A stretch of DNA of 64,000 bases from Solimonas aquatica. GTDB taxonomy: Bacteria > Pseudomonadota > Gammaproteobacteria > Nevskiales > Nevskiaceae. The notes below the pieces were generated by a model. That model ran no database searches and was not told the DNA's origin. It worked only from the letters and a program-made list of their open reading frames with translations. The position numbers and the translations under genes are program-made. Below are positions 1 through 64,000 of the stretch, piece after piece. Numbering within the stretch: the first letter of the stretch is position 1; every line of letters begins with the position of its first letter. Location: assembly GCF_900111015.1 (NCBI RefSeq), contig NZ_FOFS01000005.1, positions 124,001 to 188,000 on the forward strand. The letters run 5' to 3'.

Positions 1-164
1 GTCAGCTGCAGCCGGCGGCCTATCAGAGCGTTTCCGCGCGCACCACGCCGGATCCTTTGCAGCGCCTGCTGCCGTATCCGGACGATCCCAACTATCTCAG
101 CACACGCGGCGGCGAATGGGCGCTGTGGCAACTGCTGGCGGCCGGCGATGTGAACAATGTCTGA
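1..164 (+). CDS. C-terminal fragment of an unidentified protein
   Basis: An open frame enters from the left edge (first full codon at 3) and ends with TGA at 162-164. The visible 53 residues end in a segment rich in Pro, Tyr and Trp (YPDDPNYLSTRGGEWALW) and then LLAAGDVNNV. I do not recognise the family. The next gene on the same strand starts 47 bases later, so the two may be co-transcribed as part of the toxin-like island that follows. Confidence 0.6.
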   Translation, partial: QLQPAAYQSVSARTTPDPLQRLLPYPDDPNYLSTRGGEWALWQLLAAGDVNNV

Positions 165-211
165 GCACGACTCCCCAAGGCACGCCGCCATGGCGATAGC
201 GAGCAGCCCTC

Positions 212-1099
212 ATGCCTAGCCTGCGCATGGTCACCTGGAATTCCGGCGGCGAGGCCGACGGCCGCGGCGCGCAGCTGGCGCTGTCGGTGAATGCCATCAA
301 CGGCACGGCGCCGGCCGTGAAGCTGGTCGCCATTCAGGAAGCGCGTGTCGGCATCGTGCCGCCCGGCAGCATCTATGCACAGCTCACCGGCGGCGCGGCA
401 CCGTTCGCGGGCTTCGTCAATCCACCCGATCATCCACGCGAACTCAATCCCGGGGCGCAGCCGCTGGCGGTGGGCGTCAACCGCTCCTATCTGATCGGCT
501 GGGACCCGACCGGCGGCGGCCCGGTGTCCGCAGGCGCTGCGGCGCTGATCTCGCTGGCGCCGGCGCTTGGCAACGGCGTGGAAGGCTATATCAACGGCCT
601 GGCGATCAGCGCCGCCGCCAAGAACAATCTGCGCCAGGCGGCGCGCAACATCCGCGCGCCGGTGCGCAAGGTGATGACCATCACCATCGGCGTCGTCGTG
701 CACACGATTTATTTCTACACCTGGCACGCCGAGCTGCAGGCCAACTGGCTGGCGGCGAGCTGGGCGACGCTGGGCATGCTCGCCAATCCTTTCGCCGGAC
801 CCGGCATGTATCCGGCGTTCGAGTTTTTCCAGAACTCGAATCAGTACACGGCCGATCTCGCCGCACTGACGCCCAACGATGTGCTGATCGTCGCCGGTGA
901 TTTCAACATCACGGCCGCCGACGTCAACAACAACGCCGCGCTGTTTCCCAATTTCGTTGGTGCGTCGAGTAATCTGAGCCACATCCTGGCGTTCAGTCCG
1001 AACGCGATGGGCGCCAACCAGGCGGTGCTGGCCCAGCAGGCGCATTACGTCACGCCGTATCCGCCGCACGCCATTCTCACCGCTGAAGTGCAATGGTGA
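212..1099 (+). CDS. CdtB/DNase I-fold (endonuclease/exonuclease/phosphatase) protein
   Basis: A 295-aa protein with the ordered motifs of the endonuclease/exonuclease/phosphatase fold: VTWNSGG (N10), VAIQEA (E43), YTWHAEL (H172), VAGDFN (D230, N232) and a C-terminal PPHAILTAEV (H286). The arrangement resembles the CdtB subunit of cytolethal distending toxin and other DNase I-type enzymes, which cut DNA or phosphoinositides. The usual SDH before the last strand reads PPH here, so one supporting Asp is missing. No signal peptide is visible and no CdtA or CdtC gene lies next to it. An Ig-like repeat protein starts 12 bases downstream, probably in the same operon. Fold assignment is fairly safe; substrate and toxin role are inference. 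Confidence 0.75.
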   Translation: MPSLRMVTWNSGGEADGRGAQLALSVNAINGTAPAVKLVAIQEARVGIVPPGSIYAQLTGGAAPFAGFVNPPDHPRELNPGAQPLAVGVNRSYLIGWDPTGGGPVSAGAAALISLAPALGNGVEGYINGLAISAAAKNNLRQAARNIRAPVRKVMTITIGVVVHTIYFYTWHAELQANWLAASWATLGMLANPFAGPGMYPAFEFFQNSNQYTADLAALTPNDVLIVAGDFNITAADVNNNAALFPNFVGASSNLSHILAFSPNAMGANQAVLAQQAHYVTPYPPHAILTAEVQW

Positions 1100-1111
1100 A
1101 CCGGAGCCACG

Positions 1112-2542
1112 ATGGAGATTCGTAATCCCAGCGGCGGCGCGGCTGCCAGCGCGATTGCCGTATCGCGCTCCGCCAGCTATCGCCTCTATGATCTTCCCGA
1201 TGTTCCCGGCAGCGTGCTGTGGTCGCTGTCGGGCGACACGACTGCGGTGACGCTCAAGCGCAAGCGCGACGAGAACGAGGTGTCCCTGGCCGCCGCTGCG
1301 CAGCCCAGTGCGCAGGTCGGCGCCACTACGCTGACCGCCACCTTCATGCCTGCGGACCATGGCCCTTCCACTTCGACCAGCCTGACGATCACGGTTTTCG
1401 CCGCCGCGATCTGCAATCTCGATCCCAGCCTGGCGCCGAGCCAGCTGCTGGGCGTGGGCAACCGCGCGCGCTATGCGGCGGCAGCGGTTCCGGCGGTGAG
1501 TCCGGTCAGTGCGAGCTGGTCGCCGGGCGACAGCGGCAATATCGCGCTGCTGGGCGTCGACGCGCAGGGCACGGCGGAAATTCTCGGCCAGCAGGCGGGA
1601 CAGACGCCGGCACAGCTGACGCTGACGCTCAGCTGCGCCAGTCAGGATGCCGTGGCCGTGCTGCCGATCACCGTGCTCGGCCTGCGCGCGGCCCTGTACG
1701 CGGACGACGAGGCGGCCATCGAAGCCGGCCCCTTGCTGGGCGTGGGCGAGGTCCGCGTCGCGCGCGCGCAGCTCGTGCCGGCGCAGGCACAACTGGGCAC
1801 GGCGACAGCGCAATGGCGCTGGAGCTGCAGCAGTGGCCTGCAGATCATGGGCGATGCCAACGCCGCCGCAATCAGCTTCGTCGCCAATGCCGCCGGGCCC
1901 GCCTGGGTGGAGGCCCAGCTGAGCATCGCCGGCAGCGTGCTCAAGGCGCGGCAGGAATGCATTGCCTTCGGCGTCGCCATCGTCAGCGAGCAGGGCAGCG
2001 CGCCAACGGCGCTGGCGGTCGGCGCCAGCGCAACGCTGCAGGCACAGCTGCAGCCCGATTGCGAAGAAGCACAATTCTTCTGGACCGGCAGCGGCAACGT
2101 GGCCTTGCGCAGCGAAGGCGCGAGCGTGATCGCACGCGCCGTCAGTCCCAGCAGCAGCGAAGGTGCCGATGGTCTGGGCGTCGTGGCGGTGATCGGCGAT
2201 GCGCAGACGCAGGCCGTGATCCCGCTGACCAGTTATGCGGTGACGATTCTGTCCGGCGACCAGCAGCCGCCGCCGACCACCATCGCCGTCGGCGCCCAGC
2301 AGACGTACAGCGTCACCACCAACCCCGCCTTCGGCGAACCGCAGATCCGCTGGAGCCTGCAGGGCGAGGCGGCCGGCATCGTCGGTTCCAGCAGCGCCTC
2401 GCAGGTGCAGCTCTATGGCGTGCGCAACAGCGAGAGCAGCGGCGATCTTTCGCTGGCGGTCTCGGTGAGCCCCGCCGGTACGCCGGGCGACAGCCCGGAT
2501 GCCGCCCTGGCGATCACCGTCGGCACGCCGCGCTACCGCTGA
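1112..2542 (+). CDS. Tandem Ig-like repeat protein, function unknown
   Basis: A 476-aa protein made of about five beta-rich repeats of roughly 90 residues. Each has a W-containing strand (VLWSLSGD, ASWSPGDSG, QWRWSCSSG, FFWTGSGN, IRWSLQGE) and ends in a VTV/ITV-like strand, as in bacterial Ig-like (Big) domains. There is no signal peptide, transmembrane segment or sorting tail, so export, if any, would need a dedicated machine. It begins 12 bases after the CdtB-like gene and converges on the AraC-type regulator with a 6-base gap. A structural or adaptor role for the neighbouring nuclease is only a guess. Confidence 0.65.
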   Translation: MEIRNPSGGAAASAIAVSRSASYRLYDLPDVPGSVLWSLSGDTTAVTLKRKRDENEVSLAAAAQPSAQVGATTLTATFMPADHGPSTSTSLTITVFAAAICNLDPSLAPSQLLGVGNRARYAAAAVPAVSPVSASWSPGDSGNIALLGVDAQGTAEILGQQAGQTPAQLTLTLSCASQDAVAVLPITVLGLRAALYADDEAAIEAGPLLGVGEVRVARAQLVPAQAQLGTATAQWRWSCSSGLQIMGDANAAAISFVANAAGPAWVEAQLSIAGSVLKARQECIAFGVAIVSEQGSAPTALAVGASATLQAQLQPDCEEAQFFWTGSGNVALRSEGASVIARAVSPSSSEGADGLGVVAVIGDAQTQAVIPLTSYAVTILSGDQQPPPTTIAVGAQQTYSVTTNPAFGEPQIRWSLQGEAAGIVGSSSASQVQLYGVRNSESSGDLSLAVSVSPAGTPGDSPDAALAITVGTPRYR

Positions 2543-2548
2543 ACCAGC

Positions 2549-4192
2549 TCAGCCGCTGCGGCGAAACTCGCGGGCGCTGCAGCCGACGATGCGGCGGAAA
2601 CTTTTTTCGAAGTGACTCAGATCGGCGAAGCCCACGCTTCCGGCGACTTCAGTGATGCGCTTGCGGACATTGCCACTCAGGATCTCCTTGGCCTTGTGCA
2701 CGCGGATGCATTGCAGGAAAGGCTTGAAGGCGATGCCCAGCTCGCTGCGAAACAGATACGTCAGATGTGAGGGACTGACATGCGCCTGCGCCGCCAGCTG
2801 ACCCAGCGTGATCGACTGCATGTAATGCTCACCCAGATACAGCAAGGCGCGCCGCAAGCCGTCATGCAGCGACTTCAGCGCCCCGGCGTCGCCGGCGACG
2901 GCGCAGCGCACCCAGCGCTCGGCCGCCGGCAGCTCGGGAGCCTGCTCGTCGATGTCCCGCGTCTGATCCTGCCGCAGGCTGCAGGCCGGCACCCGCAGCT
3001 GACCGGCGACCCATGGCGTGTGCTGCAGGATGTCGGCCTGGCCGATGGGTCCGCCGTTGCTCATGACCGCGAGCCTGGCGATGACGCGTTCCAGCTCGAA
3101 CAGGTTTTCCGGCCAGCGATGCGCCTGACAGGTCGCAATCAGCGTGTGGGAAATCTTCTCCTGCGCCTCGAAGCCATGACGCAGGAGAATCGCGCGCACC
3201 AGTGGCGCGATGTCCTCGGGCCGCTGCCGCAGCGGCGGGATCACCAGGCTGAGAAAGTCCAGCTCCATGAACAGCGCGGCCGAGAACGCGCCTTCCTGCA
3301 CGAGCTGCGCGAGATCCGCAGTGCTGGCGGCGATGATGCGCACATCGGCCATCTGCGCGCCACCGAGCCATTGCGCCAGATGCGAGTGCATGAACTGCGG
3401 CAGCTGTGCCTGCAGGGCGGGCGCCAGCTGATCGATGCCGCTGAGAAACAGCGTGCCGCCCCTGGCCCTCTGGAACCATTGCTCGGGCGTGCCAAGCGGC
3501 TCGGCGCAATTGATTTCGACAAAGGCCCGCTCACGCAAGGGACCGTAGCCATGAATGGCCGCGGCCAGCATCGCCTTCTCCGTTCCCGGCTCACCGCTGA
3601 GCACCACCGGCAGACGGCTGTGGCTGGTGCGCTCGATGAACTGCTCCATCTCCAGCAGCGGCTGGCTGGAACCCACCAGCCATAGCGCGCGCCCGAGCCT
3701 TTGTTCCGACCAGCGCTGGAATTCGCAGCGACGCACGAGCTTTGCACAGCGCGACAGAAACGCGCGCCAGATCTCCAGCTCGGCCTCGTCGGGCGGCTGC
3801 GGCCAGCCCAGACGCAGCTCGCCGGTCTCGCGGCCCGCGTCCAGCACGCACACACAGTCCGGCCCTTGAGATGGCGCGGATGCGCCAATCGCGCGCTCGT
3901 CGCCGGGGCGCGCTTCGGCGGCGCGCACGGCATCATCGACACCCGTCGCGGGCGCGCGGGCGTCGCCCGTCTTGCGCAGGGATGCGGCATCCGGCGCCAA
4001 GGCGATCTGCCAGTCCTGCCCTTGGCGATGCAGGCGCACGCTGCCGAATGCCTCCAGCCTGAGCTCCACCTCCCGCAGCGACGCGCCTTGCGCCAGCCGG
4101 CAGAGCGCTGCGGCCAGCCGTCCCGGCAGCTGGCTGTGATGCAGACAGCCATCGAAGAGATCTTCGTTCACGGACATTCTGGCCGTCGGCAT
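2549..4192 (-). CDS. Regulator: degenerate NtrC-type AAA+ domain fused to AraC HTH
   Basis: A 547-aa protein. Residues 1-160 are an unassigned sensor-like region. Residues 165-395 match the sigma54-activator AAA+ domain, including PLRQRPEDI at about 320-328 and a C-terminal helical part with RWPENLFELERV. Residues 455-545 are an AraC/XylS double helix-turn-helix ending in GFADLSHFEKSFRRIVGCSAREFR. The ATPase looks broken: the P-loop reads GEPGTEKA, the Walker B Asp and Glu are Ser and Gly (GTLFLSGIDQL), and the GAFTGA loop that touches sigma54 is absent. It probably acts as an AraC-type regulator, not a sigma54 activator. It is followed downstream by no gene on its strand and is preceded by the M35-type peptidase gene 21 bases away. 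Confidence 0.8.
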   Translation of the reverse strand: MPTARMSVNEDLFDGCLHHSQLPGRLAAALCRLAQGASLREVELRLEAFGSVRLHRQGQDWQIALAPDAASLRKTGDARAPATGVDDAVRAAEARPGDERAIGASAPSQGPDCVCVLDAGRETGELRLGWPQPPDEAELEIWRAFLSRCAKLVRRCEFQRWSEQRLGRALWLVGSSQPLLEMEQFIERTSHSRLPVVLSGEPGTEKAMLAAAIHGYGPLRERAFVEINCAEPLGTPEQWFQRARGGTLFLSGIDQLAPALQAQLPQFMHSHLAQWLGGAQMADVRIIAASTADLAQLVQEGAFSAALFMELDFLSLVIPPLRQRPEDIAPLVRAILLRHGFEAQEKISHTLIATCQAHRWPENLFELERVIARLAVMSNGGPIGQADILQHTPWVAGQLRVPACSLRQDQTRDIDEQAPELPAAERWVRCAVAGDAGALKSLHDGLRRALLYLGEHYMQSITLGQLAAQAHVSPSHLTYLFRSELGIAFKPFLQCIRVHKAKEILSGNVRKRITEVAGSVGFADLSHFEKSFRRIVGCSAREFRRSG

Positions 4193-4213
4193 GGGCTGCA
4201 GGTCCGCGTCGGC

Positions 4214-4816
4214 TCAGACGCGCACGTCGAACTGCCCGCAGTACGCGCGATACGAATCGGCATTGCGCGTCCTTTGCACCGGACTCAGTGACGCATAGCG
4301 ACGCTGCCAGACGTAGGCGTAGTCCATGGTGTTGCCGACGCCATGGGAAAGCTCGTGCAACAGGGTGCCGGTGGCGCCTCGGCTCGCAGTAAAGAACGCC
4401 GGCGCAATGAACATGCGCAGCGGCACCTTCGGCGCCACGCCGAGCTGCGCCACGAAGGCCTCGACCTGATTCAGCTTCACGCCCGTCGGCAGGGCGCCCA
4501 GGCGCAGCGCCTCGTACGCCAGCATGTCCGGGACATAGCTCATCAGCAGGCCCGACTCGGGCTGCGTGATGCGCTCATGCATCAGCTGCACGACACGACG
4601 CACATGGCGCAGACGATGCCAGGACAAGGGCCCGAAGTGCGCCTCATAGGCGGCACGTGCGCACGCGTCGCCGGCCAGGCCGCCCAGCGCCCGCACCGCC
4701 TGCGCGAGCTGCTTGCCGATGTGTTCCAGCGCCACGGCTACCGGCGGTCGTTGTTCCTGCGACCATGTCGCATCCCATTCCACGGCCATCGCGCTTTGCT
4801 TCCCGAAGTGCGGCAC
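4214..4816 (-). CDS. M35-like (aspzincin) zinc metallopeptidase
   Basis: A 200-aa protein with HELSH at 154-158, GNTMDYAY at 161-168 and NADSY at 185-189. HExxH followed closely by GTxxDxxY and then NADSYR is the signature of the deuterolysin/lysine-specific endopeptidase group (M35), where the two His and the following Asp bind zinc and Glu154+1 is catalytic. No signal peptide is seen; a second possible start is the Met at 4789. The gene is first in a probable two-gene unit with the AAA+/AraC regulator. Domains of this type occur in secreted proteases and also as effector domains of secretion systems; the neighbouring nuclease-like gene makes the second reading attractive but unproven. Confidence 0.78.
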   Translation of the reverse strand: MPHFGKQSAMAVEWDATWSQEQRPPVAVALEHIGKQLAQAVRALGGLAGDACARAAYEAHFGPLSWHRLRHVRRVVQLMHERITQPESGLLMSYVPDMLAYEALRLGALPTGVKLNQVEAFVAQLGVAPKVPLRMFIAPAFFTASRGATGTLLHELSHGVGNTMDYAYVWQRRYASLSPVQRTRNADSYRAYCGQFDVRV

Positions 4817-5015
4817 GTCCGCAGCACGACGGGGCGCGAAGTCCCTGTGCGTCCACTTCGCTGCCGGAACGGTTGTTGGGGGAATGCCCCGGTTCCTTCA
4901 GGGCACAGGAGAAACCTAAAAGCAAAGCCTGCAATTCGCCTGATGAAAACCTTATGGCTTGAAAATATTTTTCCGATCAGCCTGCTATCGGGCGCGCACC
5001 GAGGCGGTTTGCGAT
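4817..5015. other. Intergenic gap with AT-rich segment
   Basis: About 200 bases between the peptidase gene start and the 3' end of the XRE regulator gene. The part from about 4910 to 4980 is clearly more AT-rich than the surroundings (runs such as gaaaatatttttcc), as expected for the promoter of the leftward peptidase-regulator unit. I see no convincing paired -35/-10 boxes. Confidence 0.35.
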
Positions 5016-5840
5016 TCAGCCGGCGAGACGACGCAGCAGCGTTTCGCTTTCGGCATCCAGCGGAAAGAAGCTCTCCACACGCAGCTCGTCGGCGGTGACG
5101 TCCTGCGGCGTGCCGAAGCTGCTGAGCATGGTGAACAGACGCAGGTTCAGCTCACCCAGGCGCAGATGCAGGGGCAGCACCGGCAGGCGGCTGGCGTCGA
5201 GATCGATGTGGCGCAGCTTCAGCGGCAGATCGGGATAGCGCAGCACCTCGTCCAGCACCGCCTGCACCTCGGGATGTTCCAGGGCCTCGCGGGCGGTGCG
5301 CGCCAGCAGCGGCGGCGCAATCTCATCGAGATTCACCACCAGCGGCCGCAAGCCCTGCGGATGGAAAATCAGCTTGAAGACATTGCGCGGGCCCTCGCCG
5401 CAGACGCGCCGCCAGAGCGCGTCCACATCACCCAGCATGGCGAGCAGGCCTTGCATGGCGCTGTTGCTCATGAACAGATTCCAGGCGCGATCCACCGCCA
5501 CCGCCGGAAACGGCTCCTGATGACGCAGCAGCAGCTCCAGGGCCTGACGCACCGGCTGCATGTCGGCGGTCTCCAGGCGGCGCTGCGGATACAGGCCGGC
5601 GAAACCGGCGGTGTGCAGCAGGCGATTGCGTTCGCGCAGCGGCAGGTCCAGCACCTGCGCCAGGGCGATCACCATCTCGCGGCTGGGCTGCGCGCGGCCG
5701 GATTCCAGAAAGCTCAGATGCCGCTGCGAGACCTGCGCGCGCAGCGCCAGCTCCAGCTGCGAGAGCCGGCGCAGGCGCCGCGCCTCGCGCAGCAGCGTGC
5801 CGAAGCCGCCCTGATCCGAACTGGGATTGATCCGATCCAT
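5016..5840 (-). CDS. XRE-family regulator with MmyB-like ligand domain
   Basis: A 274-aa DNA-binding protein. Residues about 13-70 form a Cro/C1-type helix-turn-helix (LLREARRLRRLSQLELALRA...VSQRHLSFLESGRAQPSREM). The remainder, with DRAWNLFMSNSAM and VFKLIFHPQGLRPLVVN, matches the MmyB-like ligand-binding domain of transcription regulators common in Actinobacteria and Proteobacteria. The gene faces away from two small membrane proteins that begin 109 bases to the right, so it may control them through the shared intergenic region. The ligand is unknown. Confidence 0.85.
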   Translation of the reverse strand: MDRINPSSDQGGFGTLLREARRLRRLSQLELALRAQVSQRHLSFLESGRAQPSREMVIALAQVLDLPLRERNRLLHTAGFAGLYPQRRLETADMQPVRQALELLLRHQEPFPAVAVDRAWNLFMSNSAMQGLLAMLGDVDALWRRVCGEGPRNVFKLIFHPQGLRPLVVNLDEIAPPLLARTAREALEHPEVQAVLDEVLRYPDLPLKLRHIDLDASRLPVLPLHLRLGELNLRLFTMLSSFGTPQDVTADELRVESFFPLDAESETLLRRLAG

Positions 5841-5948
5841 GTCCGCATTCTGTCATGCGCCTGCGGCGATGCGATTACCTGGCGCGTAATTGCGGCACCG
5901 CAGCCGCTGCGCAAAGCTGCGCGCGCACTTTCGATGGAGGACTTCGTG

Positions 5949-6272
5949 ATGAACCGCAAGCTCGCTTTCATACTCGTGGCGCTGCTGCTGGCCGACTTCA
6001 CCGCGCTGAGCGCTTATGCGCTTTCGCAGCACGGCTATATCGGCATCTTTTCGCATCTTTTCGAAAACAGCGCCGGCTGGCAGGCCCTGGCAGATCTCAG
6101 CATCGCCTGCACGCTGGCGATGGTGTGGATGCTGGCCGATGCACGGCGCAGCGGACGCCGGGCCTGGCCGTATCTGCTGCTCACGCTGACGGCGGGCAGC
6201 TTCGGCCCGCTGCTCTACCTGCTGATCGGGCTGTGGCCCGCACGCGAGCAGCGCAGCCCGGCGCTGGCGTGA
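5949..6272 (+). CDS. DUF2834-like small membrane protein
   Basis: A 107-aa protein starting MNRKLAFILVALLL. I chose the ATG at 5949 because GGAGG lies 8 bases upstream (5936-5940); the Met at 5934 is an alternative. Three hydrophobic segments are visible, and the order (N-terminal helix, short loop with F/W, helix before ADARRSGRRAWPYLLLTL, last helix ending LYLLIGL) resembles DUF2834 proteins, whose function is unknown. The stop overlaps the start of the next gene (GTGA), so the two are translationally coupled. Confidence 0.7.
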   Translation: MNRKLAFILVALLLADFTALSAYALSQHGYIGIFSHLFENSAGWQALADLSIACTLAMVWMLADARRSGRRAWPYLLLTLTAGSFGPLLYLLIGLWPAREQRSPALA

Positions 6273-6637
6273 ACGAGCGTCTGCTGCAGCTCCTGCTGCT
6301 GACGCTGGCCGCGGTACAGCTGCTGCCGCTCGGCGGCTGGCGCGGCGCCGGCGCCTTGCAAAAGCTCTACGGCATCGAGCTGTCGCCGCAGGTGCAGGCC
6401 GATCTGCTGCACCTGCTGCGACATCGTGCGCTGCTGCTGGCCCTGCCCGGGCTGCTGTTGCTGTGGAGCATCGTGCAGGCGCCGCTGCGCATCGCGGCAC
6501 TGACGCTCACCGCGCTGAGCATGGCCGGCTTCCTGTGGCTGGCGCTGCGCGGCAGGCCGAACGCCGCCTTGCGGCGCGTGGCCTGGGTGGATGCCTTCGG
6601 CGTCTTGCTGCTGGCGCTGGCCACGCTGCTGCTGTGA
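6269..6637 (+). CDS. Small hydrophobic membrane protein
   Basis: A 122-aa protein with a GTG start at 6269 that overlaps the TGA of the preceding gene by 3 bases (GTGA). Three or four leucine-rich transmembrane helices are visible (LLQLLLLTLAAVQLLPL, HRALLLALPGLLLLWSIV, APLRIAALTLTALSMAGFLWLAL, WVDAFGVLLLALATLLL). I do not recognise the family. It ends 22 bases before the convergent glutathione transferase gene. It probably works together with the DUF2834-like protein. Confidence 0.6.
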   Translation: MNERLLQLLLLTLAAVQLLPLGGWRGAGALQKLYGIELSPQVQADLLHLLRHRALLLALPGLLLLWSIVQAPLRIAALTLTALSMAGFLWLALRGRPNAALRRVAWVDAFGVLLLALATLLL

Positions 6638-6659
6638 GCGCGTGGCGGCCGCAGCGCGC

Positions 6660-7328
6660 TCAGCGCGTGAGGATGCTCTGCGCGGTTTTCACCAGATCCG
6701 CCGCCGGCACATCGCCCGGCACCGCCAGACCGCGCTGCACCGCAGGACGTGCGCGGATGCGCTCACGCCAGGCGGCCAGATGGTCGAGGCCGTCCAGCGA
6801 CACGCCGGCCCAGGCGTGGACATTGACCCAGGTGAAGTTGGCGATGTCGGCGATGGAGTAGTCCTCGCAGAGATATTCGCGGTCCTTCAGGCGCGTATCG
6901 AGCACCTGATACAGGCGCCGCGTCTCGTTCTGGTAGCGGTCGATGGCGGACTGGATCTTTTCCGGGAAGTAACGGAAGAAGACATTGGCCTGACCCTGCA
7001 TGGGCCCGACGCCGCCCATCTGGAACATCAGCCATTGCAGCACCTGGCTGCGGCCCTTGGGGTCCGCCGGAATGAAGCGTCCGAACGCCTCGGCCAGATA
7101 CAGGAGAATCGCACCGGATTCGAAGATCGCGAAATCGCCCTGCGCATGATCCACCAGCGTGGGGATGCGGCCATTGGGATTGAGCTTGAGGTAGTCCGGC
7201 GCCTTCTGCTCGCCACTGCCGAGATTGAGCGCCTGCAGGCGATAAGGCTCGCCCAGTTCTTCGAGCAGGATCGAGACCTTGTGGCCATTGGGCGTGGCGG
7301 CGGTGTACAGCGTGAAACGTTCGCTCAT
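6660..7328 (-). CDS. Nu-class (YfcG/Ure2-like) glutathione S-transferase
   Basis: A 222-aa two-domain glutathione transferase. The thioredoxin-like N-terminal domain has [28 protein letters not shown] and [12 protein letters not shown], the last being the glutathione gamma-Glu contact. The C-terminal helical domain has [30 protein letters not shown] and [14 protein letters not shown]. The TPNGHK motif and the overall pattern match E. coli YfcG and YghU, enzymes with disulfide-bond reductase and peroxidase activity in the cytosol. It is divergent from the small phosphatase gene. Confidence 0.9.
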
Positions 7329-7417
7329 GGAAAACCCCCGGGAGTGTCTGCGCAGTGTGCCCTTGAAGCGCTAAGCTTGCAGCCCCCGAGAATCACCCAC
7401 CCGCCCAAGGACCGCTC

Positions 7418-7855
7418 ATGCTTCTGCCCGAACTGCCCAATGCCGGCCAGCCCTTCGCCAACATCAGCACTGCGGGCCGTCCCGCGCCGGAGCATTTCGC
7501 ACTGGCCAAGAGCCGCGGCGTGACGCGCGTGATCAACCTCTGTCCGCCCGCCGAACCCTGTGCATACCAGGAAGACGCGCTGACCCAGGCGCTGGGCCTG
7601 GAGTACGTGAACATTCCGGTGGCCGGCGGCGGTGATCTCACCGCCGACAATGCGCGCAAGCTCGCCGAGGCGCTGGACGGCCTCAAGGGCCATGCCCTGG
7701 TGCATTGCGCCAGCAGCAATCGCGTCGGTGCGCTGTTCGCGCTGAAAGCACGCTACGTGGACGGCAAGAGCCGCGAAGAAGCCCTGGGCATCGGCCGCAG
7801 CGCCGGGCTCAAGGCCATGGAGCCCATCGTGCAGGCGCTGCTGGCGCAGTCGTAG
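7418..7855 (+). CDS. Small Cys-phosphatase (BLH/DUF442-like)
   Basis: A 145-aa protein with the signature HCASSNRVG (about residues 95-103), a C-x5-R phosphatase loop in which the Cys would be the nucleophile. The N-terminal part (FANISTAGRPAPEHFALAKSRGVTRVINLCPP) matches the beta-lactamase-hydrolase-like phosphatase group (DUF442) that is found alone or fused to sulfur dioxygenases. The physiological substrate is unknown. It is followed after 28 bases by the amidohydrolase gene on the same strand. Confidence 0.8.
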   Translation: MLLPELPNAGQPFANISTAGRPAPEHFALAKSRGVTRVINLCPPAEPCAYQEDALTQALGLEYVNIPVAGGGDLTADNARKLAEALDGLKGHALVHCASSNRVGALFALKARYVDGKSREEALGIGRSAGLKAMEPIVQALLAQS

Positions 7856-7883
7856 TGCTGCGGCGCGGCCGGCGTACGCGCTG

Positions 7884-9323
7884 ATGTCCGCGCCACGCCT
7901 TGCCGCGCTGCTCCTGAGCTGCTGCGGCGCACTGCTGCCGGCCCTGGTCGCCGCGACGCCGGCCCTGCTGATCCGCGAAGTCACGCTGATCGATCCGCTG
8001 CAGGACGCACAAGCCGCACAAGACCTGCTGATCGAGGACGGCCGCATCGCCGCCATCGGCGCTGCGGCAAGCCGGCGCGCACCGGCGGACGCGCGACAGA
8101 TTCCGGCGCGCGGCCAGTTCCTGATTCCAGGCTTGTGGGACATGCATGTGCATGTGCTGCGCGCGCCACGGCCCGAGGTGTATTTCCCGCTGCTCATCGC
8201 GCAGGGCATCACCGGCGTGCGCGATATGGGCGGCGATGAAGACTTCGCGCAGCTCAGGCGCTGGCGCGAGGAGATCGCCGCCGGCACGCGCATCGGCCCG
8301 CGTTTCGTCGCGCCGGGTCCGTTTCTCGACGGCCCCTATCCCAGCATCCCGCGCTGGTCGCGCGTCATCGACAGCAGCGCGCAGGCACGCGCCGCCGTGG
8401 CCGAGCTGCAGGCGCAGGGCGCGGACTTCCTGAAAGTGTTCAACCGGCTTTCGCGCGCGAGCTACTTCGCGCTGGCTGACGAGGCGCGCCGCCGTCACCT
8501 GGTGTTCGCCGGTCATGTGCCGGGCGCGGTTTCCGCGCGCGAAGCTGCCGAGGCCGGGCAGCACAGCATCGAGCATCTGTTCAACGTCGCCTTCACCTGC
8601 TCCAGTCGCGAGGCCGAGCTGATGCAGCGCAAGGCGGCAGTCATGGCCGGCGGCGAGGCCGAGTCGCGTCGTCAGGCGCGACGCGCCTATCTGCGGGATG
8701 CGCTGGACAGCTTCGATGCCGCGCGCTGTCAGGCCCTGTATCAGACCTTCGTGCGCCAGCAGACCTGGCAGGTGCCGACCCTGGTGCAGCGGCGCAGCTT
8801 TGCCTATCCGCAGCAGATTCAGCTGGACGCGGCGCAGCTGGCTTATGTGCCGCGTTCGCAGCTCGTGTTCTGGCGTCCGGATCAGGATGCGCGTCTCGCC
8901 GGCCGCGAGGCCGAGGACGCCGAGCTGGAGCGGCGCAGCTTTGAACGCGACCGCAGCCTGATTGCCGCGATGGCCGCCGCCGGCGTGCGCATCCTGGCCG
9001 GCACCGATGGCGGCGATCCTTATCGCCTGCCCGGCTTTGCACTGCACGAGGAGCTGGCGGAACTGGTCGCGGCGGGTCTCACGCCGCAGCAGGCGCTGCG
9101 CAGCGCCAGCAGCGATGCCGCCGAATTCCTGGGCCTGCAGGCACAGCTGGGCCGCATCGCGCCCGGCTACATCGCCGATCTGCTGCTGCTCGACGCCGAT
9201 CCGCTGACCGATATCGGCAACACCCGGCGCATCGCGGCGGTGATCCAGAACGGCGTGTATCGCGACCGCGCCGAGCTGCAGCGGCTGCGCGAACAGGCCC
9301 GTGCCGCCGCTGCCGCCAATTGA
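7884..9323 (+). CDS. Secreted amidohydrolase-superfamily protein
   Basis: A 479-aa protein with an N-terminal signal peptide (LAALLLSCCGALLPALVAA). It has metal-ligand motifs in family order: IPGLWDMHVHVL (HxH), a Lys in DFLKVFN, FAGHVPG, SIEHLFN and LAGTDGGDP (final Asp). The C-terminal part (ARIAPGYIADLLLLDADPLTDI type) is the small beta domain typical of imidazolonepropionase/prolidase-like amidohydrolases. It likely hydrolyses a peptide, lactone or cyclic amide in the periplasm; the substrate cannot be read from sequence. The end overlaps the upstream part of the next reading frame but not its likely start. Confidence 0.85.
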   Translation: MSAPRLAALLLSCCGALLPALVAATPALLIREVTLIDPLQDAQAAQDLLIEDGRIAAIGAAASRRAPADARQIPARGQFLIPGLWDMHVHVLRAPRPEVYFPLLIAQGITGVRDMGGDEDFAQLRRWREEIAAGTRIGPRFVAPGPFLDGPYPSIPRWSRVIDSSAQARAAVAELQAQGADFLKVFNRLSRASYFALADEARRRHLVFAGHVPGAVSAREAAEAGQHSIEHLFNVAFTCSSREAELMQRKAAVMAGGEAESRRQARRAYLRDALDSFDAARCQALYQTFVRQQTWQVPTLVQRRSFAYPQQIQLDAAQLAYVPRSQLVFWRPDQDARLAGREAEDAELERRSFERDRSLIAAMAAAGVRILAGTDGGDPYRLPGFALHEELAELVAAGLTPQQALRSASSDAAEFLGLQAQLGRIAPGYIADLLLLDADPLTDIGNTRRIAAVIQNGVYRDRAELQRLREQARAAAAAN

Positions 9324-9357
9324 GCGCACCGCGCGCGGCTTCTACAATCCGCGCCCC

Positions 9358-10257
9358 ATGACCGCCTTCGCACTGCTGCTGATCTGTCTCGCCCTGGGCT
9401 GGCTGATCGCACGCTATGCGCATCCGCCCATCGGCCTGGCGCCGGCCATCAACTGGTGGCTGATCAACATCGCGCTGCCGGCCATGGTGCTGAACCTAGT
9501 GCCGCGTCTGCATTTCGACGCGCACATGGTGTATCTGATCGCCTCGCAATATCTGGTGTTCATCGCCGCCTGGCTGCTGTGGGCCTTCGTGGGCCAGCGC
9601 CTGCACTGGTCGCGCGCGCGCATCGGCGCGCTGACCCTGGTCACCGGCCTGGGCAATACCTCCTTCATCGGTTATCCGCTGGTGGAAGCCCTGCGCGGTC
9701 AGGAGGGCCTGGCGCTGGCGGTGGTGGCCGATCAGGGCGGCTGCTTCGTGGCGCTGGCGGTGGGCGGCGGCATCGTCGCCGCGAGTTATTCCGGACAGGC
9801 GGTGAGCGCGCGCGCCATCGCGCGGCGCGTGCTGCTGTTTCCGGCCTTCATCTCGCTGATGGTGTCGATGCTGGTCGGTGCGCTCGGCGGCTGGCCGCCG
9901 CTGCTCGACAGCGTGCTGGCGCGCATCGCCGGCACGCTCACGCCGCTGGCGCTGTTCTCGGTGGGCCTGCGCTTCAAGCTGCATCTGGGCCGCGACCAGC
10001 TCAGCCCCGTGGCCCTGGGCCTGGCGTTCAAGCTGCTGCTGATTCCGGCCCTGGTGCTGGGCCTGGGTCTGGTGCTGGGCGCGCGCGGCCTGCCCTTGAC
10101 CATCGCAGTGCTGGAAGCGGCGATGGCGCCGATGATCTCGGCGGCGATTCTCGCGGATCAATACCACCTCGATCCGCCGGTGGCCAACACCCTGCTGGGC
10201 ATCGGCACCCTGCTGGGCTTTGTCACCGTGCCGCTGTGGAATCTGGCGCTGCCCTAG
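9358..10257 (+). CDS. Auxin efflux carrier (AEC) family transporter
   Basis: A 299-aa integral membrane protein with about ten hydrophobic helices. The N-terminal region INWWLINIALPAMVLNLVPRL and the paired GNTSFIGYPLVEAL and LILPALVLGLGLVLG-type helices are typical of AEC permeases, which export organic anions or amino-acid derivatives. I chose the ATG at 9358, since upstream in-frame sequence overlaps the amidohydrolase and lacks hydrophobic character. It ends 21 bases before the convergent ntrC. Confidence 0.85.
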   Translation: MTAFALLLICLALGWLIARYAHPPIGLAPAINWWLINIALPAMVLNLVPRLHFDAHMVYLIASQYLVFIAAWLLWAFVGQRLHWSRARIGALTLVTGLGNTSFIGYPLVEALRGQEGLALAVVADQGGCFVALAVGGGIVAASYSGQAVSARAIARRVLLFPAFISLMVSMLVGALGGWPPLLDSVLARIAGTLTPLALFSVGLRFKLHLGRDQLSPVALGLAFKLLLIPALVLGLGLVLGARGLPLTIAVLEAAMAPMISAAILADQYHLDPPVANTLLGIGTLLGFVTVPLWNLALP

Positions 10258-10278
10258 CGCCCGCGAAGCACGCGGCGA

Positions 10279-11781
10279 CTACTCGCTGTCGTCATCGCCC
10301 ATGCCCAGCTCCTTGATCTTGCGCGTGAGCGTGTTGCGGCCCCAGCCCAGGCGCTTGGCGGCTTCCTGACGCTGACCCCGCGTGGCGGCGAGCGCCACTT
10401 CGATCATGGTGCGTTCGAACAGGGGCACGGCGGTGCCGAGCAGATCGCTCTGCCCGGCCGCGAGCTGCGCTTCGGCCCAGGCGTGCAGACGGTCGTTCCA
10501 GTTGCCGCTGTCGGCAATCGGCGCGACCAGTGTCGGCGCCGCTGCCGGTGCGGCGGCGACAGGCGCGGGCGCGCTGGGCATGGCGGGAGCCGCCGCTGCC
10601 GCTGCAGGGGCGGCGGCGGCACTGCTGCTCACCGCCAGCAGTTCCGGCGGCAGATCCTGCAGATGCACGTCCTGGCCCGGCGCCATCACCGTCAGCCAGC
10701 GGCAGATGTTTTCCAGCTGGCGCACATTGCCCGGCCAATGGAAGGCCTTGAGCTTGTGCAGGACATCGGGCCGCAGGCGCTTGGGTTCGGTCTTCAGCTC
10801 TTCGGAAGCGCGCAGCAGGAAGGAGCGCGCCAGCTGCGGAATGTCCTCGGGACGTTCCCGCAGCGGCGGGATGCGGATGCGGATGACGTTGAGGCGGTGA
10901 TAGAGGTCTTCGCGGAAGCGGCCTTCGCGCACCAGCGAGTCGAGATCCTGATGCGTGGCGGCGATCACGCGCACATCCACTTTCACCGGCGCCACACCGC
11001 CGACGCGGTAGAACTCGCCGGTGGACAGCACGCGCAGCAGGCGCGTCTGCAGGTCCGCCGGCATGTCGCCGATTTCATCGAGGAACAGCGTGCCGCCATC
11101 GGCCTGCTCGAAGCGGCCCTTGCGCTGCGTGGCGGCGCCGGTGAAAGAGCCGCGCTCGTGGCCGAAGAATTCGGATTCCAGCAGGTCCTTGGGAATGGCG
11201 GCGGTGTTGATGGCGATGAAGGGCTTGCCGGCACGCGGGCTGTTGGTGTGCAGGGCACGCGCCACCAGCTCCTTGCCGGTGCCGGATTCGCCGGTGATCA
11301 GCACCGTGATGTGCGACTGCGAGAGACGGCCGATGGCGCGGAACACGTCCTGCATGGCCGGCGCTTCGCCGATCATGGTGGCCGGCGGTTCGCCCTGCAC
11401 TTCCTCGGGCTGCTCGCGCTTGCGTGCGGCGCGCTTGACCAGATCGGCCACACCATCGACATCGAAGGGCTTGGGCAGATATTCGAAGGCACCGCCCTTG
11501 TAGGCCGCCACCGCCGCGTCCAGATCCGAGTGCGCGGTCATGATGATGACCGGCAGCTCGGGATGCGCGTCGCGCACGCGCTGCATCAGGGTCAGGCCGT
11601 CGACGCCGGGCATGCGGATGTCGGAGATCAGCACATCGGGCGTGGCATCGGCGATGGCGTCGAGCAGTTCGGCGGCGCCAGGAAAACTGGTCACGCTCAT
11701 GCCGGCACGCGCCAGGGATTTTTCCATCACCCAGCGGATGGATTCATCGTCATCCACGATCCAGACGTTGAGCGCTGTCAT
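10279..11781 (-). CDS. ntrC: Nitrogen regulation response regulator NtrC
   Basis: A 500-aa sigma54 activator that switches on nitrogen-assimilation genes when phosphorylated by NtrB. The receiver domain (1-120) has VDDDES, the phospho-acceptor Asp in DVLISDIRMPG and a Lys in LPKPF. The AAA+ domain (about 140-375) has GESGTGKE, a GSFTGA loop in place of GAFTGA, and GTLFLDEIGDM. The C-terminal Fis-type helix-turn-helix is EAAKRLGWGRNTLTRKIKEL. An Ala/Pro-rich linker of about 45 residues precedes the last domain. Its start overlaps the ntrB stop (ATGA). Confidence 0.97.
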   Translation of the reverse strand: MTALNVWIVDDDESIRWVMEKSLARAGMSVTSFPGAAELLDAIADATPDVLISDIRMPGVDGLTLMQRVRDAHPELPVIIMTAHSDLDAAVAAYKGGAFEYLPKPFDVDGVADLVKRAARKREQPEEVQGEPPATMIGEAPAMQDVFRAIGRLSQSHITVLITGESGTGKELVARALHTNSPRAGKPFIAINTAAIPKDLLESEFFGHERGSFTGAATQRKGRFEQADGGTLFLDEIGDMPADLQTRLLRVLSTGEFYRVGGVAPVKVDVRVIAATHQDLDSLVREGRFREDLYHRLNVIRIRIPPLRERPEDIPQLARSFLLRASEELKTEPKRLRPDVLHKLKAFHWPGNVRQLENICRWLTVMAPGQDVHLQDLPPELLAVSSSAAAAPAAAAAAPAMPSAPAPVAAAPAAAPTLVAPIADSGNWNDRLHAWAEAQLAAGQSDLLGTAVPLFERTMIEVALAATRGQRQEAAKRLGWGRNTLTRKIKELGMGDDDSE

Positions 11782-12845
11782 GACACTTCGATCGGCAAGT
11801 AAATGGAGAACACGGTGCAGCCCGGGCGCGAGCGGTACTCGATGATGCCGCCGTGGCTGTGCACCAGATATTGCGATAGCGGCAGGCCCAGGCCGGTTCC
11901 GTCGGCCCGCGTCGTCACCATCGGGTAGAAAATCTTTTCCGCCATGTCCGGCGGCACACCGGGACCGCTGTCCTCGATGTCGATCTGCACCGCGAGCTTG
12001 TGCCGCACACCGCTGATGGTCAGCTGGCGGCGGGTGCGGGTACGCAGGGTGATGGTGCCCTGCGTGCCCACCGCCTGCAGGGCGTTGCGCAGCACGTTGA
12101 GCACGGCCTGGATGATCTGCTCGCGGTCGACGCTGATTTCCGGAATGGAAGGATCGTAGTCGCGCAGCACCGCCACCTCCGGCGAGGCCTCGGCCTGCAC
12201 CAGACGGCGCACATGCTCCAGGACCTCGTGGATGTTGAGCAGGGCCTTGAGCGGTGCGCGGTTGGGGCCGAGCATGCGGTTGACCAGATTCTGCAGGCGG
12301 TCGGCCTCGCGGATGATCACGCGCGTGTATTCGCGATGCTGGGAATCCGGGAACTCGCGTTCCAGCAGCTGCGCGGCCCCACGGATGCCGCCCAGGGGAT
12401 TCTTGATTTCGTGCGCCAGGCCGCGGATCAGCTCGCGCGAGGCGCCGAACTGGCTCTGCAGCAGCTCGTCACGGGAGATGCGCAGATGCCGTTCCACCGG
12501 CAGCATTTCCATCAGCAGGCCCGGACGCTTGCCGACCACGAAGGGGGTGACGGTGAGATCGACGGTGACGCTGTTGCCGCCGGCCCGCGAAAGCTTGGTC
12601 TCGCGCTCGATGAAGCCCGTGGAACCATCCAGGGAGCGCTTGAGGCGCAGCTCATGCGGCGCGAAGTGCGGCACCGCCTCAGCCAAAGGCACGCCCAGCG
12701 CCATGCGGCGCGAGACTTCGAACAGTCCCTCGGCAGCCGAATTGATCATGGAGACTCGCAAACCCTCGTCGAGCGCAACCACGGCGGTGGTCAGTCCGTC
12801 GAGGACGTCCTCTGCTGTTACCCGTCCGCGGACACCAAGTTTCAT
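11778..12845 (-). CDS. ntrB: Nitrogen regulation sensor kinase/phosphatase NtrB
   Basis: A 355-aa soluble histidine kinase that phosphorylates and dephosphorylates NtrC under control of PII. It has a PAS domain (AEDVLDGLTTAVVALDEGLRV onward), a dimerisation/phospho-acceptor segment with GLAHEIKNPLGG, an N box (NVLRNALQAV), a G1 box (IEDSGPGVP) and a G2 box (GTGLGLPLSQYLV). I start at the ATG at 12845 because homologues begin just before the PAS domain; a frame extension to 13097 is low-complexity and unlike the family. It lies downstream of glnA in the classic glnA-ntrB-ntrC order. Confidence 0.95.
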   Translation of the reverse strand: MKLGVRGRVTAEDVLDGLTTAVVALDEGLRVSMINSAAEGLFEVSRRMALGVPLAEAVPHFAPHELRLKRSLDGSTGFIERETKLSRAGGNSVTVDLTVTPFVVGKRPGLLMEMLPVERHLRISRDELLQSQFGASRELIRGLAHEIKNPLGGIRGAAQLLEREFPDSQHREYTRVIIREADRLQNLVNRMLGPNRAPLKALLNIHEVLEHVRRLVQAEASPEVAVLRDYDPSIPEISVDREQIIQAVLNVLRNALQAVGTQGTITLRTRTRRQLTISGVRHKLAVQIDIEDSGPGVPPDMAEKIFYPMVTTRADGTGLGLPLSQYLVHSHGGIIEYRSRPGCTVFSIYLPIEVS

Positions 12846-13164
12846 TTGCCTTGCCAACGCAAGATGCAGGCCAGTATTTGGGGCATAAACAGGCGCTTCC
12901 GGGTTCAGATGGCGCACAATTCTAGTGCTTGTGCACTCATTTGGGACTTCACTGTCCCGGCCCGGCCCAGACGGCGCCAGCGGTGCCGCGGCGCGTGGCA
13001 AAATCCTTGATTGAAATATCCTTATTACAGGCGGAGACGGGCTCGACCCGAGCCCGCATGCCGCAGCGCAGCAAACCCGGTGCGAGGCCGCGCGCACGTC
13101 ACCGGCGCGCCGGCACGCTTTCGCCCAATTATGGTGCGTAACCTCCGGCGGTGCCCGGGGACCA
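12846..13164. other. glnA-ntrB intergenic region, possible ntrB promoter
   Basis: About 320 bases without a gene. On the minus strand a TAGAAT box (12919-12924) could be the -10 of an ntrB promoter about 70 bases before its ATG, but I find no good -35. Beside it (12924-12937) lies AGTGC-TTGT-GCACT, a short inverted repeat whose arms point opposite to the usual NtrC site, so I do not call it one. The rest holds nothing I can identify. Confidence 0.3.
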
Positions 13165-13197
13165 TAAAAAAACCCCCGCTCACGCGGGGGTTTTTTG
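13165..13197 (-). terminator. Bidirectional intrinsic terminator after glnA
   Basis: A 9-bp stem (13171-13179 with 13184-13192) around a TCAC loop, flanked by an A-run on one side and a T-run on the other. It would end glnA transcription about 30 bases past its stop and partly separate glnA from ntrBC. It reads well in both directions. Confidence 0.85.
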
Positions 13198-13221
13198 TGA
13201 CACGGCGCGCGAAGGATGCGC

Positions 13222-14631
13222 TTACATCGAGTAGTACATGTCGAACTCGACCGGGTGGGTCGTCATGCGGAAGCGGGTGACTTCCTGCATCTTCAGTTCG
13301 ATGTAGGCATCGATCAGATCGTCGGTGAACACGCCGCCGCGGGTCAGGAACTCGCGGTCCTTGTCCAGGTTCTCCAGGGCCATGTCCAGCGAGTGGCAGA
13401 CGCGCGGAATCTTCGCGTCTTCTTCCGGCGGCAGATGGTAGAGATCCTTGTCGGACGGATCGCCCGGATTGATCTTGTTCTGGATGCCGTCGAGTCCGGC
13501 CATCATCATCGCGGCGAAGGCGAAGTACGGGTTGGACAGGGAGTCCGGGAAGCGCACTTCGATGCGGCGGCCCTTGGGGTTGGCCACGTACGGGATGCGG
13601 ATCGAGGCGGAACGGTTGCGCGCCGAGTAGGCGAGCATCACCGGCGCTTCGAAGCCCGGCACCAGGCGCTTGTAGCTGTTGGTGCCCGGGTTGGTGAAGG
13701 CGTTGATGGCCTTGGCGTGCTTCAGGATGCCGCCGATGTACCAGAGCGCGATGTCGGACAGACCGCCGTACTTGTCACCGGAGAACAGGTTCTTGCCGCC
13801 GAGCGCCAGGGACTGGTGCACGTGCATGCCGCTGCCGTTGTCGCCGACGATGGGCTTGGGCATGAAGGTGGCGGTCTTGCCGAACTGGTGGGCGACGTTC
13901 TGCACCACGTACTTGAGCTTGAGCACGTCGTCGGCCTTCTTCACCAGCGTGCCGAAACGCACGCCGATTTCGCACTGGCCGGCGGTGGCGACTTCATGGT
14001 GATGCACTTCGGTCGGCATGCCCACGGCTTCCAGCGTGGTGCACATGGCGGCGCGGATGTCCTGCAGGCCGTCGACCGGCGGCACGGGGAAGTAACCACC
14101 CTTCACGCCCGGACGGTGACCGGTGTTGCCATCCGGATAATCGCGGCCCGAGTTCCAGGCGGCGTGCACGGAGTCGATCTCCACGAAGCAGCCCTTCATG
14201 GCCGCATCCCAACGCACGGAGTCGAAGATGAAGAATTCGTTTTCCGGACCGAAGAAGGCGGTGTCGGCGATGCCGGTGCTCTTCAGATAGGCCTCGGCGC
14301 GCTTGGCGAGCGAGCGCGGGTCACGCGAGTAGCCCTGGCCGGTGGAGGGCTCGATGATGTCGCAGGACAGCACCAGGGTGGGGTCTTCGAAGAAGGGATC
14401 GACGAAGGCGGTGCTGGCGTCCGGCATCAGGATCATGTCGGACTCGTTGATGCCCTTCCAGCCGGCGATCGACGAACCGTCGAACATCTTGCCATCGGTG
14501 AACAGCTCTTCCTCGATGGTGTGCGCGGGCACGGTGACGTGCTGCTCTTTGCCGCGGGTGTCGCAGAAGCGGAAATCAACGAACTTGATTTCCTTTTCTT
14601 TAATAGTCTTCAGAACATCACTGCCCGACAT
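13222..14631 (-). CDS. glnA: Glutamine synthetase type I
   Basis: A 469-aa enzyme that condenses ammonia and glutamate to glutamine with ATP, as a cytosolic dodecamer. It has the family motifs [34 protein letters not shown] and [13 protein letters not shown], and the adenylylation site Tyr398 in [10 protein letters not shown], so activity is likely set by GlnE. Length equals E. coli GlnA. A strong Shine-Dalgarno (AAGGAG) precedes the ATG at 14631. Transcription probably depends on sigma54 and NtrC from the promoter at 14701-14716. Confidence 0.98.
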
Positions 14632-14700
14632 GATACTTTCTCCTTAGAGATCAAAGAATTCCGGTGGCCGGCGTCAAACACCCCCAGCGCGCGTGGATAT

Positions 14701-14716
14701 TGCACGAAGCATGCCA
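14701..14716 (-). promoter_or_regulatory. Sigma54 promoter of glnA
   Basis: Read on the minus strand the element is TGGCATGCTTCGTGCA. It agrees with the sigma54 consensus TGGCACGNNNNTTGCW at all but two positions, with the GG and GC doublets in exact spacing. Transcription would begin near 14690, giving a leader of about 60 bases before glnA. No clear NtrC enhancer pair is seen in the short space upstream, which is limited by the carbonic anhydrase gene. Confidence 0.8.
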
Positions 14717-14786
14717 TTGACGAGGAGGGGACGCGGCGGACCGCAACGCCATGCTAGCGCTTTTCGGGCCGCTGCGGACGGCCGTT

Positions 14787-15440
14787 TCAGTTCTCGAACA
14801 GCGCGGTCACGGCCGCGCGGTAAACCGATTCCAGCTCCTGGCTGCTGCGCACGGTCATGCCCAGATCGCGCAGCAGACCATCCTTCAGGCCGTAGACCCA
14901 GGCGTGCAGGGTCAGCTCCTGTCCGCGCTGCCAGGCGTCCTCGACGATGGAGGTCTGCGCCACGTGGCGGACCTGTTCGATGGCATTGAGCTCGCAGAGC
15001 CGGTCATGGCGCAGCACCGGATCTTCGATCTGTTCCAGGCGCACCTGATGCAGATCGAAGATATCGCGCACATGGCGCAGCCAGTTGTCGGCCAGTCCGA
15101 CGCGGCCCTGATGCAGGGCGGTGTGCACGCCGGAGCAGCCGTAATGGCCCACCACCATCACGTGCTTGACCTTGAGCATGTCCACGGCGAATTGCATCAC
15201 CGACAGACAGTTGAAGTCGGTGTGCGCCACCACGTTGGCGATGTTGCGGTGGACGAACACCTCGCCCGGCGGCAGACCCAGGATTTCATTGGCCGGCACG
15301 CGCGAGTCGGCGCAGCCGATCCACAGGTAATCCGGCTTCTGCTGCTTGACCAGACGGCGGAAGTAGTCGGGGTCCTCGGCCACGCGTTCGCCGGCCCAGG
15401 TCTTGTTCTTGAGAAAGAGATCTTTGAGTGTGTAAGGCAT
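14787..15440 (-). CDS. can: Beta-class carbonic anhydrase
   Basis: A 217-aa cytosolic enzyme that interconverts CO2 and bicarbonate. Zinc and catalytic residues are visible as C43 and D45 (WIGCADSRVPANEI), H99 and C102 (VVGHYGCSGV). I use the ATG at 15440 (MPYTLKDLFLKNKTWA), which matches the usual family N-terminus; the longer frame adds a 21-residue non-conserved extension. It is divergent from glyQ with a 107-base shared promoter region. Confidence 0.95.
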   Translation of the reverse strand: MPYTLKDLFLKNKTWAGERVAEDPDYFRRLVKQQKPDYLWIGCADSRVPANEILGLPPGEVFVHRNIANVVAHTDFNCLSVMQFAVDMLKVKHVMVVGHYGCSGVHTALHQGRVGLADNWLRHVRDIFDLHQVRLEQIEDPVLRHDRLCELNAIEQVRHVAQTSIVEDAWQRGQELTLHAWVYGLKDGLLRDLGMTVRSSQELESVYRAAVTALFEN

Positions 15441-15547
15441 AGCGTTGTCACTATAACCGGCTCGCAGGTCTGAGTTCCGCAGCAAGAGGTGCGCCGGGCG
15501 CATTGCTATACTCGCCGCCCTTTTCGTCTTTCATCCGTCGCGCGGCC

Positions 15548-16450
15548 ATGACTTTTCAGGATCTGATTCTCACCCTGCAGAAATTCTGGGCCGGGCAAGG
15601 CTGCGTGATCGTGCAGCCCATGGACATGGAAATGGGCGCCGGCACCTTCCACTGGTCGACCTTCCTGCGCGCCGTGGGGCCGGAACCCTGGAACACCGCC
15701 TACGTGCAGCCCAGCCGCCGCCCGACCGACGGCCGCTATGGCGAAAACCCCAACCGCCTACAGCACTACTACCAGTTCCAGGTGCTGATGAAGCCCTCGC
15801 CGGCCAACATCCAGGACCTGTACCTGCAGTCGCTCAAGCTGCTGGGCTTCGACCCGCTCACCCACGACATCCGCTTCGTCGAGGACAACTGGGAATCGCC
15901 CACGCTGGGCGCCTGGGGCCTGGGCTGGGAAGTCTGGCTCAACGGCATGGAAGTCACGCAGTTCACCTACTTCCAGCAGGTGGGCGGCATCGAGTGCCGG
16001 CCGGTGGCCGGCGAAATCACCTATGGCCTGGAACGCCTGGCCATGTACATCCAGAAGAAGGAAAGCGTCTACGACCTCGTGTGGTCCGACACCGGCGGAC
16101 GCATCGTCACCTACGGCGACGTCTATCACCAGAACGAGGTCGAGCAGAGCGCCTACAACTTCGAGCACGCCGAAGTCGCCACGCTGTTCGAGCGCTTCAA
16201 CAAGGCCGAGGCCGAGTGCGTCAAGCTGCTGGCCCTGGAACCGGCGCTGCCCCTGCCCGCCTACGAGCGCATGGTGTCCTGCTCGCACGCCTTCAACCTG
16301 CTCGATGCGCGCGGCGCGATTTCCGTGACCGAGCGTCAGGCCTACATCCTGCGCGTGCGCACGCTGGCGCGTGCCTGCGCCGAGGCCTACTACAACGCGC
16401 GTGCGCGCATCGCCGGCTTCGCGCCGCTGCCCAGCGCCAAGGCAGCCTGA
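15548..16450 (+). CDS. glyQ: Glycyl-tRNA synthetase alpha subunit
   Basis: A 300-aa catalytic subunit of the bacterial alpha2beta2 glycyl-tRNA synthetase. The whole protein is highly typical, from [19 protein letters not shown] through [33 protein letters not shown] and [13 protein letters not shown]. The partner glyS lies on the same strand but 4.2 kb away, with a lipoprotein, a glutathione transferase-like gene and the opposite-strand katG in between, whereas the two are usually adjacent. Confidence 0.98.
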
Positions 16451-16540
16451 AGCAGCAAGGCTGACCACGGCGCGCCGGCTGGGCATACTGCGCGCGGGGG
16501 CCGCTCACGGCGGCCTGAACACGGCAAATCGGGGAATGCC

Positions 16541-17407
16541 ATGCTGAGTTTGTGGAGACGGCCGCTGCTGCTGTCTGCGGTCTTGCTGCTTAGTGCCTGC
16601 GCCAACTCGGGCTCGCTGTTTGAGTCGCAACGCTTTGGCGGACCGGCAGCCGCTGAAAGCGCCGGCAATGCCCCGGCAGCAGCGCCGGTGACGGCGCCGC
16701 CTGCCGCCGCTGTGCCGGCAGCGCCGGTCGCGATGGCGAGCGGCGGCAGGCCGCGCATCGGCGTGCTGAATCTGACCGAGACCGTGCTCACCCATGTGCA
16801 TATCGGCACGACCGCCTTTGCCAACTTCATCAGCATCTATCCGCACGATGCGGCACCGTTGCAGCAGTTTGTCTCGGCGCAGATGCGCCAGGAGCTGGAG
16901 CAGGCCGGCTTTGCCGCCGTCGAGCTGACGCCGCCGATCCAGCTGCGGGATCGGGTGCAAGACTTTTTTGCGCCGGTGGAACTGTTCAAGCGTGATCTGG
17001 CGGTGAATTCCGAACTGCAGGGCGAGCTTGCGGCGCTGATGCGCGCACAGCAGCTGGACACACTGCTGGTCGCGGTGCCCCTGCTGGGCTGGGATGAGAT
17101 CAATCAGCGCTACCGGGGCTTTGCCATCCACTCCCGCAGCCTGCTGGCCTTTTCACGCGTCTCCGCCTGGCCTAGCGTGCGCATCTGCGTGATTGACCAG
17201 AATCTGAAAGTACATGCCGCGTCCTATGGTTTCTTCCAGAGCGTGGAAGGCTTGAGCTTTCTGCCCATGCCCGATGCCGAGCCGCCCGCCAAGGACGCGC
17301 CGCTGGACGAGGCCAGCAGTCAGGCCTGGCTCAAGGCCAGCCGCCAGGTGCTGAGTCGTCTGATTCACGATGGCGTGGCGCTGCTCAAGCCGCTGCCTCC
17401 GGGGTGA
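16541..17407 (+). CDS. Predicted lipoprotein, function unknown
   Basis: A 288-aa protein with a lipoprotein signal peptide (RRPLLLSAVLLLSAC, lipobox LSAC at about residues 17-20) and then an Ala/Pro-rich linker to about residue 65. The folded part begins RPRIGVLNLTETVLTHVHIG and contains DTLLVAVPLLGWDEINQ, which suggests an alpha/beta domain anchored in the envelope. I do not recognise the family. The next gene starts 4 bases after the stop, so the two probably form an operon. Confidence 0.7.
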   Translation: MLSLWRRPLLLSAVLLLSACANSGSLFESQRFGGPAAAESAGNAPAAAPVTAPPAAAVPAAPVAMASGGRPRIGVLNLTETVLTHVHIGTTAFANFISIYPHDAAPLQQFVSAQMRQELEQAGFAAVELTPPIQLRDRVQDFFAPVELFKRDLAVNSELQGELAALMRAQQLDTLLVAVPLLGWDEINQRYRGFAIHSRSLLAFSRVSAWPSVRICVIDQNLKVHAASYGFFQSVEGLSFLPMPDAEPPAKDAPLDEASSQAWLKASRQVLSRLIHDGVALLKPLPPG

Positions 17408-17411
17408 GCGT

Positions 17412-18041
17412 GTGATTCTGATCGGACTGTTTGACTCGCCCTTCGTGCGGCGCGTGGCGGTGAGCCTGCGCGTGCTGGGCATGCCCTTCGCGCACGAAGC
17501 CTGGTCGGTGGGCAAGGACTTCACGCGCATCCGCGTGCAGAATCCGCTGGGCCGCGTGCCCGCGCTGATGCTGGAAAACGGCGAGGTGCTGATCGAGTCC
17601 GGCGCGATTCTGGATTATCTCGACGAACTCGCCGGACCCGAACGCGCGCTGCTGCCGGCACGCGGCAACGAACGCCGCCGCGCGCTCAAGCTCATGGCCC
17701 TGGCCACCGGCGCTGCGGATAAAGCCTTGCAACTGGTGATCGAACGCGCGTTCCGTCCCGAGGACAAGCGCCACGCGCCCTGGACGGACCGCTGCCGCGA
17801 GCAGTCCCTGGGCGCGCTCGCCGAACTGGAACAGCTGCGCCGTGCGGCGCCGCACAGCTGGCTGCTCGGCGAGCGCCTGCTGCAGCCCGACATCACCCTG
17901 GGCTGCGCGCTGACCTTCATCACCGAGGGCGCGGGTCTGTCGCTGGATGCCTATCCGGCACTGCAGGCGCATCGCGCAGGCTGCGAGGCGTTGCCGACAT
18001 TCGCCGCCTGCTATCTGCCTTTCTACACGCCCAAGACCTGA
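17412..18041 (+). CDS. Glutathione S-transferase-family protein
   Basis: A 209-aa protein beginning with a GTG at 17412 (MILIGLFDSPFVRRVAVSL). The N-terminal thioredoxin-like domain shows SPFVRRV, NPLGRVPALML and the glutathione-binding IESGAILDYLDEL. The helical C-terminal domain has WLLGERLLQPDITLGCALTFI. It resembles the YibF-like branch of glutathione transferases; substrate unknown. It follows the lipoprotein gene by 4 bases and is convergent with katG. An upstream ATG at 17370 is possible but would overlap the lipoprotein gene. Confidence 0.85.
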   Translation: MILIGLFDSPFVRRVAVSLRVLGMPFAHEAWSVGKDFTRIRVQNPLGRVPALMLENGEVLIESGAILDYLDELAGPERALLPARGNERRRALKLMALATGAADKALQLVIERAFRPEDKRHAPWTDRCREQSLGALAELEQLRRAAPHSWLLGERLLQPDITLGCALTFITEGAGLSLDAYPALQAHRAGCEALPTFAACYLPFYTPKT

Positions 18042-18044
18042 AAC

Positions 18045-18080
18045 AAGAAAGCCGCCGCTGGCAGGGGCACCAGCGGCGGC
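18045..18080 (-). terminator. Terminator of katG
   Basis: An 11-bp perfect stem (18051-18061 with 18070-18080) lies just past the katG stop. On the minus strand it is followed by a T-rich stretch (TTTCTTGTTT), as expected for an intrinsic terminator. Confidence 0.75.
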
Positions 18081-18097
18081 AAGGCACTTCCACACAC

Positions 18098-20644
<2,547 letters not shown>

Positions 20645-22717
20645 ATGACCATGCCTGTCGATCTGCTGCTCGAACTCGGAACCGAAGACCTGCCCGCGCG
20701 CTACATGCAGCCCCTGGCGCAGGCGCTGCAGACCGGCCTGGTCGAGGGCCTGCGCCGGCGTGGCGTGACGCAAGGCGCCAGCCGCACCCTGGCCACGCCC
20801 CGGCGCATCGGCCTGCTGATCGAGGCCGTGGCCGAGCGCCAGCCCGACCAGACCCTGGAACGCTCCGGCCCGGCGCTGGCCGCGGCCTTCAAGGATGGCC
20901 AGCCCACGCCGGCGGCCCTGGGCTTTGCCAAATCCTGCGGCGTGGCCTTTGCCGAGATCGGTCAGAAGGACGGCAAGCTGCACTTCGCCAAGACCTCGCC
21001 CGGCCAGCCCACCGCGGCGCTGATCGCCGAGATTTTTGAAGAGACGCTCAAGCAGATGGACGAGCTGGTGCCCAAGCGCATGCGCTGGGGCAGCTCGGAG
21101 GAAACCTTCGTGCGTCCGGTGCAGTGGCTGTGCTGCCTGCTCGGCAGCGAGGTCGTACCGCTGCAGCGTTTCGGCCTTGCCAGCGGCCGGCTGACCTACG
21201 GCCACCGCTTCCACGCACCGGACGCGATCAGCCTGCGCAGCCCCGCCGAGTACGTCGAAGCGCTGAAGGAGGCTTACGTCTGGGCCGATGTGGCCTCACG
21301 CAAGGCGGAGATTCGCAAACAGATCGAAGCCGAGGCCGCGAAGCTCAAGGGTCATGCACGCATCACCGAAGACCTGCTCGATGAAGTGACCGCGCTGGTG
21401 GAATGGCCGGTGGCCATCACCGGCCATTTCGAGCAGCGCTTCCTGGAGCTGCCGCCGGAAGTGATCGTGGCCACGGTGGAAACCAATCAGCGCTACTTCA
21501 CGGTGTTCGCCGACGCCGCGATGACGCAGCTCACCAACACCTTCATCACCGTTGCCAACATCGTCTCGCGCGATGTCGCGCAGGTGATTGCCGGCAACGA
21601 GCGCGTGGTGCGTCCGCGTCTCACTGATGCGCTGTTCTTCTATCAGCAGGATCTGAAGCAGCCGCTGGCGGCGTATGGCGAGAAGCTGGCGAGCATTACG
21701 TTTCAGAAGGACTTGGGCAGCACCGCCGCCAAGGTCGCGCGCATCGGAGCGCTCGCCGCACAGATCGCGGCCGAACTCAAGACCGATGCGGCATCCGCCA
21801 CGCGCGCCGCACAGCTGTGCAAGAACGATCTCGTCACCAAGATGGTCTACGAGTTCCCCGAGCTGCAGGGCCTGATGGGCGGTTACTACGCCGCCAAATC
21901 CGGCGAGCCGGCGGCCGTGGCGCAAGCCATCCGCGAGCATTACCTGCCCACGCAGCAGGGCACGCCGATTCCGTCCGCGCGCGAAGGCCAGCTGGTGGCC
22001 CTGGCCGACAAGCTCGACTCGCTCGCCGGCATCTTCGCCATCGGCCAGAAGCCCACCGCCAGCAAGGACCCTTACGCACTGCGCCGCGCCGCCCTGGGCG
22101 TGCTGCGCATCTGCATCGAAGCGCAGCTGCCGCTGGATCTGCGCACGCTGCTGAAAGCCGCGCTGGATGCGCAGCCCGCCGGCAAGAAGGACGACAAGAC
22201 CCTGCAGGAGCTGCTGGACTTCGTGCTCGAACGTCTGCGCGCCTATCTGGTGGGCAGCAGCGTGGACGGTCGCGAGATTGCGGTGGAGAGCTTCGAGGCG
22301 GTGCGCGCGATGAACATCGGCGAGCCCCTGGATCTGCAGCGCCGCGTGCTGGCCGTGCATCACTTCGCCGCCAATGCCGCCGCGCCGAATCTCGCCGCCG
22401 CCAACAAGCGCGTGCGCAACATCCTCAAGCAGGCCGGCGCCGTGAGTGAAACCATCGATGCCGCGCGCTTCGAGCACGCGGCGGAAAAGGCCCTGCACGC
22501 CAAGCTCGGCGAAGTCGAGGCGCGCAACGCCCAGGTCAGCGACTACACGCAGCAGCTGGTGAACCTCGCCTCGCTGCGCGAGAGTGTCGATGCCTTCTTC
22601 GAAGGCGTGATGGTCAACGCCGAAGACGCGGCCGTGCGCGCCAATCGCCTGGCCCTGCTCAAGCGCCTGGACGCGGCCTGCCGATCCGTAGCCGATCTGT
22701 CCCTGCTACCGGGGTGA
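20645..22717 (+). CDS. glyS: Glycyl-tRNA synthetase beta subunit
   Basis: A 690-aa subunit that binds tRNA-Gly for the alpha subunit. The N-terminus PVDLLLELGTEDLPARYMQPLAQ and internal VNTNQRYF-like EVIVATVETNQRYFTVF, FYQQDLKQPL and SARRAALGVLRI-type ALRRAALGVLRICIEAQLPLDL segments are diagnostic. Length matches E. coli GlyS (689). Two starts are possible (20645 and 20651); the longer frame upstream is not conserved. It is separated from glyQ. Confidence 0.97.
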   Translation: MTMPVDLLLELGTEDLPARYMQPLAQALQTGLVEGLRRRGVTQGASRTLATPRRIGLLIEAVAERQPDQTLERSGPALAAAFKDGQPTPAALGFAKSCGVAFAEIGQKDGKLHFAKTSPGQPTAALIAEIFEETLKQMDELVPKRMRWGSSEETFVRPVQWLCCLLGSEVVPLQRFGLASGRLTYGHRFHAPDAISLRSPAEYVEALKEAYVWADVASRKAEIRKQIEAEAAKLKGHARITEDLLDEVTALVEWPVAITGHFEQRFLELPPEVIVATVETNQRYFTVFADAAMTQLTNTFITVANIVSRDVAQVIAGNERVVRPRLTDALFFYQQDLKQPLAAYGEKLASITFQKDLGSTAAKVARIGALAAQIAAELKTDAASATRAAQLCKNDLVTKMVYEFPELQGLMGGYYAAKSGEPAAVAQAIREHYLPTQQGTPIPSAREGQLVALADKLDSLAGIFAIGQKPTASKDPYALRRAALGVLRICIEAQLPLDLRTLLKAALDAQPAGKKDDKTLQELLDFVLERLRAYLVGSSVDGREIAVESFEAVRAMNIGEPLDLQRRVLAVHHFAANAAAPNLAAANKRVRNILKQAGAVSETIDAARFEHAAEKALHAKLGEVEARNAQVSDYTQQLVNLASLRESVDAFFEGVMVNAEDAAVRANRLALLKRLDAACRSVADLSLLPG

Positions 22718-22781
22718 GCCAACTCAAAGTGCCTTGAATGGCACCTTGAGTTGGCGAACGCCCGGCCAAGGATGGCCGGGC
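22718..22781 (+). terminator. Two hairpins after glyS
   Basis: Immediately after the glyS stop is a 16-base arm inverted repeat with two mismatches (22718-22733 with 22740-22755), and then a second perfect 9-bp hairpin (22760-22768 with 22773-22781). Neither is followed by a T-run, so termination is probable but not certain. Confidence 0.5.
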
Positions 22782-22830
22782 CGGGGTGCAATCAAGAAAT
22801 GAAGTCACGCCAGGGACGGCGTCACGGCGC

Positions 22831-22916
22831 GTAGGGTGGCTTAGGCCGAAGGCCGTAACCCACCATGGACCTGCCAATGGCGGGTTACGCGGCTTGTCGC
22901 CGCTAACCCGCCCTAC
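22831..22916. repeat. GTAGGGTGG...CCGCCCTAC double-hairpin repeat
   Basis: An 86-bp element with GTAGGGTGG at one end and the near complement CCGCCCTAC at the other. Inside are two hairpins: one closing around GGCC-GAA-GGCC between GGTGG and CCCACC, the other pairing GGCGGGTTA with TAACCCGCC. Such intergenic palindromes are widespread in gammaproteobacterial genomes. It ends 5 bases before the gmhB start and probably supplies its leader. Confidence 0.7.
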
Positions 22917-22921
22917 ATGAG

Positions 22922-23491
22922 ATGCCGATGAAAATCGTGGTGCTGGATCGAGACGGTGTGATCAACGAAGACTCGCCCGACTACATCAAGTCCGCCGCCG
23001 AGTGGCAGCCGATTCCCGGCAGCCTGGAGGCCATCGCGCGTCTGCATCAGGCGGGCTATCGGGTGTTCGTGGCCAGCAATCAGTCCGGCCTGAATCAGCA
23101 GCTGTTCGACTACGACGCCTTCAGCGCGATGAACGACAAGCTGCAGAAGCAGCTTGCGGAACTGGGGGGACGCATCGACGGCATGTTCTTCGCGCCCGAT
23201 CATCCCGATCAGCCCACGGTCATGCGCAAGCCCGAGCCGGGCATGCTGCTGGACTTGGCGAGGCGGCTGGGCGTGGCGCTGGACAACGTCACCGTGGTCG
23301 GCGACTCGCTGCGCGACATCCGCTCCGCACGCGCCGCCGGTGCCCGGCCGGTGCTGGTGCGCACCGGCAACGGCCGCGAAACGGAAACCAAGAACGCAAG
23401 CGAGCTTGGCGGCGTGCGGGTGTTCGACAGCCTCGCCGATTATGTGAGCGTGCTGCTCACCGGCGGCGATCAGCGTCCGCAGACCGCGTAG
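22922..23491 (+). CDS. gmhB: D-glycero-beta-D-manno-heptose 1,7-bisphosphate 7-phosphatase
   Basis: A 189-aa HAD phosphatase for ADP-heptose (lipopolysaccharide core) synthesis. It has the nucleophile motif LDRDGVIN (D9, D11), motif II VASNQSG, the Lys of MRKPEPGM and the acidic motif VVGDSLRDI. The family's zinc loop normally reads CPHHP...CxCRKP; here it is APDHPDQPTVMRKP with no Cys at all. A second start (22928) gives MKIVVLDRDG. It overlaps the end of folB by 22 bases in convergent orientation. Linkage to glyS is typical for gammaproteobacteria. Confidence 0.9.
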   Translation: MPMKIVVLDRDGVINEDSPDYIKSAAEWQPIPGSLEAIARLHQAGYRVFVASNQSGLNQQLFDYDAFSAMNDKLQKQLAELGGRIDGMFFAPDHPDQPTVMRKPEPGMLLDLARRLGVALDNVTVVGDSLRDIRSARAAGARPVLVRTGNGRETETKNASELGGVRVFDSLADYVSVLLTGGDQRPQTA

Positions 23492-23844
23492 TCTTCGCGA
23501 CGGCGTTCGATCTCCACGCCCACGCTTTTCACATCCGCCACTGCGCCGGGCTTGTCGATGGCCAGACGCAGGGATTGGATGGCAAAGGCGTCGAACAGCT
23601 CACGCGCGATTTTTTCGGCCAGGGTTTCCAGCAGCTGCGGCTGGAAATCCTGCGCAATCTTCTTCACGCGCTGCGTGACCGCGTCATAGTCGATGGCATC
23701 GCGCACCTGATCACTGGCGGCGGCCTCGCGGGTGTCCACGCCAAGCTCCAGCTGCAGAATCAGCGGGCGCGGCAGCTGCCGCTCCCAGCCGTGCACGCCG
23801 ATGATGGTTTCGACCTGCAGGCCGCGGATGAAAACCTTGTCCAT
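23470..23844 (-). CDS. folB: Dihydroneopterin aldolase
   Basis: A 124-aa enzyme of folate synthesis that cleaves dihydroneopterin to hydroxymethyl-dihydropterin and glycolaldehyde. Typical motifs are MDKVFIRGLQVETIIGVHGWER at the N-terminus (with the catalytic-region Glu), AIDYDAVTQRV, LLETLAEKIA and a conserved Lys in LAIDKPGAV. It starts 4 bases after tsaD ends, suggesting co-transcription, and overlaps gmhB tail to tail. Confidence 0.95.
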   Translation of the reverse strand: MDKVFIRGLQVETIIGVHGWERQLPRPLILQLELGVDTREAAASDQVRDAIDYDAVTQRVKKIAQDFQPQLLETLAEKIARELFDAFAIQSLRLAIDKPGAVADVKSVGVEIERRREDYAVCGR

Positions 23845-23848
23845 GTCT

Positions 23849-24895
23849 TTAGCTGCTCTCGGGCGCGCGCAACTCGGCCAGCGGCCAGCGCGGGGTGGTG
23901 AAAATCCTGGCGGTGGCGAGACGGCCCTGCGCGCGGCGCGCCCAGCCGGTGTAAGCGATCATCGCGCCGTTGTCGGTGCAGAAAGCCTGGCGCGGGAAGA
24001 ACAGCGCAAAGCCCTCGCGCTGTGCGAGCAGGCCGAGCTTTTCGCGCAGGCGCAGATTGGCACCGACACCGCCGGCCACCACCAGGCGCTTGAAGCCGGA
24101 ATGCTTGAGTGCGCGCTGGCACTTGATGGCCAGGGTGTCGGTCACCGCTTCCTGGAAGGACGCTGCCAGATCGGCCTTGTCCTGTTCGCTGGCGTGCTTG
24201 GGCAGCGCGGTGAGCACGGCGGTCTTCAGGCCGCTGAAGCTGAAATCCAGGCCCGGGCGATCCGTCATCGGCCTGGGAAAGTCGTAACGCCGGCCATCGC
24301 CGGCCGTGGCCAGGCGCGCCAGCTCCGGGCCGCCCGGATACGGCAGGCCCAGGAGCTTGGCGGTCTTGTCGAAAGCCTCGCCCACGGCATCGTCCAGGCT
24401 TTCGCCCAGCAGCTCGTACTCGCCCACGCCGCGCACCGCCACCAGCAGGCTGTGGCCGCCGGAGACCAGCAGCGCCAGAAACGGGAACGCCGGTTTGTTT
24501 TCCTCCAGCATCGGCGCCAGCAGATGCGCTTCCATGTGATGCACGGCGATCAGCGGCAGGCCCAGCGCCGCCGCCATGCCCGCCGCCAGCGAGGCGCCGA
24601 CCATCAGCGCGCCGATCAGGCCCGGGCCGGCGGTGTAGGCGATGCCGCCCAGTTCCTGCGGCTGCAGGCCGGCATCGGCCAGGGTGCCGCGCACCAGCTC
24701 GTGGATGCGGCTGACGTGGTCGCGCGAGGCCAGTTCCGGCACCACGCCGCCGTACTCGGCGTGCAGGCGGATCTGGCTGTGCAGGCGGTGCGCCAGCAGG
24801 CCACGCGCGCCCTCGTACACGGCGCAGGCGGTTTCATCGCAGGAGGTTTCGATGCCCAGAATCGGACGGTCCGGGGCGGTAGAGGCAGCAGTCAT
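23849..24895 (-). CDS. tsaD: tRNA N6-adenosine threonylcarbamoyltransferase TsaD
   Basis: A 348-aa enzyme that transfers threonylcarbamoyl to A37 of ANN-decoding tRNAs in complex with TsaB and TsaE. It shows [15 protein letters not shown], metal ligands in [12 protein letters not shown] (H120, H124), SGGHSLLV and [11 protein letters not shown]. It is divergent from rpsU, the standard arrangement in many gammaproteobacteria, and is followed by folB. Confidence 0.98.
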
Positions 24896-24929
24896 ACCCG
24901 TATTGTACGAATCCGACCGCGCAACGTGA

Positions 24930-24959
24930 TTGCACTTCGCCGGCGACGCAGGCTAGAAT
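24930..24959 (+). promoter_or_regulatory. Sigma70 promoter of the rpsU cluster
   Basis: TTGCAC (24930-24935) and TAGAAT (24954-24959) are separated by 18 bases and lie about 60 bases before rpsU. They match the sigma70 consensus well. Confidence 0.65.
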
Positions 24960-25019
24960 CGCCGCCCCTTATGGGCCTGTCTGCCCAATTTGTGTCCAAT
25001 TTTCAAAGAGAGTGATTGC

Positions 25020-25235
25020 ATGCCTTCCGTCCGCGTTCGCGACAACGAGCCTTTCGAAGTAGCCCTGCGCCGCTTCAAGCGCACCTGCGAAAAGGCTGGT
25101 GTCCTGACCGACCTGCGCAAGCATGAGTACTTCGAAAAGCCCAGCCAGGAACGCAAGCGCATGCGCGCCGCCGCGGTCAAGCGCCAGGCCAAGAAGGTTC
25201 AGCGCGAATCGAACCGGCGCATTCGCCTTTACTAA
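25020..25235 (+). CDS. rpsU: 30S ribosomal protein S21
   Basis: A 71-aa basic ribosomal protein with the exact family layout: [29 protein letters not shown] and a basic C-terminus ending RRIRLY. The ATG at 25020 follows an AAGAGAG ribosome site. It is the first gene of the macromolecular-synthesis cluster rpsU-yqeY-dnaG-rpoD. Confidence 0.98.
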
Positions 25236-25320
25236 AGGCGGATTCGCGAGTGTCGTCCTGACCCGCACGTCGCCGCCTCGAAGACAGGCGGCGAGTGCCA
25301 AGTCCGAAGCACTCTTCAAG

Positions 25321-25350
25321 CCCCGGCCTCAAAACCGGGGTTTCGTCGTT
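25321..25350 (+). terminator. Attenuator-like hairpin between rpsU and yqeY
   Basis: CCCCGG (25321-25326) pairs with CCGGGG (25335-25340), extended by flanking bases, and is followed by a T-rich stretch. It may stop most rpsU transcripts while letting some continue into yqeY-dnaG-rpoD, as in E. coli. Confidence 0.6.
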
Positions 25351-25378
25351 TCTATCGATCTCACCGGAAGCCATCGCC

Positions 25379-25825
25379 ATGTCCGATCTCAAGACCCGCA
25401 TCAGTGAAGACGTCAAGACCGCCATGAAGGGCGGCGACAAGGCACGCCTGTCGGTGCTGCGCATGCTGCAGGCCGAGCTCAAGCAGCGTGAAGTCGTGGA
25501 GTCCATCGAGCTGACCGATGCCGTGGTGCAGGCGGCGGTGGAAAAGATGATCAAGCAGCGCCGCGATTCGGAAAGCCAGTTCCGCGCCGGCGGCCGTCCC
25601 GAACTGGCCGACAAGGAAGCCAGCGAAATCCAGCTGCTGATGGCCTATCTGCCGCAGCAACTCAGCGCCGAGGAAGTGGACGCCCTGATCGTGCAGGCCA
25701 TCGCCGAAACCGGCGCCGCCGGCGGCAAGGACATGGGCAAGGTCATGGCCTGGATCAAGCCCAAGGCCCAGGGCCGTACCGACATGGGCAAGCTTTCCGG
25801 GCTGATCAAGGCGAAGTTGAGCTAA
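25379..25825 (+). CDS. yqeY: GatB/YqeY domain protein
   Basis: A 148-aa protein of the YqeY family, which resembles the tRNA-binding tail domain of GatB. Recognisable parts are LKTRISEDVKTAMKGGDKARLSVLRML, EIQLLMAYLPQQLS and GKDMGKVMAWIKPKAQGRTDMG. It sits between rpsU and dnaG, its usual place. The role in translation is inferred from the family and remains loosely defined. Confidence 0.93.
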   Translation: MSDLKTRISEDVKTAMKGGDKARLSVLRMLQAELKQREVVESIELTDAVVQAAVEKMIKQRRDSESQFRAGGRPELADKEASEIQLLMAYLPQQLSAEEVDALIVQAIAETGAAGGKDMGKVMAWIKPKAQGRTDMGKLSGLIKAKLS

Positions 25826-25828
25826 TCT

Positions 25829-25876
25829 TGTAGGAGCGAGCCTGCTCGCGACCGTCGCGGGCAAGCCCGCTCTTAC
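25829..25876. repeat. REP-like palindromic pair between yqeY and dnaG
   Basis: TGTAGGAGCGAGCCTGCTCG onward (25829-25851) faces an inverted, slightly diverged copy (25854-25876, reading TGTAAGAGCGGGCTTGCCCG on the other strand). This TGTAGGAGCGAG core is the well-known REP type of Pseudomonas and relatives. It ends 6 bases before the dnaG ATG and would fold in the dnaG leader. Confidence 0.85.
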
Positions 25877-25882
25877 ATCGTC

Positions 25883-27673
25883 ATGGCCGGCCGGATTCCA
25901 GACGCCTTCCTTCACGACCTGCTCGCGCGCACGGATATCGTCGAGCTGATCGGCGCGCGCGTGGAACTCAAGCGCGCCGGCAAGGAATTCAAGGGCCGCT
26001 CGCCGTTCACCAACGAGAAGACGCCGTCCTTCTTCGTCTCGCCGCAGAAGCAGATGTTCTTCGACTTCTCCTCCGGCAAGAGCGGCACGGCGATCACCTT
26101 CCTCATGGAATACGACCGCCTGGGTTTTCCCGAAGCGGTGGAAGAACTGGCGCGCCGCGCCGGCGTGGAAGTGCCGCGTGAAGGCGGCAATGAGCCGCGC
26201 GTGGTGGTGGACGGTCCGCTCGACGCCCTGGCCGCCGCGCAGCGCTTCTTCACCGAGCGCCTGCGCCACGCCCCGACCGCCATCGAGTACCTGAAGAAGC
26301 GCGGCGTCAGCGGCGAGACCGCCAAGCGCTACGGCATCGGCTATGCGCCGGACAGCTGGGATGCGCTCACGCAGTTCCTGCAGAACCAGCGCCACGCCCT
26401 GGACGCCGGCCTGCTGATCGAGCGCGAGGGCAGCTCGGGGGTGTATGACCGCTTCCGCAACCGCGTGATGTTCCCGATCCGCGATACGCGCGGCCGGGTG
26501 ATCGCCTTCGGCGGCCGCACGCTCGCCAATGATCCGGCCAAATATCTGAACTCGCCGGAGACCGTGCTCTTCCACAAGGGCCGCAATCTCTATGGCCTTT
26601 ATGAAGCGCGCAGCGCCAGCACGGCCGCGCTGCCGTACCTGATCGTGGTCGAAGGCTATATGGACGTGGTGATGCTGGCGCAGTACGGCGTGCGCGAGGT
26701 GGTCGGCACCCTGGGCACCGCCACCACGCGCGAGCATCTGCAGCTGATCTTCAAGTCCACCGCCAAGGTGGTGTTCTGCTTCGACGGTGACCGCGCCGGC
26801 CGCGCCGCCGCCTGGCGCGCCCTGGAGCAGGTGCTGCCGGAAATGGCCGACGGCCGCGAGTGCGTGTTCATGTTCCTGCCCGAAGGCCAGGACCCGGACA
26901 CCTATGTGCAGCAGATCGGCGCCGAGGCCTTCCGCCAGGAAGTCGAGCGCGCGCAGCCGCTCTCCCAGTTCCTGCTCGACGCCCTGCTCAAGCAGGCCAA
27001 TGTCGGCAGTCTGGAGGGCCGCGCCAAGCTGCTGTCCCTGGCCAAGCCGCATCTGCAGCGCCTGCGCGCCGGCACCCTGCGCACCCTGCTGATCGACGAG
27101 CTGGGCCGGCGCATGCGCCTGAGCCGCGAGGACATCGAAGCCAGCCTGGGCAGCGAGACGCCGGCCGCCGCTGCAGCGCCCGCGCCGGCAGGCAAAACGC
27201 CGGAGCAGCTGCCGGTGTCCGCCAAACCGGTGCGGCGTGCCCTGCAGCTGCTGCTGGAAAAGCCCGAGCTGGCCGACCGCGTCGGCAATGTCGAGCTGCT
27301 GCTGCAATCCGAATTGCCAGGCCTGGAGTTCCTGCTGGAGGTGGTGGATTTCTTCCAGCTGCACCCGGGCGCGCGTGCCGCGCAGCTGCTGAGCTTTCTG
27401 GGCGAGGGCAAAAAAGCCGATGCCATCAGCCGCGTGCTGGCTTCCGACCTGAACGATCCGCAGCTGGGTCCCACGCTCGCCGCGAAAACCAGCGACGAGG
27501 CCGTGGAGCGGGAATTTCTGGACGTTCTGAACTATCTAAATGATCAGGCCCTGGCCGCCCGCCGCCGGCAGTTACAGGCCAAGGCACAGGACGGCAGCCT
27601 GAGCGAACCCGAGGCCCGTGAATGGCGGGCCCTGGCCGAGCGGACGCGTGGCTCTGGAAAATCGCCGCGCTAG
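25883..27673 (+). CDS. dnaG: DNA primase DnaG with degenerate zinc finger
   Basis: A 596-aa primase that makes RNA primers at the replication fork. The N-terminal CHC2 domain aligns without gaps to E. coli, but all four zinc ligands are changed: C40 to S40, H43 to T43 (RSPFTNEKTPSF) and C61, C64 to D61, S64 (FFDFSSGKSGTA). The catalytic core looks intact: RVMFPIRDTRGRVIAFGGR, the TOPRIM Glu in VVEGYMDVVML and the acidic DGDRAGRAAA. The C-terminal DnaB-binding domain follows a Pro/Ala linker near residue 430. It is surely the only primase of this cluster, so it must function without this zinc site. Confidence 0.97.
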   Translation: MAGRIPDAFLHDLLARTDIVELIGARVELKRAGKEFKGRSPFTNEKTPSFFVSPQKQMFFDFSSGKSGTAITFLMEYDRLGFPEAVEELARRAGVEVPREGGNEPRVVVDGPLDALAAAQRFFTERLRHAPTAIEYLKKRGVSGETAKRYGIGYAPDSWDALTQFLQNQRHALDAGLLIEREGSSGVYDRFRNRVMFPIRDTRGRVIAFGGRTLANDPAKYLNSPETVLFHKGRNLYGLYEARSASTAALPYLIVVEGYMDVVMLAQYGVREVVGTLGTATTREHLQLIFKSTAKVVFCFDGDRAGRAAAWRALEQVLPEMADGRECVFMFLPEGQDPDTYVQQIGAEAFRQEVERAQPLSQFLLDALLKQANVGSLEGRAKLLSLAKPHLQRLRAGTLRTLLIDELGRRMRLSREDIEASLGSETPAAAAAPAPAGKTPEQLPVSAKPVRRALQLLLEKPELADRVGNVELLLQSELPGLEFLLEVVDFFQLHPGARAAQLLSFLGEGKKADAISRVLASDLNDPQLGPTLAAKTSDEAVEREFLDVLNYLNDQALAARRRQLQAKAQDGSLSEPEAREWRALAERTRGSGKSPR

Positions 27674-27691
27674 ACCCCACTTGATTTTCTG

Positions 27692-27697
27692 TATAAT
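27692..27697 (+). promoter_or_regulatory. -10 box upstream of rpoD
   Basis: A perfect TATAAT lies 60 bases before the rpoD start in the gap after dnaG. The -35 position (around 27669-27674) does not match TTGACA. It may be an internal rpoD promoter, in addition to read-through from rpsU. Confidence 0.45.
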
Positions 27698-27757
27698 GCG
27701 CAGTTCCGCGCTATCCGCCGCTCGTCCGGCGGCCCGTATTGGTTCAAAGAGCATTGC

Positions 27758-29625
<1,868 letters not shown>

Positions 29626-29650
<25 letters not shown>

Positions 29651-29759
29651 TGCGGTGATCGGCCTGGGGGGCCCCAGCCCCAGGCGTTCGCCGGGCAAGG
29701 AATGCCACTGGCATTCCTTGAAAGCCCCGCCTCACTCTGCGCAGCTTCCTCGACGAGTA
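29626..29759. repeat. 24-bp direct repeat of rpoD 3' end flanking an 86-bp insert
   Basis: Bases 29626-29649 (the last rpoD codons plus TA of the stop) recur without mismatch at 29736-29759. The 86 bases between (29650-29735) contain two hairpins: GCCTGGGG (29662-29669) with CCCCAGGC (29678-29685), and the perfect AAGGAATGCC (29697-29706) with GGCATTCCTT (29710-29719). The first copy ends TAG and the second TAA, so the stop is kept either way. This looks like insertion of a small palindromic element with target duplication, or a slippage duplication. Confidence 0.75.
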
Positions 29760-29774
29760 AGCCAGGGCGCAAAG

Positions 29775-29802
29775 AAAAAGCCCCGCGATTGCGGGGCTTT
29801 TT
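29775..29802 (+). terminator. Bidirectional terminator after rpoD
   Basis: A 12-bp stem (29775-29786 with 29791-29802) around a GATT loop, with A-run and T-run ends. It serves both rpoD and the convergent outer-membrane protein gene that ends at 29826. Confidence 0.9.
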
Positions 29803-29825
29803 CATGCTCGCTTGCAGCGCGGCGA

Positions 29826-30473
29826 TCAGTAGACGCCGGGGCCGAACAGCAGGCGCACACCGACGCGGGCGTCGCTGATGTTGAGCTTGTTGCTGTTCTC
29901 GTCTTCCAGGTCGGACTCGCGGTAGTCCGCGAACACGCCGAACTGGCGGTTGAGCTGCAGCAGGCCGCCGACGGTGAACTCCACGCCGTCCACGGTGCCG
30001 TTGTCATCCAGGTTCACATAGCCCACCTGACCGTACAGCGAGAGCATCGGCGGCAGATCCACTTCCACACGGCCATGCACGCCAAAGCCCGTCAGCTCGG
30101 ACTTGCCGTTGCCGTTGGCATCCAGGGTCAGATCGATGTACTCGCCCACCGCGCCGAAGCGGACCGGGCCCGGCGTCATCCAGCTGCCGCCGATGCGCAG
30201 CTGATCGACGTCGATATCGCTGTCGCTGAGCTTGGAGGACTGATACTCGGCATTGAAACGCAGGCCGGTGTTGGCCAGCGGCGCCGTGATGCGCGCGCCG
30301 AAACCATCGCCATCATCATCGGCGGTGAGGCCGCTGAAGGCATCGGTGGCTTCGAGCTTGGTCTGCGGGATGTAGTAAAGGTCCACGCCGATCGGCGGAA
30401 CCTGATAACCCGGGGCAGCCATCGCGGCGCAGGGCAGGGACAGCAGAGGCAACAGCCACAGCTTCTTGTTCAT
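29826..30473 (-). CDS. Outer-membrane beta-barrel protein (eight-stranded type)
   Basis: A 215-aa protein with a signal peptide (MNKKLWLLPLLSLPCAAMA) and a series of amphipathic strands ending in the typical C-terminal aromatic (LLFGPGVY). Alternating residues in GVDLYYIPQ, LRFNAEYQSS, VRFGAVGEYIDL, LSLYGQVGYVNL and FGVFADYRESD fit an opacity/OmpW-like small barrel of about eight strands. I chose the ATG at 30473; the frame extends further upstream but is not signal-like. Function is unknown; it may be a small porin or a structural protein. Confidence 0.7.
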   Translation of the reverse strand: MNKKLWLLPLLSLPCAAMAAPGYQVPPIGVDLYYIPQTKLEATDAFSGLTADDDGDGFGARITAPLANTGLRFNAEYQSSKLSDSDIDVDQLRIGGSWMTPGPVRFGAVGEYIDLTLDANGNGKSELTGFGVHGRVEVDLPPMLSLYGQVGYVNLDDNGTVDGVEFTVGGLLQLNRQFGVFADYRESDLEDENSNKLNISDARVGVRLLFGPGVY

Positions 30474-30591
30474 TCGGACTTCCCTCGTTGACAAATGCGT
30501 GCCCTGTCCGGGCATCGGGTTATTGGAGTCTAGATCGCACAGCTGAACACAAGGCGAATAGTTTAACCGCCTGCGCAGAGCACCGAAGACG

Positions 30592-30619
30592 AAACAGGCG
30601 CCTTGCGGCGCCTGTTTTT
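30592..30619. terminator. Terminator hairpin after the cytochrome pair
   Basis: An inverted repeat CAGGCGCC-TTGC-GGCGCCTG with T-run on the plus strand and TTTCGTC on the minus strand. It lies just after the leftward cytochrome c genes and would end their transcript. Confidence 0.65.
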
Positions 30620-30642
30620 GCCCAGCGATGTAGCTACGCCGA

Positions 30643-30984
30643 TTATTTCGTGCCCGAGTGCACAGTCGGCGTATACAGCGGGCTGTCCTGCAGCGAGAAG
30701 TAGTTCGCCAGCGCCTTGATCTCGGCATCGCTCAGGCCTGCGGCCTGGGCGCCCATGATCGGATTCTTGCGTGCGCCGCTCTTGTAGTCGTGCAGCGCGC
30801 GTTCCAGGTAGTTGTCGTACTGGCCGGCCAGCACCGGATAAGTGGGTGCAATCGGCTTGGCGCCGTTGGGACCATGACAGGCGGAGCAGATCGCGGCCTT
30901 TTCCGGAGCGGCGACCGATTCGGCCGCCAGCGCCGCCGTGGCGGGCAGCAGGCCGAGGAGAGCGTAGGTGATGAGCTGCTTCAT
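30643..30984 (-). CDS. Small periplasmic cytochrome c (class I)
   Basis: A 113-aa monoheme cytochrome with a signal peptide (MKQLITYALLGLLPATAALA), the heme site CSACH at about residues 33-37 and a distal Met in NPIMGAQAAGLSD. It belongs to the c553/c4-like class that carries electrons to terminal oxidases or other periplasmic enzymes. It follows a second cytochrome c gene by 9 bases, so they form a two-gene operon of similar proteins, probably by old duplication. Confidence 0.9.
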   Translation of the reverse strand: MKQLITYALLGLLPATAALAAESVAAPEKAAICSACHGPNGAKPIAPTYPVLAGQYDNYLERALHDYKSGARKNPIMGAQAAGLSDAEIKALANYFSLQDSPLYTPTVHSGTK

Positions 30985-30993
30985 GACGATCCT

Positions 30994-31335
30994 TTACGGG
31001 TGCTTCGGCGCGGTGGCGATGAAGGCGGCGATGTCGGCGATGTCCTGATCCGACAGCGAAGCAGCCTGGGCATGCATGGTGCCGTGACTACGCTCACCGG
31101 ACTTGTAGGCCGTCAGCGCCGCGCCAATGTATTCCGCCGACTGACCGCCGATCTTGGGCACGCGGTAAGTGGGATAGACATTGTTGTACTTGGGAATGCC
31201 GTGGCATCCCATGCAGGTGTTGGCCTTGACGCGGCCGGCATCGACATTACCCGCCGCGGCCTGCGCGACCGGCGCGAACAGCGCCACCGCCAGCGGGGCG
31301 GTCAGGGCCAACAAGCCCCGAAGCGCGAATTTCAT
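30994..31335 (-). CDS. Small periplasmic cytochrome c (class I)
   Basis: A 113-aa monoheme cytochrome with a signal peptide (LRGLLALTAPLAVALFAPVAQA), heme site CMGCH, and a distal Met in SHGTMHAQAASLSDQDIADIA. It is the same length as the next gene and similar in layout, but has an added NNVYPTYRVPKIGG segment after the heme. It is the first gene of the pair. The 247 bases to ppx on the other side are a divergent promoter region with no further feature I can name. Confidence 0.9.
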   Translation of the reverse strand: MKFALRGLLALTAPLAVALFAPVAQAAAGNVDAGRVKANTCMGCHGIPKYNNVYPTYRVPKIGGQSAEYIGAALTAYKSGERSHGTMHAQAASLSDQDIADIAAFIATAPKHP

Positions 31336-31582
31336 AGCGAAGACTCCCCAGACGTATCGTTTGAATCGGACCGAAGCGGCATGAAAGCCGCGTTATGTTC
31401 GGGGAAATGTTGCTCCCGGTCAACGCGCCGGGGCGGGCTTTGTCCTAGCAGCGGACCGGCCGCGCTGGAGTCCGTCATCATCCACCTGTTAACCTGCGCC
31501 GCATTCCCGCTCTCCTTACGCCTGCCACGCTGATGCGCGACGCTCCGGCCTTCCTCCCTACGTATTGCCGCAGGCCGGGCGC

Positions 31583-33112
31583 ATGCTGAAGCGTCGCTTG
31601 CGTCCAGCCCCGCGCCTGAGCGGCCAGGAGTTCGCGGCCATCGACCTGGGCTCCAACAGCTTTCACATGCTGGTCGCGCGCATGAGCGGCGGCGAACTGC
31701 AGGTGATCGACCGCTTGCGCGAACCGGTGCGTCTGGCCGAAGGCCTGGACGGTGGTGGCAGCCGCAATCTGCGCACTGACGTGGCGCAGCGCGCGCTGAA
31801 CTGCCTGCGGCGTTTCGGCGAACGTCTGCGCGGCATTCCCGCCGCGCATGTGCGCGCGGTGGGCACCAACACCATGCGCAAGCTCGCCGCCAACAGCGGC
31901 TTCCACGCCGAAGCCGAGGCGGCGCTGGGCCACTCCATCGAAATCATCGCCGGCCTGGAAGAAGCGCGCCTGGTCTATCGCGGCGTGATTCACGGCCGCG
32001 GCCGCGCGCATCCGCGTCGCCTGGTGGTGGACATCGGCGGCGGCAGCACCGAGCTGATCATCGGCCGCGGCGAAGAACCCCGGCTGATGGAATCGGTGTC
32101 GCTGGGCTGCGTGGTGCACACGCGCAAATTCTTCGAGGACGGCCGCATCAGCGAGGCGCGCTTCAAGCGCGCGCGCCTGGCCGCCGGCGTGGAACTGGAA
32201 TTCCTGCAGCAGCCGTATCGCAAGGCGGGCTGGGATGTCGCCATCGGCTCCTCCGGCACCATCCGTGGCATCTGGCGGGTGATGAAGGAGCAGGGCTGGA
32301 GCGACGAGCACCTCACGCGCGAAGGCCTGGAGCAGGTGATCGCGCTGGCGCTCAAGCGCAAGGACATCGGCGACATCGACTTTCCCGGGCTGCGCGAAGA
32401 CCGGCGTCCGGTGTTCATCGGCGGCCTGGCGGTGCTGGCCGGCGTGTTCGACACGCTCGACATCCGCCGCATGGAAACCTCCGACCGCGCCCTGCGCGAG
32501 GGCCTGCTCTACGATCTGATCGGCCGCCTGAGCGATCACGATGTGCGCGAGCAGGCGGTGGCGAGCATGGCCGAGCGCTACGGCGTGGATCTGGTGCAGG
32601 CGGAAAATCTGGAGCGCACCGCGCTTCAGATTCTCGATCAGGTCGGCGAGGCCTGGGATCTGGAACCGCATCTGGCCGGACAGTTCCTGCGCTGGGCGGC
32701 GCGCCTGCACGAGGTGGGGCTGGTGATCACCCACAACGGCTACCACAAGCATGGCGAATACATCGTCCGCCACAGCGATCTGGCCGGCTTTTCACAGACC
32801 GATCAGAAAGCGCTCGCGGCCCTGGTGCGCCTGCATCGCGGCAAGTTCGCGGCCGGTGCGCTGGCCGAGCTGCCGCAGAACTGGGTGGAGCCGCTGCGCT
32901 ATCTGGCGATGATCCTGCGCCTGGCCTATCTGCTGCACCGCTCGCGCGCCGCCGATCTGAAACCGCCGCTGCGGGTGCAGGCCACGCGCCGGACCCTGGA
33001 CCTGCAGTTCACGCGCAAGCACTGGCTGGACGAGCATCCGCTGACGCGCGCCGATCTGGAGCGCGAAGCGGCCCATCTGGAAACCTTGCCGATGAAACTG
33101 CGGCTGGCCTGA
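31583..33112 (+). CDS. ppx: Exopolyphosphatase/guanosine pentaphosphatase
   Basis: A 509-aa enzyme that removes terminal phosphate from polyphosphate (and pppGpp in some homologues). It has the ASKHA motifs EFAAIDLGSNSFHMLVA, AVGTNTMRKL, LVVDIGGGSTELI and IGSSGTIRGI, then a C-terminal HD-type helical domain (RWAARLHEVGLVITHNGYHKHGEYI). I start at the ATG at 31583. It is convergent with the polyphosphate kinase gene with only 6 bases between, so one region controls synthesis and the other breakdown of polyphosphate. Confidence 0.96.
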   Translation: MLKRRLRPAPRLSGQEFAAIDLGSNSFHMLVARMSGGELQVIDRLREPVRLAEGLDGGGSRNLRTDVAQRALNCLRRFGERLRGIPAAHVRAVGTNTMRKLAANSGFHAEAEAALGHSIEIIAGLEEARLVYRGVIHGRGRAHPRRLVVDIGGGSTELIIGRGEEPRLMESVSLGCVVHTRKFFEDGRISEARFKRARLAAGVELEFLQQPYRKAGWDVAIGSSGTIRGIWRVMKEQGWSDEHLTREGLEQVIALALKRKDIGDIDFPGLREDRRPVFIGGLAVLAGVFDTLDIRRMETSDRALREGLLYDLIGRLSDHDVREQAVASMAERYGVDLVQAENLERTALQILDQVGEAWDLEPHLAGQFLRWAARLHEVGLVITHNGYHKHGEYIVRHSDLAGFSQTDQKALAALVRLHRGKFAAGALAELPQNWVEPLRYLAMILRLAYLLHRSRAADLKPPLRVQATRRTLDLQFTRKHWLDEHPLTRADLEREAAHLETLPMKLRLA

Positions 33113-33118
33113 AAGCGC

Positions 33119-35185
33119 TCAGCCTTCTTCCATCAGGCGCTGCTGCACCGGCTTGCCTTCGATCTTCTCCGGACGCTGATACGAGCCGTCGGCCTGCAGC
33201 AGCCAGCTCTGCGCGCTGTCGGCCAGATACGCCTGCAGATCGATCAGGATGCGCTCGCGCAGCTTCTTGTCGAGCACCGGGAAGGCCACTTCCACGCGCT
33301 TGAACAGATTGCGTTCCATCCAGTCGGCACTGGACAGATACATCTCGGCCTCACCGCCGTTGGCGAAGTAGTACACACGGTGGTGTTCCAGAAAACGCCC
33401 CACCACCGAGCGCACGCGGATGTTTTCCGACAGCCCCTTCACGCCGGGCCGCAGCGAGCACATGCCGCGCACGATCAGCTCGATCTGCACCCCGGCCTGC
33501 GAGGCGCGGTAGAGTGCCTGGATCATCTCGGCCTCCACCAGCGAGTTCATCTTGGCGATGATCTGCGCCGGCTTGTGCTTCTTCGCGTTCTCGATCTCGC
33601 GTTCGATCTTGGCGTGCAGCTGCTTGGCCAGGGTGAACGGCGATTGCAGCAGACGGTTGAGCTTGGTGACCTTGCCCAGACTGGTGAGCTGCAGGAACAC
33701 CGCGTGCACGTCCTTGCCGATGGCGGCGTCGGCGGTGAACAGGCCGTAATCGGTGTACTGGCGCGCGGTGCGCGGATGGTAGTTGCCGGTGCCCAGGTGC
33801 ACGTAGTTGCGCAGCGCGCCGGTGTCCTCGCGACGCACCACCAGGCACATCTTGGCGTGGGTCTTGTAGCCGACCACGCCGTAGACCACGTGCGCGCCCA
33901 CGTCCTGCAGCTTTTCGGCGAGGTCGATGTTGTTGGCCTCGTCGAAGCGCGCGCGCAGCTCCACCACCACCGTCACTTCCTTGCCGGCGCTGGCGGCTTC
34001 CACCAGGGCATCGACGATGGCCGAGCGATCACCGGTGCGATACAGGGTCTGCTTGATCGCCAGCACCTTGGGATCGCGCGCGGCCTGACGCAGGAACTCC
34101 ACCACCGGCGCGAAGGCATCGTAAGGGTGATGCAGCAGCTGATCGCGCTCGCGCATCGCGGCGAACAGATCGCCGGCCAGGGCCTTGGGCACGCGCGGAT
34201 TGAAGGGCGCGTACTTCAGATCGTTGCGATCGATCAGATCGGGAATCGCCATCAGGCGATGCAGGTTCACCGGGCCGTTGACCTGGTAGACGTCCTCGAC
34301 ATTGAGCTGCGCCACCTCCATCAGATAGCGCCAGAGTTGTTCCGGACAGTTGTGCGCCACTTCCAGACGCACGATATCGCCCCACTGGCGCTGCGACAGT
34401 TCGCCTTCCAGGGCCTCCATCAGATCCTTGGCTTCTTCCTCGTCCACCAGCAGATCGGAATTGCGCGTGAGGCGGAACTGGTAGCAGCCGCTGGCCTCCA
34501 TGCCGGGGAACAGCTCGTCCACATAGGCGTGAATGACGCTGGACAGGAACACGAAGTCGTACGGTCCGCTGCCAGCCACCTCGCGCGGAATCTGGATCAG
34601 ACGCGGCAGCGCACGCGGCGCCTGCACGATGGCGTAACCGGTGTTGCGGCCGAAGGCATCCTTGCCGGAGAGCTGGACGATGAAGTTCAGCGACTTGTTG
34701 AGAATGCGCGGAAAGGGATGCGCGGGATCCAGGCCGATGGGCGAGAGCACCGGCAGCAGCTCGTTCTGGAAATACTGGCGCAGCCAGCCATCCTGCTCGG
34801 CGGTCCATTCGCTGCGCCGCACGAAGCGGATCTTTTCCTTCTCCAGCGCCGGAATCAGCACCTCGTTGAACACCCGGTACTGCTCGGCGACCAGGGCATG
34901 CGCGCGGCTGGCGATGGCCACCAGGGTTTCGGCGGGGCTCAGGCCATCGGCGCCGCGATTGCCGGGGTTGAGCTCGGCCATCTGCTGCAGGCCGGCGACG
35001 CGGATCTCGAAGAACTCATCGAGATTGGCGCTGGAGATGCACAGGAACTTCAGGCGTTCCAGCAGCGGCACGGCCTCGTCCAGGGCCTGCGCCAGCACCC
35101 GGCGATTGAATTCCAGCAGCGAGAGTTCGCGGTTGAGGTAAAGATCGGCGGGCTGGAATTCCAGCTCCGGCGGGGCGTTGCTCAT
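33119..35185 (-). CDS. ppk1: Polyphosphate kinase 1
   Basis: A 688-aa membrane-associated kinase that polymerises the ATP gamma-phosphate into polyphosphate. Domains in order are the N-terminal helical part (YLNRELSLLEFNRRVLAQA), the head domain, and two phospholipase D-like catalytic domains. The phospho-His is in VGYKTHAKMCLVV, with RARFDEANNI and HLGTGNYHP nearby. Length matches E. coli Ppk (688). A CTGTCAT half-site on the minus strand (35223-35229) about 40 bases upstream may be part of a Pho box. Confidence 0.97.
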   Translation of the reverse strand: MSNAPPELEFQPADLYLNRELSLLEFNRRVLAQALDEAVPLLERLKFLCISSANLDEFFEIRVAGLQQMAELNPGNRGADGLSPAETLVAIASRAHALVAEQYRVFNEVLIPALEKEKIRFVRRSEWTAEQDGWLRQYFQNELLPVLSPIGLDPAHPFPRILNKSLNFIVQLSGKDAFGRNTGYAIVQAPRALPRLIQIPREVAGSGPYDFVFLSSVIHAYVDELFPGMEASGCYQFRLTRNSDLLVDEEEAKDLMEALEGELSQRQWGDIVRLEVAHNCPEQLWRYLMEVAQLNVEDVYQVNGPVNLHRLMAIPDLIDRNDLKYAPFNPRVPKALAGDLFAAMRERDQLLHHPYDAFAPVVEFLRQAARDPKVLAIKQTLYRTGDRSAIVDALVEAASAGKEVTVVVELRARFDEANNIDLAEKLQDVGAHVVYGVVGYKTHAKMCLVVRREDTGALRNYVHLGTGNYHPRTARQYTDYGLFTADAAIGKDVHAVFLQLTSLGKVTKLNRLLQSPFTLAKQLHAKIEREIENAKKHKPAQIIAKMNSLVEAEMIQALYRASQAGVQIELIVRGMCSLRPGVKGLSENIRVRSVVGRFLEHHRVYYFANGGEAEMYLSSADWMERNLFKRVEVAFPVLDKKLRERILIDLQAYLADSAQSWLLQADGSYQRPEKIEGKPVQQRLMEEG

Positions 35186-35222
35186 GATCCGGTCTGCTGC
35201 GGCAAAAACGGGGATTCAGTCT

Positions 35223-35240
35223 ATGACAGCCGGATGAATC
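35223..35240 (-). promoter_or_regulatory. Possible partial Pho box before ppk1
   Basis: On the minus strand CTGTCAT is a perfect Pho-box half, but the second half (CTGAATC) is weak and the spacer is 3 rather than 4 bases. I note it only as a candidate. Confidence 0.25.
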
Positions 35241-35245
35241 GCAGG

Positions 35246-36049
35246 TTACAAGGCCGGCCCGGCGGCAGCGATGCGCCGCAAAAAGGCCAGCAGCGGCAGA
35301 TTCACCGCCTGTGGATGGGTGAGATTGGCGGCATGGGCGGCGCCTTCGATCAGCACCACGCCCTCGCCGCGCGGCAGGCCCTCGCGCAGGGCCTGGGCCT
35401 GCGCCGGCTCGATGGCGGTATCGCGGCTGCCGTGGATGACCAGGGCCGGGCAGCGGATCTCACTCAGCCGCGGCCGCAGATCATCGCGCTCCAGCAGGCA
35501 GCGGCCCGGCTCACGGATCGTCGCATGCGGACGCGCCCGCCACTTGGCGATCCAGCGCGCGTTCTCCGCCGGATCGTCGATGATGATGGTGGCGATGGTC
35601 TGCGCCAGCGCATCGACCGGCCCGACGCTGGCCCAGGTGTCGAGCAGCTGCCGGTAGGCGGCGCGCTTGTCCTCGTGCTCGGGGCCGGCCTGCGTGTCGA
35701 TCAGCACCAGGGCCTGCACGCGCTGCGGCGCCAGCAGCGCCGCCCGCAGCGACAGATAACCGCCCTGCGACATGCCGGCCAGCACCGCGCGTTCGATCTG
35801 CAAGTGATCCAGCAGCGCCAGCGCGTCCCGCGCCGAATCCCAGTAGGTGAAGGGCTGGCCGTCGAACTCGCTGCGGCCGAAGCCGCGCTGGTCCCAGCTG
35901 ATCACGCGAAACTCGCCGCGCAGGGCCTCGCGCTGCGCGGCGAACATCTCCTGATCCATCAGAAAGCCGTGACTGAACAGCACCGGCAGGCCCGGCCCGC
36001 CGGTATCTTCAAACTGGATCGTCTGACCGTTCAGCTGCACCTGCGGCAT
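35246..36049 (-). CDS. Alpha/beta hydrolase
   Basis: A 267-aa cytosolic hydrolase with the HG motif (LFSHGFLMDQEMF), the nucleophile elbow GMSQGG (Ser near residue 93), the acid in IHGSRDTAIEP and the His in EGAAHAANL. The closest general type is haloperoxidase/3-oxoadipate enol-lactonase-like esterases; substrate unknown. I use the ATG at 36049 (MPQVQLNGQTIQFED). Its start overlaps the end of the EcsC-family gene by 41 bases, so they are probably co-transcribed. Confidence 0.85.
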   Translation of the reverse strand: MPQVQLNGQTIQFEDTGGPGLPVLFSHGFLMDQEMFAAQREALRGEFRVISWDQRGFGRSEFDGQPFTYWDSARDALALLDHLQIERAVLAGMSQGGYLSLRAALLAPQRVQALVLIDTQAGPEHEDKRAAYRQLLDTWASVGPVDALAQTIATIIIDDPAENARWIAKWRARPHATIREPGRCLLERDDLRPRLSEIRCPALVIHGSRDTAIEPAQAQALREGLPRGEGVVLIEGAAHAANLTHPQAVNLPLLAFLRRIAAAGPAL

Positions 36050-36902
36050 GGGCTTTCTCCTTCTTGCTGTTTTTCTGGTGGCGGGCCAGCAGCTCGGGCT
36101 GATGCTGCTGCAGCCAGCGGTACTGCAGCGCGTAGCGCGCCACCTTGGCGACATCGCGCAGATAGCCGGCGTTGACCGCGCCGCCGAGCACCGCGCCCAG
36201 CACCGGCATCACGCCAAGCGCCTTGCGCCGGCCCAGGTTCAGGCCCACGCGCTGCGCCAGGGTCTTCAGGCTCAGCTGCGCGGCCTCCTTGGCCAGCTCG
36301 CGTTCGGCGACACGCTCCACGCCGTCGCGCCAGGCGGCTTCATAGAGTTCGCCGCCCTCTTGCAGCGCCTGCCAGGCGCTCTGTTTTTCTTCCAGGGAAT
36401 TGGCCGAGGCCAGCGCGAACACGCCGATGGCCAGGCTCTGCCCGGACTCGCCGCGCCAGTCCTCGCCGTAGCAGAAGGCGCTGCGATGGATGGTGCGCAG
36501 CGCCAGCGTCAGCAGCGTGGGCACGTCGACCACCATGCCCGCCGCACCGGCCACGCCGAACAGCGTGCCGCTGCTGCCGGCCAGGGCCATGGCGCGCCAT
36601 TCCACGCGCCGCGCCTGACGGTCGCAGTCGGACAGCGGCAGTTGCGCCATCGCCGCCAGCGTGTCCACGCCGGCGGCGCGCAATACATCACGCTGCGCCG
36701 CGCTCCAGGACGCCGCCTGATCCGCGCCGCGCAGCACCGCGCGCAGCGCCGCCACCGGCACCAGATGCTGCGCGGCATAGGCGGCAATGCGCGAAGGCGG
36801 CGCCATCACCCGCGTGCCCCAGTCCGGCTGATCGTTCAGCCAGCGCTGCAGCTCGCGCCACTGCTGCTGCTCGTAGCTCTCGCGTTTCTTGCTTGCGCTC
36901 AT
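36009..36902 (-). CDS. EcsC-family protein
   Basis: A 297-aa protein of the EcsC type, with glycine-rich hydrophobic hairpins (GSSGTLFGVAGAAGMVVDVPTLLTLALRTI and KALGVMPVLGAVLGGAVNAGYL) and the typical AYCYGED-like SAFCYGEDW and FALASANS segments. The family is membrane-associated; its biochemical role is unknown. The C-terminal 25 residues are lysine-rich and coded within the overlap with the hydrolase gene. It is divergent from the TANGO2-like gene with 56 bases between. Confidence 0.8.
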   Translation of the reverse strand: MSASKKRESYEQQQWRELQRWLNDQPDWGTRVMAPPSRIAAYAAQHLVPVAALRAVLRGADQAASWSAAQRDVLRAAGVDTLAAMAQLPLSDCDRQARRVEWRAMALAGSSGTLFGVAGAAGMVVDVPTLLTLALRTIHRSAFCYGEDWRGESGQSLAIGVFALASANSLEEKQSAWQALQEGGELYEAAWRDGVERVAERELAKEAAQLSLKTLAQRVGLNLGRRKALGVMPVLGAVLGGAVNAGYLRDVAKVARYALQYRWLQQHQPELLARHQKNSKKEKAHAAGAAERSDDPV

Positions 36903-36958
36903 GGCAGGACTGTAGCCGGAAACGCCGCGCGTGGCGCAAGCCCGTTATGCTGCGCGCC

Positions 36959-37732
36959 ATGTGCCTGATCGCCCTCGCCCTGAATGCGCACCCGCGCTAC
37001 CGCCTGGTGCTGGCCGCCAATCGCGATGAATTCCACGCCCGCCCCACCGCGCCGGCCGCGAGCTGGGACGATGCGCCGCTGATTTTCGGCGGTCGCGATC
37101 TGCTGCAGGGCGGCGGCTGGCTGGCCCTGCATCGCGACGGCCGCTGGGCGGCGGTGACCAATGTGCGGCGCATGGAGCCGCGCGATCCAGATGCGCCCTC
37201 GCGCGGCGAGCTGGTGGCCGGCTATCTGCGCGAGCCGCTGAATCCCGCGCAGTGGGCGGACACGCTCGCGCCACGGGCGCCGCGCTACGCCGGCTTCAAC
37301 CTGCTGCTGGGCGATGCGCAAGGCGCGCACTACGCCAGCAATGCGCCGCTGTATCGCAGCGCGCCGCTGGCACCCGGCATCCACGCGGTGAGCAATGCCA
37401 GCCTGGACACACCCTGGCCCAAGCTGCTGCACCTCAAGGCCGCGCTCGCGCGCTGGTGCGCGCGGGGCGAACAAGACCCCCAGGCGCTGTTCACGGCGCT
37501 GGCCGATCCGCGCGAGGCCGAGTCCTTCGAACTGCCCGACACCGGCGTGGGCCTGGAGCGCGAGCGCTTTCTCTCGCCGGCCTTCATCCGCGGCGCCGAG
37601 TACGGCACGCGCGCCAGCACCGTGCTGTGCATCGACCACGCGCATCGTGCGCATTTCATCGAACGCCGCTTCGGGCCGGAGGGCGTGGCGCAGGGCGAGA
37701 CGCAGCAGACGCTGGCGCTGCTGCCCGCCTAA
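36959..37732 (+). CDS. TANGO2/NRDE-family protein
   Basis: A 257-aa protein beginning MCLIALALNAHPRYRLVLAANRDEF, the diagnostic start with the invariant Cys2 and the NRDE motif (about residues 22-25), then HARPTAPA, FGGRDLLQGGGWLALH and VTNVR. The start at 36959 puts the conserved Cys at position 2, where in related N-terminal nucleophile-like proteins it can be exposed after Met removal. The biochemical role is not firmly known; heme handling has been proposed for TANGO2 relatives. Confidence 0.88.
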   Translation: MCLIALALNAHPRYRLVLAANRDEFHARPTAPAASWDDAPLIFGGRDLLQGGGWLALHRDGRWAAVTNVRRMEPRDPDAPSRGELVAGYLREPLNPAQWADTLAPRAPRYAGFNLLLGDAQGAHYASNAPLYRSAPLAPGIHAVSNASLDTPWPKLLHLKAALARWCARGEQDPQALFTALADPREAESFELPDTGVGLERERFLSPAFIRGAEYGTRASTVLCIDHAHRAHFIERRFGPEGVAQGETQQTLALLPA

Positions 37733-37794
37733 GACCGAATTGTTTGTCGTTTTTTTGCTGGCGCGCCGTGCACGCGCACGACTAGCATTCCGCC

Positions 37795-38838
37795 ATGCCC
37801 CAGCTGCCCGCCGCCCCGGAAATGACCCGCGCCTATCTGGCTTCCGATGCCAGCTATGACGGCGTGTTCTACCTGGGCGTGAAGACCACCGGCATCTTCT
37901 GCCGGCCCTCCTGCCGCGCGAAGAAACCCTTGCCGCGCAATGTCGAATTCTTCGCCACGCCCAGGCAGGCCAGCTTCGCCGGCTACCGTCCCTGCAAGCG
38001 CTGCCGGCCGCTGGAAGCGCCGGGCAAGCCGCCGGCCTGGGCGGCCCAGCTGATCGAAGCCATCGAGCGCGATCCGGGCACGCCGATCCGCGAATATCAG
38101 CTGCGCGCCCGCGGCCTGGACCCGGCACGCGTGCGGCGCTTTTTCCAGAACCATTACGGCATGAGCTTCGCCGCCTATTGCAGAGGACGTCGCATGAGTA
38201 CCGCCTTTCATGACATCCGCCAGGGCCATCGTGTCGAGGACATCGCCCTGGGCAGTGGCTTTGCTTCGGCCAGCGGTTTTCGCGCCGCCTACGGCAAGAC
38301 CTTCGGCGACGCACCGGGCAAGGCGACGGCGGAGCCGATCCGTCTGGCCTGGCTGGACAGCCCGCTGGGCCCGCTGGTGGCGGCGGCCAATGATCAGGGC
38401 CTGCTGCTGCTGGAATTCACCGAGCGGCGCATGCTGGACAAGCAGTTCGACGCGCTGCGCCGGTATTTCGGCTGCGCCATCGTGCCGGGCGAACATCCTT
38501 ATCTCACGCAGATCCGCCGCGAGCTGGACGAATACTTCGCGGGCCGGCGCCGCGACTTCGACGTGCCGCTGGTGTATCCGGGCAGCGAGTTCCAGCGCTC
38601 GGTGTGGCGTGCGCTGCTCACGATTCCCTACGGCCAGACCTGGTCTTACGAAGCGCTGGCGCAACACGTGGGCCGCGCCGGCGCCTGCCGCGCAGTGGGC
38701 ACCACCAACGGCCTGAACCGTCTGGCCATCGTCGTGCCCTGCCACCGCGTGGTAAACAAGAGCGGCAAGCTCGGCGGCTACGGCGGCGGCCTGTGGCGCA
38801 AGCAGCGCCTGCTGGAGCTCGAAGGCGTAACGCTCTGA
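37795..38838 (+). CDS. ada: Bifunctional Ada methyltransferase/transcription factor
   Basis: A 347-aa DNA-repair protein and regulator of the adaptive response. The N-terminal zinc site has C36, C40 (FCRPSC), C67 and C70 (RPCKRC), with C36 the phosphotriester methyl acceptor. An AraC helix-turn-helix follows (about 85-170, VRRFFQNHYGMSFAAY, IALGSGFASASGFRAAYGKTFG). The C-terminal O6-methylguanine domain has the acceptor C316 in IVVPCHRVV. Unlike DnaG and GmhB here, it has kept all its zinc cysteines. Confidence 0.96.
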   Translation: MPQLPAAPEMTRAYLASDASYDGVFYLGVKTTGIFCRPSCRAKKPLPRNVEFFATPRQASFAGYRPCKRCRPLEAPGKPPAWAAQLIEAIERDPGTPIREYQLRARGLDPARVRRFFQNHYGMSFAAYCRGRRMSTAFHDIRQGHRVEDIALGSGFASASGFRAAYGKTFGDAPGKATAEPIRLAWLDSPLGPLVAAANDQGLLLLEFTERRMLDKQFDALRRYFGCAIVPGEHPYLTQIRRELDEYFAGRRRDFDVPLVYPGSEFQRSVWRALLTIPYGQTWSYEALAQHVGRAGACRAVGTTNGLNRLAIVVPCHRVVNKSGKLGGYGGGLWRKQRLLELEGVTL

Positions 38839-38906
38839 AGCCAAGCGCGGCGCAAGCCGCGCTGGCTTATCCTTGTCGGCCTTTCTGGCGGCGGAAGAAC
38901 GCGCAC

Positions 38907-39695
38907 ATGAGCGAGTGGCTCGACGTTTTGTGGCTGGGCATCATCGAAGGCGTCACCGAATTCCTGCCCATCTCCTCCACCGGCCATCTGCTGATTGCCG
39001 AACACTGGCTGGGCGCGCGCTCCGAGCTGTTCAATGTCGGCATCCAGGCCGGCGCCATGCTCGCCGTGCTGCTGATCTATCGCGAGCGTCTGCTGACGCT
39101 GCTGCTGGGCCTGCACCAGCGCGACAACCGCGACTACATCGCCAAGCTCTGCGCGGCGTTTCTGGTCACCTGCGTGGGCGGTCTGGCCGCCAAGAAGCTG
39201 GGCCTTTCCCTGCCCGAGACCGTGCAGCCGGTGGCCTGGGCGCTGATCATCGGCGGCATCGCCATCCTGCTGATCGAGCGTCATGCCGAACGCCTGCCGG
39301 TGTCCGCGCAGCTCACCTGGAAGATCGCGCTGATCGTCGGTGCCGCGCAGATACTCGCGGCGGTGTTTCCCGGCACCTCCCGTTCGGCGGCGACGATTTT
39401 CGCGGCGATGCTGGCGGGGCTGAATTCGCGTCCGCAGGCCACCGAGTTCGCCTTCCTGCTCGGCATTCCCACCATGTTCGCCGCCAGCGGGTATGAATTC
39501 CTGAAACTGGCCAAGGCCGGCGCCCTGCATCAGGAAAACTGGAGCCTGTTCGGCTTCGGCTTGCTGGTCTCGGCGGTGGTGGCCTTCATCGCCGTGAAGT
39601 GGCTGCTGCGCTATGTGCAGAGCCACCGCTTCACGGTCTTCGCCTGGTATCGCATCGCGCTGGGCGCAGCGCTGCTGGTGCTGCTGCCGGCCTGA
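38907..39695 (+). CDS. uppP: Undecaprenyl-diphosphatase UppP
   Basis: A 262-aa integral membrane enzyme that recycles undecaprenyl diphosphate for peptidoglycan and lipopolysaccharide synthesis. It has the two signature regions GIIEGVTEFLPISSTGHLLI near the N-terminus and FPGTSRSAATIFAAML in the middle, with seven to eight hydrophobic helices. I begin at the ATG at 38907. Its stop codon directly abuts the stop of the convergent efflux pump gene with no base between. Confidence 0.96.
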   Translation: MSEWLDVLWLGIIEGVTEFLPISSTGHLLIAEHWLGARSELFNVGIQAGAMLAVLLIYRERLLTLLLGLHQRDNRDYIAKLCAAFLVTCVGGLAAKKLGLSLPETVQPVAWALIIGGIAILLIERHAERLPVSAQLTWKIALIVGAAQILAAVFPGTSRSAATIFAAMLAGLNSRPQATEFAFLLGIPTMFAASGYEFLKLAKAGALHQENWSLFGFGLLVSAVVAFIAVKWLLRYVQSHRFTVFAWYRIALGAALLVLLPA

Positions 39696-41246
39696 TCACT
39701 CGGCGGCAGCGGCGGGTGCGCCGCCCTGCGGACGCCGGGTGAACCAGACCGCGCCCACCAGAATCAGACACAGCCAGGCGCCCAGCCAGAAGAAATCCAG
39801 CGCCGATTTCAGATAGGCCTGCGCCGAAAGCGTGTGCGCCAGCACCGCCTGCGCCTGTGTCGCATCCAGGCCCAGGCTCTGCAGCTGCTGCAAGGGCAGC
39901 TGCAGCTGCGGCTGATAAATGCTGGAGGTGTCCGCCAGGCGTGTCTGGTGAAAGGCGGCGCGATCGTCCCAGAGCGTGGTCACCATCGAGGTCGCGAAGC
40001 TGCCGGCGGTGATGCGCAGGAAGTTCGACAGACCGGAGGCCGCCGGCACCTGCTCCGGCGGCACGCCGTCGAGCAGGATGCTGATCATGGCCACGAAGAA
40101 GGTCGCCATGCCCACACCCTGCACCAGCATCGGCAGCACAAAGGCGCTGAAGCTGGCGTCGGCGGTGTAACCGGCGCGCATGAAATACGAGACCGCATAA
40201 GCCAGCAGCGAGATGGACGCGAAGATGCGCGCGTCCACGCGGGCGATATTGCGCCCCACCAGTGGCGATACCGCCACCGCCACCAGACCCGCCGGCGCCG
40301 CCACCAGACCGGCCCAGGTGGCGTTGTAGCCCACCCAGGTCTGCATCCATAAGGGCTGCAGCACCACCGCGCCGAAGAAGGCCGCATAGCCCAGACAGAA
40401 CACCGTGGTGCCCAGCGTGAAATTGCGCCGCCGGAACAGCGACAGATCGACGATGGGATGCGCCTCGCCCAGCTCCCAGATGATGAAGGCGACAAAGCCG
40501 ATGCCCGCGACCAGACTCAGCAGCACGATCTGCGGCGAGTCGAACCAGCCGGCATCCTTGCCGGTGTCGAGCATGATCTGCAGGCAGCCCACCCACACGA
40601 TCAATAGACTCAGGCCCACCACGTCCACCGGAATCCTGCGCATCGGCGTTTCGCTGCGCCGCAGGCCCTGCCAGCAGATCGCGGCGCAGAACAGCCCCAC
40701 CGGGATATTGATGAAGAAGATCCAGGGCCAGCTGTAGTTGTCGGAAATGAAGCCGCCGAGGATGGGGCCGCAGACCGGCGCCACCAGCGTGGTCATCGAC
40801 CACAGCGCCAGCGCCACGCCGCGCTTCTCCGGCGGAAACAGGCCCAGCAGCAGGGTCTGCGAACCGGGAATCATCGGTCCGGAGGTGGCGCCCTGCAGCA
40901 CGCGGAACAGAATCAGCGAGGGCAGGCTCCAGGCCACGCCGCAGAGAAACGAGGCGAGCGTGAACATCAGCACCGACATCACGAAGGTGCGCACCACACC
41001 AAAGCGCTGCATCAGCCAGCCGGTGAGCGGCACCGAGATGCCATTGGCCACCGCAAACGAGGTGATCACCCAGGTGCCCTGATCGGGTGAAACGCCGAGA
41101 TTGCCGGCGATGGTGGGGATCGAGACGTTGGCGATGGTGGTGTCCAGCACCTGCATGAAGGTCGCCAGGGCCAGCGCCGTGGCGATCATGCCGCGCGACA
41201 GCGGCGGCGATGCGCCCGCCGCGGGGCTGGCAGCGCCTGCGCTCAC
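39696..41246 (-). CDS. emrB: EmrB-type MFS drug exporter (DHA2 family)
   Basis: A 516-aa proton-driven exporter with about fourteen transmembrane helices. Motifs are LATFMQVLDTTIANVSIPTIAGNLG (the DHA2 motif D1), VLQGATSGPMIPGSQTLLL, and GPILGGFISDNYSWPWIFFINIPVG (motif C region). It works with EmrA and an outer-membrane channel to pump drugs across both membranes. It is the last gene of the four-gene operon, with an ATGA overlap to emrA. Confidence 0.94.
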   Translation of the reverse strand: MSAGAASPAAGASPPLSRGMIATALALATFMQVLDTTIANVSIPTIAGNLGVSPDQGTWVITSFAVANGISVPLTGWLMQRFGVVRTFVMSVLMFTLASFLCGVAWSLPSLILFRVLQGATSGPMIPGSQTLLLGLFPPEKRGVALALWSMTTLVAPVCGPILGGFISDNYSWPWIFFINIPVGLFCAAICWQGLRRSETPMRRIPVDVVGLSLLIVWVGCLQIMLDTGKDAGWFDSPQIVLLSLVAGIGFVAFIIWELGEAHPIVDLSLFRRRNFTLGTTVFCLGYAAFFGAVVLQPLWMQTWVGYNATWAGLVAAPAGLVAVAVSPLVGRNIARVDARIFASISLLAYAVSYFMRAGYTADASFSAFVLPMLVQGVGMATFFVAMISILLDGVPPEQVPAASGLSNFLRITAGSFATSMVTTLWDDRAAFHQTRLADTSSIYQPQLQLPLQQLQSLGLDATQAQAVLAHTLSAQAYLKSALDFFWLGAWLCLILVGAVWFTRRPQGGAPAAAAE

Positions 41247-42418
41247 GCGCCGGACCTGCCACTGTTGGCGGCGATGATCGCCTGGATGTGCTGCTCCACC
41301 TCGGCATCGTTCTGCGCGGCGGCCTGCGCCTGCGGCGCGGCACGGCTGCGCAGCTGCCTGGCCAGGGTGCTGCCGGACTGATCGTGCACGTCGATCTCCA
41401 CGATCATCGACAGGCCCACACGCAGCGGATGCTCGCTGAGCTGCTTTTCATCCAGCGCGATGCGCACCGGCAGGCGCTGCACGATCTTGATCCAGTTGCC
41501 GCTGGCGTTCTGCGCGGGCAGCAGCGCGAAGGCGCTGCCGCTGCCGGCGGCCAGGCCCGCGACGTGACCGTGATAATCCACGCCGCTGCCGTAGTAGTCC
41601 GCGTGCAGACGCACCGGCTGGCCGACGCGCACGTCCTTGAGCTGCACTTCCTTGAAGTTGGCGTCCACCCAGGCCTGTTCCAGCGGCACCACCGCCATCA
41701 GCGGCGCACCGGCATTGATGCGCGCGCCGATCTGCACGCCGCGCCGCGCGATCACGCCGGACACCGGCGCCACGATGCGCGTGCGCTGCAGGGCCAGCGC
41801 CGCTTCGCGCACGCGCGCGGCGGCGGCGAGCACCTGCGGATGATGCGCGACATCGGTGTGATCGATCTGCGCCGTGGTGCTGGCCAGCTGCTCGCGCGTC
41901 GCCGACAGCGAGGCATTGAGCTGCGCCACCAGATCGCGGGCATGCGTCAGTTCCTCGGCCGAGATCGCGCCATCGGCCGACACCGCCTCGCGACGCTTGA
42001 GATCGGACTGCGCGCCGCGCAGCGCCACCTCGCGCTCGCGCTGCTGCGCACGCAGACCGTCGGCCTGCGCGAACAGCGCGCGCACCTGACGCACGGTGCG
42101 GCCCAGCTCGGCCTCGGCGCCGGCCAGCGCCAGCTGCGCATCGGCCGGATCGAGCTGCACCAGCAGCTGCCCGCGCTCGACGTGCTGGGTGTCGTCCACC
42201 GCCACGCTGAGCACCGTGCCGCCGACCGAGGCGCTGATCTGCACGATGTCGCTGGATACGTAGGCATCGTCGGTGCTCACGTACCAGCGGCCATGCACGA
42301 ACCACCACAGGCCGTAGCCGCCGAAGACCAGCAGCAGAACCACCGCCAGAATCAGCAGACGGCGGCGACGCGGATTGGGCGCGGCGGGAGCGGCGCCAGA
42401 AGCAGGAGTGGTGTTCAT
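41243..42418 (-). CDS. emrA: EmrA-type membrane fusion protein
   Basis: A 391-aa periplasmic adaptor with one N-terminal transmembrane helix (LLILAVVLLLVFGGYGLWWF). It has the HlyD/EmrA biotinyl-like halves (YVSTDDAYVSSDIVQISASVGGTV and IVAPVSGVIARRGVQIG), between them a long Ala/Gln-rich coiled-coil hairpin (about 100-210), and a beta-barrel domain (VPLEQAWVDANFKEVQL). It links the EmrB pump to the outer-membrane channel. Both ends overlap neighbours by four bases. Confidence 0.94.
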   Translation of the reverse strand: MNTTPASGAAPAAPNPRRRRLLILAVVLLLVFGGYGLWWFVHGRWYVSTDDAYVSSDIVQISASVGGTVLSVAVDDTQHVERGQLLVQLDPADAQLALAGAEAELGRTVRQVRALFAQADGLRAQQREREVALRGAQSDLKRREAVSADGAISAEELTHARDLVAQLNASLSATREQLASTTAQIDHTDVAHHPQVLAAAARVREAALALQRTRIVAPVSGVIARRGVQIGARINAGAPLMAVVPLEQAWVDANFKEVQLKDVRVGQPVRLHADYYGSGVDYHGHVAGLAAGSGSAFALLPAQNASGNWIKIVQRLPVRIALDEKQLSEHPLRVGLSMIVEIDVHDQSGSTLARQLRSRAAPQAQAAAQNDAEVEQHIQAIIAANSGRSGA

Positions 42419-43866
42419 GAGCGGGGCGTGCCGCTGACCGCGGCCTGTTGAGTGTCGGAATGGAAGCTGCCGCCGAGCATCAGCAGCAGGCTGACGCGGC
42501 TGGTGATCAGCTGGCAGCTGCTGTCGAGCAGCTCGCGCTGCGCGCCCAGGGTCTGCAACTGCAGGTCCAGCACCGGCAGACGTGAGCCCAGGCCCGCGCC
42601 ATAGCGTTGCTGCGCCAGCTGCTGCGCGCGCTGCGCGGCCTGCACGCGGTTCTGCTGCTGGGCGAGTTGCTGTTCCAGCGAACTCACCTGGCTGAGCTGA
42701 TCGGCGACATCGCGCACCGCGTCGAGCACGGTCTGGTTGTATTGCGCCACCACCAGATCCAGCTGCGCGGTGGCGCCGCGATAATCGGCGCGCAGACGCT
42801 GCGAATCGAACAGCGGCAGATGCAGACCCGGCCCGGCGCCGTAGCCGGCGCTGGCAGCCTGCAGCAGCTGGTCCAGACCCACCGACTGGTAGCCGGCAAA
42901 AATCTTCAGGCTCACATCCGGATAGAAGGCCGCCCGGGCGGCGTCACGGCCGGCGCCGGCGGCGTCCACGCGCGCGCGCGCCGCCAGCACATCGGGCCGG
43001 TGCGCGAGCAGATCGATGGGCAGCTGCTCGGGCAGGGGCAAGGCCGCGTCGAGCTTGAGCTGCGGCCGCTTCAGCTGCGCATAGGCATCCGCGCCATGGC
43101 CGCTGAGCGCGGCGAGGCGATGCACCGCCAGCTCGCGCGCAGTCTGTGCCTGCTGCAGCTGCACCTGTGCCTGCGCCAGCTGCGCCTGCGCGTTCTGCAG
43201 CTGCAGCGCGTTGTCGAGTCCAGCCTGCAGGCGCTGCTGCGAAAGCTGCAGCTGCGTCTGGCGCTGCGTCAGGCTCTGCGTGGCGATATCGATCAGACCG
43301 TAGGCGCGATGCAGATCGACGTAGGCCTGGGCGATGGCGCCGGCCAGGGCCAGACGTGCGGCTTCGTGGTCCAGCACCACGGCCTGCTGCTCGCCGCGCG
43401 CCTGACGCAGCAGATCGGCCTGCCGCCCCCAGAAGTCGAGATCCCAGTTGAGATTCAGGCCCAGATCGGCGAACCAGTAGGTGCCGCCGCCATGCGGATT
43501 GAAGCCGCTGGCGGCCGGCGGATAGATGTAGTTCTCCGAGAGCCGCTGGCGCTGCACGCTGCCGTCCAGCGCATAACGCGGCTTGCCGCCGGCAGCGGCG
43601 GCCTGCGACTGCGCCTGTGCGCCACGCATGCGCGCCAGCGCCTCGTCCAGCGAAGGATTGTGTGCCAGCGCCTCGGCGATCAGCGCATCGAGCTGGGCAT
43701 CGCCAAAGCTCTGCCACCAGGCTTCGGGCGCCGCGCTGAATGCCGCGCCGGCCAGGCCCAGCTGCTGCGTGTCGATGGCCTGCGTGCGCGGTGCTTCCTT
43801 CTGCGGCAGCACGCAGGCGCCCAGCAGCGCAGCGGCGGCAATCAGGCTCAGACGCTGCGGCTTCAT
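42415..43866 (-). CDS. Outer-membrane efflux lipoprotein (OprM/NodT type)
   Basis: A 483-aa outer-membrane factor with a lipoprotein signal (LSLIAAAALLGAC). It has the family start WWQSFGDAQLDALIAEALAHNPSL, two repeated TolC-type helical halves with long coiled coils (LSQQRLQAGLDNALQLQNAQAQL and AQQRYGAGLGSRLPVLDLQLQTL), and the LNWDLDFWGR beta-barrel segment. It forms the exit channel for the EmrAB-type pump encoded downstream. It sits between the MarR gene and emrA, with ATGA overlaps on both sides. Confidence 0.92.
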   Translation of the reverse strand: MKPQRLSLIAAAALLGACVLPQKEAPRTQAIDTQQLGLAGAAFSAAPEAWWQSFGDAQLDALIAEALAHNPSLDEALARMRGAQAQSQAAAAGGKPRYALDGSVQRQRLSENYIYPPAASGFNPHGGGTYWFADLGLNLNWDLDFWGRQADLLRQARGEQQAVVLDHEAARLALAGAIAQAYVDLHRAYGLIDIATQSLTQRQTQLQLSQQRLQAGLDNALQLQNAQAQLAQAQVQLQQAQTARELAVHRLAALSGHGADAYAQLKRPQLKLDAALPLPEQLPIDLLAHRPDVLAARARVDAAGAGRDAARAAFYPDVSLKIFAGYQSVGLDQLLQAASAGYGAGPGLHLPLFDSQRLRADYRGATAQLDLVVAQYNQTVLDAVRDVADQLSQVSSLEQQLAQQQNRVQAAQRAQQLAQQRYGAGLGSRLPVLDLQLQTLGAQRELLDSSCQLITSRVSLLLMLGGSFHSDTQQAAVSGTPRS

Positions 43867-44339
43867 GCGGCTTCTCCATCACGCTGCGCGCGCCAGTCCT
43901 GCAGACTGCCGATCAGCTTCTTGAGCAGGCGCGTAAGCTCGTCGAGTTCGCCGCGCGTGAAATTTTCCAGCACCTCGTTGAGGCGGCCGACCACCAGGGC
44001 GGTGACTTCGTCGAGCTTGCGCTCACCCTTGGCGGTGAGCTTGAGCGTCACCACGCGGCGGTCTTCCTCGCTGCGCTGACGCTGCAAAAAGCCCTGTGCT
44101 TCCAGCTGGTCGAGCATGCGGGTCAGCGCGCCATTGTCGTGGCTCATGGCGCGGCACAGCTCGCTGGCGGTCAGCGCCAGGCCTTCGCGCAGTTTGCGCA
44201 TGGCGATCCACTGCATGAAGCTGATCTCGTGACCGGCGAGAATCTCGTCGGCGCAGTCGTGCATCAGGCTGTGCGCCATCTTGCTCAGATAGCCGAGGCT
44301 GTCCTGCGAGCGGAAGCGCTTGGGGTCGTAATATTTCAT
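43863..44339 (-). CDS. MarR-family regulator of the efflux operon
   Basis: A 158-aa winged-helix repressor: SFMQWIAMRKLREGLALTASELCRAM, then the recognition helix and wing DNGALTRMLDQLEAQGFLQRQRSEEDRRVVTLKLTAKG, and a C-terminal dimer helix. It is the first gene of the operon marR-oprM-emrA-emrB and lies one base after a perfect 17-bp palindrome, so autoregulation is very likely. Drugs or phenolic ligands would release it. No Shine-Dalgarno is visible, since the palindrome occupies the leader. Confidence 0.93.
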   Translation of the reverse strand: MKYYDPKRFRSQDSLGYLSKMAHSLMHDCADEILAGHEISFMQWIAMRKLREGLALTASELCRAMSHDNGALTRMLDQLEAQGFLQRQRSEEDRRVVTLKLTAKGERKLDEVTALVVGRLNEVLENFTRGELDELTRLLKKLIGSLQDWRAQRDGEAA

Positions 44340-44340
44340 T

Positions 44341-44378
44341 GCCGCAACAATATTTGCTTAGGCAAATATTGTTGCGGC
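44341..44378 (-). promoter_or_regulatory. Perfect 17-bp palindromic operator of the MarR operon
   Basis: GCCGCAACAATATTTGC (44341-44357) and its exact complement (44362-44378) surround TTAG. The element ends one base before the marR ATG. On the minus strand TTGACG (44394-44399) and, 18 bases on, AACAAT form a promoter whose -10 and start point lie in the palindrome, so bound MarR would block RNA polymerase. Confidence 0.85.
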
Positions 44379-44408
44379 AGGCAAATGCCGCCGTCAAGAC
44401 GAGGCCCA

Positions 44409-45650
44409 TCAAACCGAGGGATTTCCCCCAAGACCGGCGCGCCACTGCTTGAGCGCGGCGATGCGGCGCTGGCGCAGGGCCTGGCCGATGGCCGGGCCGC
44501 TGAGGCCCTCGCCCATCACATCGGCAGCCTGCAGCTGGATGGCCTCGGCGCGCGCCGCACGCAGGTAGTCGTTCTGCGGATACTCGCAGTGCTCGAAGCC
44601 GAGCCGGCCGCGCGCATCGCACAGACAGGCCTGCAGCATCAGCTCGAAGCGCTCGCCGGCGCGCAGGGCCTGCGAACGCTCCAGCAGATCCAGCAGCGTG
44701 GCCGGACGCAGCTCGCGCACGCGATGCACCAGCAGATGTTCGCGGGTATGCAGCAGTGCCAGCTCGCGGCAGTCATTGGGCACGCGCAGACGCCGCGAGA
44801 AAGTCTCCACCAGCGGCAGACCGCGCTGATCGTGCATGTGGTGCGAGGGCCATTCGCGCGGCGGCGTGGCGGCCTTGCCCAGATCGTGCACCAGGGCCGA
44901 GTAGCGCACCGGCAGGCTGAAACCCTCGCGCGCGGCGGCGTCCACGCACATCAGGGTGTGCACCAGACTGTCCACCTCCGGATGGTAGTCGGCGCGCTGC
45001 GGCACGCCGGACAGCGCCGCGAGTTCCGGCATCAGCAGCGCCAGCGCGCCGCAGTCCTGCAGTTCCAGAAAATAACGCGAGGGCTGTTCACAGCGCAGGG
45101 CCTTGCCGGTTTCCTGCCAGACCCGCTCGGGCACCAGGTGATCGAGCTCGCCGCTGGCCACCAGCTGGCGCAGCAGCGTGCGGGTCTCGGGCGCCACCGT
45201 AAAACCCTGCGGCGCGAAGCGCGCGGCAAAGCGCGCCACGCGCAGCACGCGCAGCGGATCTTCCGTGAAGGCCGGCGAGACGTGGCGCAGCTGGCGCGCA
45301 GCGAGATCGCGCTGACCCCCGTAAGGGTCGATGAGCGTGCCCTGCTCGTCCTGGGCGATGGCATTGATGGTCAGGTCGCGGCGCGACAGATCATCTTCCA
45401 GCGTCACGTCCTCGCCGGTGTGAAAGGTGAAACCCGAATAGCCATGACCGGACTTGCGCTCGGTGCGCGCCAGCGCGTACTCCTCGCCGGTCTGCGGATG
45501 CAGGAACACCGGGAAGTCCTTGCCCACCGGCTTGTAGCCCTGCGCGAGCATGGCCTCGGGCGTGGCGCCCACCACCACGTAGTCACGCTCCTTCACCGGC
45601 AGGCCGAGCAGCCGGTCGCGCACCGCACCTCCCACCAGATACACCTTCAT
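44409..45650 (-). CDS. cca: Multifunctional CCA-adding tRNA nucleotidyltransferase
   Basis: A 413-aa enzyme that adds or repairs the 3' CCA of tRNAs. It has the catalytic head MKVYLVGGAVRDRLLGLPVKERDYVVVG, the acidic DLSRRDLTINAIA, and RVLRVARFAARF. A C-terminal HD phosphohydrolase domain (VRYSALVHDLGKA, SHHMHDQRG) adds phosphatase and phosphodiesterase activity, as in the long E. coli enzyme. The ATG overlaps the slt stop (ATGA). Confidence 0.96.
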   Translation of the reverse strand: MKVYLVGGAVRDRLLGLPVKERDYVVVGATPEAMLAQGYKPVGKDFPVFLHPQTGEEYALARTERKSGHGYSGFTFHTGEDVTLEDDLSRRDLTINAIAQDEQGTLIDPYGGQRDLAARQLRHVSPAFTEDPLRVLRVARFAARFAPQGFTVAPETRTLLRQLVASGELDHLVPERVWQETGKALRCEQPSRYFLELQDCGALALLMPELAALSGVPQRADYHPEVDSLVHTLMCVDAAAREGFSLPVRYSALVHDLGKAATPPREWPSHHMHDQRGLPLVETFSRRLRVPNDCRELALLHTREHLLVHRVRELRPATLLDLLERSQALRAGERFELMLQACLCDARGRLGFEHCEYPQNDYLRAARAEAIQLQAADVMGEGLSGPAIGQALRQRRIAALKQWRAGLGGNPSV

Positions 45651-47578
45651 GGCTTGCGCACCGGTTGCAGCAGGCTGTCGATTTCGCGCGTCTGGCCGCT
45701 GAGCTGCCAGCTGTGCACGGCGATGTGCCAGAGAATGCGCTGCACATAGCCGCGCGTTTCGTTGTACGGCACGTTCTCGATCCAGATGTCGGCGGCCATG
45801 GGCTGCGGCGGCAGCCAGCGCGCCACGGCATTGGGCCCGGCGTTGTAGGCGCAGATGGTGGGCACGAACTGGCCGTCATAGCGCGCATTGATCTGCTGCA
45901 GATAGGCGCTGCCCAGCCGCAGATTGAGCTGCGGCTGGAACAGCTCCTCGCGCTGCGGACGCGGCAAGCCGATCTTGCGCGCCACATCGCGCGCGGTGTC
46001 GAGCTTGAGCTGCAGCAGGCCCAGGGCATCTGCCGAGGACACCGCCTGCGGCAGGAACAGGCTTTCCTGGCGCATCACGCCGTACACCCAGTCGGAAGGC
46101 AGCTGCGCGTCCTGCGCGGCCAGCGCGATCTCCTGCGTAAAGGCGCGCGGATAGAGCAGGTCCAGGGCATCGCTGGCGTCGAGCTGATTGAGCGTGAGCA
46201 CGGTCTGCCAGTGCCAGCCCCAGCGCGAGGCCAGGCGCGCGGCCTGGATGCGTTCGGCTTCGTTGAGATTCTGCGTGGCGCTGCGCCACTCGGCATTGGC
46301 CCAGCTGATCTCACCGACATAGAACAGCTCGCGGGCGCGCGTCAGCGCTGCGCTGCGCAGCAGACGGTTCTGCGCGTCGAGATCTTCGGCGAGCTGGCGC
46401 CAGCGCGGACGATAAGGCCGGTCGAGCTGATGCGCGGCCAGCAGCGCGTAATAGCCATTGTCCTGCGCGAGATTTTCATAGGCGCTGCGCGCCGCCTCGC
46501 TGTGTCCGAGCTGCGCTTCGACGCGCGCACGCCAGTAGCGCCAGCGCGGCTCCTGCGCCATCGTCACCGGCAGCTCGGCCAGCCATTGCGCGGCCAGCGT
46601 CCAGCTCTGATTCCACAGCGCGGCGCGGATGCGCCATTCGGCGGTGCGCGTATCGGCCAGCGCGCTGGCGCTGGACAGCTTCTGGAAATAATCCAGGGCA
46701 CGCGCATCGCGGTTCCAGGCCAGCGCCAGTCCCAGGCTGCGCGTCAGCTCGGCCTGCTCGCTGACGCTGATGCGCGGCGGCGCAAAGGCCGGCAGCAGCT
46801 GCGCGGCAACATCGGCATCGCGGCGCGCCAGCTTCGTAAAGCCCGCGATCAGGGCCGGCGCTTCGATTCTGGCCTTGGTATCCGCTGCCAGCGCGGCCAG
46901 TGCCGTACGCGGATCATCCAGCAGCGAAAGCCATTGCCTGAGCGGCGCGGCGCGTTCGGGCGGCAGCGCGGCGATCAGGCCGGCGGCGAAGTCGGCATTG
47001 CCGGCATCCAGGGCCTTGCGCGCGCGCGCTTCGCGATCGGCGTCGCCGATGACTTGCTGCTGCGCCAGCCAGTCGAAGACCGGATTGCAGGGCGGCGGCA
47101 GCTGCGGCGCCTCGCGCCAGAACGCGAGCAGCTCGGGGGCCAGCGCGCGACGCGCCGGCTCTTCGCTGGCAAGCGCGATGCGCGCCTGCCAGCGCCAGCA
47201 CTGCAGGAGGCTGTCTTTGCTGTCGGCCGGATACTGCGCGAGAAACTGCGGCCAGGCCTGACGCGCTGCCAGCTGCAGCAGCCAGGCGCGGCGCAGTTCG
47301 CCGGCCACCGGCCAGTCGCCCTGCGCATCGAGAAAGCGCTGCGTCTCGGCGTCCAGGCTGGCATCACGCGTCTGCGGCAGCAGCGTCAGCAGGCGCGCGG
47401 CGCTGAGATAAGGCGTGAGGGCGTAGTGGCGCAGCAGCGGCGCTTCGGCCGGCAGCTCGCCGCGCCGCGCCACTTCCAGTGCGGCGCGAAACGCCGTGCG
47501 CTGCTGCGTGTCGCCGTCCTGCGCCTGCGCGCTGCCGGCGAACAGCAGCAGCGCCAGCAGTGCCCAGAGAGCTTTCAT
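45647..47578 (-). CDS. slt: Soluble lytic murein transglycosylase
   Basis: A 643-aa periplasmic enzyme that cleaves peptidoglycan to 1,6-anhydromuropeptides. It has a signal peptide (MKALWALLALLLFAGSAQA), a long superhelical U/L domain and a C-terminal lysozyme-like domain with the catalytic Glu in VYGVMRQESLFLPQAVSS, then YLQQINARYDGQFVPTICAYNAGPNAV and ENVPYNETRGYVQRIL. The usual GLMQLMPxTA motif is altered to GLLQLKLDTA. It lies between oxyR (4-base gap) and cca. Confidence 0.95.
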   Translation of the reverse strand: MKALWALLALLLFAGSAQAQDGDTQQRTAFRAALEVARRGELPAEAPLLRHYALTPYLSAARLLTLLPQTRDASLDAETQRFLDAQGDWPVAGELRRAWLLQLAARQAWPQFLAQYPADSKDSLLQCWRWQARIALASEEPARRALAPELLAFWREAPQLPPPCNPVFDWLAQQQVIGDADREARARKALDAGNADFAAGLIAALPPERAAPLRQWLSLLDDPRTALAALAADTKARIEAPALIAGFTKLARRDADVAAQLLPAFAPPRISVSEQAELTRSLGLALAWNRDARALDYFQKLSSASALADTRTAEWRIRAALWNQSWTLAAQWLAELPVTMAQEPRWRYWRARVEAQLGHSEAARSAYENLAQDNGYYALLAAHQLDRPYRPRWRQLAEDLDAQNRLLRSAALTRARELFYVGEISWANAEWRSATQNLNEAERIQAARLASRWGWHWQTVLTLNQLDASDALDLLYPRAFTQEIALAAQDAQLPSDWVYGVMRQESLFLPQAVSSADALGLLQLKLDTARDVARKIGLPRPQREELFQPQLNLRLGSAYLQQINARYDGQFVPTICAYNAGPNAVARWLPPQPMAADIWIENVPYNETRGYVQRILWHIAVHSWQLSGQTREIDSLLQPVRKP

Positions 47579-47582
47579 GCGC

Positions 47583-48521
47583 TCACTCCGCGGGCATCGC
47601 CTCGTCCGGGCGATAGCGCACGCCCTTCATGCCGCAGGCGAGGATGGCGTCGCGCAGCTGCGTGATGGCGGCGCGGCGCGGATAGGTCTTGCGCCAGACC
47701 AGGGCGATGGAACGATGCGGCCCCGGCGGCACGAAGGGCTTGGCCAGCAGGCGCGCGCGTTCCTCCAGGCGATTGTCCACCGAGGATTGCGGCAGCACGG
47801 TGATGCCCAGGCCACCGACCACCATATGACGGATGGTTTCCAGCGAACTGCCGGTCTGCGGCTGCGGGCCGTCGCGATCCGGATCGATGCACTTGGGGCA
47901 GGCCTCGATCACCTGTTCGCGGAAGCAGTGTCCCGGCCCCAGCAGCAGCAGCGGCTCGCCGGCCAGCTCGCGCGCGGCGATGGCCTTTTCCTTGGCCCAG
48001 TGATGCTCCGGCGGCATCAGCACCATGAAGTCTTCGTCATACACCGGCCAGGCCGAGAGCCCGTTGAGATCCACCGGCAGCGCCACGCAGATCACATCCA
48101 GCTCGTTGTCGCGCAGCTGTTCCAGCAGACGCGCGGTGAAGTTTTCTTCGATCACCAGCGGCATCTGCGGCACGCGCTCACGCAGCAGCGGCACCAGATT
48201 GGGCAGCAGATACGGGCCCACCGTGTAGATGGCGCCGAAGCGCAGCGGGCCGGCCAGCTCATCGCGACCGGCGCGCGCCAGATCCTCGATCAGCCGCGCT
48301 TCCGCCAGCACGCGCTTGGCCTGCGCGATGATGCGCTCGCCAATCGGCGTGGGCCGCGCCTCGCCACGGTTGCGCTCGAACAGAATCACGCCCAGCGTGT
48401 CTTCGAGCTTCTTCAGCGCCACCGACAGCGTGGGCTGCGAGACAAACGAGCGCTCGGCGGCGCGGCCGAAGTGCCGCTCCCTGTCGAGGTTCACCAGATA
48501 GCGCAGTTCGGTGAGAGTCAT
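47583..48521 (-). CDS. oxyR: Hydrogen peroxide-sensing regulator OxyR
   Basis: A 312-aa LysR-type activator. The N-terminal helix-turn-helix reads LTELRYLVNLDRERHFGRAAERSFVSQPTLSVALKKLE. The redox pair C199 (LLGPGHCFREQ) and C208 (IEAC) falls at exactly the E. coli positions and would form the activating disulfide. katG, a classic OxyR target, is at 18-20 kb in this window. It is probably co-transcribed with slt and cca downstream. Confidence 0.95.
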   Translation of the reverse strand: MTLTELRYLVNLDRERHFGRAAERSFVSQPTLSVALKKLEDTLGVILFERNRGEARPTPIGERIIAQAKRVLAEARLIEDLARAGRDELAGPLRFGAIYTVGPYLLPNLVPLLRERVPQMPLVIEENFTARLLEQLRDNELDVICVALPVDLNGLSAWPVYDEDFMVLMPPEHHWAKEKAIAARELAGEPLLLLGPGHCFREQVIEACPKCIDPDRDGPQPQTGSSLETIRHMVVGGLGITVLPQSSVDNRLEERARLLAKPFVPPGPHRSIALVWRKTYPRRAAITQLRDAILACGMKGVRYRPDEAMPAE

Positions 48522-48575
48522 GCGCGGATTATGGCATTGCGCGATGTGCCGGCGCTTAAAGGGCCGGCGTGCGCA

Positions 48576-48614
48576 GGCGCGCCTGCCTTGCCGTTGCGGC
48601 GAGGCAGGCGCGCA
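48576..48614 (-). terminator. Long GC-rich hairpin after the repeat-protein gene
   Basis: An 11-bp perfect stem (48578-48588 with 48602-48612), extended inward by GCCG-TTG-CGGC, lies between the 3' end of the leftward secreted protein gene and the oxyR start. No T-run follows, so its action as a terminator is uncertain. Confidence 0.45.
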
Positions 48615-48630
48615 GCTGGTGACGACTTGC

Positions 48631-49863
48631 CTAGCGGCGGCGCAGAACGCGGGCGAAGCCTGCGCCCAGACCCAGCAGCGACAGGCTCAGCCAACCCAGC
48701 GCACCACCACCGCCACCGCCGAGGTTGCCGCTGGTATCGGGCACCGAGGTGAGCGGCACCTGATAGGGATCGGCGTAGCTCACCCAATCGACGATGCAGT
48801 AGCCGTCGGAAGTGCCGCAGCTCTGGTTGTACTCGCTGACGATCAGCGTGCCGCTGTAGCTGCCCTGCGGCGGCTGGCTGCTGATGGGCACGGTGGTATC
48901 GAGGTTGGTGAAGGAGCCGGCCGGCCGCAGCGTGCCCTGGCTGTTGGTATTGCTCAGCCCGGCCAGCGGGGCCACCGCCATGCGGTAGCCGCTGATGCTG
49001 CCGCCGCTGTAGGCGCTGGTGGTGGCCCACAGCTCCAGACGCAGGCTGCCGCTGGTGCGCGTCAGCGAGCCGTTGTGCAGCTCCGCCACCTTGAAGCGCA
49101 CGGTCTGCGCCAGATAATCCGGCGTGCTGGAAGTGGCACCCACCACTTCGACCGCATTGCTGCTGGTGCCGCCGCTGCTGGCCACCTGCAGCTGCGGCGT
49201 GAGCTTCAGGTAATCGTCGAAGCAGTAGCCGTCATTGCTGGTGCAGGCGCTGGTGTACTCCGTGACCATCAGCACCGGATAGTAGGTACCCGGCGGCGGC
49301 ACGGTGTCGACGAGCACATCCTGCGAGATGTCGTGGAAGTAAGCCCCGGGCGCGAGCTGCGTGCTGCTGCTGCCGCTGGCGTGCAAGGGCAGCACCGCCA
49401 GGCGATAACCGTTGAGGCTGCCGCCGTTGTAATCGCTCTTGCTCGCCCACAGCTCCAGGCGCAGCGCGCCGGAGGTCACGGTGCTGGAGGTATTGCTGAC
49501 CTTGGCCACCGCGATGTGCGCGGTGTTGGTGCTGAAGTTCGCGCTGTAGCTGGCCGGGGTGCTGAGCTGGATGGCGCTGCCGGCGCCAGCCTTCGCCTGC
49601 ACATCGCCGCCCTGGGCGAGTTCGGAAGACGGCGAAGGCTCGGCCGACCCGTCCGGACTAGCCGGCACCGCCGCCTCGCCCTGCGCGCCGGCGGGCATCG
49701 GTTCCACCGTGGCGGCCGTGTACGACAGAGGGCGCGCCGAGGCGCTGCCGAAGGCCAGCGCCAGCAGCAAGGCCGACGCCAGACGCGATTGGGGATGAAA
49801 CAGAGAAAACCACGAAATGCGCGCGCCCGCCGAGGGCGCGGCGCTGATGGGGGATAAATTCAT
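48631..49863 (-). CDS. Secreted two-repeat protein with GlyGly-CTERM-like tail
   Basis: A 410-aa protein with an N-terminal signal peptide (LASALLLALAFGSASA) and two tandem beta-rich repeats of about 115 residues. Each has LRLELWA, YNGGSLNGYRLAVLPL or YSGGSISGYRMAVAPL, and a Cys pair in C(T/G)xxDGYC. The end (GGGGGGALGWLSLSLLGLGAGFARVLRRR in pieces: Gly run, hydrophobic helix, RRR) looks like a GlyGly-CTERM signal that rhombosortase proteases cut. The ATG at 49863 has an AGGAG ribosome site. It is probably surface-attached or released via type II secretion; no relative is named. Confidence 0.75.
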   Translation of the reverse strand: MNLSPISAAPSAGARISWFSLFHPQSRLASALLLALAFGSASARPLSYTAATVEPMPAGAQGEAAVPASPDGSAEPSPSSELAQGGDVQAKAGAGSAIQLSTPASYSANFSTNTAHIAVAKVSNTSSTVTSGALRLELWASKSDYNGGSLNGYRLAVLPLHASGSSSTQLAPGAYFHDISQDVLVDTVPPPGTYYPVLMVTEYTSACTSNDGYCFDDYLKLTPQLQVASSGGTSSNAVEVVGATSSTPDYLAQTVRFKVAELHNGSLTRTSGSLRLELWATTSAYSGGSISGYRMAVAPLAGLSNTNSQGTLRPAGSFTNLDTTVPISSQPPQGSYSGTLIVSEYNQSCGTSDGYCIVDWVSYADPYQVPLTSVPDTSGNLGGGGGGALGWLSLSLLGLGAGFARVLRRR

Positions 49864-50074
49864 TGCCACGAACTCCTGATGACCTGTTTCCCAACGACCT
49901 GTGACGCGCTCTGCGGCGCGCCTGCATCGCGCCCTGTGCCTGACGCGGCAGTGCTCGGCTTCGGCGATGAAGTCCATGCGCACTGCAGGCCGGATGCTAA
50001 CCGATTCAGCAGGGGACTTGGCCCGCCTTGCGGGTTTGTGGCGCCTGCGACGATGCACTACATGAACGCTGCGC

Positions 50075-50548
50075 TCAGTGCACCGGAATCAACATCACGC
50101 CGCCGATCTTGGCTGGCACCAGCGCTGCGGCTGCATTCTCCGACACGGCCTGCCCGGTCTGCTGATCAAGCAGGCGGGCATACGCGATGCCGCGCTCCAC
50201 TCTTGCCTGCCCTGTATAAATGTGACCGACTTCCAGGCGCGCGCTGAGCGGCAGATAGGCTTCCATCAGCGGCCCCGGTGCCCACACGCTGTTCTTGCCG
50301 TGCACCACCTGCAGAACCAGATTGTGATTGCCCGGCGCGACCGCGTAACGTGCATCGATGCCACGGGTCATGACATCCGGCTTCACCATCTGCCCATCGA
50401 TGACCACAAACATCGCCGATATCGCGTGCTCCCCATCTTCCAGCCTTTGGTTCTGAATGATGGCCGCGCTCGGATCAATCTCGCCGACAGGAACTTTGGT
50501 GGCGCACGCGGTCAGCGTCATCACCAAGAACAGCATCAGGTATCGCAT
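50075..50548 (-). CDS. Small predicted lipoprotein
   Basis: A 157-aa protein with a lipoprotein signal (MRYLMLFLVMTLTAC, lipobox LTAC). The mature part contains VVIDGQMV, RYAVAPGNHNLVLQVV and HIYTGQARVERGIAYARL, a pattern like small envelope proteins whose fold is beta-rich. I do not recognise a named family. Base composition is lower in GC than most of the window and codon use looks different. Confidence 0.6.
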   Translation of the reverse strand: MRYLMLFLVMTLTACATKVPVGEIDPSAAIIQNQRLEDGEHAISAMFVVIDGQMVKPDVMTRGIDARYAVAPGNHNLVLQVVHGKNSVWAPGPLMEAYLPLSARLEVGHIYTGQARVERGIAYARLLDQQTGQAVSENAAAALVPAKIGGVMLIPVH

Positions 50549-50658
50549 GGATAATTTCCATTGGTTCGGGCTGCATGGAGCCGAGATGAACGCCCGGAGT
50601 AAATTGCTCGGAGGGCTTGCCGATAACTTCTTAATTTACTCGGCACTCTTCTGACTTC

Positions 50659-51087
50659 TCAGGCAATCACGCTTGAAGACAGAACCACAAAGCATTGGTA
50701 CGTGGCAATTCCGAATCCCCCCATCGAGATCAAATCCAGCACGAAGTCGATGGCGTATTGGCGAGAGAGCCAATCGGCCAACTTATAGCGCCGCGTGTCC
50801 TTGTACGCAGGCTTCATTTCGCCGTAATAGCAAGCCCACATGACGGACTTGTTGACGGCGGCAAGAACAACCTGAAGGGCGACGCCGGCCAAGAACAAGA
50901 TGCCAATGCTCGGTAGTCGTCCGGACTTGGCCAGAACCTCCCATATCTTGTCTTGGCTGAGGAAGAGCGCGGGCGCACCAATTCCATAGGCGACGAGCCA
51001 GGTTCTCAGCACCCCTGCATGCTGGCTGTAAGCCTCGGAGAGAGCCGCGGCACTCTCCGTCAAGCCAGCTGTGTTGTTGCTTGCCAT
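50659..51087 (-). CDS. Predicted membrane protein, function unknown
   Basis: A 142-aa protein with three or four hydrophobic segments (LRTWLVAYGIGAPALFL, LPSIGILFLAGVALQVVLAAV, VDLISMGGFGIATYQCFVVL-type). It carries a conserved-looking charged loop KPAYKDTRRYKLADWLSRQ. Similar four-helix proteins of unknown role are common in accessory regions. The coding sequence is visibly less GC-rich than its neighbours, suggesting recent transfer. Confidence 0.55.
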   Translation of the reverse strand: MASNNTAGLTESAAALSEAYSQHAGVLRTWLVAYGIGAPALFLSQDKIWEVLAKSGRLPSIGILFLAGVALQVVLAAVNKSVMWACYYGEMKPAYKDTRRYKLADWLSRQYAIDFVLDLISMGGFGIATYQCFVVLSSSVIA

Positions 51088-51412
51088 GCGACACCCCTCG
51101 TTGATGACAGCTAATTATCACGGCCACTCTCAAGCGGAACTGAGCGCTGGCCCTCTCTCCGGAGCAATATCGTCTCCACCTCTTTTGCACGCCCCCGCTT
51201 GACAGATTATTCCTCCCACCAGTGCCAGCCAGTAAACGCGACTCGGATGCTTCAAGCCGGACACGAAGCACCGCAGCTTCACCAACCCCCGTACGCTCAC
51301 ACTCCCCGACGATGGCAGTCGGGTTCGCGGCGCTCACCAACGCCCACCCAATAGCGCCCCACCCCACCACCCGCTACGATGCGCGCCCGCGTCAGATGAG
51401 CCCAGGATAGAC
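51088..51412. other. Low-GC intergenic region before yceH
   Basis: About 325 bases between the divergent membrane protein and yceH. It is less GC-rich than the average of the window. It should hold the promoters of both genes, but I see no convincing boxes, repeats or RNA genes. Short open frames here have no ribosome site. Confidence 0.4.
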
Positions 51413-52075
51413 ATGGCCGAATTGCTGCTCAGCCCGAACGAAGCCCGCGTGATCGCCTCGCTGGTGGAGAAGTCCATCACCACGCCGCAGTACTACCCCA
51501 TGACGCAGAACGCGATCATGCTCGCGGCCAACCAGAAGACGTCCCGCTTTCCGCTCATGAATCTGAGCGAGGGCGAGGTGGGCAATGCCCTGGGGCTTCT
51601 GGAGGAACTCAAGCTGGTGGTGCGCGACAACTTCAGCGCCCGCGCGCAGAAGTGGCGGCATCAGTTTCTGCATCAGCTGCTGCTCAAGCCGCAGACGCAG
51701 GCGGTGCTGGTGACGCTGATGCTGCGCGGGCCGCAGACCCTGGCGGAGCTGCGCGCGCATGCCGCGCCGCTGGGCGGTCCCGGGGACGATGAGTCGGTGC
51801 GTACGGTGCTCAATGATCTGGCCGACCGCGCGCAGCCCATGGTGACGCAGCTGCCGCGCGCGCCGGGACAGTCGGCGGTGCGTTATGCCCATCTTTTGTG
51901 CGGCGGCGAGTCCATTGCGGTGCCGCAGGACTGGGAAGCCGAGCCGGCCGCAGCGCCGCGCAGCGGCTCCACGGAGGCGCGGCTGGCTGCGCTGGAGCAG
52001 CAGCTGAGCGCGCAGCAGGAACAAATCAACGAGCTGAAACAACAGCTTGAACTGCTGATCGGGCCTCCCGGCTGA
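51413..52075 (+). CDS. yceH: YceH-family (UPF0502/DUF480) protein
   Basis: A 220-aa protein with the family start LSPNEARVIASLVEKSITTPQYYPMTQNAI and then ALGLLEELKLV, WRHQFLHQLLL and LMLRGPQTLAELRAHA, a tandem winged-helix arrangement. The C-terminal part is a short coiled coil (LAALEQQLSAQQEQINELKQQLELL). The molecular role is not established. A hairpin terminator follows. Confidence 0.9.
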   Translation: MAELLLSPNEARVIASLVEKSITTPQYYPMTQNAIMLAANQKTSRFPLMNLSEGEVGNALGLLEELKLVVRDNFSARAQKWRHQFLHQLLLKPQTQAVLVTLMLRGPQTLAELRAHAAPLGGPGDDESVRTVLNDLADRAQPMVTQLPRAPGQSAVRYAHLLCGGESIAVPQDWEAEPAAAPRSGSTEARLAALEQQLSAQQEQINELKQQLELLIGPPG

Positions 52076-52108
52076 AACGGCGCGGCGGCCTGCCGCGCCG
52101 TTCTGTGT
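52076..52108 (+). terminator. Terminator hairpin after yceH
   Basis: A perfect 11-bp stem (52076-52086 with 52092-52102) around GGCCT, followed by a short TTCTGTGTTC stretch. It overlaps the stop of yceH. Confidence 0.65.
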
Positions 52109-52193
52109 TCGGATGTCAAATCCGCTGGCAGGGCTTTAGCAAGATGAAACGCAGTCTGATACAGGGCTTATGGGCCCGGGGCTGGTCGGTTTC

Positions 52194-53585
52194 ATGGCGC
52201 TTTATCAAACCCGCTTGGGGGCACGCAGCTATCGCTTCGCCGATCTGAAGGCGGTGCTGGCCTGCGCTTCGCCGCGTCGCTCCGGCGATGAGCTGGCGGG
52301 CCTGGCTGCGCAGAGCGATGAGCAGCGCGTGGCCGCCAAGCGCGTGCTCGCGGAGCTGCCGCTCAAGAGCTTTCTGGAAGATCTGGTCGTGCCTTATGAG
52401 GACGACGAGGTCACGCGCCTGATCATCGACAGTCACGACGCGCAGGCCTTTGCGCCGGTTTCGGCGATGAGCGTGGGTCAGTTCCGCGACTACCTGCTGT
52501 CCTACGCGGCCGATAGCGACACACTCGCGCGCCTGGCACCGGGGCTCACGCCGGAGATGGTGGCCGCGGTGTCGAAGCTGATGCGCAATCAGGATCTGAT
52601 TGCGGTGGCCGCCAAGTGCCGGGTGGTGACGAAGTTCCGCAACACCCTGGGCCTGGCCGGGCGCCTCGGCTCGCGCCTGCAGCCCAATCACCCCACCGAC
52701 GATCCCATGGGCATCGCCGCCGCCACGCTCGACGGCCTGCTCTACGGCATCGGCGATGCGGTGATCGGCATCAACCCCGCCACCGATTCGGTGCCCGACA
52801 CCATCCGCCTGCTGCAGATGCTCGACGAGCTGCGCCAGCGCTTCGAGATTCCCACGCAGTCCTGCGTGCTCGCGCACATCACCACCAGCCTGCGCGCCAT
52901 CGAGCGCGGCGCCCCGCTGGATCTGGTGTTCCAGTCCATCGCCGGCAGCGAGGCCGCCAATCGCGGTTTCGGCATCGATCTGAAGCTGCTGCGCGAAGGC
53001 CTGGACGCGGCGCGCGCACTCCAGCGCGGCAGCGTGGGCGAGGACGTCATGTACTTCGAAACCGGCCAGGGCAGCGCGCTGTCGGCCAATGCGCATCACG
53101 GCGTGGATCAGCAGACCATGGAAGTGCGCGCCTACGCGGTGGCGCGACCGTTCTCGCCGCTGCTGGTCAATACCGTGGTCGGCTTCATCGGCCCGGAATA
53201 TCTCTTCGATGCCAAGCAGATCATCCGCGCCGGCCTGGAAGATCACTGCTGCGGCAAGCTGCTGGGTCTGCCGATGGGCGTGGACGTCTGCTACACCAAT
53301 CACGCCGAAGCCGATCAGGACGACATGGACACGCTCATGACCCTGCTCGCCACCGCCGGCGTGAACTTCATGATCGCGGTGCCCGGCGCCGACGATGTGA
53401 TGCTCAGCTACCAGAGCCTGGCCTACCACGACATTCTCGGCCTGCGCCATCTGCTCAATCTGCAGCCGGCGCCGGAGTTCGCGGCCTGGCTGCAGCGCAT
53501 GGGCCTGTGCGATGAGCACGGCCGCCTGCCGCCGCCCGAGGCCAACAGCAAGGCCCTGCGCCAGCTGTTTGCGGCCGCGCCATGA
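52194..53585 (+). CDS. eutB: Ethanolamine ammonia-lyase large subunit
   Basis: A 463-aa catalytic subunit that converts ethanolamine to acetaldehyde and ammonia with adenosylcobalamin. Diagnostic segments include YRFADLKAVLA, RSGDELAGLAA, YEDDEVTRLI, FETGQGSALSANAHHG, VNTVVGFIGPEYL and CCGKLLGLPMGVDVCYTNHAEADQ. I use the ATG at 52194 because it matches homologous starts; the ATG at 52170 is possible. Its stop overlaps the start of eutC (ATGA). Confidence 0.96.
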   Translation: MALYQTRLGARSYRFADLKAVLACASPRRSGDELAGLAAQSDEQRVAAKRVLAELPLKSFLEDLVVPYEDDEVTRLIIDSHDAQAFAPVSAMSVGQFRDYLLSYAADSDTLARLAPGLTPEMVAAVSKLMRNQDLIAVAAKCRVVTKFRNTLGLAGRLGSRLQPNHPTDDPMGIAAATLDGLLYGIGDAVIGINPATDSVPDTIRLLQMLDELRQRFEIPTQSCVLAHITTSLRAIERGAPLDLVFQSIAGSEAANRGFGIDLKLLREGLDAARALQRGSVGEDVMYFETGQGSALSANAHHGVDQQTMEVRAYAVARPFSPLLVNTVVGFIGPEYLFDAKQIIRAGLEDHCCGKLLGLPMGVDVCYTNHAEADQDDMDTLMTLLATAGVNFMIAVPGADDVMLSYQSLAYHDILGLRHLLNLQPAPEFAAWLQRMGLCDEHGRLPPPEANSKALRQLFAAAP

Positions 53586-54337
53586 GCGGGATCACGCACG
53601 ATCCCTTCGCGCGCTTTCGCGGCCTCACGCGCGCGCGCATCGGCATCGGCCGCGCCGGCGACGCGCAGCCCACGAATGCCTTGCTGGATTTTCAGGCCGC
53701 ACACAGCCGCGCGCGCGATGCCGTGCACGGCGCGGTGGACTTCCATGCCCTGGCCGCGCAGCTGGCGCATCCCAGCGTGCCGGTGCGCTCGCGGGCGCCG
53801 GACCGGCAGACCTATCTGCGTCGTCCCGATCTGGGCCGGCGTCTGCATGAAGAAGACGTCTCGCGCCTGCAGGCGCTGGCCGGCGACTTTGATCTGGCCA
53901 TCGTGGTGGCGGACGGTCTGTCCGCCGCCGCCGTGAGCGCACAGGTGCCGGGTCTGCTCGCGGCCCTGCTGCCGCGTCTGGACGGCATGCGGCTCGCGCC
54001 GATTGCGCTGGCTGCCCAAGGCCGCGTGGCCCTGGGCGACGAGATCGCCGAGCTGCTGGGCGCGCGCATGGTGGCGGTGCTGATCGGTGAGCGGCCGGGC
54101 CTGTCGGTGGCCGACAGCCTGGGCATCTATCTCACCTGGCAGCCGCGCCTGGGCCGTGTCGATGCCGAGCGCAACTGCATCTCCAATGTGCACGGCGATG
54201 GCCTCTCGCACGCGCAGGCCGCCGAAACCCTGTTGTGGCTGATGAACGAGGCGCGCGAGCGCCAGCTCACCGGCGTGGATCTGAAACTGGAAACGCCGAC
54301 GGTCTCGCTGCCTTCGGCGCCGCAAGCGCTTACCTGA
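53582..54337 (+). CDS. eutC: Ethanolamine ammonia-lyase small subunit
   Basis: A 251-aa cobalamin-binding subunit of ethanolamine ammonia-lyase. Recognisable parts are FRGLTRARIGIGRAGDAQPTNALLDFQAAHSRARDAVH, RPDLGRRL, VVADGLSAAAV, AVLIGERPGLS and SLGIYLTWQPR. It is coupled to eutB by a four-base overlap and is followed by the permease gene. No microcompartment shell genes are present around it. Confidence 0.95.
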   Translation: MSGITHDPFARFRGLTRARIGIGRAGDAQPTNALLDFQAAHSRARDAVHGAVDFHALAAQLAHPSVPVRSRAPDRQTYLRRPDLGRRLHEEDVSRLQALAGDFDLAIVVADGLSAAAVSAQVPGLLAALLPRLDGMRLAPIALAAQGRVALGDEIAELLGARMVAVLIGERPGLSVADSLGIYLTWQPRLGRVDAERNCISNVHGDGLSHAQAAETLLWLMNEARERQLTGVDLKLETPTVSLPSAPQALT

Positions 54338-54375
54338 TTCGCCCCTGCACGGCGAACAATTCTAGGAGTGGTGTC

Positions 54376-55773
54376 ATGAGCGAAGCAGCAACAAAGACCG
54401 AGTTGAAGAAAAGCCTGAGCGGTTGGCATTTATGGGGCATCGCGGTGGGCCTGGTGATTTCCGGCGAGTACTTCGGCTGGAGTTACGGCTGGGCCTCGGC
54501 GGGCACCCTGGGCTTCCTGGTCTCCACCATTCTGGTGGCGGTGATGTACACCACCTTCATCTTCAGCTTCACCGAGCTGACCACGGCCATTCCGCATGCC
54601 GGCGGTCCCTTCGCCTACAGCTATCGCGCCTTCGGGCCTTTCGGCGGATTCGTCGCGGGCTTCGCCACGCTGATCGAGTTCGTGTTCGCACCACCGGCGA
54701 TCTCGCTGGCCATCGGCGCGTATCTGAATGTGCAGTTCCCGGCACTCGATCCCAAGACCGCCGCAGTGGGCGCGTACATCGTGTTCATGGCGCTGAACAT
54801 TGCCGGCGTGTCCATCGCCGCCACCTTCGAGCTGTTCGTGACCCTGCTGGCGATCTTCGAACTGCTGGTGTTCATGGGCGTGGTGGCGCCGGGTTTCTCC
54901 TGGAGCCATTTCACCGCCAATGGCTGGGCGGGCACGTCGAGCTTCACGCCGGCGGCGCTGGGCGGCATCTTCGCGGCGATTCCCTTCGCCATCTGGTTCT
55001 TCCTCGCCATCGAGGGCGCGGCCATGGCCGCCGAGGAAACCAAGGACCCGAAGAAAGTCATTCCGCGCGCTTACGTGGGCGGCATTCTCACCCTGGTGGT
55101 GCTGGCCTTCGGCGTGATGTTCTTCGCCGGCGGCGTGGGCGACTGGTCCAAGCTCGCCAACATGAATGATCCGCTGCCGCAGGCCATGAAGATGGTGGTG
55201 GGTGAATCCAGCGGCTGGCTGCACATGCTGGTGTGGATCGGCCTGTTCGGCCTGATCGCTTCCTTCCACGGCATCATCATGGGCTACTCGCGACAGATCT
55301 TCGCGATGGCGCGTGCCGGCTTTCTGCCGGGCTTCTTCGCCAAGCTGCATCCCACGCGCAAGACCCCGCACTGGGCGATTCTCGCCGGCGGCGTGGTCGG
55401 CATCGCGGCCATCTATTCCGACAGCTTCATCCAGATCGGCGGCCAGCCGCTGACCGCCAACATCGTCACCATGTCGGTGTTCGGCGCCATCCTGCTGTAC
55501 ATCGTCTCCATGCTCAGCCTGTTCAAGCTGCGCCGCAGCGAGCCGAAGCTGGTGCGGCCGTTCCTGGCACCGTTCTATCCGGCGTTCCCGGCCATCGCCC
55601 TGCTGCTGGCGCTGGTGTTCATGGGCACCATGATCTATTACAACAAGATCGTGTTCGGCCTGTTCCTGGCGCTGTTCGCGGTGAGCCTGCTGTTCTACTT
55701 CCTCAGCGCCAAGTCGCGCGCTGCGGCGGCCAGCGATGATGCGCTGCTGGCGAGCGCGCCGGACGCGGCCTGA
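54376..55773 (+). CDS. eat: Ethanolamine permease (APC family)
   Basis: A 465-aa amino acid/polyamine-type transporter with about twelve transmembrane helices. The start at 54376 has TAGGAG 8 bases before. It shows GWHLWGIAVGLVISGEYFGWSYGW, FTELTTAIPHAGGPFAYS, and IPRAYVGGILTLVVL, the arrangement of the Pseudomonas/Rhodococcus-type ethanolamine permeases. Its place just after eutBC gives the substrate. It is followed by a terminator and the AraC regulator. Confidence 0.93.
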   Translation: MSEAATKTELKKSLSGWHLWGIAVGLVISGEYFGWSYGWASAGTLGFLVSTILVAVMYTTFIFSFTELTTAIPHAGGPFAYSYRAFGPFGGFVAGFATLIEFVFAPPAISLAIGAYLNVQFPALDPKTAAVGAYIVFMALNIAGVSIAATFELFVTLLAIFELLVFMGVVAPGFSWSHFTANGWAGTSSFTPAALGGIFAAIPFAIWFFLAIEGAAMAAEETKDPKKVIPRAYVGGILTLVVLAFGVMFFAGGVGDWSKLANMNDPLPQAMKMVVGESSGWLHMLVWIGLFGLIASFHGIIMGYSRQIFAMARAGFLPGFFAKLHPTRKTPHWAILAGGVVGIAAIYSDSFIQIGGQPLTANIVTMSVFGAILLYIVSMLSLFKLRRSEPKLVRPFLAPFYPAFPAIALLLALVFMGTMIYYNKIVFGLFLALFAVSLLFYFLSAKSRAAAASDDALLASAPDAA

Positions 55774-55834
55774 GCGGTTTGCACGCTTATTGCTCCGTCA
55801 AGCGCTGTCACGCTTGGGAGTGAAGCTGGCTGTG

Positions 55835-55869
55835 GCAGGACCGTGTCGGGGGACGCGGTCCTGCTTTTT
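55835..55869 (+). terminator. Terminator after the ethanolamine permease gene
   Basis: GCAGGACCG (55835-55843) pairs with CGGTCCTGC (55856-55864), followed by TTTTT. It is a good intrinsic terminator that separates the eut genes from the regulator. Confidence 0.85.
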
Positions 55870-55910
55870 CGATTTTTCGTGATTCTTCGTTCAAGGACCT
55901 GCAGCGCAAG

Positions 55911-56951
55911 ATGCGGATTTCGGCATCGACCAGCTCCGGACAGGGCCGCCATGTACTGGCGGCAGCCGCCAGCGGCGTGCGCGCCTTCATCCGCTGCGAG
56001 GGCGGCAACGACAGCACCGTGCTGTCGCGCGCCGGACTGGATGGCGCCAGCATCGACAATCCGCTGCTGCCCCTGGACCTGGGTGCCTACTGCCGGATGA
56101 TGGAGCTGGCGGCGGCCGACACCGGCGACGACAACTTCGGTCTGCGCTACGGCCAGCAGTTCCAGCCCGAGCAGCTGGGCCTGATCGGCCAGATCGCGCT
56201 GGCCGCGCCCAACCTGGGCAGCGCGCTGGAACATCTGGCGGGCCTGTTCCCGTTTCACCAGCAGGTCACCGAAACCGCGTTTCGCGAGCAGAACGGGGTG
56301 CTGAGCCTGGAGTACCGCATTCTCGACGGCCGCATCCTGCAGCGGCGTCAGGACGCCGAGCTGACCCTGGGCATGTTTGCCAATGTGCTGCGCCGCTGCC
56401 TGGGCGCGGACTGGGCGCCGGACGAAGTCTGGTTCGAGCATCCGCGACCGGGCCAGTGGCGCGAGCACCGCGAGGCGTTCCGTGCGCCGGTGCGCTATGG
56501 CCAGTCGCGCAATGCCCTGCGCTTCCGTCTGCGCGATCCACTGCAGGCCATGCCCGGCCGCGATCTGTCCACGCTGGTGCAGCTGCGCCAGCAGTTGCTG
56601 CAGGTGGCGGGCGATACCGGGCAGCTGAGCTTCGTCGACAGCCTGTGCGGCGAAATCCGCTCGCGGCTGGTGTCGGGTTATCCGCACATCGAGGCGGTGG
56701 CCGCAGCGCTGGGTCTGGCGCGCTGGACGCTGCAAAGGCGTCTGGCCGAAAGCGGCTGCAGCTATGCCGAGCTGGTGGAGGATCTGCGTCGGCGGCTGGC
56801 GACACAATATCTGGGCGAGCGGCATCTGCCGCTGAGCGACATCGCCGCACTGCTGGGCTATTCCGAACTCAGTGCCTTCACGCGTGCCTGCGTGCGCTGG
56901 TTTGGCGCCGCACCCACGCAGCTGCGCCGCCAGCGCGACGGCCTGCTCTGA
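55911..56951 (+). CDS. AraC-family regulator, probable ethanolamine-use activator
   Basis: A 346-aa regulator with an N-terminal arabinose-binding-like domain of the type in AraC_binding_2/Arabinose_bd proteins (NFGLRYGQQFQPEQLGLIGQIALAAPNLGSAL) and a C-terminal AraC helix-turn-helix (IEAVAAALGLARWTLQRRLAESG, LSDIAALLGYSELSAFTRACVRWFG). In Pseudomonas a regulator of this type (EatR) lies beside the eat-eutBC genes and responds to ethanolamine, so that role is likely here by position. Confidence 0.88.
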   Translation: MRISASTSSGQGRHVLAAAASGVRAFIRCEGGNDSTVLSRAGLDGASIDNPLLPLDLGAYCRMMELAAADTGDDNFGLRYGQQFQPEQLGLIGQIALAAPNLGSALEHLAGLFPFHQQVTETAFREQNGVLSLEYRILDGRILQRRQDAELTLGMFANVLRRCLGADWAPDEVWFEHPRPGQWREHREAFRAPVRYGQSRNALRFRLRDPLQAMPGRDLSTLVQLRQQLLQVAGDTGQLSFVDSLCGEIRSRLVSGYPHIEAVAAALGLARWTLQRRLAESGCSYAELVEDLRRRLATQYLGERHLPLSDIAALLGYSELSAFTRACVRWFGAAPTQLRRQRDGLL

Positions 56952-57200
56952 GACACTGCCGCCGGCACACAGACGCCGCATTTCCGCTGTGCCGATCAGG
57001 CTTGTGCGAATTTCACGCGTCGCGCTGCAAGCACCATGCGACGCAGCTCACCTTGCTGTGCTTTCTGCGCAGGGCACGCTGCGGAAAAGTCCTGCATCTG
57101 AAAGCAAACTCTGGTTTAATCGCACACTGGCACCGGGACTGCACACCGGTGTTACAAACCCGATCTACCAACAAACAGCTTTCAAGGCGAGGGGACCGTC

Positions 57201-58649
57201 ATGTCGCGCAAACCCAAATCGCTCAACCGTCTTGCACTGGCCCTGGCCTGTGCCGCTCCCCTGCCTGTGATGGCGGGCGACGGCATCTACCTCGGCCTGG
57301 AAGGCGGCGCGAATTTTCTTTCCAAGCAGCATCTCAAGATTTACGGCGATACCGGTCTCGGCGCGCTGGACAACGGCACCGAAATCGCCAAGCTCAAGTT
57401 CGATACCGGCTGGGTTGGCGGCGCCACGCTCGGCTACGCATTCGCCAACGGCCTGCGTCCCGAACTGGAATACAGCTATCGCGATAACGGCCTGAAGAAT
57501 GCCGTGATCGGCGTCGGCGGCTCCGCCGGCAGCACGGTGAAGGCCGACGGCAACGAGAAAGCCGAAGCCGGCAGCCTCAATCTCTGGTGGGATCTGTTCA
57601 AGTCCGGCTCCGTGCATCCCTACCTGGGTGGCGGCCTCGGTTACGGCAAGATCAAGCTGGACGACCCGCAGTACAACGGCAGCCAGCTGACCTCGCGTCA
57701 CGACTACGCCATGGTCTATCAGGGCGGCGCCGGTCTGGCCTTCGACCTGAGCCCGCACTGGACGGCCTCGCTGGACTACCGCTATGTGCGCAGCGAACGC
57801 CTGAGCTTCGATCTGAGCGCCAACGACGGCTCCAATGTCCGCACGCGCTACGAAGCGCAGTCGGCCATGGTCACCCTGCGTTATGCCTTCGCCTCGCCGC
57901 CGCCCCCGCCGCCGCCTCCGGCGCCGGAACCGGCTGCCGTGGTGGAAGCGCCGCCCCCGCCGCCCCCGCCGCCTCCGGCTTGCAAGCCGCCGCAGGCTGG
58001 CGAGCGCATCGACCTGAGCGGTTGCGGCACGGGGGATGTGATCGTGCTGCACGGCGTGAACTTCGAGTTCGACAAGTACTCGCTGACCGCCAATGCCAAG
58101 TCGCTGCTCGATGGCGTGGTCACCGCGCTGCAGTCTCGCACCGACATCAAGGTGGAGATCGACGGTCACACCGACAACGTCGGCACCGATGCCTACAACC
58201 AGAAGCTCTCCGAGCGCCGCGCCAAGGCCGTGCACGACTATCTCGTGCAGCACGGCATCGAAGCCGCGCGTCTGAGCAGCAAGGGCTTCGGCGAGAGCCA
58301 GCCGGTTGCCGACAACGCCACCGAGGAAGGCCGCGAGAAGAACCGTCGCGTCGAGCTGAAGGTGACCGAGAGCAACGGCAACGGTCAGGGCGCGGCTGCA
58401 CCGGCCGCCACCGAAGCCGCCCCGGCAGAAGCGGCTCCGGCCGCTGCGCCGGCGGAAGCCGCACCGGCCGCCGAAGCCGCCCCTGCGGCTGAGCCGGCAC
58501 CGGCCGCCGCACCGGCGGAGCCCGCAGCCGCGCCGGCTGGTGAGGCCGCCGCGCTGCCGGACACCACCGTCGCGCCGGCTTCGGGCGAGGCCGCTTCTGG
58601 CGGTCCGGCCTGGGACTCGCTGCCGCAGATGCCGGAGCCGGCTCGCTGA
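57201..58649 (+). CDS. OmpA-family outer-membrane protein with low-complexity tail
   Basis: A 482-aa protein: signal peptide (LNRLALALACAAPLPVMA), an eight-stranded OmpA-like barrel (about 25-230), a Pro-rich linker with two runs of eight or more Pro, and an OmpA peptidoglycan-binding domain (VNFEFDKYSLTANAKSLL, IEGHTD-like EIDGHTDNVGTDAYN, SERRAKAV, GFGESQPVADNATEEGREKNRRVEL). Two Cys (about 262 and 274) may form a disulfide. After the domain comes an unusual tail of about 90 residues rich in Ala, Pro and Glu. It anchors the outer membrane to the cell wall. A TTTAAT at 57115-57120 may be its -10. Confidence 0.93.
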   Translation: MSRKPKSLNRLALALACAAPLPVMAGDGIYLGLEGGANFLSKQHLKIYGDTGLGALDNGTEIAKLKFDTGWVGGATLGYAFANGLRPELEYSYRDNGLKNAVIGVGGSAGSTVKADGNEKAEAGSLNLWWDLFKSGSVHPYLGGGLGYGKIKLDDPQYNGSQLTSRHDYAMVYQGGAGLAFDLSPHWTASLDYRYVRSERLSFDLSANDGSNVRTRYEAQSAMVTLRYAFASPPPPPPPPAPEPAAVVEAPPPPPPPPPACKPPQAGERIDLSGCGTGDVIVLHGVNFEFDKYSLTANAKSLLDGVVTALQSRTDIKVEIDGHTDNVGTDAYNQKLSERRAKAVHDYLVQHGIEAARLSSKGFGESQPVADNATEEGREKNRRVELKVTESNGNGQGAAAPAATEAAPAEAAPAAAPAEAAPAAEAAPAAEPAPAAAPAEPAAAPAGEAAALPDTTVAPASGEAASGGPAWDSLPQMPEPAR

Positions 58650-58676
58650 AGTCAGCTGCACGGCGTGCTTGAACGG

Positions 58677-58711
58677 AAACGGGCCGATGAAAATCGGCCC
58701 GTTTTCTTTTT
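58677..58711 (+). terminator. Terminator after the OmpA-family gene
   Basis: A 12-bp stem (58677-58688 with 58693-58704) with GAAA loop and T-rich end (TTTTCTTTTT). It also faces the convergent DUF445 gene. Confidence 0.9.
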
Positions 58712-58733
58712 GCCTCGTCCGTTTTCGCGCGAC

Positions 58734-59963
58734 TCAGTGCATCATCAGGAACACCTGCAGCTCGCCGACCAGAAAGCCCAGCACCGCGCCGACCGTGATC
58801 AGCACCCACTCGTCCTGCTTGAACACCGGGCGCAGCATGCCTTCGAACTGCTCGGCGCTCATCGCGCGCATGCGCTCGATCAGGGTGTTGCGGATATCCA
58901 TGGCGTCTTCGGCGTAGCGGTTCACCGATTGCAGCGCCACCGGCAGCTCGCGCATCAGCGCCTCGGCCACCGCGTGCTTCATCTCGTTGTACTTCTTGCT
59001 GCCGATCACCAGCGCCACCAGCGGCCGTGCCGCGCCGGCCTGCTCGTCCACCGCCTGCTTCACATTGCGCTGCACGACTTCGAACAGACGATCCGACAGC
59101 GGCCCCTGCATCACCGCCTCCCAGAACTTGGCCGGCGTCAGAATCTGGTCGGCAATCAGATTGCCGTAGTCATGCGCCACTTCCTGCTGGCGGCGCAGGA
59201 ACAGGCCCTGCACCTTCAGGCCCATGACCGTGCGCGGGCGCAGCGGGCGGAACAGCATCTGCAACGCCAGCCAGTCGCTGGCAAAGCCGACGAACAGACC
59301 GAAGGTCGGCAGCACCCAGGGCTCCTTGTAGAACACCCAGGTGACCATCTGCACCAGGCCGATGCCGAAGCCGAAGTAGAAGCCGGCGGTGCCGAAGAAC
59401 CTGAATTCCTGGCGGCCGGTCTCGGCGAAGATGCGGTTGAGCAGCTGCTTGTCGCGGACCAGATTGCTCACCACCATGTGCTTGAGGTCGAACAGCTGAT
59501 CGATGCGCGCGCGGATCTCGCCCATGATCTGTTCGATGGTGTTGGGCATGTCGGCCTGCACGCGGGCGATGATCTTGCGGCGCATGAATTCCGGCAGCGT
59601 GGCCCACAGGCCCGGCTGGTAGCGTTCCGCCACCTCGTGGGTGATGCGCTCCATGGCCTCGGTCAGCGGCCGCTCCAGCTCGCGCGCCACGCGCGCCGGG
59701 TCCAGGCGGTTGAACACCTCGCGCACCGAAATCAGGTGCCGGGTCATGGCTTCCACCGACAGTCCCGCCATGCGCTCGGCGTTTCGCGGGATAATGCCCT
59801 GCCAGCCCAGAAAGGGCGGGATACCGATGAACTCGATGGGGTGGAACATCATGCGGATGGCCACCACCTTGGTCAGGTAACCGATGATCGCGCTGATGAA
59901 AGGCAGCGAGAGATAAACCCAGAGATGCTGCCGCACGTCCGCGATGATGTTCTGCCAATCCAT
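58734..59963 (-). CDS. DUF445 membrane protein
   Basis: A 409-aa protein with two or three transmembrane helices near the N-terminus and one at the C-terminus (WVLITVGAVLGFLVGELQVFLMM). The N-terminal motif (ISAIIGYLTKVVAIRMMFHPIEF) and the GLSVEAMTRHLI and VVGFASDWLALQMLFRPLRP segments fit DUF445 (YheB-like) proteins, whose function is unknown. The ATG at 59963 has GGGAG upstream. It is divergent from hrpA. Confidence 0.85.
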   Translation of the reverse strand: MDWQNIIADVRQHLWVYLSLPFISAIIGYLTKVVAIRMMFHPIEFIGIPPFLGWQGIIPRNAERMAGLSVEAMTRHLISVREVFNRLDPARVARELERPLTEAMERITHEVAERYQPGLWATLPEFMRRKIIARVQADMPNTIEQIMGEIRARIDQLFDLKHMVVSNLVRDKQLLNRIFAETGRQEFRFFGTAGFYFGFGIGLVQMVTWVFYKEPWVLPTFGLFVGFASDWLALQMLFRPLRPRTVMGLKVQGLFLRRQQEVAHDYGNLIADQILTPAKFWEAVMQGPLSDRLFEVVQRNVKQAVDEQAGAARPLVALVIGSKKYNEMKHAVAEALMRELPVALQSVNRYAEDAMDIRNTLIERMRAMSAEQFEGMLRPVFKQDEWVLITVGAVLGFLVGELQVFLMMH

Positions 59964-60064
59964 TCGCTGCTCCCCTTCTTTGTATTTCTTGGCCGTCGTC
60001 GCGCCTTGCGCGGCATTGTGCCGCAGCCTGCCCTCCGCTCCCATCGGCCGCACCGCCAGAGCCC

Positions 60065-63000
60065 ATGACTGATCCGGCCAGCTTCAAGCAGCTGCGCGGC
60101 CTGCTGGACGCGCAGGCACAGCAGCTCACCGCCCGCGACTACGCCCACATCCTGCGCCGCCTGGAGCAGGCACGCCGTGGCGGCAAGCTGGACCTGCAGC
60201 GCCTCAATCAGGACGTCGAACAGGCACGCCTGCGCTACGAGAACCGCCTGCGCCTGAAGCCTGCGCAGATCCGCTATCCCGAAGAGCTGCCGGTGGTGCA
60301 GGCGCGCGAGGAGCTGCTCAAGGCCATCCGCGAGCAGCAGCTGGTGGTGGTCTGCGGCGAGACGGGTTCGGGCAAGACCACGCAGCTGCCCAAGCTGTGC
60401 CTGGAGCTGGGGCGCGGCACACGCGGGCTGATCGGCCACACCCAGCCGCGCCGTCTGGCTGCGCGCAGCGTGGCGCAGCGCATCGCCCGCGAACTCGACA
60501 CCACGCTGGGCGAGCTGGTGGGTTATGAAACGCGCTTCGACCGCCGCGTCTCCGAGCGCTCGCTGATCAAGCTGATGACCGACGGCATCCTGCTCGCCGA
60601 GCTGGGCCGCGACCGCCTGCTGACGAGCTACGACACCCTGATCATCGACGAGGCGCACGAGCGCAGCCTCAACATCGACCTCTTGCTGGGCTGGCTCAAA
60701 CAGCTCCTGCCGCAGCGGCCGGATCTGAAAGTCATCATCACCTCGGCCACGCTCGATCCCGAGCGCCTGTCGCGGCACTTCCACGATGCGCCCATCCACA
60801 CCGTCTCCGGACGCCTGTATCCGGTGGAGCAGCGCTACCGGCCCATGGCCGGCGATCAGGAACTGGAAGACGCGATTGCCGAAGCGGTGGAGGCGCTGTG
60901 GCGGCCGGCGCCCAATGGCGATGTGCTGGTGTTCCTTCCCGGCGAGCGCGAGATCGGCGATGCCGCACGCGTGCTCGCCGGCCGCTATCCGCGCGCCGAG
61001 GTGCTGCCGCTGTACTCGCGGCTGGCGGCGGGCGCGCAGGACAAGGTGTTCAGCACCGGCCGCGCGCCGCGCATCGTGCTCGCCACCAATGTCGCGGAGA
61101 CTTCCGTGACCGTACCGGGCATCCGCTATGTGATCGACAGCGGCACCGCGCGCATCAACCGCTACGCGCCGCGCAGCGGTGTGCAGCAGCTGCAGATCGA
61201 GCCGATCTCGCAGGCCGCCGCCAATCAGCGCGCCGGCCGCTGCGGACGCCTCGGTCCCGGCATCTGCGTGCGCCTGTATGCCGAGGATGATTTCGCCGCG
61301 CGGCCGGCCTTCACCGATCCGGAAATCCGCCGCGCCAATCTCGCCGGCGTGATTCTCACGCTCGCGGCCCTGCGTCTGGGCAAGGTCGATGAATTCCCCT
61401 GGGTGGATGCGCCCGACGGCCGTCATGTCGCCGAGGCTTATCGCGTGCTGCAGACGCTCGGCGCGCTGGATGAAGCCGGCACGCTCACGCCCCTGGGCCG
61501 CGAGCTGGCCCGTCTGCCCCTGGACCCGCGCGTGGCGCGCATCGCCATGGCCGGGCGCGGCACGGCCGCGCAGGATGCGATCTTTGTGCTCGCCGCCGCG
61601 CTCTCGGTGCAGGACCCGCACGAGCTGCCCGCCGAAGCCCGCGACAGCGCGCGCCAGAAGCACGCCATCTGGCGCCATCCGCGTTCGGATTTCCTGTCCC
61701 TGCTCAAGCTCTGGCAGCAATGGCGCGACTGGAGCGCGCAGGCTTCCAACCGCCAGCTGCGCAAGCTCTGCCGCGATCACTTCGTCTCCTTCCTGCGCAT
61801 GGAAGAATGGGAGGCGGTGTACAAGCAGATCTGCGATCTGCTGGGCAATCGCGAGGAGCCCCGGCCCGCCGCCGACAAGCGCTGGAACGATGAGCGCCTC
61901 AATGAACTCTACGTGCCGGTCCATGAAGCCCTGCTCGCCGGCCTGATCGATCACATCGGCTACAAGCTGCCGGAGAAGAGCGAGTACCAGGGACCGCGCA
62001 ACCGTCGCTTCAAGATTCATCCCGGCTCGGCGCTGATCAAGAAGTCGCCGGCCTGGCTGATGAGCGCGCAGCTCGCCCAAACCTCGCAGCTGTTCGCACG
62101 CAACAACGCGGCGATTGAACCCGAGTGGCTGGAGCGCGCCGCGCCGCATCTGATCAAGCGCACCTTCCTGCATCCGCAGTGGAACAGCGAGCGCGGCGAG
62201 GTGACCGCCACCGAGCACGTCAGCCTGCTGGGCCTGCCGCTGCTCACCCGCGCACGGCATTACGGTTCCACGCATCCGGCCGAGGCGCGCGAGATCTTCA
62301 TCCGCGAGGCACTGATCAAGGGCGAGCTGCCGCGCAAGCCGGCGTTTCTGGAACACAACCTCCAGCTCATCGCCAGCATCCAGGACAAGGAAGCCAAGCT
62401 GCGCCGTCCGGACCTGCTCGCCGACGAGGCGCATTTCTTCCGCTGGTACGACGAACGGGTGCCGGCGGAGGTCTGCGCCTCCGCGCACCTGAAGAGCTGG
62501 CTCAAGCGTGAACCGCAGGCACAGCAGGGCCTGCGGATGCAGGAGGCCGATGCCCTGCGCCCCGGTGCCAATGCCGATGTCGAAAGCCAGTTTCCGGATC
62601 ATCTCGACATCGACGATCTGCGCCTGAAGCTCTCGTACTCGCACGAGCCCGGCGAGGAGCACGACGGCGTCACCTTCCACGTTCCGCTGGCGCAGGTGCA
62701 TCAGCTGCCGGCGGAGATTTTCGACTGGCTGGTGCCGGGCCTGCGCGCCGCCAAGATCGAGGCCCTGATCCGCAGCCTGCCCATGCATCTGCGCCGGCAG
62801 TGCACGCCGGCCGCCGAATACGCGCAGGCGCTGCATCAGCGGCTCGATCCGGCACAGGGCGCGCTGCTGCCGGCCATGTGCGAGGCGCTGCAGGCGATGA
62901 CCGGCGTGCGTCTGGAGCCGGGCGATTTTTCACCGGACAGGCTGGAAGCGCATCTGCGGCCACGGCTGCAGCTGGAAGACGCCAAGGGCCAGCTGCTGGG

Positions 63001-63901
63001 TGTGGGCGAAACCCTGGAGCAGCTGCGCGGACGTTTTCGCGGCGAGGCGCGCAGCGCCCTGCAGCAGGCCGCACGCAGCGATGACACGCTCAAGCGCTGG
63101 ACGCGCGAAAAGCTGGTGGACTGGGACTTCGAGGCGCTGCCCGAGTCGGTGCCGCTGGCGCACGGCGCGCGCGGCTATCCGGCGCTCTCGGCCGAAGGCG
63201 AGTTCGTGCATCTGCGCCTGTTCGAGTCCGCCGAGGCGGCGGCGCGTGCGCACCCCGCCGGCGTGCGCGCGCTGCTGCTGCTGCGCGTACCCGAGCGCAT
63301 CCGCGATCTGGCCAAGAGCGCGCGTCTGAAGCTCGCCCTGCTGGCAGCGCCCTTCGGGCTGGACCCGCAGGACATCGCCCAGCAGCTGGCGCTGCGTGCC
63401 GCCGAAACCCGGCTGCTGGGAGAGGAGGCCGTGCGCAGCAGAGAAGACTTCCAGCAGGCCCTGGAACGTCGCGCCGCCTTCAGCCTGGACGCCAGCGCGC
63501 GCCTGGACACCCTGATCAACTGGCTCAATCAGGCCGTCGGCATCAAGAAGCAGCTCGACGCCTATGCCGCGCGCTGGCCGGCCTCGGTGGCGGACATGCG
63601 CGCGCAGCTGGAGAGCCTGCTGGCGCCCGGCTTTGCCGCCGCCATCCCCGAGCCGCAGTGGCCACGCATCACGCTCTATCTGCGCGGCCTGCAGGTGCGC
63701 CTGGAGCGCCTGGCCAACAAGCCGCTGCGCGACGAGGAGCTCACGGCGCAGATCACGCCCCTGCTGCGCGCGCTGCCGGGTCCTTTCCATGCCGCGCGCT
63801 GGGTGCTGGAGGAATGGCGTATTGCCTTGTTTGCGCAGGAGTTGAAGGCCGTGAACCGGCCCTCGGCGCAGGCCGTGCGGGAGGCCCTGGCGAGGGTCTG
63901 A
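60065..63901 (+). CDS. hrpA: ATP-dependent RNA helicase HrpA
   Basis: A 1278-aa DEAH-box helicase. It has GETGSGKTTQLPK (motif I, about 97-109), HTQPRRLAARSVA (Ia), IIDEAHERS (II, DEAH), ITSATLDPE (III), VLATNVAETSVTVPG (V) and QRAGRCGRLGPG (VI). The remaining C-terminal two thirds is the HrpA-specific helicase-associated and DUF3418 region. E. coli HrpA has 1300 residues. HrpA is involved in RNA processing and rescue of stalled ribosomes. It is complete in the window. Confidence 0.97.
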   Translation: MTDPASFKQLRGLLDAQAQQLTARDYAHILRRLEQARRGGKLDLQRLNQDVEQARLRYENRLRLKPAQIRYPEELPVVQAREELLKAIREQQLVVVCGETGSGKTTQLPKLCLELGRGTRGLIGHTQPRRLAARSVAQRIARELDTTLGELVGYETRFDRRVSERSLIKLMTDGILLAELGRDRLLTSYDTLIIDEAHERSLNIDLLLGWLKQLLPQRPDLKVIITSATLDPERLSRHFHDAPIHTVSGRLYPVEQRYRPMAGDQELEDAIAEAVEALWRPAPNGDVLVFLPGEREIGDAARVLAGRYPRAEVLPLYSRLAAGAQDKVFSTGRAPRIVLATNVAETSVTVPGIRYVIDSGTARINRYAPRSGVQQLQIEPISQAAANQRAGRCGRLGPGICVRLYAEDDFAARPAFTDPEIRRANLAGVILTLAALRLGKVDEFPWVDAPDGRHVAEAYRVLQTLGALDEAGTLTPLGRELARLPLDPRVARIAMAGRGTAAQDAIFVLAAALSVQDPHELPAEARDSARQKHAIWRHPRSDFLSLLKLWQQWRDWSAQASNRQLRKLCRDHFVSFLRMEEWEAVYKQICDLLGNREEPRPAADKRWNDERLNELYVPVHEALLAGLIDHIGYKLPEKSEYQGPRNRRFKIHPGSALIKKSPAWLMSAQLAQTSQLFARNNAAIEPEWLERAAPHLIKRTFLHPQWNSERGEVTATEHVSLLGLPLLTRARHYGSTHPAEAREIFIREALIKGELPRKPAFLEHNLQLIASIQDKEAKLRRPDLLADEAHFFRWYDERVPAEVCASAHLKSWLKREPQAQQGLRMQEADALRPGANADVESQFPDHLDIDDLRLKLSYSHEPGEEHDGVTFHVPLAQVHQLPAEIFDWLVPGLRAAKIEALIRSLPMHLRRQCTPAAEYAQALHQRLDPAQGALLPAMCEALQAMTGVRLEPGDFSPDRLEAHLRPRLQLEDAKGQLLGVGETLEQLRGRFRGEARSALQQAARSDDTLKRWTREKLVDWDFEALPESVPLAHGARGYPALSAEGEFVHLRLFESAEAAARAHPAGVRALLLLRVPERIRDLAKSARLKLALLAAPFGLDPQDIAQQLALRAAETRLLGEEAVRSREDFQQALERRAAFSLDASARLDTLINWLNQAVGIKKQLDAYAARWPASVADMRAQLESLLAPGFAAAIPEPQWPRITLYLRGLQVRLERLANKPLRDEELTAQITPLLRALPGPFHAARWVLEEWRIALFAQELKAVNRPSAQAVREALARV

Positions 63902-63921
63902 GCTGGCCAGGCCGGCCGGCC

Positions 63922-63942
63922 ATGCGCATAATGCATGCGCAT
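63922..63942. repeat. Paired ATGCGCAT palindromes upstream of the last gene
   Basis: ATGCGCAT occurs twice (63922-63929 and 63935-63942) with a 5-base spacer; each copy is itself a palindrome. It lies between the hrpA stop and the ribosome site of the next gene and could be an operator. Confidence 0.4.
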
Positions 63943-63957
63943 CAAACGGAGTATTCC

Positions 63958-64000
63958 ATGAGCACCGCCTCGTACAGCAGCGAGCCGCGCCGCCGGCTCA
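63958..64000 (+). CDS. Start of a further gene, cut by the window edge
   Basis: An ATG at 63958 with GGAG 7 to 10 bases upstream opens a frame of 14 codons (MSTASYSSEPRRRL) that runs off the right edge. Too short to name. Confidence 0.5.
   Translation, partial: MSTASYSSEPRRRL

Follow-up and report, generated by a model that had tools for sequence, protein, structure and literature searches.

The bacterial primase DnaG is known from standard forms such as E. coli b3066 and from the zinc domains 1d0q and 2au3, and this domain is the part of the primase credited with template reading in PMC6163395 and PMC10557236. A loss of zinc-binding residues is described for metazoan Twinkle, which has likewise lost the zinc cysteines of its primase-type domain, as described in PMC3610141; Twinkle has lost the primase motifs and the activity as well. 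Further parallels are the zinc-free paralogues of ribosomal proteins and DksA in the Zur regulon, members of zinc-binding families which do without zinc (PMC6103462) and which are second copies. For a zinc-less DnaG no description was found in searches of open-licence PubMed Central papers, and subscription literature may well have one.

Here we describe the DnaG encoded in the window, by which we mean the whole 64,000-nucleotide stretch of Solimonas aquatica DNA that was analysed (Table 1). It resembles standard DnaG in its domains, Toprim residues, predicted N-terminal fold and gene neighbourhood, as dnaG is placed between tsaD, rpsU and a yqeY-type gene on one side and rpoD on the other, an order that matches the surroundings of E. 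coli b3066. The names of these neighbours are our own assignments by recognition, that of the yqeY-type gene also by gene order. The product matches the CHC2 zinc finger family PF01807 with 97.5 bits against a cut-off of 24.9, and DNAG_N, Toprim and DnaG_DnaB_bind each score above their curated cut-offs. The domain set, the acidic Toprim residues and the position upstream of rpoD are those of a DnaG-type replicative primase. The N-terminal domain has the sequence family and predicted fold of a CHC2 zinc finger, but its C-H-C-C ligands are replaced by S, T, D and S; compared with standard DnaG, Gly63 is also changed to Ser and Ala66 to Lys. Apart from the metal site, the protein would by its sequence be an ordinary DnaG.

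Table 1. The dnaG gene of the window, its parts and its neighbours
Feature	Position	Strand	Basis
dnaG, zinc-less DNA primase, 596 aa	25883..27673	+	ORF and domain profiles
N-terminal zinc-ribbon-fold domain (residues 1-100), ligands lost	25883..26182	+	profile, alignment, model
Codon 40, TCG (Ser) where the ligand Cys is expected	26000..26002	+	
Codon 43, ACC (Thr) where the ligand His is expected	26009..26011	+	
Codon 61, GAC (Asp) where the ligand Cys is expected; counted zinc-less rows all Asp/Cys	26063..26065	+	
Codon 63, Ser where the zinc-knuckle Gly is expected	26069..26071	+	
Codon 64, TCC (Ser) where the ligand Cys is expected	26072..26074	+	
Catalytic part, residues 122-416 (DNAG_N, Toprim, DnaB_bind)	26246..27130	+	domain profiles
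C-terminal DnaB-binding domain, residues 450-584	27230..27634	+	domain profile
Neighbouring gene, presumably yqeY-type, approximate start	25295..25825	+	ORF
Neighbouring gene, presumably rpoD, downstream of dnaG as in E. coli	27758..29650	+	ORF, E. coli gene order

A sequence-only reading of this locus had claimed that all four zinc ligands are replaced in a gap-free alignment to E. coli DnaG and that the TOPRIM catalytic motifs are conserved. Our alignment and the codons bear this out: S40, T43, D61 and S64 stand at the columns of C40, H43, C61 and C64 of E. coli MG1655 DnaG (L194), the alignment is free of gaps for the motif region, and all six acidic Toprim residues (E257, D261, D301, D303, D337 and D339) are present, as they are intact in 41 of 41 zinc-less rows. 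An inactive primase of the Twinkle kind was rejected, as the Toprim catalytic residues are retained alongside the lost zinc ligands. The same reading had named a second standard dnaG and a sequencing or assembly error as possible refutations, and neither was found. In the genome (98.4% complete, 31 contigs) the profile searches gave a single PF01807 and a single PF08275 match and hence no second standard primase, and the best Prim-Pol match, at 12.3 bits, is under the cut-off. The dnaG of the window is thus the only copy found, unlike the ribosomal protein and DksA paralogues, and the idea of a zinc-free paralogue under zinc control was dropped because the profile searches of this 98.4%-complete genome gave no zinc-binding second copy. 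An assembly error as the source of the altered codons is ruled out because the zinc-less form is found in 53 of the 54 readable genomes of the family, our own included.

The change is therefore clade-wide within Nevskiaceae, the family recognised through its named relatives, Solimonas and Hydrocarboniphaga among them. In our census of 58 family genomes a chromosomal-type dnaG could be read in 54, and the single exception to the zinc-less form, G065, has the ligands CHCC (sites 40, 43, 61 and 64 in one-letter code). Three genomes gave no match (G055, G071, G072), one gave mobile-type primases only (G060), and second matches in G049:C6 and G023:C87 were not read as primases. In a search of 41 genomes the main PF01807 match scores 100-116 bits in 25 family genomes and 131-141 bits in 16 same-order genomes of five other families, a gap which is due to the family domains being zinc-less and the others CHCC. 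Inside the family the score separates the zinc state as well, with 100-122 bits for zinc-less proteins and 134 bits for the CHCC protein L112, but it fails as a general proxy for zinc loss across classes, where CHCC rows score equally low. Reading 112 DnaG proteins gave 53 zinc-less and 59 CHCC forms, the latter including 16 same-order and 43 other gammaproteobacterial or betaproteobacterial loci. Zinc-less forms are found in the DnaG of the window, in its family and in the loci ranked nearest to the window. These loci bear titles such as Solimonas, Sinimarinibacterium, Hydrocarboniphaga, Nevskia, Panacagrimonas, Polycyclovorans and Fontimonas, along with a few odd ones, and the family genomes are linked to these names by identical proteins. 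After de-duplication the 53 zinc-less family proteins divide into STDS (32), STCS (12), SSCS (5), SSDS (3) and STDA (1).

The CHCC dnaG of G065 (L112, L156) is flanked by the yqeY-type gene and rpoD. Its RpoD is 76-79% identical to those of six family members, 66% and 62% to those of two same-class outgroups and 47% to that of E. coli; since RpoD is nearest to family members, we regard G065 as a true member of the family. The genus code g11 holds both this dnaG and an STDS dnaG (L157, G020), and the two differ more in the catalytic core of DnaG (56% identity) than in RpoD (77%). The genus may be unnatural, or dnaG may have evolved fast there. CHCC primases of mobile-element appearance also occur in the family: G047 has an extra one of 1002 aa (L153, G047:C33) beside its zinc-less chromosomal L130, and G060 has two (L151 and L152, 462 and 880 aa), with no chromosomal form seen.

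In the rest of the class no zinc-less dnaG was found among those read, which agrees with the earlier claim that the form is rare in gammaproteobacteria: among the same-class genomes read it is confined to Nevskiaceae. A profile built from 15 zinc-less domains has matches in 346 of 369 genomes of the class, of which 30 listed loci and 20 further low scorers were taken for reading. The 30 listed loci comprise our own zinc-less one, 28 CHCC and one truncated before position 40, and 19 of the 20 low-scoring genomes were read as 18 CHCC and one CCCC. This last one, L238 (G633), is the only row of the 125-row catalytic tree that is neither CHCC nor S40, and it has Arg at knuckle position 63.

Outside the class the picture is different. 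Zinc-less forms were found in 20 of 70 Pseudomonadota genomes of other classes (6 of 10 and 14 of 60), a number that is not a frequency because these genomes were chosen by hand, for their family and a low score, out of a sample of 398 genomes, and three of the first ten were not fully readable. In the set of 30 loci that combined 20 of the class with 10 of other classes, L240 and L253 were not extracted, L252 is partial and L254 is a false frame. On the 125-row catalytic tree the zinc-less rows from other classes are placed within a 60-row group (support 99) which also contains the named Alphaproteobacteria Methylobacterium, Sinorhizobium, Sphingomonas and Tistrella. The zinc-less alphaproteobacterial proteins share S40, C/D61, S63, S64 and the Toprim residues with the DnaG of the window. 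Of the named cases, Methylobacterium bullatum (L315) is SNCS with an RpoD ORF downstream, whereas the DnaG proteins of Sinorhizobium meliloti, Sphingomonas parapaucimobilis and Tistrella mobilis are CHCC. As Alphaproteobacteria carry zinc-less DnaG, the form is not rare in the phylum. Three loci (L264, L281 and L265) are zinc-less with Lys43, having S-K-C followed by A63-S64 or S63-T64, and are possibly further separate losses of zinc.

The sequence-only reading had pointed to similar forms from Bacteroidota, and this parallel needs correcting. The five Bacteroidales-type dnaG genes that were read all have the ligands CHCC: L178 is from Prevotella, L183 from Bacteroides finegoldii, and L179-L181 come from faecal records that are unverified. 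The primases of a Porphyromonas phage (L182) and of a Persicobacter plasmid (L184) have these ligands as well. Zinc-less forms do occur in phages of Flavobacterium (laban6-1 and 1H, with S-V-D-S and S-T-D-S) and Cellulophaga (Ingeline_1, S-V-C-S), and also in Caulobacter phage Sansa (STCS). These four phages share S40, T/V43, C/D61, S63 and S64 with the DnaG of the window; the Flavobacterium and Cellulophaga phage primases exceed it in length (at least 922 aa), with 41-46% identity in the N-terminal domain. A transfer from Bacteroidota was rejected, as the Bacteroidales-type genes read are CHCC, Flavobacteriia being represented by viral contigs only. The closer parallel to the Nevskiaceae proteins is Alphaproteobacteria rather than Bacteroidota. 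Primase loci from IMG/VR were zinc-less in 13 of 13 cases, a set that is biased because one search peptide was PFTNEKTP; four of them (L166-L169, 732-872 aa) combine SPFTNEKTPSF with DFSNS for DFSS and so have an extra residue in the second knuckle. The dnaG of L183 adjoins aromatic amino acid genes and folE. Together with L178 and L316 it comes from plasmid-collection records with housekeeping-like dnaG regions (NZ_OY725947.1, NC_022111.1 and CP090106.1), which may be chromosomes or chromosome pieces.

To count the origins of the zinc-less form we turn to the trees. The catalytic-domain tree of the family was built without identical rows, some of the outgroup loci and the partial L014, L099 and L113 (kept as L158). 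It unites the 53 zinc-less rows with L112 in a single group (support 100). In the free tree the zinc-form L112 lies inside the zinc-less group beside L144, with long branches, and a tree forced to group the 53 zinc-less rows without L112 is not rejected (p 0.69) and has a likelihood above that of the quick free tree. With the four ligand columns removed, the N-terminal tree places L112 as sister to all zinc-less rows (split support 86), followed by L158 (STCS) and then the remaining zinc-less rows, so that one label change is enough. Most likely zinc was lost in place and once only inside Nevskiaceae, while Alphaproteobacteria and phages lost it independently along the same route.

Another reading is that recombination brought in the zinc-less N-terminal domain from an alphaproteobacterium or a phage, joining it to a gammaproteobacterial catalytic domain. 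The same residues recur in Alphaproteobacteria and phages, and with the alphaproteobacterial sequences added the N-terminal domain alone is compatible with a single zinc-less clade (AU p 0.321). The sequences nearest at the base of the N-terminal tree, however, are the CHCC L112 and the gamma-like L158, and with the alphaproteobacterial sequences added L112 is still nearest to family members and to the same-order L003. We consider an import improbable, and it is disfavoured only, because the N-terminal p value does not reject a single zinc-less clade.

A common origin of all zinc-less DnaG proteins is ruled out on the catalytic-domain tree, where placing all 41 zinc-less rows in one clade is rejected (AU p 3.2e-7). 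In the 125-row catalytic tree, which leaves out L240, L242, L251, L254 and any row not longer than 500 aa and in which the outgroup is not one side of any branch (two rows are misplaced), nine zinc-less label changes are needed and four are forced by starred branches. A clade of the 22 alphaproteobacterial and phage zinc-less rows is not rejected (p 0.194), and we therefore claim at least two origins and not nine. On the catalytic tree zinc-less DnaG has arisen at least two times, with that of the Alphaproteobacteria separate from that of the family, and more than two origins are likely.

The substitutions follow a common pattern: S40, C or D at 61, S or A at 63, and S, A or T at 64, with intact Toprim acidic residues. 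The 53 family rows have S40 and S63 throughout, S64 in 52 (A in one), T43 in 45 and S43 in eight, D61 in 36 and C61 in 17, and K66 in 48. All 39 zinc-form rows, including L112, have C40, H43, C61, C64 and G63, and 37 have A66. In the 22 other zinc-less rows, where zinc-less was set by S40 as in the 41-row counts and S40 is thus present by definition, we find C61 in 10 and D61 in 12, S63 in 20 and A63 in two, and S64 in 20 with one A64 and one T64, and site 43 varies freely (N 8, T 6, Q 3, K 3, G 1, A 1), being mostly N, T, Q or K in the Alphaproteobacteria. Glu35 is found in 41 of 41 zinc-less against 29 of 83 zinc-form rows, and K or R at site 66 in 34 of 41 zinc-less against K in five of 83 zinc-form rows. 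The raw counts of K66, E35 and S63 track zinc loss, with four independent pairs, too few for significance.

Site 61 is Asp or Cys in all 75 zinc-less rows, with no third residue, even though the step from Cys (TGY) to Asp (GAY) takes two base changes. At least seven changes are required at this site within the family; the ancestral state is D on the catalytic tree, and C61 forms are basal on the N-terminal tree. This bears on whether a metal could still be bound, either zinc held by C61 or D61 together with further residues, or a harder metal bound by oxygen. Possible oxygen ligands would be D61 along with Ser and Thr, but the Ser/Thr at three of the four ligand positions are weak ligands, site 61 switches between Cys and Asp, two residues that favour different metals, and the other lineage has no fixed residue at site 43. 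A retained metal thus seems very unlikely to us.

In our view this is probably the working replicative primase of the genome, in which a metal-free polar core has taken over from the zinc staple and the fold and template surface are kept. The N-terminal domain would retain the zinc-ribbon fold and its conserved residues, and instead of an ion stapling the two knuckles together, the hydroxyl side chains of residues 40, 43 and 64 may surround an acceptor at 61, Asp or Cys, in a hydrogen-bonded core, with the knuckle glycine 63 replaced by Ser. The route would be a loss of C40, H43 and C64 with G63S, C61 being kept as a free thiol or turned into Asp. The variable site 43 in the alphaproteobacterial and phage lineage makes a strict four-residue cage a poor fit. 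Template recognition and primer hand-off would be done by the surface common to other DnaG proteins, and priming would be normal.

The fold is predicted to be retained: a model built from zinc-less sequences alone lies 1.0 A from 1d0q, although AlphaFold models no metal and can give a zinc-type fold for a zinc-requiring protein, and mean pLDDT is below 80 in two of the five models. The main rival to retained template reading is a looser priming, in which the domain no longer reads the template and the start sites are set by the catalytic domain and DnaB, with less sequence specificity. Template reading is credited to the zinc domain (PMC6163395 and PMC10557236), whose ion would be missing here. 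Yet the domain is no less conserved than in zinc forms, with a median column entropy of 0.31 bits for residues 1-100 against 0.98 for the whole protein. It retains the invariant residues common to zinc forms as well as the predicted fold, and this low entropy counts against looser priming because a domain without a task should drift. We consider looser priming unlikely. The zinc-less domain is expected to continue reading the template, because fold and invariant residues are kept, and the question of template recognition becomes how it works without the zinc ion and not without the zinc domain.

It is also questionable whether the loss in DnaG reflects a broader saving of zinc across the family. 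In the two other proteins of the genome that were checked the cysteine sets, which we take to be zinc ligands, are retained, with CxxC...CxxC intact in RecR (L320:1492-2091) and C36, C40, C67 and C70 intact in Ada (37795-38838, same window). DnaG is a low-copy protein and would spare little zinc. The zinc-free ribosomal proteins and DksA, which PMC6103462 presents as an answer to zinc shortage, speak for such a saving, but with the points above we find it rather improbable. A loss of the RecR zinc finger was considered and dropped: PF02132 gave no match, yet the full-length RecR profile found the gene. That the 21-position PF02132 misses an intact zinc finger is a caution for absence claims from short profiles.

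The zinc-less DnaG is of interest because its loss of ligands recurs, takes a single route and concerns a gene of which no other copy was found. With about even confidence we propose that zinc in the N-terminal domain of DnaG is a replaceable fold staple with no working part in priming, lost at least twice and probably more often from a single-copy chromosomal dnaG along a single repeatable route (C40S and C64S together with G63S, followed by a long-lived Cys/Asp switch at 61), and that the metal-free ribbon may still read the template. This recurrent route supplies a defined set of substitutions for abandoning a metal site, with the switch at 61 as a specific clue, and it is a caution that the label CHC2 zinc finger need not mean zinc. 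The need for zinc in DNA priming is now open to direct test, since natural primases without the ion would allow its fold-holding and template-reading roles to be separated without crippling an essential enzyme.
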